From Flavobacteriales bacterium (GTDB taxonomy: Bacteria; Bacteroidota; Bacteroidia; Flavobacteriales_G; JALEGO01): DNA of 32,632 nucleotides. The position numbers were made by a program, and so were the translations under genes. The notes below the pieces were generated by a model that made no database searches, was not told where the DNA came from, and was given only the letters and a program-made list of their open reading frames with translations. Positions within the stretch are counted from its first letter, which is position 1. Every line of letters begins with the position of its first letter. Where the stretch lies: contig JALEGO010000412.1 of NCBI GenBank assembly GCA_022763165.1, positions 1 to 32,632 of the forward strand, written 5' to 3'. Positions 1 to 32,632 of the stretch are shown one piece after another.

Positions 1-551
1 CTTATGGAGGTATTCAGCAAAATGCCCTGCAATCTACTCTTTTCTATAAAGGTTATCTGGTAGATCGTGATGGTGATTTGAACCTGCCATTAATTGGTAA
101 AACAAAAGCTGAGGGAAGAACGATATTGGAGTTAGAAACCCTTCTAACAGAAAAATTAAAGGAGTTCTATAAATATCCTTTTGTTTCAGTGAAATTTGCA
201 AGTTTTCAAGTTACCGTTTTAGGGGAGGTTGCAATGCCAGGAGTGCATCAAGTATATAACAAGCATCTGAATCTTTTTCAGGCGGTTGCAATGGCTGGAG
301 ACATGACATCCCTAGCAAATAGAAACAAGGTTAGAATTATTCGTGAATATGGTGACAAAACAGAAACGCACTATTTGGATTTTACAGCTCCAGATCTGAT
401 TGATTCTGAGTTCTATTTTTTGCAACCTAATGATGTCATTTATGTTGAGCCCTCTAGGCTCAAAGCTTTCAACGTTAACACAAGAATAACGAATGTAATC
501 CTATCGCTTGTGTCCATCGGATTGGTAGTTGTTAATTTAACCACTAGGTAA
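1..551 (+). CDS. Polysaccharide biosynthesis/export protein (Wza-like, SLBB domain), 5' truncated by window edge
   Basis: Frame is open from nt 3 (YGGIQQNALQSTLFYKGYLVDRDGDLNLPLIGKTKAEGRT...). Contains SLBB-like 'FQVTVLGEVAMPGVHQV' and 'FLQPNDVIYVEPSR'; C-terminal hydrophobic helix; directly followed by a Wzc-like gene. The ORF-track start at 78 (TTG) is internal. Confidence 0.85.
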   Translation, partial: YGGIQQNALQSTLFYKGYLVDRDGDLNLPLIGKTKAEGRTILELETLLTEKLKEFYKYPFVSVKFASFQVTVLGEVAMPGVHQVYNKHLNLFQAVAMAGDMTSLANRNKVRIIREYGDKTETHYLDFTAPDLIDSEFYFLQPNDVIYVEPSRLKAFNVNTRITNVILSLVSIGLVVVNLTTR

Positions 552-552
552 T

Positions 553-2952
553 TTGGATTCTAAACCAAATAACGGCACGGATAAGGTGGATATTCCTATC
601 CTTTTATACCTAAGATCATATTGGTACATTTTTGTGATTTCACTTTTGGGCACATTGGGTGCTGCTTTTTTATATCTCAAACTTGTTACTCCAGTTTATA
701 AAGTTTCTAGTACCATTCTTCTAGAAGAAGAACATCGCGAAGCACATGGCTTGAATAACTATTTCAAAGGAATGGATCTACTCCCAAATGATGTCAACTT
801 AGAAAATGAAATAGGAAAACTAAAAAGTTATGACTTGGTGAGCAAAGCTCTTGGCGAATTGCAGTTCCGAGTTAACTACTTTAAGGAAGGCCCTTTCAAC
901 AAATCAGAGCTCTACAAAAAGTCGTTGTTTTGGGTTTCAATCGACACCAAAGGACCTCAAATCATCAATGCTCCCATCTATGTAGTGAAGAATGATGACA
1001 GTTCCTTTAGCGTTAGCCTGGAAATGGAAGAATATTCAGTTTATTTTCCGGGAAAAAGCTATTCAATAAAGAATTTTAACCAGCCCTTCAAACTTGAAAA
1101 AACACTGAAGGAAAATGAGGAGTTTCGCAGCGATTACTTGACATTCAAAATCTACAATAACCCTTATTACGATACCCTTTTCTCTGGAAATATACAGGAT
1201 GATGAAAGACTCTATTTCATCATTAGAGCTGAAAATGGAATTGTTCAGAATTATCAAAAAAAGTTAGAAATTAAACAAACGAACAAAGATGCCTCTATTT
1301 TGGAGCTATCAATTGCCGCACCTGCTCCTGAAAAACAGATTGACTTTCTAAATCAAATTATTAAAACATATCAAGAAGACGAGCTAACCCAAAAAAATGA
1401 ATATACCGTTAATACCATAAAATTTATAGAGGAACAGCTCAACAATATTTCAGATTCTTTGAATCAAACCGAGGATGCTCTTGCAGATTATCAATCTGAA
1501 AACCAGGTGGTAGACTTGAACTTCTCTGCCAGTCGTATTTTTGAGGAAATTCAAAAACTGAATGTGGAAGTGGCTCAGAGTGAGTTGGTGAAAAAGTATT
1601 ACAATTCGCTACTTGAACATTTAAAGACATCCAACGATTATCAGTCCATTATTTCTCCCTCAAGCTTAGACATCAACTCCCCTGAGTTGACCCAACAAAT
1701 AAAAGAATTGCAAGGTTTGGACATAAAAATATCGGGAATGGCTCAGATCGTAACAGACAAGAACTTGGAATTGAATGTTCTAAAAAGCCAACGCGATACT
1801 TTAAAGCAAAACCTCTTAGCTTCCGTAAATAATCTCATTCACGTACAAGAACTGACCATTCAAGAAAAAACCGCTCGGCAATCATCATTGGACAAAGAGT
1901 TAAAGAAGCTTCCCCAAAGTGAAAAGGTGCTAACAGACTTTCAAAGAAAGTATAATCTCAATGCAGGTTTGTACGAATATCTTTTAAATCAAAAGGCATG
2001 GACTGGCATTGTCATGGCCGCCAATAGCTCAAGTTGTAAAGTCTTGGATGAGCCTCAAATCATTGGTGTATCTCCTATTTCACCAAAAAGAAATTTGGTT
2101 TTTATTCTAGCGATCTTAATGGGTTTGGCCATCCCTTTTGTTGGACTTTTATTGCTGATGCTTAACAACAAGAGCATAATGACTGTGGAACAAATTAAAG
2201 GCATTCATGAGGATTTGGAAACAGTTGTAGCCATTCCACAAACCAACAAGAAAAGTGTATTGGAAGCACATGCCGTTCACTCTCCTTTGGGTGAAGCTTT
2301 TAGGACACTTAGAGTGCAGTGTTTCAGAAACAACGAGAAAAAACCATTGATCATAGGTGTTAGTTCGGACAGCGCTGGGGTGGGGAAAACCTTTTCCTCA
2401 ACCCGCTTAGCTTTTGTAACGGCCAAAACAGAAAAGAAAACGCTTCTATTAGAGGCGGATCTCAGAAGGCCCACCATTAGAATGCATTATCCTAATTTAA
2501 AGGACAACCGGGGCCTATCCGCCTGGCTTGAAGAAAAAGCATCTTTCGAAGACGTTGTCCAAAGTTCTGGTATTGAACACCTAGATGTCGTCACCTCGGG
2601 TGAGACAGAGCTGAGTCCTCTTGAGCTCTTTACAGAGAGAAATGTCAAACGAATTTTAGAGGATGTTAAATCTAAATATGATGTTATCATTCTTGATACC
2701 CCTCCTTTTGATATGGTTGAAGATTTTGCAATGTTGTCCCCGTTTGTAGATTTAGGTCTGTTTATCTTCAAGTTCAAAAAATCCACAAATGATTCGGTGC
2801 AAAAATCCTTGAAGTTTGTCAAGAAATATAATGTGGACAAGATCGTAGCTGTTCTAAATGGAGTTTCATCTGCCGGTCACCCATATTACGGGTACTACTC
2901 AAAAAAAGGCGGTTCAAGATTTAACCCTTTTCGCTTGTTTAGAAGAACATAA
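553..2952 (+). CDS. Wzc-like polysaccharide co-polymerase / BY-kinase
   Basis: N-terminal TM after a short cytosolic stretch, long coiled-coil periplasmic region, second TM, then P-loop 'GVSSDSAGVGKT', Walker A'-like 'LLLEADLRRP', Walker B-like 'VIILDTPPF', and a Tyr-containing tail 'HPYYGYYSKKGG'. TTG start one nt after the upstream stop. Confidence 0.88.
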   Translation: MDSKPNNGTDKVDIPILLYLRSYWYIFVISLLGTLGAAFLYLKLVTPVYKVSSTILLEEEHREAHGLNNYFKGMDLLPNDVNLENEIGKLKSYDLVSKALGELQFRVNYFKEGPFNKSELYKKSLFWVSIDTKGPQIINAPIYVVKNDDSSFSVSLEMEEYSVYFPGKSYSIKNFNQPFKLEKTLKENEEFRSDYLTFKIYNNPYYDTLFSGNIQDDERLYFIIRAENGIVQNYQKKLEIKQTNKDASILELSIAAPAPEKQIDFLNQIIKTYQEDELTQKNEYTVNTIKFIEEQLNNISDSLNQTEDALADYQSENQVVDLNFSASRIFEEIQKLNVEVAQSELVKKYYNSLLEHLKTSNDYQSIISPSSLDINSPELTQQIKELQGLDIKISGMAQIVTDKNLELNVLKSQRDTLKQNLLASVNNLIHVQELTIQEKTARQSSLDKELKKLPQSEKVLTDFQRKYNLNAGLYEYLLNQKAWTGIVMAANSSSCKVLDEPQIIGVSPISPKRNLVFILAILMGLAIPFVGLLLLMLNNKSIMTVEQIKGIHEDLETVVAIPQTNKKSVLEAHAVHSPLGEAFRTLRVQCFRNNEKKPLIIGVSSDSAGVGKTFSSTRLAFVTAKTEKKTLLLEADLRRPTIRMHYPNLKDNRGLSAWLEEKASFEDVVQSSGIEHLDVVTSGETELSPLELFTERNVKRILEDVKSKYDVIILDTPPFDMVEDFAMLSPFVDLGLFIFKFKKSTNDSVQKSLKFVKKYNVDKIVAVLNGVSSAGHPYYGYYSKKGGSRFNPFRLFRRT

Positions 2953-2972
2953 CTTTTGATTTTCAGAATAGT

Positions 2973-3449
2973 CTATTCCAACAAATAAACGTATTCTTCA
3001 ATCTTTTGTCTTCTAGCGTTGGCATAGCCAGTTTCAACACCTTTCCTTTTAAATCCGCACTTTTCCAAAACTCGAACAGATCCTCTGTTGTCCACGGCTA
3101 CTCGAGCATTCATCGGCCTAGATGTTTCGATTTCCAAAAACATCTTGACGGCATATGAAGCTACTCCTAAACCCCAATGCTTCCTATCAATCCAATAAGT
3201 GATCTCATTCTGACCATCCATTACGTATTTGGCTACACTACCAACAATTTCACTTCCACTAAGAACAGTGTGGCAATTCACCTTTTCATCATTCAAAAGC
3301 CTGATCCATTTCTTCATGTAAGCGTCTTCATCAGAAGGATCTTCTGCGGTAAAAGCCGCCATAAAGTTAGCTTCTTCGTCCTGTTGAATGAAAAACAAAG
3401 TGGGGAGATCTGATACTTGTGTTTTCCGAAGAGATAAGTCTAAATGCAT
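2973..3449 (-). CDS. GNAT-family N-acetyltransferase (RimJ/RimL-like)
   Basis: 'LSLRKTQVSDLPTLFFIQQDEEANFMAAF...ITYWIDRKHWGLGVASYAVKMFLE...ARVAVDNRGSVRVLEKCGFKRKGVE'. Start placed at ATG 3449 (MHLDLS) rather than TTG 3482 because a -7-like box (TATCTTTG, minus strand) lies 5 nt upstream. Confidence 0.85.
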   Translation of the reverse strand: MHLDLSLRKTQVSDLPTLFFIQQDEEANFMAAFTAEDPSDEDAYMKKWIRLLNDEKVNCHTVLSGSEIVGSVAKYVMDGQNEITYWIDRKHWGLGVASYAVKMFLEIETSRPMNARVAVDNRGSVRVLEKCGFKRKGVETGYANARRQKIEEYVYLLE

Positions 3450-3454
3450 TAGAG

Positions 3455-3462
3455 CAAAGATA
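3455..3462 (-). promoter_or_regulatory. Candidate Bacteroidetes -7 box (TATCTTTG on minus strand) for the GNAT gene
   Basis: CAAAGATA on + strand; 5 nt before ATG 3449; minus-strand TTTTG at 3480-3484, 17 nt spacing. Confidence 0.45.
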
Positions 3463-3469
3463 GGAATTG

Positions 3470-3485
3470 GTTTTGTCCACAAAAC
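3470..3485. promoter_or_regulatory. Dyad GTTTTGT-CC-ACAAAAC between divergent promoters
   Basis: Perfect 7-nt arms with 2-nt spacer; supplies TTTTG -33-like elements on both strands. Confidence 0.45.
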
Positions 3486-3499
3486 ATGATTAAATCGGT

Positions 3500-3507
3500 T
3501 ATCTTTG
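3500..3507 (+). promoter_or_regulatory. Candidate Bacteroidetes -7 box (TATCTTTG) for asd
   Basis: Exact match to TAnnTTTG, 4 nt before the asd ATG; TTTTG at 3471-3475 upstream (24 nt spacing). Confidence 0.45.
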
Positions 3508-3511
3508 TGTC

Positions 3512-4501
3512 ATGAAGCTAGCAATAGTTGGTGCTACAGGACTTGTAGGCACAATGATGATAAAGATTCTTGAGGAGCGTAAATTCAAGGTAGATGAATT
3601 GATACCTGTTGCCTCCCCGAAGTCAATTGGTAAAGAAATAGCATTTGATGGGAAAAAATTCCAGGTGGTTGGCATAGAGCAAGCTATAGCGCTTAAACCT
3701 GATATCGCAATATTCTCTGCTGGAGGTTCTACTAGCTTGGAGTGGGCCCCAAAATTTGCCGAAATTGGATGTACGGTTATTGATAACTCCTCAGCATGGC
3801 GCATGAAGGAGGGATATCCTTTAATTGTTCCTGAAATTAACGCACAGCTTTTAAACAAATCACACAAAATTATTGCCAACCCAAATTGTTCAACAATACA
3901 AATGGTTTTGGCACTCAGTGGTCTTCAGACTGAATATGGCATTAAGCGTATTGTTGTTTCAACATACCAGTCTGTTACTGGCACCGGAGTGAAAGCTGTT
4001 GAGCAACTAGAAAACGAGAGGAATGGCAAAGAAGGGGAAAAGGTTTACCCACACCCAATAGACAAAAACTGTTTACCACATGGCGGTGATTTTGATGAAA
4101 ATGGGTATACCTCAGAAGAACTAAAATTACTAAATGAAACACGAAAGATCTTCGCAGATCAAAGCATAAACGTAACTGCTACTGTCGTTCGTGTCCCCGT
4201 GATTGGTGGCCATTCAGAAGCTGTAAATGTTGAGTTGAAATCTGACTTTCAACTAAATAAAGTTAAAGAGTTGATTGATAAAACACCTGGTGTTGTTATT
4301 CAAGATGACCCTAAAAACAACTTGTACCCAATGCCCTTAAATGCTCATGATAAAGATGATGTTTTCGTTGGCAGAATACGGAAAGACCCTTCACAACCTA
4401 ACACCCTGGATATGTGGGTAGTCTCTGACAACTTGAGAAAAGGAGCTGCGACAAATGCAGTACAAATTGCCGAGTATTTAGTGACCAATAATTTAGTCTA
4501 G
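3512..4501 (+). CDS. asd: Aspartate-semialdehyde dehydrogenase
   Basis: N-terminal 'MKLAIVGATGLVGTMMIKILEER', 'SAGGSTSLEWAPKFAE', catalytic Cys motif 'NPNCSTIQMVLAL', 'VPVIGGHSEAVNVE', 'VGRIRKDPSQPNTLDMWVVSDNLRKGAATNAVQIAE'. Confidence 0.95.
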   Translation: MKLAIVGATGLVGTMMIKILEERKFKVDELIPVASPKSIGKEIAFDGKKFQVVGIEQAIALKPDIAIFSAGGSTSLEWAPKFAEIGCTVIDNSSAWRMKEGYPLIVPEINAQLLNKSHKIIANPNCSTIQMVLALSGLQTEYGIKRIVVSTYQSVTGTGVKAVEQLENERNGKEGEKVYPHPIDKNCLPHGGDFDENGYTSEELKLLNETRKIFADQSINVTATVVRVPVIGGHSEAVNVELKSDFQLNKVKELIDKTPGVVIQDDPKNNLYPMPLNAHDKDDVFVGRIRKDPSQPNTLDMWVVSDNLRKGAATNAVQIAEYLVTNNLV

Positions 4502-7500
4502 TTGATCAATCTGAGACTTCATAAACTTTTGACACTTATACTTGTGCATTTGAGTATTTTATCAAATGCTCAATTAAATGTCCTTAACACTCCACAAAAC
4601 ACAAATGGCTCGCCTGTTTGGCTGATAGAAAATGTGCTCTTAGGCAATGGCGTTACGGCAACCAACATAAGCTTTCAAGGAGATTCCAATGTTCAGGTTG
4701 GGTTTTTTGATCAAAACAATTCCAATATCCCATTATCAAGCGGAATTATTATGACAACGGGAAATATTGGACTGGCTCCTGGAAGTCCTGGAAATTTTCA
4801 GCCGAATGCTGGTCTTGATCTTGCCAGTGGGGCAGGAGACCCAGATTTACAATCCCTCGTTGGCGGTGCATCTACCAATGATGCTATTATTCTTGAGTTT
4901 GATTTTGTTCCTTTAGGAGACTCCGTCAGCTTTAACTATGTTTTTGCTTCGGAAGAATACCCTGAATGGGTTTGTTCCAATTTTAATGATGTATTTGGTT
5001 TTTTTATTAGCGGACCAGGAATAAACGGTTCTTTCAGCAATGGCGCTGCTAACATTGCGCTTATCCCTGGAACTTCGACTCCCGTTGCCATCAACTCTGT
5101 AAATCCAGGTGTATCTGGGAACAACGGACAGGACTTAAATTGTGATAACCTTGATCCCAATTGGCCAAACTACAATATCTATTATAACGACAATGTTGGT
5201 GCAGGCGGAAATGCAATTGAATATGACGGGTTCACAACTGTGCTGACTGCTTTTAGAACTGGATTGCAGTGTGGTCAAGTTTATCACATAAAACTCGCTA
5301 TAGCTGATGTCTTTGACGGAACCTTCGATTCAGCCGTTTTCTTGGAGCAGGGAAGTTTTACAGCTCCAGGTATTAAAGTCGAGGTCAAAACAGTAACCGG
5401 AGATGAAACCATGATTGAAGGATGTGCGGAAGCCAATTTTATTTTCATCAGACCTGATACCATCGGCTTTGATTCCGTGTCATTTGACATCGCAGGAAAC
5501 GCAATCAATGGTGTAGATTATTCATTTCTGAGTAACACCGTAATCTTTCAGCCAGGAGAAGATAGCGTAACAGTAACCATTTCTCCAATCGCTGATGGAG
5601 TAGCAGAAGGCACTGATACTGTGATCGTAACCGTCATGAATATAACACAATGTGGAGACACTGTTTTCGAAACAGCAGAACTCTTTATTGTTGATGGATA
5701 CAATCTTCCTATTTCAGCCAATAATGTTTCCATTACCTGTCCGAATGATACCGTAACAATATCTGCTAATGCTTCCGGAGGGACTCCTCCTTACGACTAT
5801 GTATGGAGCAATGGTGATAACAATCAATCCACTGATGTGTCTCCATTTGCTACGGATACGTTTTTTGTTACGGCTACTGACTTTCCCGGATGCCCTGGTA
5901 TTGATACCGTTATAGTGACGGTGTTAAATCCCAACCCTCCGATTTTCGCTGGGGTTGATACAGGCTTTTGCTTAGGGGACAGTATTCAACTACTTGCTAC
6001 AGGAGGGGTCAGTTATTTATGGAGCCCACCCTCTGGGTTGAGCAGTACTAATATTCCTAATCCATTTGCATTTGGAGGCGGCATTAATACTTATTTCGTG
6101 ACTGGTACAGACGTAAATGGCTGCCAGAATATAGACACAATCGTGGTTACTGGAGACTCAATCCCTTTCATTCAAGTTCGAACTGATACAGCAATATGCC
6201 TCAATGATTCCATTCAATTAGGAGGTAATCCTTCTGGCCCTGGCAACGCCACTTTCTCTTGGTCTCCTACAGGATCACTTAACGATGCAAGTAGCGATAA
6301 TCCCTGGGCTACACCAAATATTTCAACGCAATATATCTTGACTGTCATCAGTGCAGGAAATTGTGCCACAACAGATACTGTTGACATTACTGTTTTGACT
6401 TTACCTGTCGTTACTTCAAGTAATGATACTCAAATTTGTTCTGGAGATACAATACCCTTATTCGCTAGTGGCGGATTGAATTATTTATGGTCTCCAGGAA
6501 TTTCATTGAGTTCAAATAATATTTCAACACCAGACGCCTTTCCAAGCGATACTACAAACTACATTGTTTCTGTCACAGATGCCAATAACTGTACTTCCAC
6601 AGATACCGTGCTGGTTATTGTAAACCCTCTCCCCGCTGCTGAGGCCGGACAAAACTCCTGGCTATGCCCTGGTTCAAATTTCCAATTGAACGCTTCCGGT
6701 GGTCAGACTTATGCTTGGTTTCCAAATCAGTTCTTAACGGATAGTTCAATCAATAACCCGGTAGCAACTCCTCCTGATACAATTGTCTATTACGTTATCG
6801 TAACAGACTCAAACAACTGTGTCAATATCGATTCTATTCAGCTTGATGTTGGCAATGTTGTTCCGGTTAACGCTGGAAATGACACAGGGGTTTGTATTCA
6901 AGATACTATTGCTCTAGGCGGTAGCCCTACTGCTCCACCTGGATCCGACTATGCTTGGGCCCCAAATATTTTCATAAATGATACCACTTTGGCAAACCCA
7001 TTAGTGAGTCCAAATATTGCCATTCAATACACAGTTTTCGTAACCAATGACACTTGTTCTGGAGCAGATACAATTAATCTTGTCGTTTACAATCTTCCAA
7101 ATGTTGATGCCTTTGGAGACACTTCAATATGCTTGAACGACTCTACCTTATTGGTGGCTACTGGAGGCATTGGGTTTTCATGGAGTCCAGTAAATGGCTT
7201 AAGCAGCCCAAATGACGATAGCACCTATGCGTCACCCGATTCGACAACAATGTATTTTGTCGAAATCACGGATACAAACAATTGTTCTGTGACAGATTCA
7301 GTAGAAGTAGAAATCTTCAATCTTCCCATACCCATCTCAAGCAACGATACCACTATTTGCATAGGAGATACCATCCAATTGACAAGCTCTGGAGGACAAT
7401 CATATTTGTGGAGCCCTAATATATCTATACTAAACCAAACAAATGACACTGCTCTAGCCTTTCCTCAGGACACGGTGATTTACATGGTCCTGGTTACGGA

Positions 7501-8989
7501 TAGCAATAACTGTAGTACTTTCGATACTGTTGCCGTTAATGTTTTCCCTAGAGTTGATGTAACAATATTTGGAGATACCTCCTTGTGTATTGGAGATAGC
7601 GTTTCACTATCAGCTTCAGGAGCAATTTCTTACGCTTGGAGTCCTGGATCTATTATTCTGCCCATTTCAGCTGACTCTATTTTGGCATTCCCTACAAGCA
7701 ATGATTCTATTTATTTGACAACGATTGACACGAATAATTGTCAAAAGACAGACACGATCCTTTTGACTGTTAATAATTTACCAGTTATAACCCTCCAGGA
7801 TTCCCTCTTTTTATGTCTTTTTGATACAGCAACGATTCCTGTTTCCGGAGCACAAAATTATACCTGGAACCCATCGGGCTCTCTGCAAATGACAGGAAAT
7901 GACTCCGTTTCCTTTTTCACTACAGATACAAGCTTCATTCAACTAGCAGCAACAGATGTAAATGGTTGCATTAGTTTTGATTCAATTTTTGTGCTTACAT
8001 ACCCTCTTCCAGAACTTGGTCTCAGTTCTGACACTTCAACCTGCGCACAAGATAGTGTTAATGTCACGGCAGCCGGAACCGGTACTTTTCTTTGGACACC
8101 TATCACCGGAATTAGCAACCCAGGTAGTGCTTCTGTAACCATTGCACCGCCAATTGACTCAATGGTCTATAGTGTTCAATTAACAGATTCAAATAATTGC
8201 GTGAATAATCAGTCAACAACCATTTATACTTTTGGGATAAGCATCTCTAGCGATACAGCGATTTGTGATGCTGAGCGTTTTCAATTTGCAACTACAGTCA
8301 TTGGCGGCAACGAACCTATTCGCTATACATGGATGCCGAGTGAAAACCTCTCGGACCCTTTAGTTGCAGAACCTTTCGTGAATATTGCAAACAACACCTT
8401 GTTTACCTTGATTGCTATTGACACAACCGGATGTGCGGATACCGCTATTTCAACTTTGGATGTCAAAAGCAATCCTCTCGCAAACTTTGATATGGACATA
8501 TTGCCCAGTTGTGAAGGCGTGCTTGTAAAGTTAGATAACAGCAGCCTCAATGCCTTGAGTGCTACATGGTACATCAATGATGATGACAGCTCTTTTGTTG
8601 ACAACATCGAGAGGGTTTTTGAATATGGCGATTCCGTTAATGTCAGATTATTAGTTGTAAACGCTGAAAACTGTGTTGATGACACCATCACAAATCTAAA
8701 CTTAAACACTTTCAAAGAGTACATGGATTTTGATTTAGCAAATGTCTTCACGCCAAATTTTGATGGGCAAAACGAATGGTTCGAGCTGAATATTGCCAAT
8801 GATTTGCAGGATTGTTCTGAGTTGAGAATTTTCAATCGGTGGGGACAATTGATGTTCATTTCCCAAGGCAATAATCACTCATGGAACGGAAGAAGCTTTG
8901 ATGGACAAGAGGCTCCAGAAGGAGTTTATTTCTATACACTTGAAGTTTCAGAATTAGACTTTAGCGGCTACATTCAACTCATTCGTTAG
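4502..8989 (+). CDS. Large secreted T9SS type-B (gliding motility-associated C-terminal domain) adhesin-like protein with choice-of-anchor-L, Calx-beta-like and about 12 repeated Ig/PKD-like modules
   Basis: Signal peptide 'LRLHKLLTLILVHLSILSNAQ'; 'FVFASEEYPEW...FNDVFGFFISGPG' region typical of choice-of-anchor L; 'GVDYSFLSNTVIFQPGEDSVTVTISPIADGVAEGTDTVIVTV' Calx-beta-like; repeats 'C.NDSIQL.ATGG.SYLWSP..GLS....NP.A.P..T..Y.V.VTD.NNC...D'; C-terminal 'VFTPNFDGQNEWFEL...LRIFNRWGQLMFIS...WNGRSFDGQEAPEGVYFYTLEV'. TTG start immediately after the asd stop. Confidence 0.88.
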   Translation: MINLRLHKLLTLILVHLSILSNAQLNVLNTPQNTNGSPVWLIENVLLGNGVTATNISFQGDSNVQVGFFDQNNSNIPLSSGIIMTTGNIGLAPGSPGNFQPNAGLDLASGAGDPDLQSLVGGASTNDAIILEFDFVPLGDSVSFNYVFASEEYPEWVCSNFNDVFGFFISGPGINGSFSNGAANIALIPGTSTPVAINSVNPGVSGNNGQDLNCDNLDPNWPNYNIYYNDNVGAGGNAIEYDGFTTVLTAFRTGLQCGQVYHIKLAIADVFDGTFDSAVFLEQGSFTAPGIKVEVKTVTGDETMIEGCAEANFIFIRPDTIGFDSVSFDIAGNAINGVDYSFLSNTVIFQPGEDSVTVTISPIADGVAEGTDTVIVTVMNITQCGDTVFETAELFIVDGYNLPISANNVSITCPNDTVTISANASGGTPPYDYVWSNGDNNQSTDVSPFATDTFFVTATDFPGCPGIDTVIVTVLNPNPPIFAGVDTGFCLGDSIQLLATGGVSYLWSPPSGLSSTNIPNPFAFGGGINTYFVTGTDVNGCQNIDTIVVTGDSIPFIQVRTDTAICLNDSIQLGGNPSGPGNATFSWSPTGSLNDASSDNPWATPNISTQYILTVISAGNCATTDTVDITVLTLPVVTSSNDTQICSGDTIPLFASGGLNYLWSPGISLSSNNISTPDAFPSDTTNYIVSVTDANNCTSTDTVLVIVNPLPAAEAGQNSWLCPGSNFQLNASGGQTYAWFPNQFLTDSSINNPVATPPDTIVYYVIVTDSNNCVNIDSIQLDVGNVVPVNAGNDTGVCIQDTIALGGSPTAPPGSDYAWAPNIFINDTTLANPLVSPNIAIQYTVFVTNDTCSGADTINLVVYNLPNVDAFGDTSICLNDSTLLVATGGIGFSWSPVNGLSSPNDDSTYASPDSTTMYFVEITDTNNCSVTDSVEVEIFNLPIPISSNDTTICIGDTIQLTSSGGQSYLWSPNISILNQTNDTALAFPQDTVIYMVLVTDSNNCSTFDTVAVNVFPRVDVTIFGDTSLCIGDSVSLSASGAISYAWSPGSIILPISADSILAFPTSNDSIYLTTIDTNNCQKTDTILLTVNNLPVITLQDSLFLCLFDTATIPVSGAQNYTWNPSGSLQMTGNDSVSFFTTDTSFIQLAATDVNGCISFDSIFVLTYPLPELGLSSDTSTCAQDSVNVTAAGTGTFLWTPITGISNPGSASVTIAPPIDSMVYSVQLTDSNNCVNNQSTTIYTFGISISSDTAICDAERFQFATTVIGGNEPIRYTWMPSENLSDPLVAEPFVNIANNTLFTLIAIDTTGCADTAISTLDVKSNPLANFDMDILPSCEGVLVKLDNSSLNALSATWYINDDDSSFVDNIERVFEYGDSVNVRLLVVNAENCVDDTITNLNLNTFKEYMDFDLANVFTPNFDGQNEWFELNIANDLQDCSELRIFNRWGQLMFISQGNNHSWNGRSFDGQEAPEGVYFYTLEVSELDFSGYIQLIR
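6000..8350 (+). repeat. Tandem Ig/PKD-like modules in the 1495-aa adhesin (array begins near 5720)
   Basis: Recurring protein motif D(T/S)..C..D(S/T)..L.A.GG..Y.WSP at roughly 75-80 aa spacing. Confidence 0.75.
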
Positions 8990-10085
8990 TTCCGCGAATT
9001 TCACAATGGTATGATACCCTGTCCTCAAGTTTATTGGGTATAATTCTGCTTGAGTTTCTGCCGCACAATTTAATGCTTTCCAGCTTGGAAAGGTTTAATA
9101 GTGGGCTTAAGTCTAGAACATCGTTACAAACCCAAACTTCCCTCAACTCTTGTAATTTATGAATGCCCAAAGGGATGCTATCCGAGCATGGTATGAGCAA
9201 TGTTTCAAGACTCTTTAATTCCCATAACATTTCTGGGTCTTCTAGATGTCTTATGAATAAGTTTTTTAAAGATTTGAGCGTCATGAAACTGGTTGGAACC
9301 TGTTTCAAACTACATTGGATTTTGATTTCCTCAAGATTTTTCAATCCCGACAAAGCTTTAAAGTCATTGACTTCGGGTCCACCCGTTTTCAATATAGACA
9401 ATGACCTTAGGCCATCAAGAGTAGAAATTTCGTTGGGCAATTTCGTTAACGAAGTGCTTCGAATTAACAATTCTTCAATGGCAAGATCTTCTATTGGGGA
9501 GAAGTCATATAACTCATTAGCATCCCAAATTTGAAACTTCCGTAACTTTCTGAAATTTGATATTTCGCTTGGGATTTTGTCAATATTTCCCCACAGTGTA
9601 AGCTCTTCAATGTTCTCAAGGGCTTTGATAGAACTAAAGTCAACTTTTCTAATTTTTTCAGAATAATATTGAGTAGATAATCCCCTAATATCAAAACTTA
9701 GTTTTTTTAAATTCTTACAAAGGGAGAGGGCCTCGGGTAATTCGGATATAGATGCTTGCTCGATATGGACTTCTTCAATCATTTCCTTATTCCTTATGCC
9801 CTCCAGAACCTCATCCATCGGAAATGCATTCTGTATAAAATAAATGCACCTTAGACTGTCAAAATCCTTTAGCTGAAAAAAATTGAGCGTGTCTCTAAGC
9901 CCAGAAAATTTAAGCCCTCTTATTTGGGCTTTGTTTTCTTGAAGCAAAGCTTCAGAAAAACAATATGCGAGTTCTTGACAATCCAAATCAATACATGTAG
10001 GGCCAAGACACTCATAGCTTGAGGTTTGGTATAAACAGGAACTCATCATAATCCCTAAAACAAGATGTATCAGTTTGATTTTCAT
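8979..10085 (-). CDS. Leucine-rich-repeat lipoprotein
   Basis: Start chosen at ATG 10085: 'MKIKLIHLVLGIMMSSCLYQTSSYE' (lipobox-like LGIMMSSC). LRR-like repeats 'LENIEELTLWGNIDKIPSEISNFRKLRKFQI', 'LKNLEEIKIQCSLKQVPTSFMTLKSLKNLFI'. The extension to 10376 in the ORF track runs through the upstream VOC gene and is unlikely. 3' end overlaps the convergent adhesin gene by 11 nt. Confidence 0.8.
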   Translation of the reverse strand: MKIKLIHLVLGIMMSSCLYQTSSYECLGPTCIDLDCQELAYCFSEALLQENKAQIRGLKFSGLRDTLNFFQLKDFDSLRCIYFIQNAFPMDEVLEGIRNKEMIEEVHIEQASISELPEALSLCKNLKKLSFDIRGLSTQYYSEKIRKVDFSSIKALENIEELTLWGNIDKIPSEISNFRKLRKFQIWDANELYDFSPIEDLAIEELLIRSTSLTKLPNEISTLDGLRSLSILKTGGPEVNDFKALSGLKNLEEIKIQCSLKQVPTSFMTLKSLKNLFIRHLEDPEMLWELKSLETLLIPCSDSIPLGIHKLQELREVWVCNDVLDLSPLLNLSKLESIKLCGRNSSRIIPNKLEDRVSYHCEIRGTNE

Positions 10086-10175
10086 AGTAAACCATAAAGT
10101 TACACAACTTGAATTAACAAACTCTGCCCCAGCTGGATCGAAAAGACTCTTTATATTTGAGCAATAATATATTAC

Positions 10176-10565
10176 ATGGCAAAAATTACTGGAGTCGGAG
10201 GGGTGTTCTTTAAAGTTAAGGATCAAGATGAAACCCACAAATGGTATAAAGAAAATATGGGTCTCGATATCGGACCTTACGGAGCAAATTTTGCATGGAG
10301 AGACCTTGAAAGTGACGCTAAGAAATATACTGTTTGGAGCACTTTCAAAAGAGATACAGACTATTTTGGAAACCAAGAATACATGATCAATTATAGAGTG
10401 GATAATCTTGAAGAAATGATATCCGAACTAGAAAAGAAAGGTGTTTCTTTGGTGAAGCCAATGGAAACCTATGAGTATGGTAAGTTTGCATGGGTGGAGG
10501 ATCCTAACGGAATTAGAATGGAGCTTTGGGAACCAATAGATGATAAACTAGGTATTGAAGAATAA
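10176..10565 (+). CDS. VOC (glyoxalase/bleomycin resistance) family protein
   Basis: 'GVGGVFFKVKDQDETHKWYKENMGLDIGPYGANFAWR...MINYRVDNLEEMISELEKKGVSLVKPMETYEYGKFAWVEDPNGIRMELWEP' is a typical paired beta-alpha-beta VOC signature. Confidence 0.88.
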   Translation: MAKITGVGGVFFKVKDQDETHKWYKENMGLDIGPYGANFAWRDLESDAKKYTVWSTFKRDTDYFGNQEYMINYRVDNLEEMISELEKKGVSLVKPMETYEYGKFAWVEDPNGIRMELWEPIDDKLGIEE

Positions 10566-12168
10566 AGTTAAATTCTCTATTGTTGCTGGCATAGGACTAA
10601 TGTCAATCTATGCCTTAAAACCTTGTCATAAATCTGATTTTCATATTTTGTATAACCAAGACTTGGTCAATGCTCGTCTTGAGTACCTAAAAACGAAAAA
10701 ACCTCCCACCAAAAGAACAATATCTTCTCCTCCAAACATCATTTTAATTCTAGCAGATGATCTGGGTAAAACCGATATCTCAACTTATGGAAGTGAATTG
10801 ATAAAAACCCCAAACATCGATAAAATTGCGAATGAGGGGGTCAAATTCACTGAAGGTTATATTACCTCTCCAATTTGTGCTCCCTCAAGGGCCGGTTTAA
10901 TTACTGGAAGATACCAACAACGGTTCGGCTTTGAACATATCATACATGAACGTTATCCGAAAAACAAACTCGAATATTGGTATTTTAAAACCTTTATGAA
11001 AACTGGAGATTGGCAAGTGCGAGAAGAATTTGTAAAGCCATGTCAAGAAGACATTTTTAAACAGGGTCTTCCCCCCTCAGAAATCACCCTTTCCGAGATC
11101 CTACAAAAGAACGGTTATAAAACGGCCTGTATCGGGAAGTGGCACCTAGGATATAATGAATCTGCAATCCCAATTAACCGAGGCTTTGATTATCAATATG
11201 GTTTTTATGAAGCCTTTACACTTTATAGTGATCCAAAAGACGATAGCATCATTAATCAAAAACACGACTATTTTGCTGATCAACATATATGGAAACAAGG
11301 ACGGAAAGGCAATTGCGCTATAAGAAGAAATCATCATGCTATTCATGAGGATCAGTTTTTAACCGAAAAGCTAGCTAACGAAGCTGTTGATTTTATAAAT
11401 AAAAATAAAGACTATCCCTTTTTCCTGTATGTTCCCTTCCTCACTCCACATACTCCTTTTCAAATCACAAAGAAGTACTTTGATCAATTTGATCATATCG
11501 AAGATCGAAACAAAAGAGTTTATCTAGCAATGATCAAGTCTCTGGATGATGCTATCGGTCAGATTTTAGATGGTGTTGAAGACAATAACCTATCAAACGA
11601 AACTTGCATCATTTTCCTAAGTGACAATGGTGGGGCAACTTATACAAAAGCAACAGATAATGCTCCGCTGAAAGGAGGAAAGTTTACAAACTTTGAAGGT
11701 GGATTAAATGTTCCATTCATCATCAAATTTCCAAATGACCAAGTGAGTTCAAGAGTTTATCAAAAACCGGTTTCTTCTTTGGATATTATGCCAACAATCC
11801 TAGCATTAAGTGGCATCAAAGCTCCAGAAGATAGAAATTACGATGGTGTTAACCTTATACCATTTATTACAGATTCCACCGCTAAAAACCCACATCCAAA
11901 TCTATACTGGAAGAGCGGCTACAATATGGCTATTAGGCAAGACAATTGGAAACTGGTTATCGATAACAAAAGCAAGTCCAAGGCATTGTACAACCTAAAA
12001 GTCGATAAGTCTGAAATAAACAATTTAATCCAAGCAAATTCGTTAAAAGCAGAAGAACTTGAATCTCAACTTGACGAGTGGAAAAAGGATCTAAAGGATC
12101 CATTTTGGCCTTATGTTATGGATTATAAATATGAATTGGCGGGAGATACTTTCTATTTCCCTTTGTAA
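10555..12168 (+). CDS. Sulfatase (type I, formylglycine-dependent)
   Basis: 'PNIILILADDLGKTDISTYGSELIKTPNIDKIANEGVKFTEGYITSPICAPSRAGLITGRYQQRFGFE' contains the C-x-P-S-R formylglycine motif; 'LSDNGGATY...APLKGGKFTNFEGGLNVPFIIKFP'. TTG start overlapping the VOC gene by 11 nt. Confidence 0.92.
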   Translation: MKNKVKFSIVAGIGLMSIYALKPCHKSDFHILYNQDLVNARLEYLKTKKPPTKRTISSPPNIILILADDLGKTDISTYGSELIKTPNIDKIANEGVKFTEGYITSPICAPSRAGLITGRYQQRFGFEHIIHERYPKNKLEYWYFKTFMKTGDWQVREEFVKPCQEDIFKQGLPPSEITLSEILQKNGYKTACIGKWHLGYNESAIPINRGFDYQYGFYEAFTLYSDPKDDSIINQKHDYFADQHIWKQGRKGNCAIRRNHHAIHEDQFLTEKLANEAVDFINKNKDYPFFLYVPFLTPHTPFQITKKYFDQFDHIEDRNKRVYLAMIKSLDDAIGQILDGVEDNNLSNETCIIFLSDNGGATYTKATDNAPLKGGKFTNFEGGLNVPFIIKFPNDQVSSRVYQKPVSSLDIMPTILALSGIKAPEDRNYDGVNLIPFITDSTAKNPHPNLYWKSGYNMAIRQDNWKLVIDNKSKSKALYNLKVDKSEINNLIQANSLKAEELESQLDEWKKDLKDPFWPYVMDYKYELAGDTFYFPL

Positions 12169-12190
12169 CTGGCACGAAATTTGGAGTTTC

Positions 12191-13003
12191 ATGAAAAAGA
12201 GGATTATGAAAACTACGATTTTTTGCGCAACTGCCTTGCTCACATTAAGCACTATTGGTCAGAACCCCAAGAGTTCAGCAAAACACCAAATCACTCCAGC
12301 AGAACACCTCGCTTTTCAAAGAGGTGAAGTTCTGGAATATCGAGTTCACTACGGGTTCGTTGATGCCGGAAACGCACGTATGGAAGTTTCTATGAGTGCT
12401 GATGAAGTCAACGGAAGAACAGCTTACAAATTTGTCGGTACCGGAAAAAGCAACAAGTTTTTTGACATGTTCTTCAAGGTAAGGGATTATTATGTGTCTT
12501 ACATGGATGAAGAAAATCTTACACCCTTAAAATTTGTAAGACGAGTGGATGAAGGGGGGTATAAAATCAAACAAGATTACATTTTCCATCCTGACAGCAA
12601 TAAAGTGGATAACGGGAAAGGCCAGATCGTAGATGTTCCTATAGACGTCCAAGACATGATTTCTGCTTTCTATTATGCCCGAAATTTAGACATGACCGGA
12701 GCTCAAATTGGAGACATCTTTGGTTTACCCTGTTTTCTGGATGATGAAATTTGGGAACTACAAATGAAGTATCTGGGTACAGAAACGCTGAAGGCAGATC
12801 TGGGCAAGTTCGATTGTCTAAAGTTTGCTCCAGTTGTTCAAAAAGGTAGGATTTTTAAGGACGAAGAAGATCTAGTCGTATATATCACAAACGATAAAAA
12901 TAGAATTCCCGTTCAAGCCAAAGCCAACATTCTTGTTGGATCTATTAAAATGGACCTTACCAGTTATGGTGGATTAGCGCATCCAATTGCAAAACTCAAA
13001 TGA
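12191..13003 (+). CDS. DUF3108-like secreted protein
   Basis: ATG 12191 (or 12206) gives signal peptide 'MKKRIMKTTIFCATALLTLSTIGQ'; 'AFQRGEVLEYRVHYGFVDAGNARMEV...KFFDMFFKVRDYYVSYMDEENLTPLKFVRRVDEGGYKIKQDYIF' resembles DUF3108 proteins. The ORF-track start at 12113 lies inside the sulfatase gene. Confidence 0.75.
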   Translation: MKKRIMKTTIFCATALLTLSTIGQNPKSSAKHQITPAEHLAFQRGEVLEYRVHYGFVDAGNARMEVSMSADEVNGRTAYKFVGTGKSNKFFDMFFKVRDYYVSYMDEENLTPLKFVRRVDEGGYKIKQDYIFHPDSNKVDNGKGQIVDVPIDVQDMISAFYYARNLDMTGAQIGDIFGLPCFLDDEIWELQMKYLGTETLKADLGKFDCLKFAPVVQKGRIFKDEEDLVVYITNDKNRIPVQAKANILVGSIKMDLTSYGGLAHPIAKLK

Positions 13004-13019
13004 TGATATTTTTGGCGAT

Positions 13020-13046
13020 CCTTGAACCCGAATTCTCGGTTCAAGG
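13020..13046. repeat. Inverted repeat CCTTGAACC-N9-GGTTCAAGG
   Basis: Perfect 9-nt arms (13020-13028 / 13038-13046) just after the DUF3108-like gene; no T-tract on either strand. Confidence 0.7.
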
Positions 13047-13064
13047 CGCTGTGTCCAATACTAT

Positions 13065-13138
13065 CTTTATTCTGGACTAAATCCCGAACCGGTTCTCACA
13101 AAAACCTCAACCCAAGTCCCGAATAAAGGATATCCTTT
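13065..13138. repeat. Nested palindromes: CTTTATTC...GAATAAAG enclosing GAACCGGTTC, then AAAGGATATCCTTT
   Basis: Arms 13065-13072 and 13121-13128; internal perfect 10-nt palindrome 13086-13095; perfect 14-nt palindrome 13125-13138. Confidence 0.65.
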
Positions 13139-13194
13139 CCCATCGCTATCGCAAGCCTTTTCCAATAATCAGCCCAGATGAGCTGGGAATTCAT

Positions 13195-13202
13195 TAATTT
13201 TG
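13195..13202 (+). promoter_or_regulatory. Candidate -7 box (TAATTTTG) for ileS-dksA-lspA
   Basis: Exact TAnnTTTG match 20 nt upstream of the ileS TTG start. Confidence 0.4.
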
Positions 13203-13222
13203 CATGACTAAACGGAAATGCG

Positions 13223-16200
13223 TTGAATTACAAGGAATACAAAGAATTGGATTTAGCCAAATTGGCTGAAGAAGTAGGTGATCAATGGAAAAAGGACAAC
13301 ACCTTCCAGAAAAGTATTGATTTAAGAGAAGGAAAAGAACCTTTCGTTTTCTACGAAGGTCCTCCCTCGGCCAACGGCAGACCAGGTATCCACCATGTCA
13401 TGGCGAGAACCATTAAAGACATCTTTTGCCGATACAAAACGCAAAAAGGTCATCAAGTCATTAGAAAAGCCGGATGGGATACGCATGGATTACCAGTAGA
13501 GCTAAGCGTAGAAAAAGAACTTGGAATCACCAAAGAAGATATTGGCACTAAAATTTCTATCGAAGAATACAACCAAAAGTGCCGTGAGTCCGTGATGAAA
13601 TACACAGACCTCTGGTCAGAGCTTACAGACAAGATGGGGTACTGGGTTAACATGGACGAGCCCTACATTACCTACGAAAACAAATACATAGAATCCGTTT
13701 GGTGGTTATTAGGGCAACTTTTTGATAAAAACATGCTCTATAAAGGGTACACCATCCAACCTTATTCTCCAAAGGCAGGAACAGGACTCAGCACACATGA
13801 ATTAAACCAACCAGGTGCCTATCGCGATGTTAAGGACACCACAGTTACCGCTCAATTTCTTGTTAAAGACTCCAGCCGGAAGCAAAGTCTTTTGGGTACG
13901 GATGATGCTTATATACTAGCCTGGACAACAACTCCTTGGACATTGCCTTCCAACACAGCACTTGCTGTTGGTCCAAAAATCGAATACACACTCATAGCCA
14001 CATACAATCCGTATACCTTTGAAAGGGTAAATGTCATCCTTGCAACAGACCTTGTTGGGAAACACTTCAAAGCCGAGCATGAAGAACTTCCCTTTGATGA
14101 TTACAACTCAGGTGATAAAAAAATCCCATATAAGCGTTTAAAAACATTTTTAGGGACTGATCTGGTTGGCCTAAAATACGAACAACTTTTGCCTTACACA
14201 ATCCCAAGCGAAAATCCCGAGGACGCTTTTCAAGTGATAGAAGGAGACTATGTGAGTACCGAAGATGGTACTGGAATCGTCCATATTGCTCCAACATTTG
14301 GAGCGGATGATGCTCGTGTCGCAAAGGCGGCTGGAGTACCACCAATGCTGGTCGAAGATGCCAACAAAAAACTCGTTCCACTAGTCGACTTGCAAGGAAA
14401 ATTCGTTGATCAAATGGGTGATTTGGCTGGCAAATTTGTCAAAAATGAATATTACGATGAAGGGCAAGCTCCAGAAAAGTCTGTTGATGTGGAAATTGCC
14501 ATTCAACTTAAAGAAAGAAATCGAGCTTTTAAAGTTGAAAAATATCAACATAATTATCCGCACTGCTGGCGAACAGATAAGCCGGTTCTTTATTATCCTC
14601 TAGATTCTTGGTTTGTCAAAACTACAGAAGTAAAAGACCGTTTGATTGAGCTCAACAAAACTATCAACTGGAAGCCCGCTTCTACCGGCACAGGACGTTT
14701 TGGGAATTGGCTTGAAAATCTACAAGATTGGAATTTATCACGCTCAAGATTCTGGGGTATTCCAATTCCAATTTGGACATCTGAAGACAAAACTGAAAAC
14801 ATTTGTATTTCGAGTGTAAGTCAGCTTAAAGAAGAAGTCGAAAAATCCATACAGGCCGGGCTAATGACTTCCAACCCATTGGAAAAGTTCGATCAAAATG
14901 ATATGTCCAAAGAGAACTATCTAAGTTTCGATTTACATAAAAATGAGGTTGATAAAATCATATTGGTATCACCTTCTGGAAAACCAATGACGCGAGAAAG
15001 TGATCTCATCGATGTTTGGTTTGATTCTGGTTCTATGCCCTACGCACAATGGCACTATCCATTTGAAAACAAAGAGCTCATTGATAACAATAAACACTTC
15101 CCTGCAGATTTCATTGCTGAGGGGGTTGACCAAACCAGAGGTTGGTTCTTCACGCTTCACGCGATCGGAACAATGTGTTTTGATTCAATCGCCTATAAAA
15201 ATGTCGTTTCAAATGGTCTCGTATTAGACAAGAAAGGCCAGAAAATGTCAAAACGATTAGGTAATGCAGTAGATCCTTTTGAAACCTTGTCCAAATATGG
15301 TCCAGATGCCACCAGGTTTTACATGATTACAAATGCTCAACCATGGGATAATTTGAAATTTGACCAAGAGGGTATTACCGAAGTTCAAAGAAAGTTCTTC
15401 CGTGCTCTTCACAACACCTATTCGTTCTTTTCGTTATATGCTAATGTTGATGGCTTTGACTACACAGATGCTCAAATTCCGATTTCAAATAGACAGGAGA
15501 TTGACCGATGGATTATATCTAAATTAAATTCGCTGATCGCCACAGTAGATAAGGCTTATGTTGATTACGAACCAACCAAAGCGGGAAGAGCCATTCAAGA
15601 GTTTGTTGTAGATCACTTGAGCAACTGGTATGTTAGACTTTGTAGGAAACGTTTTTGGAGAGGAGATTATTCAGAGGATAAAAAAATGGCTTACCAAACT
15701 CTTTTCTCTTGCTTAAAAGTAGTGGCTCAGTTGGCCGCACCAATTGCTCCTTTTTATGCTGAACGCTTATTCCAAGACCTTCAGGCCAAAGAAGAAAACC
15801 CTCAATCAGTGCATATTGAACACTTCCCTGTTCCTGACTCATCAGTTATTGATAAAGCCTTAGAAGAAAAAATGTCTATCGCTCAAAAAATAAGTTCGAT
15901 GATTTTGAGTTTAAGGAAAAAGGAGAAAATCAAAGTGAGACAACCACTACAAAAGATTATTATTCCTGCCTTAGACGATAATTTCAATAAATACATTTCA
16001 GAGGTAAAAGATCTTATTCTAAATGAAGTGAATGTAAAGGAGCTCGAAGTCATGGAGGACACTAGTGGTTTGATTGTGAAGTCTATAAAGCCTAACTTCA
16101 AGACCTTAGGCCCAAAATATGGTAAACTAATGAAGCAAATTGCAGGGGCAGTACAAGGGTTTGGAGAAAACGAAATATCAAGTTTAGAGTCTGGAAGCTT

Positions 16201-16600
16201 GGAGATTTCTGTTGAAGGTGAAAGCGTAACGCTGAACTCCGAAGATGTGGAAATTCTGGTGCAAGATATCCCTGGGTGGCTTGTTTCAACGGAAGGAAAG
16301 TATACCGTTGCCCTTGATATTCAGATAAGTGAAAGTCTTAAAGAAGAAGGTATTGCAAGAGAGCTTGTCAATAGAATTCAAAACCTAAGGAAGGACAAAG
16401 GCTTAGAGGTAACGGACAAAATAGATTTAAGGATACAGTCACAAGAAGTTTTAGAGAAGGCCGTCAACAACAACCTTCAATATATTTGCTCTGAAACATT
16501 AGTGGCTAATTTTGAGTTTGTTGATGAATTAAATGGTAACGGAATTGAAGTGGATCTTAGTGATGACTTGAAAACAATTATTTATATTAGTAAGAATTAA
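13223..16600 (+). CDS. ileS: Isoleucyl-tRNA synthetase
   Basis: 'YEGPPSANGRPGIHHVMARTIKDIFCRYKTQKGHQVIRKAGWDTHGLPVELSVEKELG', editing-domain 'AWTTTPWTLPSNTALAV', 'KMSKRLGNAVDPF'. Followed by dksA-like and lspA. TTG is the first in-frame start after an in-frame TGA at 13205. Confidence 0.96.
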   Translation: MNYKEYKELDLAKLAEEVGDQWKKDNTFQKSIDLREGKEPFVFYEGPPSANGRPGIHHVMARTIKDIFCRYKTQKGHQVIRKAGWDTHGLPVELSVEKELGITKEDIGTKISIEEYNQKCRESVMKYTDLWSELTDKMGYWVNMDEPYITYENKYIESVWWLLGQLFDKNMLYKGYTIQPYSPKAGTGLSTHELNQPGAYRDVKDTTVTAQFLVKDSSRKQSLLGTDDAYILAWTTTPWTLPSNTALAVGPKIEYTLIATYNPYTFERVNVILATDLVGKHFKAEHEELPFDDYNSGDKKIPYKRLKTFLGTDLVGLKYEQLLPYTIPSENPEDAFQVIEGDYVSTEDGTGIVHIAPTFGADDARVAKAAGVPPMLVEDANKKLVPLVDLQGKFVDQMGDLAGKFVKNEYYDEGQAPEKSVDVEIAIQLKERNRAFKVEKYQHNYPHCWRTDKPVLYYPLDSWFVKTTEVKDRLIELNKTINWKPASTGTGRFGNWLENLQDWNLSRSRFWGIPIPIWTSEDKTENICISSVSQLKEEVEKSIQAGLMTSNPLEKFDQNDMSKENYLSFDLHKNEVDKIILVSPSGKPMTRESDLIDVWFDSGSMPYAQWHYPFENKELIDNNKHFPADFIAEGVDQTRGWFFTLHAIGTMCFDSIAYKNVVSNGLVLDKKGQKMSKRLGNAVDPFETLSKYGPDATRFYMITNAQPWDNLKFDQEGITEVQRKFFRALHNTYSFFSLYANVDGFDYTDAQIPISNRQEIDRWIISKLNSLIATVDKAYVDYEPTKAGRAIQEFVVDHLSNWYVRLCRKRFWRGDYSEDKKMAYQTLFSCLKVVAQLAAPIAPFYAERLFQDLQAKEENPQSVHIEHFPVPDSSVIDKALEEKMSIAQKISSMILSLRKKEKIKVRQPLQKIIIPALDDNFNKYISEVKDLILNEVNVKELEVMEDTSGLIVKSIKPNFKTLGPKYGKLMKQIAGAVQGFGENEISSLESGSLEISVEGESVTLNSEDVEILVQDIPGWLVSTEGKYTVALDIQISESLKEEGIARELVNRIQNLRKDKGLEVTDKIDLRIQSQEVLEKAVNNNLQYICSETLVANFEFVDELNGNGIEVDLSDDLKTIIYISKN

Positions 16601-16611
16601 ATTGTAGGAAT

Positions 16612-16995
16612 ATGGCTAATAGTGAAAAAACTAGATACTCAGATGCTGAACTCCAAGAGTTCAAAGCTATCATTCAGACAAAACTAGAGGCAGCTCATAA
16701 AGATCTTGAAGAGCTGAAATCTAGTATTTCTCATGAAAATGATCATGGCACCAATGACACCTCTCCTACATTTAAATTGATGGAAGATGGCTCAGATGTT
16801 TTGTCGCGTGAAGAAACAGCACAGTTGGCAACACGACAAAAAAAGTTTATCAAACATCTTGAGGATGCTTTAATTAGAATTGAGAATAAAACTTATGGCG
16901 TTTGCAGGGCAACGGGAAAACTCATTTCTAAAGAAAGATTGAAAATTGTTCCTCACGCCACATTAAGCATTGAGGCTAAAAATTCTCAGCAATAA
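16612..16995 (+). CDS. DksA/TraR-family protein with degenerate zinc-finger
   Basis: 'YSDAELQEFKAIIQTKLEAAHKDLEELK...YGVCRATGKLISKERLKIVPHATLSIEAKNSQQ' aligns to the DksA C-terminal region, but three of the four zinc-ligand Cys are absent. Confidence 0.88.
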   Translation: MANSEKTRYSDAELQEFKAIIQTKLEAAHKDLEELKSSISHENDHGTNDTSPTFKLMEDGSDVLSREETAQLATRQKKFIKHLEDALIRIENKTYGVCRATGKLISKERLKIVPHATLSIEAKNSQQ

Positions 16996-17003
16996 TCCAG
17001 AAA

Positions 17004-17603
17004 TTGCGGCTTCCCCTTATCGTAATTTTTCTAGTTCTTTTGGCAGACCAAGCGCTTAAAGTTTGGGTCAAAACGCATATGTATTATGGAACAGATTTTC
17101 CAGTTTTTGGTGATTGGTTCTACATTCATTTTGTTGAAAACCGGGGAATGGCCTTTGGCCTGGAGTTAGGAGGCGATTGGGGAAAAATAGCATTGAGCAC
17201 TTTTCGCGTAATTGCAGCGATTGCAGGATTTTGGTATATTTCGAAACTTGTAAAGCAGGGCGCACATAAAGGTTTTATTGTTTGTATTGCATTAATATTG
17301 GCTGGAGCCATTGGAAACATTCTCGACAGTGCGTTTTATGGTCTTCTATTCAGTGAAAGTAACCGCTTTGAAATTGCCGAGTTCTTACCTCAAGCAGGAG
17401 GTTATGCTCCTTTTCTTTATGGAAATGTTGTCGACATGCTTTACTTTCCAGTAATTGATACGGTTTTACCAGAGTGGGTACCTTTCCAGGGAGGACAAAG
17501 GTTTGTCTTTTTTCAGCCTGTTTTCAATATTGCAGATTCTGCCATTACTATTGGCGTGATTATCATTTTAATCTTTCAAAAATCCTTTTTCCGAAGGATC
17601 TAG
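17004..17603 (+). CDS. lspA: Lipoprotein signal peptidase (signal peptidase II)
   Basis: 'LADQALKVWVKTHM', 'HFVENRGMAFGLELGGDWGK', 'IALILAGAIGNILDSAFYGLLF', 'GNVVDMLYFPVI', 'FQPVFNIADSAITIGVIIILIF' with the catalytic Asp pair. TTG start. Confidence 0.93.
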   Translation: MRLPLIVIFLVLLADQALKVWVKTHMYYGTDFPVFGDWFYIHFVENRGMAFGLELGGDWGKIALSTFRVIAAIAGFWYISKLVKQGAHKGFIVCIALILAGAIGNILDSAFYGLLFSESNRFEIAEFLPQAGGYAPFLYGNVVDMLYFPVIDTVLPEWVPFQGGQRFVFFQPVFNIADSAITIGVIIILIFQKSFFRRI

Positions 17604-17693
17604 TACACATCACAAAACCAAAGGCGCATTTCATAAACTTGTTGGCATTCGCACTGGATCTTTCCATTACTTTGCGGAGCTAACGATCGTTAT

Positions 17694-18830
17694 ATGAAAC
17701 ACTCAGTGCCTTTATCAATGGCAATCATTTTATTCCTCTCCTCTTGTTGTAAAAAAGATGTAGAACAAGAACGCATTTCAATTCTGAATTTTGCAGACAC
17801 TTGTGAATACCCAAACTATGAATCAAAAGTGCCCGACTATTATAATCTTTTTGCAAGAAAATTGGGTTGGACCGGTGCTGATGGAGCATATTCTTTTGAA
17901 ATCCCCGGTTTGGGTTACGTTTGGCTCTTTGGTGACACGTGGGCGGGCCTAATTTGCAATGGAAGGAGACAGGACGGAAGCTACTTAGCCGCTCACAATT
18001 CTATTGGGCTGCAATCATTAAAACAAGCAAACACCGCCAATCTTAAATTTTACTTTGGGGGAGACCCGACCAACCCAAAATCTTTCTTTGAACAAGACAA
18101 TTATATTATGTGGCCTCAACATGGAGTTTTTGTGAATGGTAAGGCTTATATCTTCTTCTCTCGTGTTGGTTCTACTTCTGAAGGTATTGGTTTTAAGCAC
18201 TTGGGCAATGATATTGCAGTTATTCACAATCCTCTCTCTGACCCTTCTGAGTGGTCATATTCATGGCAAAGCGCATTGCATGGCTGGAGTGATGGAATAA
18301 CAGATATTTCTTATGGAACCGCAATCCTACAAGAGGGTGATTCCCTTTACATTTATGGTTCTAAGACCGATCATAATATTGGTAGTAGATTCATGATATT
18401 ATCAAGAACTCATGTAAACGACATTCTCAAACCAACAAACTGGCAATTTTATACTGGAAGCACCTGGCTCAACAATGCAGACAGCGCTGCTCATCTTCTT
18501 GAGGGAGTGGCCACTGAATATTCGGTATCATATGTTTCGAACCTTAACAAGTATGTTTTGATAACTAGTCCAATGGGACTATCCAAAGAAATTGTGTTAT
18601 ACAAAAGTGACTCCCCTTGGGGACCCTGGCAAGACCCTGTTGTTGTCTACGAATGCCCAGAAATGGACTGGGACAATGAAGTTTTTTGTTACGCGGCTAA
18701 GGGTCATTTCGAACTATCAGAAAATGATAAGCTTTTAATTACATATTGTACAAACTCCTTCGATTTCTCAAAAACGGTCGAGGATGCTCGTCTTGGTTAC
18801 CCAAGATTCGTTGAAGCCGACCTCAAATGA
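17694..18830 (+). CDS. DUF4185/DUF5005-like beta-propeller lipoprotein (putative carbohydrate-active fold)
   Basis: Lipobox 'ILFLSSCCKKD'; 'LGWTGADGAYSFEIPGLGYVWLFGDTWAG', 'YGTAILQEGDSLYIYGSK', 'ATEYSVSYVSNLNKYVLITSPMGLSKEIVLYKSDSPWGPWQDP' resemble DUF4185 / five-bladed GH-like propellers. Confidence 0.65.
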   Translation: MKHSVPLSMAIILFLSSCCKKDVEQERISILNFADTCEYPNYESKVPDYYNLFARKLGWTGADGAYSFEIPGLGYVWLFGDTWAGLICNGRRQDGSYLAAHNSIGLQSLKQANTANLKFYFGGDPTNPKSFFEQDNYIMWPQHGVFVNGKAYIFFSRVGSTSEGIGFKHLGNDIAVIHNPLSDPSEWSYSWQSALHGWSDGITDISYGTAILQEGDSLYIYGSKTDHNIGSRFMILSRTHVNDILKPTNWQFYTGSTWLNNADSAAHLLEGVATEYSVSYVSNLNKYVLITSPMGLSKEIVLYKSDSPWGPWQDPVVVYECPEMDWDNEVFCYAAKGHFELSENDKLLITYCTNSFDFSKTVEDARLGYPRFVEADLK

Positions 18831-18838
18831 TGTAAACT

Positions 18839-19408
18839 ATGAAATATTCAATTTTTTGCTTAAACCTAATTTTATGTGTATTGCTGTTTTCCTCTTGTAG
18901 AAAAACCGTAGAAAATAACGTGCCCAAAGAGGCGTTGGACTATATTAACTATCAGCAGGGAGACACACTTTATTTTGAGCGTACAAAGCATTTTAGTGCT
19001 GATGAATATCTAGAATCAAGACTTACCGAAGACACTCTAATTGTAGATACTGTGCGCTTCATTGTAACGTCTAAAAGCGAATACCTACACGATAGAGGGG
19101 GGCTATTCATAAAGAAAAAAGGACACAATCAAGAAATTCAATATTTTTTGGAACACGGTCCTTCTCTGATTACAATTACCTTTTTTGCATATACAAATGC
19201 CACAAATATGGGAGTCTACTTAAATGGTTCTGGACTCAACGAGGACCTTGAAACTACGTTCTTTCAAGCTTCAGAAACGCAAGTCATTGGTGGTGTTGAA
19301 TATGAAACAATCGCATTGGAGAGAGAAGGAAATTATACCATTTTCGCGAAAGATCACGGAATTGCTGAAATTAATATTAACGGTGAGATTTACAGAAAGG
19401 TTCCGTAA
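18839..19408 (+). CDS. Hypothetical lipoprotein
   Basis: 'MKYSIFCLNLILCVLLFSSCRKTVENN' lipobox; 189 aa ORF 8 nt after the previous gene, same strand. Confidence 0.7.
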   Translation: MKYSIFCLNLILCVLLFSSCRKTVENNVPKEALDYINYQQGDTLYFERTKHFSADEYLESRLTEDTLIVDTVRFIVTSKSEYLHDRGGLFIKKKGHNQEIQYFLEHGPSLITITFFAYTNATNMGVYLNGSGLNEDLETTFFQASETQVIGGVEYETIALEREGNYTIFAKDHGIAEININGEIYRKVP

Positions 19409-19414
19409 CTAGCA

Positions 19415-22400
19415 TTATCTAACAAGCGTAATCGTTCCTTTTGTGGACCTAATCTTGGAATTTCCTTCAATGGTATAAGTAACTTTGTACATATAAATAT
19501 CCTGTTTTGCCGGATTTCCATTCTTATTGCCATCCCAGCCCAATTCTAAATCCTCGGTTTGGAAAATAATGTCTCCCCACCTATTGAAGACCAACATCTC
19601 GAATTGTTCTATACGCGTTGCTTCAGGTTTAAAAATATCGTTCAAACCATCGTCATTGGGTGAAAAGGCATTTGGCATAAACAACCCACAATATTCTTCT
19701 ACAACTAAAACAGAATCTTCATACAAGCACCCTGCTGGACTAATCACAGCCAAGTAATTAAACCCAGGTTGTTCCAACAAAAAGAAATTGGTTCCGACTT
19801 CTCCGTTCCAAAGGTGAGTTAGGTCTGAGCTCAGTCCCGAATTGACCGTATAAGATTGACCGCTGCAGATTTGAATCTCTTCTTCCAAACCAATATTCAT
19901 ATTGTCATATGTGATTTCAATTGTGTCTGCATCACTGCATTGACCGGTATTGATCAACACAAAATAGGTTCCCGGTTCATTGATGACCAGAGCCGTATCC
20001 GTACTAAGATCACTCCACAAATGACTGAATTGGGCTGAAGAATTTTGAGGTTGAAGCGTCAGTGTATCCCCTTGACAAAGTAACATATCTTGACCTAAGT
20101 CAGCATTCAATTCAATGACTTCAACATTCACCGTATCCCATGCCCAGCAATCTCCGTTCCCAACCTTCACAAAATATGTTCCTTCATTTTGCACCGCTAT
20201 AGCGCTTGTCGTACTTCCATTATTCCATAGAATATTGCTTGCAGTAGTATCTGAAATTCTGAGTACAACAGTTGCGCCTTCACAAATCGTGGTGTCTGAG
20301 CCTAGATTAAAGTCAAGTGCTCTAAAACCAATCGAAATGGAGTCAAGTGCATTGCACTGAGGACTACCGACAAAAACTGAATAGGTACCACCTTGAACAA
20401 CGCTTATAGATTGTGTTGTTTCTCCTGTACTCCAGAGATAGTTGTTGTTTAGACCAGCGTTAAGCGTAAAACTATCATCGCAAATACTGGTATCGCTTCC
20501 TAACTTCACTTCGGCTGATTCATAAGTAACCCCAATAGTATCTCTCAACAAGCAATTATTATTGCTTATTTCCACATAATGTGTCCCAGAGGTTTGTACA
20601 TAGATTTTGCTATTTGCTATCACTCCATCCCATAAATAGTTTTGAGCAGATGGATGGTAAGCGGATAATAAAACAGAGTCTACATTACAGGCAAATGTAT
20701 CTGGACCAAGGTCCAAGCTCAAGTCATCAAAAGTGACCTGCATTGAGTCGGTGTCAGTGCAAAAACCATCACTTACCGTGATTTGATATGCAGCGCTTTG
20801 GTTTACAGTAATGTTCGAAGTGGTGCTCCCTGTGCTCCACAAGAAATCAGCCCCTTGTCCAAGAACAGTGATAGTTAGAGTTGAGTCTGAACAAACAACA
20901 GTATCATTAGGCAGGTTGGCTTGTGCAAAATTCAAGGTTATATCAATGGTATCACTGAAGGTGCAATTTGCATTTGAAACTGTAAGATTATAAGACCCTG
21001 TTGAATTTATGTAAATGTTCGAAGTTGTCTCTCCGGTATTCCACTGATAAGATGCATTTTGGACTGTGGCTCCTATCAGAAACGAGTCAACATTGCAAAG
21101 TGATGTATCCACCCCTAAGTCAAAATAGAGACTGTCAATTGTCACTTGGATTGTATCTTGATCTGAACAGCCATTAGCATCAGTAGCAGAAACCCAATAT
21201 GTCCCCGTTGTGTTTGCTGTAATTTGATTATTCGTTGAATTATTGCTCCATAAGAATATTCCTTGACTTATTCCAACATTTAAATTCAGAGCACTTCCAT
21301 CGCAAATCGCGGTGTCGGGCCCTAAATCTACTTCAAATTGATTTAGTGTCACTTGAAAAGTATCTACAGAGGTACAAGCGCTACTTGATGAAGTCATTGT
21401 TACGCTATATGTCCCATTGCTATTGACATAAAGATTGTTGCCGGTAGAACCATCACTCCAAACATAGTTATATGAAGCATTCAACGTTAGGTTTGTATCG
21501 GAAAGACATGTTTGGATATTCGCAATATCCACATGAACAGAGTCTATTGTTAATGTAATGGTGTCGGCATCAGAACAAACACCATTTGTTACGGAAACAG
21601 AATAAACACCACTATTCAATGCGGTAAAAGTTTGATTTGTAGAACCATCATTCCACAAATAAGTACTTCCAGAATTTTGGGCATCAAGGGTAATGCTTTG
21701 CCCCAGACACGTTGCATAGTCTGGTCCCAGGTCTACCTCCAAACTCCCGATAGAAACATTGATAGAATCCATTGCGCTGCAACCATTTTGAAATACCTCA
21801 ACAATATAAGAGCCACTATTCAATACATAAATGTTATTATTCGTATCTCCCGTAGACCATAAGGTAGAATCCCAATTGCCGCTTGAACTGAGTAAAACGG
21901 AGTCATTAATACAATCCGTTACATCCGACCCTAAATCAATTGTGATTCCTAAAATTTGGACATCAATGGAGTCGCTCGCAACACAGGTGCCATCGGTCAC
22001 AGTTAAAACATAAAGGCCTGAAGCACTAACACTAATGCTATTTGCTGTTTCACTATTTGACCATAAGTAATTTATTCCTGCGTTCGAGTTGTTACTCGCC
22101 AATATGAGTGAAGTATCACATGTACTGGTATCACTTCCAAGATTTTCGGTAAGGTGTCTTAATTCAATTGTGAAAGTATCTGTAGCAGTGCAGTGTTGTT
22201 TTGTCACATCAATGAAATAAACTCCATTATTCTGTACCCAAATTGAAGTATCAGTTTGACCTGTGCTCCATGAGTAGCTATCAAAATTATCTTGAGGATC
22301 AATCAATATGGAATCTTGATTGCAAGTCACTGAGTCAGATATGTCTACAAGTAGTCCCATCTCAATTTGAACTGAATCAATCCCAAAACATCCATTATTC

Positions 22401-25400
22401 GAAACAGTAACAGCATAAATTCCAGATGTATTAACTGTCTCAGTCTGGCTATAACCACCTGTAGACCAGCTAAATGTACTCCCAGTATGTGAGGCATCCA
22501 AGGTAATTGAGCCGGGTGTACACAACAGAGTATCATTTCCAAGATCTACAGCAAAATCCGATAAGTAAACATTAACAGTATCTGTTTCTTGACAACCCGA
22601 TTGCGAACTTACGGTAACAATATAAGTCCCGGAATTCGTAGCCTGAATTACTTGCGAATTGCTTCCTGTGTTCCATTGAAAATAGTTCCCGGGATTACTG
22701 GCATCTAACCAAATTCCCCATGGATTGCTCCCATTGCAATCATAAATATCAGGTCCTAAATTGAGAGAAATGTTACCTGTCGTTGCTGTTACCACAGCCG
22801 TGTCTGACGCAGTGCATCCGTTAGCATCTGTAGCTGTAACGCTGTACGTTCCGGGCTGATTGACGGTTATGCTGTTGGTTGTGCTTCCATTGCTCCACAA
22901 TAAAGTCAGAGCTGAGTTATTTACACTAAAGGTAGCTGAAGCACCACTACAAATTAGCTTATCTGGTCCAATGTTAATGATTGGGGCGCTCATCAATACA
23001 TTGATAGTATCTTTATCAGTGCATGCCCCAGAGCCTACTGTTACATGATAGTTCCCACTGGATGTGACAACGAGCGTCTGAGCAGTAGAGCCATCGCTCC
23101 ATTGATACGTACTACCAGGGTTACCTGCATCTAAAGTCAAAGAACCTGAACAAAAGGTGGTGTCATTGCCGAGATTGACATTTAAACTACCCCCAACAGT
23201 CACCTGGATGGTATCTCTATCTGTACATGTTCCCGAGCTCACTGTCACGTGGTAGGTTCCGCTAGTTGCAACAACCAAAGACTGAGCTGTAGAACCATTG
23301 CTCCATTGATAAGTGCTGCCTGGGTTGCCCGCATCCAATGTCATAGACCCTGAGCAGAAGGTGGTGTCATTACCAAGATCAACAGATAGTGCCTTTATCC
23401 CAATTGTGACCGTGTCCCTTTCAAAACATCCGTTGGCATCCAAAACTGTAACATGGTACGTTCCGGTACCCACCGAATTAGTTTGGTTGGTAGAAGAATC
23501 ACTCCAACAATACAAATCATATATACCTCCAGGATCCAGAGTTATTGTAGTTCCGGGGCAGATAAGCGTATCCTCAAGATCAAAATCATTATCAGGAAAT
23601 GCTGCAAGATTAACTGATTCAGAGCCAGAACAACCATTAAAATCAGTGACAGTCACGGCATAAGTGCCTGGATTAAGTGTAGAAATACTTGAAGTTGTGG
23701 CGCCATTGCTCCACGCAAATTGACTATAATTTTGATAGGTAGAAATAGTAACAGGATCCTCTGAGCAAACACCAGGGTCTGTTAAAGCCAAGTTGGGATT
23801 TACAGTTTTGTTGCCAATGAAAATGTCATGATGCTTTGTACAGCCATTCACCTCATAAGTAATCGTGACGGTCGTTCCTCCCAATCCAGAAGCACTAAAA
23901 ATACCGTTTGAAGCGACTCCTATTCCAGACCAGGAGCCTCCCAAATTTCCTATTACGTAGTCGTTGAGATCAACAGTAGCGTTTAAACAAATCGTATCAG
24001 GGTTTATCCAAGCAGGATTCGAGTTTGGCGAAGGATTAAACTTTGCTAAAAACGCCCCGGAATTAAATGTTCCCCCGTTGGATGTGCTGAGTACATTACA
24101 AGAACTTGTAAATTGACTCTCATTATAATAAATTCCAGAGAGGTAAACGTTTCCATTAGCATCAATTGTTATGCCCTTTGCTTCGTCAGCAAGGGCCCCA
24201 GCGTGATTTAAGTTTTTCTGAGCCCATTGTAACGTTCCGTTTAAGTCATAGGAAGCAGCAAAAGCACCTGTAGCAAATCCGCTACTTAGAATATATGAAG
24301 CATTGGGGTTCGGATCAAAATCAGCATCTCCAATGATGTCCATTCCTCCAATAACCAATGCATTGTTTTTCAATTCAGCATCAAACAGGTGTAGGGCGTT
24401 GTTGTAACTGTTCAGCACTTTATACCATAGAAATTTACCTTGTGGACTGTACTTGGCAAAGTAGATCGCCTGAGGACCTATTGGGTTGGTTGCAATCGAA
24501 TTTGTAGAGCCGTTTTGAGGATCAAAATCAATTCCATTGGGTGCATCGAAGTTCCCTACAACATAAATGTTTCCATTTTGATCAGAAAGTGGTTTTTTGA
24601 TTTGATTATGTTCTCCCTCTATCAAATTGGCCCAAATTAGGGTGCCGTCAATTCCTTTGTACTTAGCAACGTAAGCACTATTGTTTATGGAGCTTAGAGA
24701 TCGCACACCACTGCTTGGGTCAAAATCTACCGTAGTGTTAATTCCTCCAGTTATGATGATGTCATCATTCGCATCAAATGTACAATTCAAAATAGCATTA
24801 ACTCCAATGTATGAAATATCATTATCGACAGTAAATCCGAAAAGAAGCAGTCCATTTTGGTCATACTTGCAAATAAACTGTGAATACCCTCCAACTTGGG
24901 AACTCAAGTTATATGTGGCTCCCATTGGATTGAAGTTTACGTTTTGACCGCTGAACCTGCCCGTAACCAACATCTCGCCCTGACTATTAACATCCATCCC
25001 CATAACATAATAATGATTATGCATATGATTGGTTCCAAAAGTTCCTGGGTTAAAGGCTCCTTGTAGGTTGAAGGCCCAAACTAAACCTCCTGAGGAAGAA
25101 TACTTGGCAATAAAATAATCATGATTGGTAGCCGAAAGGATGTGGTTTCCAGCGGAAGGATCAAAATCAACATTTTGGTTTTCAAAAGTCCCTGAAATAT
25201 AAACGTTGTTCTGGTCATCAATGTCAAAATAACCAAAGAGCCCCTTATCTCCTGCCGCAGAGGCAGCCCTGTTCACAGGAATGTCAAAACCCCATACTAA
25301 GTTGCCAGAATTATCATATTTTCCAAGAAACGTTCCTAAACCCGGAACAATTTGAGGAGTCATACTCAAAACACCAGCTCCAGGGTCAACATCAATTGTT

Positions 25401-25582
25401 CCTGCAAATGAGCCGTACACTATGATATCGTCATTCTGATCGACTTTGACATAAGGATACAGTTCATTGCTCGAATTCTCATCAGTAATATTGAACAGAT
25501 CATAAGCATATTGACTAAAAACTACAGAGCAAATGCACCACAGAAGTATAGTTAGACAATATTTATTGATTTGAATTATCAT
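19415..25582 (-). CDS. Giant T9SS type-B secreted protein: N-terminal SBBP-like propeller (about 7 blades) + about 20 Ig-like modules + gliding motility-associated C-terminal domain
   Basis: Signal peptide 'MIIQINKYCLTILLWCICSVVFSQ'; blades 'GSFAGTIDVDPGAGV...', 'GTFENQNVDFDPSAGNHILSATNHDYFIAKYSSSGGLVWAFNL' etc.; modules '(V/N)DLG.DT..C...LTLDA...GSTY.WS.GST...I.V...GTY.V.V..G.C...D'; C-terminal 'LFMPNAFSPNDDGLNDIFKPEA...EMLVFNRWGDIIFQTEDLELGWDGNKNGNPAKQDIYMYKVTYTIEG'. Confidence 0.9.
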   Translation of the reverse strand: MIIQINKYCLTILLWCICSVVFSQYAYDLFNITDENSSNELYPYVKVDQNDDIIVYGSFAGTIDVDPGAGVLSMTPQIVPGLGTFLGKYDNSGNLVWGFDIPVNRAASAAGDKGLFGYFDIDDQNNVYISGTFENQNVDFDPSAGNHILSATNHDYFIAKYSSSGGLVWAFNLQGAFNPGTFGTNHMHNHYYVMGMDVNSQGEMLVTGRFSGQNVNFNPMGATYNLSSQVGGYSQFICKYDQNGLLLFGFTVDNDISYIGVNAILNCTFDANDDIIITGGINTTVDFDPSSGVRSLSSINNSAYVAKYKGIDGTLIWANLIEGEHNQIKKPLSDQNGNIYVVGNFDAPNGIDFDPQNGSTNSIATNPIGPQAIYFAKYSPQGKFLWYKVLNSYNNALHLFDAELKNNALVIGGMDIIGDADFDPNPNASYILSSGFATGAFAASYDLNGTLQWAQKNLNHAGALADEAKGITIDANGNVYLSGIYYNESQFTSSCNVLSTSNGGTFNSGAFLAKFNPSPNSNPAWINPDTICLNATVDLNDYVIGNLGGSWSGIGVASNGIFSASGLGGTTVTITYEVNGCTKHHDIFIGNKTVNPNLALTDPGVCSEDPVTISTYQNYSQFAWSNGATTSSISTLNPGTYAVTVTDFNGCSGSESVNLAAFPDNDFDLEDTLICPGTTITLDPGGIYDLYCWSDSSTNQTNSVGTGTYHVTVLDANGCFERDTVTIGIKALSVDLGNDTTFCSGSMTLDAGNPGSTYQWSNGSTAQSLVVATSGTYHVTVSSGTCTDRDTIQVTVGGSLNVNLGNDTTFCSGSLTLDAGNPGSTYQWSDGSTAQTLVVTSSGNYHVTVGSGACTDKDTINVLMSAPIINIGPDKLICSGASATFSVNNSALTLLWSNGSTTNSITVNQPGTYSVTATDANGCTASDTAVVTATTGNISLNLGPDIYDCNGSNPWGIWLDASNPGNYFQWNTGSNSQVIQATNSGTYIVTVSSQSGCQETDTVNVYLSDFAVDLGNDTLLCTPGSITLDASHTGSTFSWSTGGYSQTETVNTSGIYAVTVSNNGCFGIDSVQIEMGLLVDISDSVTCNQDSILIDPQDNFDSYSWSTGQTDTSIWVQNNGVYFIDVTKQHCTATDTFTIELRHLTENLGSDTSTCDTSLILASNNSNAGINYLWSNSETANSISVSASGLYVLTVTDGTCVASDSIDVQILGITIDLGSDVTDCINDSVLLSSSGNWDSTLWSTGDTNNNIYVLNSGSYIVEVFQNGCSAMDSINVSIGSLEVDLGPDYATCLGQSITLDAQNSGSTYLWNDGSTNQTFTALNSGVYSVSVTNGVCSDADTITLTIDSVHVDIANIQTCLSDTNLTLNASYNYVWSDGSTGNNLYVNSNGTYSVTMTSSSSACTSVDTFQVTLNQFEVDLGPDTAICDGSALNLNVGISQGIFLWSNNSTNNQITANTTGTYWVSATDANGCSDQDTIQVTIDSLYFDLGVDTSLCNVDSFLIGATVQNASYQWNTGETTSNIYINSTGSYNLTVSNANCTFSDTIDITLNFAQANLPNDTVVCSDSTLTITVLGQGADFLWSTGSTTSNITVNQSAAYQITVSDGFCTDTDSMQVTFDDLSLDLGPDTFACNVDSVLLSAYHPSAQNYLWDGVIANSKIYVQTSGTHYVEISNNNCLLRDTIGVTYESAEVKLGSDTSICDDSFTLNAGLNNNYLWSTGETTQSISVVQGGTYSVFVGSPQCNALDSISIGFRALDFNLGSDTTICEGATVVLRISDTTASNILWNNGSTTSAIAVQNEGTYFVKVGNGDCWAWDTVNVEVIELNADLGQDMLLCQGDTLTLQPQNSSAQFSHLWSDLSTDTALVINEPGTYFVLINTGQCSDADTIEITYDNMNIGLEEEIQICSGQSYTVNSGLSSDLTHLWNGEVGTNFFLLEQPGFNYLAVISPAGCLYEDSVLVVEEYCGLFMPNAFSPNDDGLNDIFKPEATRIEQFEMLVFNRWGDIIFQTEDLELGWDGNKNGNPAKQDIYMYKVTYTIEGNSKIRSTKGTITLVR
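19800..23780 (-). repeat. Tandem Ig-like modules (about 20) in the 2055-aa protein
   Basis: Recurring '(V/N)(D/N)LG.D...C...LTL.A....Y.WS.GST...I.V...GTY.V.V..G.C...D.I.V' at roughly 65-70 aa spacing. Confidence 0.8.
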
Positions 25583-25856
25583 GATAGTACAGTCTATATA
25601 CGTAAGACTACCAGAATGTTCCTTAAATTGCTGTTAAATTTTACCTAAGACATTTAGGTTCTTGAAGAGATGCAAAAATACTGACAAATCTCTATCAATC
25701 CAAATTTTGTTCAGTCGGAAGCGCTGTCGTGAAATATAATTTGGCTGCGAAAGTCTTTTAGAAGTAACAGAAATCTAAGCTCTGAAGAAATTTCAGAAAA
25801 GCATGGCACTTTCACAAAGCTCCTTAACGTATCACTTAAAATGAAAACAACAAAAA

Positions 25857-26795
25857 ATGAGAACCTTACTAACTGCAATGGCTTGTATAATAGTTATTGC
25901 TGCAACAGCACAACTATCACTTAGCAATCAAGAAATTTACGATTTTGAAATTGGAGATGTTTTTCACTACGAAAGCTATGTTTACAACGGGGGGACAGCA
26001 GACGGCAAACATCATATTCAATCCTATCTAAAGGTAATAGGAAAAACAGTGACGTCAAATGTGGTTACATACAAATTTCACCGCTATGCCATTGATCATT
26101 ATTCCGGTTCTTCAATGACCGACCCAAGTTACACAGATACCTCTGTCACCTATCCCGAAATATCATATGTACTTAACGCAACATATTTCGATACCACGCT
26201 TTGCGATTCCTCATCCACTAGCTTTGAACCCTGGTGTTTTGGGCCTTCAACCTTTCCTCAAATAGGTCATCAAGTTGATGTTTATTGCGCTACATTTGAT
26301 ACGTTGGGAGTCGATTCTGTTTTTAACTATCGCCAATTCTATGTGGGCTGTAGCGTAAGTTCAAACTGTTTTGAAACGCAAGGAACTCAGCAGAAATTTG
26401 TTGAAGGTTTGGGTAGAACAAACTATTGGTATTCTGATTACGATCCGGGAATTGGTCAAGGGTATAGCTCAATTGAGAACCTTGTTTATTACAGCAAAAC
26501 CAATGGAGAAACATGGGGAAGTCCACTGCCTCTTAGTATAAGTGAAAACAAAGCTTCCTATATTGAATCCCTAAGTTTGTATCCGAATCCAGCAAAGGAT
26601 TTTATCAAAATTCAAGGAGAATATGCTAAACCAAAAGATTTAACCATTTATAATCAAATGGGGCAAGTCGTTTTCGCTAAACAAGAAGCCCGAAATTCAA
26701 TTCAGGTTGATGTCTCCAATTGGAGTAACGGTCATTATTACGTTCAAATTAAATCCCAAAATCAGCTAAAGCATCTGAAATTTGTAAAAAACTAA
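25857..26795 (+). CDS. Secreted protein with T9SS type-A sorting domain
   Basis: Signal peptide 'MRTLLTAMACIIVIAATAQLS'; C-terminal 'LSLYPNPAKDFIKIQGEYAKPKDLTIYNQMGQVVFAKQEARNSIQVDVSNWSNGHYYVQIKSQNQLKHLKFVKN'. Confidence 0.88.
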   Translation: MRTLLTAMACIIVIAATAQLSLSNQEIYDFEIGDVFHYESYVYNGGTADGKHHIQSYLKVIGKTVTSNVVTYKFHRYAIDHYSGSSMTDPSYTDTSVTYPEISYVLNATYFDTTLCDSSSTSFEPWCFGPSTFPQIGHQVDVYCATFDTLGVDSVFNYRQFYVGCSVSSNCFETQGTQQKFVEGLGRTNYWYSDYDPGIGQGYSSIENLVYYSKTNGETWGSPLPLSISENKASYIESLSLYPNPAKDFIKIQGEYAKPKDLTIYNQMGQVVFAKQEARNSIQVDVSNWSNGHYYVQIKSQNQLKHLKFVKN

Positions 26796-26835
26796 GCTAA
26801 GATCATTTTTGATATAAAAACTAGAGTAAAGTATC

Positions 26836-27624
26836 CTAATCCAAAGCTGCAATATATCCATCAATCATATTGATCAATGTCTCTTTCATAGTTCCCAGAG
26901 CCGCACCATGACCTCCATTGTAAACGAGTACTTGCACATTTTCCTTTCTTTCAGCATATTCAACTGAATCCATAAGTGGAGTATGCGTATCCAAAATTCC
27001 TGATATCAGCAACATAGGTTGTTCCATTTCCAAAAATGTAGAATACCTCTTTTCGGCACTTTCTGGAATAAGTATCTTTTTGCCTTTTTGCTCAAATATC
27101 CGCGCCTCCATTTTTCTTGCATCTATTACACTAGATTCACAAATGAGAAAGTCCAATTCCTCTTTAACAGAGTCTACTAAAATGGTGCCCATTGAAAACG
27201 CGTAGACGCCTAGCTTAGTTTTTGGGTACTTTTTTTGAGTAAAATGAACCACAGATTTCAAATCTGTTGCATATTCATCATAATAGAGTTGGTTTTCATT
27301 AATCTCAAAGTCCGAACTAGTACCAAAGCCTCTGTAGTCAAATAAAACTACTCTGTAGCCTTTCTGTGAAAGCATTGCAGCCAAGTTTAGAAAATAACTC
27401 ATATTTCCAGCATCACCACCAGCTATTATAATTGTTTTGTCTTGGTCTCTGTTTTCATTTAAATCCAATTGCCAAGCATTGAGACTGGCTCCAGAAGAAG
27501 GAATGTTATACTCCACATGTGGCATCCCGATCTTTTTTGGGGTGACTACATATTCGCGTTCTGGCTTAAGGGCATAAGCAGAAAACAAGGAAAAAGCTAA
27601 AAAAGCGGAAAGTAAGATTTTCAT
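26836..27624 (-). CDS. Alpha/beta hydrolase (secreted, signal peptide)
   Basis: 'KGYRVVLFDYRGFGTSSDF', nucleophile-elbow 'GVYAFSMGTILVD', 'PMLLISGILDTHTPLMDSVEYAERKENVQVLVYNGGHGAA'; signal peptide 'MKILLSAFLAFSLFSAYA'. Confidence 0.82.
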   Translation of the reverse strand: MKILLSAFLAFSLFSAYALKPEREYVVTPKKIGMPHVEYNIPSSGASLNAWQLDLNENRDQDKTIIIAGGDAGNMSYFLNLAAMLSQKGYRVVLFDYRGFGTSSDFEINENQLYYDEYATDLKSVVHFTQKKYPKTKLGVYAFSMGTILVDSVKEELDFLICESSVIDARKMEARIFEQKGKKILIPESAEKRYSTFLEMEQPMLLISGILDTHTPLMDSVEYAERKENVQVLVYNGGHGAALGTMKETLINMIDGYIAALD

Positions 27625-27637
27625 AATGTCTTTTGTC

Positions 27638-27645
27638 CAAAGCTA
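27638..27645 (-). promoter_or_regulatory. Candidate -7 box (TAGCTTTG) for the alpha/beta hydrolase
   Basis: CAAAGCTA on + strand, 13 nt upstream of the ATG at 27624. Confidence 0.35.
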
Positions 27646-27695
27646 AAGGACATTTCAGAAGAAAATCTTAAAAAAGATCTAAATAACGTTAAAAC

Positions 27696-27721
27696 AAAAA
27701 AACCCGATCAAAGATCGGGTT
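27696..27721 (-). terminator. Rho-independent terminator downstream of the 26836..27624 upstream region / between the two minus-strand genes, terminating transcription of 27744..28733
   Basis: Minus-strand reading AACCCGATC TTT GATCGGGTT followed by T-tract TTTTTTT (arms 27701-27709 / 27713-27721; A-tract 27696-27702 on + strand). Confidence 0.88.
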
Positions 27722-27743
27722 GTTAAGAATATGTCTTTATTTA

Positions 27744-28733
27744 TTAATCTACATTGATGAAAATGTACTCTCCAGAAGTAGCATCCTCTTCCCAGATTAC
27801 ACCCACTACATGTAAGTTATTTGTATCCCAGCTAGGATCAATAGTTAACGTTTCGCTAATAGTAGTTTCATCACCAGCGCTAGGTGAAGATCCAAGCGAA
27901 ACTCCCGCACCAGAAACACTTGCTCTAACCACATGATCGTGCTCGTAATTAGGGTCTGAAGTTCCTAATTGTTCGTAATCAGGGTGAGACGCATTAGACG
28001 TTCCGCCTCCAATATTATCTTCTACAATGAAAATGCTCAAATGATAATTGTTACTCGTTCCGTTTTGGAAAAACTTAACGTTACCCGTAACATCTCCAGT
28101 TGCAGCATCCAATGAAAGTTTGCAATTTGCTACAGGAGCTTGATTCAAGTAATCCGAAATGTATTGATCATTAAAAGAAGAATAAGTCACCAAACTGTCG
28201 CATACATAAATTTTAGGAATGCCTCCTCCAGTTGGTCGTTCCGTTTTTAACCAACCATATGCACTCCAATTATTCATTGGGTCTCCAGAACCAGAGTGGC
28301 CAGCTAAAACATGAACATCCGATGAAATAGCAGCATATTGCTCAATCGCATCGTGAGCTGAACCTCCGCATGGTCCACAATTTGTTCCCGTCCACTTAAT
28401 CACAAGAACACCTTGCTTGTTTGCTGGGCCATTTCCATTGTTTCCGCCATTTCCATTTCCTCCGTTACCATTATTGTCATCATCATCGTCTTCTTCAGCT
28501 TTCTTACAAGTACCATCGTCTTCTTCAGCAAGAGGGTTATAATTAGCCGCTAGAGGATCTGTACATCCTTTAGTAGGATATTTACAGCTTCCATCATCAA
28601 TAAGCGCTTCCGCGTTATAGTTTTTAGCTGTACCATCAGTACATCCTTCTTTCTTTTGACAAGACGTAGTAAATAAAATTGCAAGGATTGCAAGAACACT
28701 GAAATAATTATTCAGCAATAATGACTTTTTCAT
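27744..28733 (-). CDS. Lipoprotein with two DDGSC-type Cys repeats, acidic/Asn-Gly linker, and Omp28/thioredoxin-like domain
   Basis: Lipobox 'ILAILFTTSCQKKEG'; 'GCTDGTAKNYNAEALIDDGSCKY', 'GCTDPLAANYNPLAEEDDGTCKK'; linker 'EEDDDDDNNGNGGNGNGGNNGNG'; 'VLVIKWTGTNCGPCGGSAHDAIEQ' CxxC motif as in Omp28-like proteins. Confidence 0.75.
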   Translation of the reverse strand: MKKSLLLNNYFSVLAILAILFTTSCQKKEGCTDGTAKNYNAEALIDDGSCKYPTKGCTDPLAANYNPLAEEDDGTCKKAEEDDDDDNNGNGGNGNGGNNGNGPANKQGVLVIKWTGTNCGPCGGSAHDAIEQYAAISSDVHVLAGHSGSGDPMNNWSAYGWLKTERPTGGGIPKIYVCDSLVTYSSFNDQYISDYLNQAPVANCKLSLDAATGDVTGNVKFFQNGTSNNYHLSIFIVEDNIGGGTSNASHPDYEQLGTSDPNYEHDHVVRASVSGAGVSLGSSPSAGDETTISETLTIDPSWDTNNLHVVGVIWEEDATSGEYIFINVD

Positions 28734-28755
28734 ACTGTTGTTTTGTTGATTTCCA

Positions 28756-28763
28756 CAAAATTA
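28756..28763 (-). promoter_or_regulatory. Candidate -7 box (TAATTTTG) for the Omp28-like lipoprotein
   Basis: CAAAATTA on + strand, 22 nt upstream of the ATG at 28733. Confidence 0.35.
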
Positions 28764-28941
28764 CTGGTTTTTTTGGAAAAATCCAGATTTCTTTTTCGAA
28801 CCCCTAGGAAAGCTCCTATTTTTTGTTGTTCAATGCTAATTTGATATTATTCTTGGAGTACAACAATTGATAATTTAAATATATTACCCCTTTAAAGCAA
28901 CACTTTTTCTTTGAAGCCCAATAAAAACAAAGCCTTTAAAG

Positions 28942-29643
28942 CTAGAATCCTACTCGTTTAATAGATCTGGAGCTAAACTTTTTTGATGTCTCCGTTTTTA
29001 TTTCATTGCGTTGCGATATATAATCAGCGTAACTTTTAGAATACTTTACTCTGTTTTCAATGACCGTGTCAAAAGTATCTGAAAGCGCCAAAATTACCTC
29101 GCTTATCTCGCGAACAGCATTATTTCCTCCTTGATGGGCTGTAATATAATCGGCAAGTTTGTTTTTGACAATATATTCCTCGAGAAGAGGAGAGGCTGTT
29201 CTACAAACATTGAAATTAAGTCCACAGATTTCGCTAGCGCTTAAGTCCAGAATATCGTCATAAACAAAAATTATTTCTTCTGTGGTAATTTTGAGATCTG
29301 TTGCTATCTCACCGATTGCTTCCGCTTTCTTTTTGACTCCCAAAAAGATGCAATCCAGATGCTCTCTCTCAGCAAAATTAACAGCTATAGGATTGTGTTC
29401 TCCCGTAACAATATATGTCTTAAGGTTCTTACTTCCTTCCAACCAAAAATGAAATCTCATCATGTTCAGCCCCATTGAATCTGGCTCAGAAAAGGTACTT
29501 CCAAATAAGTGGTTCTTCGTGCCATTATTGAAAACGCCATCCCAATCAAAAACAAGGGCTTTAATAGACTTGAGCTTGGTGGTTATCTCTTTAGGTTTTG
29601 AGATGAATTTACCGCCAAGTTCTTCGAACTTTTTTACATCCAT
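28942..29643 (-). CDS. KdsC-like HAD phosphatase (divergent)
   Basis: 'IKALVFDWDGVFNNG' (HAD motif I DxD), 'YIVTGEHNPIAVNFAERE', 'KKKAEAIGEIATDL', 'IIFVYDDILDLSASEICGLNFNVCRTASPLLEEYIVKNKLADYITAHQGGNNAVREISEVILAL' matches the KdsC/YrbI layout. Confidence 0.8.
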   Translation of the reverse strand: MDVKKFEELGGKFISKPKEITTKLKSIKALVFDWDGVFNNGTKNHLFGSTFSEPDSMGLNMMRFHFWLEGSKNLKTYIVTGEHNPIAVNFAEREHLDCIFLGVKKKAEAIGEIATDLKITTEEIIFVYDDILDLSASEICGLNFNVCRTASPLLEEYIVKNKLADYITAHQGGNNAVREISEVILALSDTFDTVIENRVKYSKSYADYISQRNEIKTETSKKFSSRSIKRVGF

Positions 29644-29650
29644 ATATGGA

Positions 29651-30658
29651 TCAAATTAAATCCTGAATGTCTACTATGCCGGCAAAATCTCCATTATTTG
29701 TTGCAATGAGGTTGTCAACATGTCGTTCTCGACACAAATCAATGGCATCTTGTAGTGTGGCTTCGGCATCTATTGTTATGGGATTTTGACCCTCGAGTTC
29801 CGATAGTTTCAGTGCATGAATGTCTTGACCGTTTTGCTCTATAAGCCTTCTCAGATCACCATCAGTGAAGATTCTATAAATAGCCTCATTGTCATCTAGT
29901 ACTGCCACAGCCCCAAGTTTTGATTTAGACATTTGTAAAACCGCATCAATTACTTTGGCGTTTCCACTAATCTTCACATCTTCCTTTTTCATGACCTCTT
30001 CAACCTTTGTGGTAACCAAACGCGTATCAACAACAAACTGATTTGTTCCAATTGCCGTGAAGTGATTATCAGTTAGTTTTTTCATGAGTTTCCATGGAAC
30101 CGTGCATGTGTGCACACCAATATGCAAGGCGTTCTTAACATGTTCAACGTTTCTAACAGAAGAAAACATGATTTTTGATTTGTATCCATACTTCTGTGTG
30201 ATTTCAACACATTCTTTAACCAAACCCAGAGCATCATGTCCTTGGTCCTGCAATCGACCAACTAGAGGACAAACATAAGTCGCTCCTGCCCTAAACGCCA
30301 TATAAGCCTGCTGCACAGTGTAGACCAAATGCAGGTTTACCATAAACCCTTCATCAGTAAGCCTTTTGCAGGCAATCGTTCCATCCAGGGATATTGGTAT
30401 TTTAAAAACTGTTTTTGTTTTATCGAGTCCAATTGAAACAAGCCTTTTTGCTTCATCCACAATCTCATCCACACTGTCCCCAAGAGCCTCTACTTGTAAG
30501 ATATCGACATACTTTGCAATTTCAAGCATTTGGGCGTCAACATCCTTAATCCCTTCACGCAACATAAACGTTGGGGTGGTAGTAAGGCCAGTGAGGTAGC
30601 CCAATTTACTGCCTTCCTTTATCTCTTCGAGGTTGACTGAGTCTAAGTACAGTTCCAT
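29651..30658 (-). CDS. Transaldolase-family (FSA/TalC-like) domain fused to a KdsD-type CBS-domain pair
   Basis: N-terminus 'MELYLDSVNLEEIKEGSKLGYLTGLTTTPTF...TVFKIPISLDGTIACKRLTDEGFMVNLHLVYTVQQAYMAFRAGATYVCPLVGRLQDQG' (TIM-barrel transaldolase, Schiff-base Lys86 candidate). C-terminus 'VEEVMKK...LGAVAVLDDNEAIYRIFTDGDLRRLIEQ...ERHVDNLIATNNGDFAGIVDIQDLI' closely resembles KdsD CBS domains. Start set at ATG 30658; the track start 30694 overlaps kdsA. Confidence 0.88.
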   Translation of the reverse strand: MELYLDSVNLEEIKEGSKLGYLTGLTTTPTFMLREGIKDVDAQMLEIAKYVDILQVEALGDSVDEIVDEAKRLVSIGLDKTKTVFKIPISLDGTIACKRLTDEGFMVNLHLVYTVQQAYMAFRAGATYVCPLVGRLQDQGHDALGLVKECVEITQKYGYKSKIMFSSVRNVEHVKNALHIGVHTCTVPWKLMKKLTDNHFTAIGTNQFVVDTRLVTTKVEEVMKKEDVKISGNAKVIDAVLQMSKSKLGAVAVLDDNEAIYRIFTDGDLRRLIEQNGQDIHALKLSELEGQNPITIDAEATLQDAIDLCRERHVDNLIATNNGDFAGIVDIQDLI

Positions 30659-30659
30659 A

Positions 30660-31469
30660 TTATCTATATTTTTTCTCTGTGTTATGAATTTCAATTAGAG
30701 GCTTTAGAAATTCCTCTAAGTCATTTAAATCTAATTGGCTTGCCGCATCACATAGGGCTTTGCTTGGTTCAGGGTGTGCTTCGATGAAAACACCATCTAC
30801 CCCTGCAGCCACGCCAGATCTTGCCAAAGTTGGCAAGTACTGTCTTAATCCCCCTGAAGGGTCGGAGCTCGGGATACCATACTTTCTGATAGAATGTGTA
30901 ATATCAAAAATTGTCGGGTATCCAATTTCTCTAAGATCATAAAAACTTCTTGGGTCAACTATGAGGTCATTGTATCCAAAGGTATAACCTCTTTCGGTGA
31001 GCAATATATTCTTATTACCAACAGATTCTATCTTTTTCACTGGCTTGGCCATGTTTTCTGGAGCCAAAAATTGACCATGCTTAAGGTTAATCACTTTTCC
31101 TGTCTTTGCAGATTCAACAACCAATGTCGTTTGCATACACAAATATGCAGGAATCTGAATGATGTCCAGTACTTCACCGCAAGCAGCAACTTGTTCTGGG
31201 AAGTGAACATCAGAAAGGATTGGAAGATTGAATTCTTTTTTGATTTTTTCCAAAATTCTAAGACCTTCCTCAAGTCCTGGGCCTGTATAATAATCAACCG
31301 AACTCCTGTTATCCTTCATAAATGAAGACTTGAAAACTAAAGGTAGCTCAAGCCGTTCTGAAATTTCTTTCAGTCGTTCAGCCGTATTCATCATTAACCG
31401 CTCGTCTTCAATCACACAGGGGCCTGAAATCAAAAAGAACTTTTCCCAACTCAACTTATCTACATTCAT
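30660..31469 (-). CDS. KdsA-like 3-deoxy-ulosonate-8-phosphate synthase (divergent)
   Basis: 'FFLISGPCVIEDERLMMNTAERLKEI', 'FKSSFMKDNRSSVDYYTGPGLEEGLRIL', 'ILSDVHFPEQVAACGEVLDIIQIPAYLCMQTTLVVESAKTGKVINLKHGQFLAPENM', 'NILLTERGYTFGYNDLIVDPRSF', 'PTIFDITHSI', 'GVDGVFIEAHPEPSKALCDAASQL'. Confidence 0.85.
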   Translation of the reverse strand: MNVDKLSWEKFFLISGPCVIEDERLMMNTAERLKEISERLELPLVFKSSFMKDNRSSVDYYTGPGLEEGLRILEKIKKEFNLPILSDVHFPEQVAACGEVLDIIQIPAYLCMQTTLVVESAKTGKVINLKHGQFLAPENMAKPVKKIESVGNKNILLTERGYTFGYNDLIVDPRSFYDLREIGYPTIFDITHSIRKYGIPSSDPSGGLRQYLPTLARSGVAAGVDGVFIEAHPEPSKALCDAASQLDLNDLEEFLKPLIEIHNTEKKYR

Positions 31470-31565
31470 TCGGTCATTACTTCAACACGCGAAATTATAA
31501 AATAACTACGATAATCGTTCTGCTTTGTAAAGAGCTTTCATATCTGGAATTCAGGTTAGTTTAAA

Positions 31566-31573
31566 TAAATTTG
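31566..31573 (+). promoter_or_regulatory. Candidate -7 box (TAAATTTG) for the right-edge lipoprotein
   Basis: Exact TAnnTTTG match 3 nt before ATG 31577. Confidence 0.35.
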
Positions 31574-31576
31574 ACC

Positions 31577-32632
31577 ATGCAAAAGTTTTCTGCCTTTTTG
31601 TTCCTCTTACTGTCTGCTTGCCAAGCGCCAGTTCAAAGGACTAAGGGTGAGCTGATTAGGGACGTCAAAACCATCCATCTTCGTTTTGTATTAAGCCCCG
31701 GAAAAGATCTTGCTCAAAATCTCGGGACCATCTTCGAGCTGAGAAATGACTCCGGATTACATTTGGCCGCAGGTTTTCAAAACAATAGTCAAACTTATGC
31801 CACAAGCAATAATCGTATTTTGTCTTTGTTTTGTCATGACACACTCGCACTTACGACAAAAGACTTGGGTAGGCCCTTTTCGGAATTTTACAATGGCAAT
31901 AAGCTGTTTAATATAAACAACCAGTTAATCACGGTTAATATTAACAAGCCATATGAGCCCAAAAAATACAATGAACTCAGCAAATCATGGGAAGTTGACA
32001 CCGTTCTTAGTAAGCTTGGAGATATTTACAACTTACAAATAGTGAACAATCAAATTTTGGCTTTCTTGAGAAACAGCATTCAATTTGGATCAAACGAAAT
32101 CTTTAGACTTGACGACTGCTATTATCTTTCCAGCATCTACAGAAATGGATCTTTTCTAATTTTTGCTCATCTTATTAATGGTAAAAACCAAATACTTTTC
32201 GCTGATTGGTCTCCTGGTGATTCTTTGGTTATTGTTAAAAAATACACTTTAGATAGCTACAGCCCTGAATACAACTTCCCATACGCAATACTAGATGTGG
32301 ATGAAACACACTTCCTCGTGGGGACGAATATTGGCAAAGTTTATCTAGTTTCCAGAGATTCTTTAATTGAAGTTCATTCAAGAACAAAAAATGAAATCAG
32401 TTGGCAGCCATATAGCTTTCTAAATTATTATAATCAGACACTAATTGGGCAATTCCCTTCTGGCTATTTATTTACATATAACAATTCAAAAATTAAACCT
32501 TTTTATCCCAAGGTAGAGCCTCAGTATTGGAACAACAATCATCAAAGGGAAGCTCAAGGGCTATCTTTGTACTCAGGAAAAATCATAACAGGCGTTTGGC
32601 CTTGGGGAGAGGTTTACTCTTACCATCACGAC
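31577..32632 (+). CDS. Hypothetical lipoprotein, 3' truncated by window edge (not in ORF track because no stop codon)
   Basis: Hand translation from ATG 31577: 'MQKFSAFLFLLLSACQAPVQRTKGELIRDVKTIHLRFVLSPGKDLAQNLGTIFELRNDSGLHLAAGFQNNSQTYATSNNR...GEVYSYHHD'. Lipobox LLSAC; open to nt 32632, 352 codons in frame. Confidence 0.8.
   Translation, partial: MQKFSAFLFLLLSACQAPVQRTKGELIRDVKTIHLRFVLSPGKDLAQNLGTIFELRNDSGLHLAAGFQNNSQTYATSNNRILSLFCHDTLALTTKDLGRPFSEFYNGNKLFNINNQLITVNINKPYEPKKYNELSKSWEVDTVLSKLGDIYNLQIVNNQILAFLRNSIQFGSNEIFRLDDCYYLSSIYRNGSFLIFAHLINGKNQILFADWSPGDSLVIVKKYTLDSYSPEYNFPYAILDVDETHFLVGTNIGKVYLVSRDSLIEVHSRTKNEISWQPYSFLNYYNQTLIGQFPSGYLFTYNNSKIKPFYPKVEPQYWNNNHQREAQGLSLYSGKIITGVWPWGEVYSYHHD

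Follow-up and report, generated by a model that had tools for sequence, protein, structure and literature searches.

Kdo anchors the lipopolysaccharide of the outer membrane; most Gram-negative bacteria cannot do without its synthesis, of which KdsD is regarded as the first committed enzyme. A contig of a Flavobacteriales bacterium carries a kdsA-like gene, a gene for a transaldolase fused to CBS domains (tal-CBS) and a kdsC-like gene side by side, and the original prediction for this locus was a pathway to an unusual 3-deoxy-ulosonic acid. Does the trio make such a sugar, or does it make Kdo with a different enzyme in the place of KdsD? We analysed the locus in its window (i.e. the whole stretch of 32,632 nucleotides), in the genome of the window and among related genomes.

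Layout of the locus

The three genes are nearly contiguous on the minus strand, exactly as had been described from the sequence: kdsA (30660–31469; 269 aa), a 3-deoxy-8-phosphooctulonate synthase of the DAHP_synth_1/KDO8P synthase family that falls in a Tal-linked clade; tal-CBS (29651–30658, with its ATG at 30658 and its stop at 29651; 335 aa), whose product combines a TAL/FSA-type class I aldolase barrel with two CBS domains and is the proposed supplier of D-arabinose 5-phosphate (A5P); and an extended form of kdsC-like HAD phosphatase (28942–29643; 233 aa). The intergenic gaps are 1 base (kdsA/tal-CBS) and 7 bases (tal-CBS/kdsC-like), and a scan of the trio for promoters and terminators gave counts equal to the shuffled expectation. 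No KdsB is encoded within the window, as was also noted at the outset; a canonical KdsB and WaaA are found elsewhere in the genome (contigs C24 and C730, respectively).

Wza/Wzc-like genes about 26 kb from the trio had been taken as a hint that its product goes to surface glycans. These genes are present at 3–2952, where a Poly_export/SLBB protein, truncated at the start of the contig, is followed by a Wzz/GNVR/AAA_31 protein at the contig edge, but we reject a functional link because unrelated genes (i.e. a class I tRNA synthetase, signal peptidase II and T9SS cargo) lie in the 26 kb between. The window also encodes large secreted proteins that bear signals for type IX secretion (CHU_C, Por_Secre_tail) at 4502–8989, 19415–25582 and 25857–26795, and a sulfatase (PF00884; 10555–12168) followed by a DUF3108 protein (12113–13003).

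Conservation and spread of the trio

Among the 84 Tal-CBS loci with enough flank on both sides to be counted, 54 carry the whole trio, with kdsA upstream and the kdsC-like gene downstream on the same strand, so that chance is ruled out as the source of the arrangement. The other loci have kdsC only (17), kdsA only (5) or neither neighbour (8). Median gaps across the Tal-CBS loci are ∼20 and ∼7 bases. Nine genomes of the order (G011, G014, G015, G029, G032, G033, G035, G038 and G040) have their kdsB coordinates immediately upstream of kdsA and in the same orientation, which makes a full CMP-Kdo operon in which Tal-CBS takes the position of KdsD. The neighbourhoods examined show no capsule or glycosyltransferase cluster that accompanies the trio consistently.

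Full-length Tal-CBS occurs in 17 of the 42 genomes of the window's order. A scan of the collection returned at least 558 Tal-CBS-related stretches, and the best 80 of these (at least 558) matches come nearly all from Bacteroidota; cultured hosts among the scan matches listed are Raineya orbicola, Thermonema rossianum, Thermoflexibacter ruber and Flexithrix dorotheae. Two Tal-CBS trios (L067 and L104) lie in assemblies labelled Proteobacteria and Desulfobacterales, which may reflect a transfer from Bacteroidota into these lineages or incorrect binning of the contigs. Genus g11 has a distinctive gene content: twelve of its genomes (G017–G028) keep KdsB (loci L179, L182–L184, L188, L189, L194, L203, L205, L209 and L210), nearly all of them keep WaaA, and no KdsA, KpsF SIS domain or Tal-CBS was found in them. 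Genome G016 of the same genus (UBA1993) contains on contig C15 a window-like trio with a Tal-CBS identity of 67% (L004 and L045), which suggests that the cassette was transferred into a KdsA-less lineage.

Complementarity with KpsF/KdsD

We then compared the distribution of Tal-CBS with that of the SIS-type isomerase. KdsA is present in 25 of the 42 genomes of the order, and each of these 25 has either Tal-CBS (17 genomes, all without SIS-type KpsF) or KpsF/KdsD (eight genomes, all without Tal-CBS), never both and never neither. The remaining 17 genomes, without KdsA, have neither enzyme; G036 contains only a 110-residue Tal-CBS-like CBS fragment. Seven of the eight KpsF proteins score above the cut-off and the eighth, in G005, is a SIS-only protein beside kdsA. 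That locus (contig C253, 38851–40093), in which a KpsF of 208 aa adjoins kdsA, provides an example of a KdsD without CBS domains. Both types (i.e. Tal-CBS genomes and KpsF genomes) are present in genus g12.

A random assignment of the labels to the 25 genomes would give the observed split with a chance of one in C(25,8), or ∼1 in a million, an improbability that is lessened by the relatedness of the genomes. Only about three Tal/KpsF switches are needed on the WaaA tree of the order, so that a phylogeny-corrected test of the complementarity is powerless, and the independent-pairs test is not significant. The class sample includes four Tal-CBS genomes from as many families, none of which has the KpsF SIS domain; of the other genomes in the sample, a single one is without it. 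Likewise, KpsF is missing in 40 of the 46 further Tal-CBS genomes among the collection-scan matches listed. Tal-CBS behaves as a third alternative for the A5P slot.

Domains and active site of Tal-CBS

The protein consists of a barrel (residues 1–213) and two CBS domains (residues 215–335), with Pfam matches to TAL_FSA and CBS and none to SIS. Its score exceeds the general Pfam TAL_FSA cut-off alone and stays below that of TIGR00875 (158.5 versus 245.95 bits); against TIGR00393, only model positions 154–267 match. The best solved relatives of the CBS half are A5P isomerases (4o9k, 1.6e-16; 3fna, 2.3e-12; 3k2v, 4.9e-12), and the next CBS protein follows at 1.3e-6. The structure 4o9k is reported to have been solved with CMP-Kdo bound, which would make the CBS pair a putative feedback sensor, as in KdsD.

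The nearest solved relatives of the barrel are the TalC-type transaldolases 1vpx and 3r8r, with an identity of 35–37%. Lys86 (the Schiff-base residue), Asp6, Glu57, Asn108, Arg135 and Ser167 are invariant in 88 sequences, and comparison with E. coli FSA and TalC indicates that Glu57 and Asn108 are as in TalC. Other positions of the active site are replaced: Asn28 of the FSA donor pocket is Thr28 in 88/88 sequences, Ala129 of FSA (Ala/Ser129 in FSA/TalC) is Cys130 in 87/88, and Thr109 and Tyr131 (Tyr/Phe131) of the water triad are His110 and Leu132 in 88/88, giving E57-H110-L132 where FSA and TalC have Gln/Glu-Thr-Tyr/Phe. In FSA, Asn28 and Ala129 bind dihydroxyacetone, and Gln59, Thr109 and Tyr131 hold the catalytic water (PMC13259622). 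Loss of the dihydroxyacetone grips with retention of the lysine fits a smaller donor.

The KdsA and KdsC-like partners

The KdsA of the window passes the TIGR01362 equivalog (334.6 bits against a cut-off of 314) as well as NF003543. It keeps C18, K47, K52, N54, R55, S56, D87, Q105, K130, R160, H192, E230 and D241, which we take to be the metal (e.g. the ligand Cys18), PEP and Asn-Arg-Ser A5P-phosphate motif residues. On the tree, the trio KdsAs and the KpsF-linked KdsAs form a fully supported split with 19 group-specific columns. The motif KANRSS is KDNRSS and Arg106 of Aquifex is Met112 in 46/46 trio KdsAs, whereas KANR(S/T) and Arg106 are kept in 12/12 KpsF-linked ones. Near-invariant changes in the trio KdsAs (45–46 of 46) are Ala47→Asp, Phe103→Tyr, Arg106→Met, Lys125→His and Gln188→Arg. 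The changes at 47, 103, 106 and 188 lie on the A5P side of the pocket, so that the aldose of the trio KdsA could differ; the metal and PEP residues are unchanged. The arginine gained at 188, in the loop over the pocket, could offset the loss of Arg106.

The kdsC-like protein has D33, D35, K106, D129, D130 and D133 invariant in 73/73 sequences. It scores below all KdsC cut-offs of the curated models (e.g. 63 versus 208 bits and 47.9 versus 106.95 bits). The earlier view of the locus as a conserved, co-evolving Kdo-type pathway set is borne out by the frequency of complete trios, the separate KdsA clade with its own columns and the place of Tal-CBS at the aldose-phosphate supply slot.

The genome and subclade of the window

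The genome of the window is a fragmented assembly (5.5 Mb, 809 contigs, completeness of 85.9%). A second complete canonical Kdo set had been envisaged as the sign of a specialised role; the assembly contains, besides a DAHP-synthase relative, a single KdsA, together with the KdsB and WaaA mentioned above, and no SIS-type A5P isomerase (KpsF/KdsD) was found in it, although at this completeness a KpsF may have been missed. The SIS matches L033–L036 were considered as a hidden KdsD and rejected on names read from their sequences: L033 and L034 belong to one GlmS-like, 624-aa protein with two SIS domains, L035 resembles part of a MurQ, and L036 would be a 326-aa SIS protein of the Pgi/Pmi type.

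The Tal-CBS tree places the window in an eight-member clade (support 99), whose members are scattered patchily among assemblies with the names Saprospiraceae, Flavobacteriales, Bacteroidales and Cytophagaceae. KpsF is also present in four of these eight genomes, three of which have a second, canonical KpsF-type KdsA; in the remaining 55 rows of the tree only two genomes contain KpsF. This suggests that the trio in this subclade may be an accessory Kdo module or a second Kdo set.

Kdo or another sugar

The enzymes that recognize the finished sugar provide a means of judging the product. KdsB and WaaA of the Tal-CBS genomes intermix with those of the KpsF genomes, with no group-specific column, and this favours ordinary Kdo. 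In the genome of the window, the single KdsA, the lack of a detected A5P isomerase and the unchanged KdsB and WaaA point to a replacement of the A5P supply in a pathway that ends in Kdo, and they speak against the unusual 3-deoxy-ulosonic acid that was originally proposed. A genome with the trio as its only source of these genes and with ordinary Kdo as the product had been named at the outset as the outcome that would refute a new sugar, and the assembly, as far as it goes, agrees with that outcome.

It is improbable that the product of the trio is a 3-deoxy-2-ulosonic acid different from Kdo, with Tal-CBS producing another aldose phosphate and the altered KdsA condensing it with PEP. The separate clade and pocket changes of the trio KdsA and a kdsC-like enzyme under every KdsC cut-off would suit such a pathway, but the Tal-CBS genomes, mostly without another KdsA, nevertheless have ordinary KdsB and WaaA, the Asn-Arg-Ser motif and the residues for metal and PEP are intact in the trio KdsA, and the sensor half of Tal-CBS is KdsD-like. 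Two remnants keep the idea of a new sugar alive at low probability (i.e. the changes in the pocket where KdsA binds A5P and the KpsF set in half of the window's subclade). A related proposal, that the lipid A-linked ulosonic acid of trio-reliant Bacteroidota is a Kdo variant that Tal-CBS and the altered KdsA build from another aldose phosphate and that a tolerant KdsB activates and a tolerant WaaA transfers, seems to us improbable as well. We consider it possible, but somewhat doubtful, that in the window's subclade the trio is a horizontally spread accessory Kdo module for a surface polysaccharide, working beside or instead of the housekeeping set by analogy with KpsF/KpsU for capsules. The patchy occurrence of the subclade and the KpsF and second KdsA of some of its members would fit such a module; the inconsistent association with capsule or glycosyltransferase clusters and the lack of a detected second KdsA or KpsF in the window's 85.9% complete genome do not. 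The accessory role is compatible with the chemistry proposed below.

Proposed pathway

Complementarity with KpsF, linkage to kdsB, the KdsD-like CBS half and unchanged KdsB and WaaA together indicate that Tal-CBS most likely supplies A5P. We consider it likely, on these comparative grounds, that Tal-CBS has taken over the KdsD step as a non-orthologous enzyme, with A5P as its putative product. Lys86 would form a Schiff base with a small donor, likely glycolaldehyde, and add it to glyceraldehyde 3-phosphate (GAP) to give A5P; KdsA would then condense A5P with PEP to Kdo8P, the kdsC-like HAD enzyme would remove the phosphate of Kdo8P, and KdsB (encoded beside the trio in relatives) would make CMP-Kdo for WaaA. 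We know of no steady source of glycolaldehyde, which counts against this donor. By our own reasoning, folate-derived glycolaldehyde was rejected as the sole source because the flux is judged too small, and isomerization of Ru5P via a C2 Schiff base was rejected because an amine on C2 cannot yield a C1 aldehyde. Formation of A5P from glycolaldehyde and GAP is a reaction of E. coli FSA (PMC6298115, PMC9947464).

Tal-CBS could play the same pathway role by a different reaction, i.e. by making A5P from ribose 5-phosphate (R5P) through Schiff-base epimerization at C2 or through retro-aldol cleavage and re-addition, with His110 as acid/base and no release of free glycolaldehyde. R5P is plentiful and differs from A5P only in its configuration at C2, the invariant change from threonine to histidine at the catalytic-water position (88/88) would provide the acid/base, and a free toxic aldehyde is not required. 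To our knowledge, however, the TAL/FSA family has no epimerase member. Moreover, the stereochemistry of FSA already yields A5P from glycolaldehyde and GAP (PMC6298115), and we regard the R5P route as unlikely. Least probable by far is that Tal-CBS is a mere housekeeping transaldolase that lies between kdsA and kdsC by chance: its barrel is homologous to the TalC-type enzymes 3r8r and 1vpx (35–37% identity), but most Tal-CBS genomes of the order have a separate TalC (those examined have canonical residues), the active site of Tal-CBS is rewritten and its sensor is KdsD-like, and it occurs in the order only with KdsA and excludes KpsF in most genomes.

Implications and comparison with known systems

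With Tal-CBS as the probable A5P supplier, many Bacteroidota seem to make Kdo with a transaldolase-like enzyme instead of the usual isomerase, and the textbook first step of Kdo synthesis probably has a second, undescribed solution. KdsD appears to be absent, and an aldolase-type enzyme to be used instead, in a large part of the Bacteroidota. The literature searched, which leaves out most subscription journals, contains no description of Tal-CBS or of a KdsD gap in Bacteroidetes. If true, this replacement would close a systematic gap in the annotation of genomes, would be a natural counterpart of the FSA reaction to A5P used in designed pathways, and would mean that a sensor domain was kept while the adjoining catalytic domain was exchanged.

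Tal-CBS shares with KdsD/KpsF/GutQ, which consist of SIS and two CBS domains, the pathway position and the CBS half, and it fills the slot where KdsA occurs without KpsF. By contrast, it lacks SIS and has in its place a TAL/FSA class I aldolase barrel, i.e. another fold with another chemistry (a Schiff-base lysine). With FSA and TalC-MipB transaldolases (TIGR00875) it has in common the barrel fold, the Schiff-base lysine, Asp6 and the phosphate-binding arginine and serine, but it differs from them in its replaced donor pocket and water triad (Thr28, His110, Cys130 and Leu132), its fusion to CBS domains and its linkage to kdsA and kdsC. The trio KdsA keeps the metal ligands and PEP residues of the metal-type KDO8P synthases (Cys11 type) and passes their models (TIGR01362, NF003543), while it belongs to a clade of its own, which 19 group-specific columns distinguish from the KpsF-linked KdsAs within the phylum. 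Similarly, the kdsC-like protein has the HAD catalytic residues and its best curated match is KdsC (YrbI), but it exceeds the KdsC model in length by about 45 residues and scores well under its cut-off.

Follow-up and report, generated by a model that had tools for sequence, protein, structure and literature searches.

Introduction

Kdo is an essential outer-membrane sugar that joins lipid A to the remainder of LPS. The route to Kdo, in which KdsD converts Ru5P to D-arabinose 5-phosphate (A5P) and KdsA, KdsC and KdsB act successively, is treated as fixed.

KdsD, GutQ and KpsF (TIGR00393) are composed of a SIS domain and two CBS domains. Tal-CBS, the 335-aa fusion protein described here, resembles them in its CBS pair, its FTDGDLRR motif, its slot beside kdsA/kdsB and the usual mutual exclusion of the two types, but it has no SIS domain, and its catalytic part is a transaldolase-fold barrel. 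With FSA/TalC (TIGR00875, PF00923), Tal-CBS shares the barrel fold, Asp6, the Schiff-base lysine and the phosphate-binding arginine pair, and it also keeps the glutamate of transaldolases. It differs from FSA/TalC in the donor pocket, where Asn, Thr, Ser/Ala and Phe/Tyr are replaced by Thr, His, Cys and Leu, in its fusion to CBS domains and in falling below the equivalog cut-off. Synthetic pathways have employed E. coli FsaA, which forms A5P from glycolaldehyde and D-glyceraldehyde 3-phosphate (G3P), as an "A5P aldolase" (PMC9947464, PMC6298115), and this is the same reaction as that proposed here for Tal-CBS. In FsaA, A5P formation is a side activity that engineering has exploited; in Tal-CBS, it would be what the enzyme naturally does, coupled to Kdo synthesis and regulated through the CBS domains. 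The adjacent KdsA* is like described KdsA (TIGR01362) in exceeding the family cut-off, in being metal-type and in its NRSS phosphate motif, but it belongs to a fusion-linked clade with an altered set of otherwise fixed residues. Among open-licence PMC papers, we found no report of a transaldolase, a fusion protein or an enzyme replacement in Kdo synthesis.

A transaldolase-fold barrel joined to a KdsD-type CBS pair

The window, that is, the whole stretch of 32,632 nucleotides analysed (contig JALEGO010000412.1), contains the following features of the operon.

29651..30658, minus strand: tal-cbs, 335-aa fusion protein; one intact ORF with an ATG start and no internal stops
30020..30658, minus strand: transaldolase/FSA-fold domain, residues 1-213 (PF00923, Foldseek, own clade)
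29654..30019, minus strand: KdsD-type CBS pair, residues 214-335 (Pfam, KpsF/KdsD models, tree, PDB matches)
29843..29869, minus strand: FTDGDLRRL motif, common to KdsD CBS (sequence comparison)
30401..30403, minus strand: Lys86, predicted Schiff-base lysine (invariant in 91/91 fusions)
30575..30577, minus strand: Thr28, where TAL/FSA have their donor-binding Asn (Thr in 91/91 fusions, Asn in 8/8 plain TALs)
30329..30331, minus strand: His110, in place of the catalytic-water Thr (His in 91/91, Thr in 8/8)
30263..30271, minus strand: Cys130-Pro-Leu132, where TAL has Ser-Pro-Phe and FSA has Ala-Pro-Tyr (alignment)
30660..31469, minus strand: kdsA*, KDO8P synthase of the fusion-specific clade, metal-type GPC (TIGR01362, 334.6 bits; cut-off 314)
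31299..31316, minus strand: KDNRSS motif of KdsA* (canonical KANRSS), A5P/phosphate site (alignment)
31134..31151, minus strand: PAYLCM motif of KdsA* (canonical PAFLCR), acceptor pocket (alignment)
28942..29643, minus strand: kdsC*, HAD phosphatase that is KdsC-like but divergent, catalytic residues intact (profile and alignment)

Residues 3-201 of Tal-CBS match TAL_FSA (PF00923, 2.6e-36), and two CBS domains are found at residues 216-335 (PF00571, 9e-15). The AlphaFold2 model of the full-length protein has a mean pLDDT of 87.4. The top Foldseek matches of the barrel are 1vpx, 3r8r and 3s0c, the transaldolases of T. maritima, B. subtilis and T. acidophilum, and its sequence identity to TalC-type transaldolases is 35-37%. 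The score against TIGR00875 is 158.5 bits, against an equivalog cut-off of 245.95 bits, and in the tree all Tal-CBS barrels fall into one long-branched clade that excludes plain transaldolases (100/100).

Among CBS-containing family models, the KpsF/KdsD models match the C-terminal half best (TIGR00393, 60.7 bits; KdsD model, 58.3 bits). The TIGR00393 match is confined to the CBS part of the model (positions 154-267) and remains below the cut-off of 203.7 bits, the SIS domain being absent. By both sequence and fold, the solved CBS pairs that come closest (4o9k, 3fna and 3k2v) belong to KdsD proteins of Methylococcus, Klebsiella and E. coli; the best match, 4o9k, presumably has CMP-Kdo as its ligand. 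In a tree of 59 CBS pairs, the 22 fusion rows form one clade (100/99) beside the 21 KdsD rows (joint 88/85), with IMPDH, RPE-CBS and other CBS proteins branching elsewhere; the CBS profile scores are 55-87 bits for KdsD, 37-46 for IMPDH and 12-33 for others. The tree position points to KdsD or a close relative as the source of the CBS pair of Tal-CBS, and a generic CBS origin is ruled out by the tree and the profile scores.

These data bear out the earlier note on this DNA, which had read the N-terminus as an FSA/TalC-like transaldolase and the C-terminus as a tandem KdsD-type CBS pair, and had asked whether the CBS half would group with KdsD or with generic proteins such as IMPDH. It had also named an artefact, by frameshift or assembly, as a possible objection. 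With its 809 contigs, the window genome is a fragmented MAG and might invite suspicion of a frameshift, chimera or misassembly, yet the stop-free, full-length fusion occurs in 17 of the 43 genomes of the window's order and at 80 GTDB-contig loci, and thus in dozens of independent assemblies, among them two genomes assembled as one contig (G007 and G016) and named isolates. In addition, 91 distinct fusion TAL domains align without disruption. An artefact is thereby ruled out as far as we can judge, with a negligible probability left to it, and the search for the same fusion and neighbourhood that the earlier note proposed finds both recurring in Bacteroidota.

Active site of the barrel

Asp6, Glu57, Lys86, Asn108, Arg135, Ser167 and Arg169 are invariant in the 91 distinct fusion TAL domains. 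Lys86 aligns with Lys86 of T. acidophilum TAL, the residue changed in the Lys86Ala variant 3s1w, and its counterpart in FSA is Lys85 (PMC13259622). In E. coli FSA, the donor is contacted by Asp6 and Asn28, DHA is stabilised by Asn28/Ala129 and water is held by Gln59-Thr109-Tyr131 (PMC13259622). The FSA-type DHA donor pocket (Asn28, catalytic-water Thr, Tyr/Phe131) is absent from the fusions, which carry N28T, T110H and F132L in 91/91 and S130C in 90/91. The invariant Lys/Arg set, together with the replaced DHA- and water-binding positions, suggests that Tal-CBS probably still works through a Schiff base and binds a phosphorylated acceptor, and that it probably takes a donor other than DHA. A suitable donor would be glycolaldehyde, in which the C1 hydroxymethyl group is missing.

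Operon partners KdsA* and KdsC*

As the earlier note had supposed, the neighbours of tal-cbs are kdsA-like and kdsC-like. kdsA* lies upstream with a 1-base gap and its product exceeds the KdsA family cut-off; kdsC* lies downstream with a 7-base gap. KdsC* is below the TIGR01670 subfamily cut-off (47.9 vs 106.95 bits), and the HAD catalytic residues D33, D35, K106, D129 and D130 are kept in 73-74 of the 74 KdsC* sequences. The order kdsB-kdsA-talCBS-kdsC recurs, often with kdsB in front (loci L048, L050, L051, L053-L057 and L059). Among 80 GTDB loci, a KdsC-like ORF was found in at least 59 and a KdsA ORF in at least 42, both lower bounds because the simple ORF picker drops overlapping frames. 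No other recurrent neighbour of tal-cbs and no source of glycolaldehyde near the operon were found in the GTDB loci. In the window, an Omp28-family lipoprotein gene (27744-28733, minus strand) adjoins the operon and is not conserved at that place, and two very large repeat proteins (19415-25582, minus strand; 4502-8989, plus strand) have C-termini that by eye look like the gliding-motility/type IX secretion type.

The fusion-linked KdsA form one clade (100/100), which includes the KdsA of fusion genome G233, where kdsA is on a separate contig. At positions fixed in 18 canonical KdsA, 40 fusion-linked KdsA show A47D, F103Y, R106M, K125H, Q188R, P190Y and S232C (A. aeolicus numbering). D53, Y109 and M112 are common to all 40, and the KANRSS and PAFLxR motifs were not encountered in them. 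The NRSS phosphate motif is kept; in a Neisseria KdsA model, its Asn and Arg adjoin the A5P-side phosphate (PMC6650799). No statement on the role of KdsA Arg106 was found in the open-licence PMC papers searched. Within the order, every genome in which KdsC* was detected carries the fusion or, in the case of G037, a contig-end piece of it; these include genomes where KdsC* is not adjacent to the fusion (G007:C1:2615609, G008:C1:4204). Every fusion genome of the order has a canonical KdsC in addition to KdsC* (only fragments in G000 and G041).

The fusion-specific clades of both kdsA* and the TAL domain indicate that kdsA* and tal-cbs have moved together. Since KdsC* is limited to fusion genomes and KdsA* carries fusion-specific changes, kdsA*-talCBS-kdsC* is a strict unit of three divergent enzymes.

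Distribution of the fusion and its relation to KdsD

At least 568 related stretches were found in GTDB contigs, and nearly all of the 80 loci examined are in contigs named as Bacteroidota. Named isolates with the fusion are Raineya orbicola, Thermonema rossianum, Thermoflexibacter ruber and Flexithrix dorotheae. TAL-CBS operons were also observed in MAGs labelled Proteobacteria and Desulfobacterales (L094, L126), by transfer or misbinning.

In the window's order, KdsA is present in 26 of 43 genomes (25 over the family cut-off; that of G008 is truncated where its contig stops). Seventeen of the 26 carry the fusion and nine carry KdsD (eight over the cut-off, and G005 with a SIS-only version), with none having both or neither. 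The KdsD of G005 (L063:7615-8214) is a 199-aa protein without CBS, encoded between kdsA and kdsB. In a 398-genome sample of the phylum, KdsA was found in 292 genomes, KdsD in 287 and the fusion in six; the KdsA-positive genomes comprise 283 with KdsD, six with the fusion (G000, G133, G189, G233, G337 and G430, all without KdsD), three with neither and none with both. The three with neither are G065, G352 and G407, the last two being incomplete; G065 (L157), estimated to be 100% complete, has KdsA, and at the thresholds applied none of KdsD, TAL-CBS and RPE-CBS was found in it. Fisher tests on the KdsA-positive genomes, which ignore relatedness, gave 3e-7 for the order and 1e-10 for the phylum sample. 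Both types occur within six families (f1, f3, f5, f11, f13 and f20), so the swap from KdsD to the fusion probably happened several times.

In the order and phylum samples, the fusion and KdsD never occur together. Strict exclusion nevertheless broke down among 49 additional fusion genomes, eight of which also have a full KdsD (G441, G442, G443, G445, G471, G476, G479 and G487). We lowered the exclusion claim accordingly. No canonical KdsA was found within 12-18 kb of kdsD in these eight genomes. In the corresponding loci (L221-L228), an ORF of about 730 aa on the opposite strand mostly lies beside kdsD. KdsD may have been lost only after the module had been acquired, or the module may have an additional function in some genomes; MAG contamination is possible for some of the eight. 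Four of the eight rank among the six examined genomes with modules closest to that of the window, and G017, of the same close-module clade, carries an RPE-CBS operon besides the TAL fusion. The window genome itself (G000; 85.9% complete) was found to have neither KdsD nor canonical KdsA.

The central claim of the earlier note, that an aldolase fold has replaced SIS on a KdsD-derived CBS pair within a Kdo operon, is upheld by the CBS tree, the kdsA/kdsC linkage and the usual absence of KdsD. It had named as evidence to the contrary a complete canonical kdsD, fused or adjacent, in relatives in which this ORF is dispensable and conserved independently of kdsA/kdsC: the eight two-type genomes, four of them close relatives, show this in part; most fusion genomes are without KdsD and have the fusion linked to kdsA/kdsC. 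Replacement of KdsD is well supported for the family and less so for the window genome.

Remaining steps of the Kdo pathway

The fusion genomes of the order have no KdsA besides KdsA* and no KdsD. WaaA is present in 17/17, and KdsB is over the cut-off in most of them (cut in G008, not found in G009). A search for KdsB positions that separate fusion, KdsD and RPE-CBS genomes found none, and thus a changed end product visible in KdsB was rejected. The residues that we take to form the Kdo pocket of KdsB, numbered after E. coli KdsB, are kept in fusion genomes. KdsB without group-specific change and the presence of WaaA suggest that the pathway in fusion genomes still seems to end in Kdo.

The module may produce Kdo8P, in which case KdsC* would duplicate an existing phosphatase, or another product for which a dedicated phosphatase is required. 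Kdo8P is favoured by the unchanged KdsB and by the absence of a further KdsA; the KdsA* pocket and the co-occurrence with KdsD in 8/49 genomes leave some probability to the alternative.

An RPE-CBS operon in a neighbouring genus

In the neighbouring genus g11 and in G083, a ribulose-phosphate-3-epimerase (RPE) domain is fused to a CBS pair (L060:6623-9964; also L061, L062 and L192), and the gene is followed by those for a DAHP-synthase-like protein (KPRTSPYSFQG) and KdsC. This CBS pair is not KdsD-like in the 59-pair tree. Apart from G017, with its TAL fusion, the RPE-CBS genomes have neither KdsD nor canonical KdsA, and KdsB is mostly kept. The RPE-CBS operon is a possible second alternative Kdo route, and its occurrence in genomes without KdsD and KdsA suggests that the first Kdo steps were rebuilt more than once in Bacteroidota.

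Discussion

We consider it rather probable that Tal-CBS substitutes for KdsD by making the acceptor of KdsA, most likely A5P, through Schiff-base chemistry. For its reaction, donor, product and CBS ligand, we infer the following scheme. The barrel would form a Schiff base on Lys86 and would deliver the aldose phosphate that the adjoining KdsA accepts, most likely A5P. This could proceed by aldol addition of glycolaldehyde as donor to G3P as acceptor or, closely related, by reversible cleavage and re-addition that would convert ribose-5-P (R5P) to A5P. The KdsD-derived CBS pair would hold the first committed step under the control of a pathway end product. Carboligation is plausible, as it fits the residue changes and the FsaA precedent; TalB F178Y makes both A5P and R5P from glycolaldehyde and G3P (PMC6298115, PMC9947464). 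More tentatively, and at somewhat less than even probability in our view, the module may be a natural C-C-bond-forming route to A5P, in which glycolaldehyde and G3P would take the place of Ru5P as the starting material for Kdo, KdsA would have co-evolved, a phosphatase would have been added and the CBS regulation of KdsD would have been transferred to an unrelated catalytic fold. Against a simple swap stand the presence of KdsD in 8/49 fusion genomes, the altered acceptor pocket of KdsA* and the persistence of canonical KdsC.

The same role might be filled by other chemistry. Free glycolaldehyde is scarce in most cells, which speaks for a barrel that acts as a Schiff-base epimerase/isomerase and not as a carboligase, turning R5P (or Ru5P) into A5P within the active site. 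This would occur either by deprotonation and reprotonation of a Lys86 enamine or by retro-aldol/aldol reaction without release of glycolaldehyde. The formation of both A5P and R5P by TalB F178Y from the same substrate pair, the new His110 as a potential second acid/base and the epimerase-fold RPE head on a CBS pair in the parallel operon of another genus agree with it. We nevertheless hold this chemistry, by either mechanism, to be rather unlikely, because to our knowledge no natural transaldolase-fold epimerase exists and FsaA itself is A5P-specific.

A different product is likewise conceivable, if unlikely: kdsA*-talCBS-kdsC* could make another 3-deoxy-ulosonic acid, with KdsA* condensing another aldose phosphate with PEP and KdsC* removing the phosphate. 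This would agree with the KdsA* pocket, altered at positions fixed in canonical KdsA, with the restriction of KdsC* to fusion-bearing genomes of the order on top of canonical KdsC, and with the retained KdsD in 8/49 fusion genomes. It is opposed by the fusion genomes of the order, which have no other KdsA or KdsD and yet keep WaaA and a KdsB with an unchanged Kdo pocket, as well as by the frequent placement of kdsB in the same operon and the intact NRSS motif of KdsA*. By its fold and its identity to TalC-type transaldolases, Tal-CBS could also be an ordinary pentose phosphate pathway transaldolase that acquired a CBS pair and lies near kdsA incidentally. This is highly improbable given the KdsD-type CBS and the strict kdsA* linkage, and the donor pocket replaced in 91/91 and the separate long-branch clade rule out a housekeeping transaldolase. 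Moreover, a plain transaldolase is encoded alongside Tal-CBS in most fusion genomes of the order, so Tal-CBS is not the housekeeping enzyme.

With Tal-CBS as the substitute for KdsD, the first step of the textbook Kdo pathway appears to exist in an alternative form not described so far, and many Bacteroidota, the window genome probably included, seem to have swapped KdsD for an aldolase-type enzyme. If this is true, pathway annotation would be corrected in hundreds of Bacteroidota species, and glycolaldehyde, or a Schiff-base sugar epimerase, would gain a physiological role. Synthetic carbon-conserving pathways, which now rely on a side activity of FsaA, would have a natural A5P aldolase, and the CBS module would prove movable between catalytic folds at one step of a pathway.
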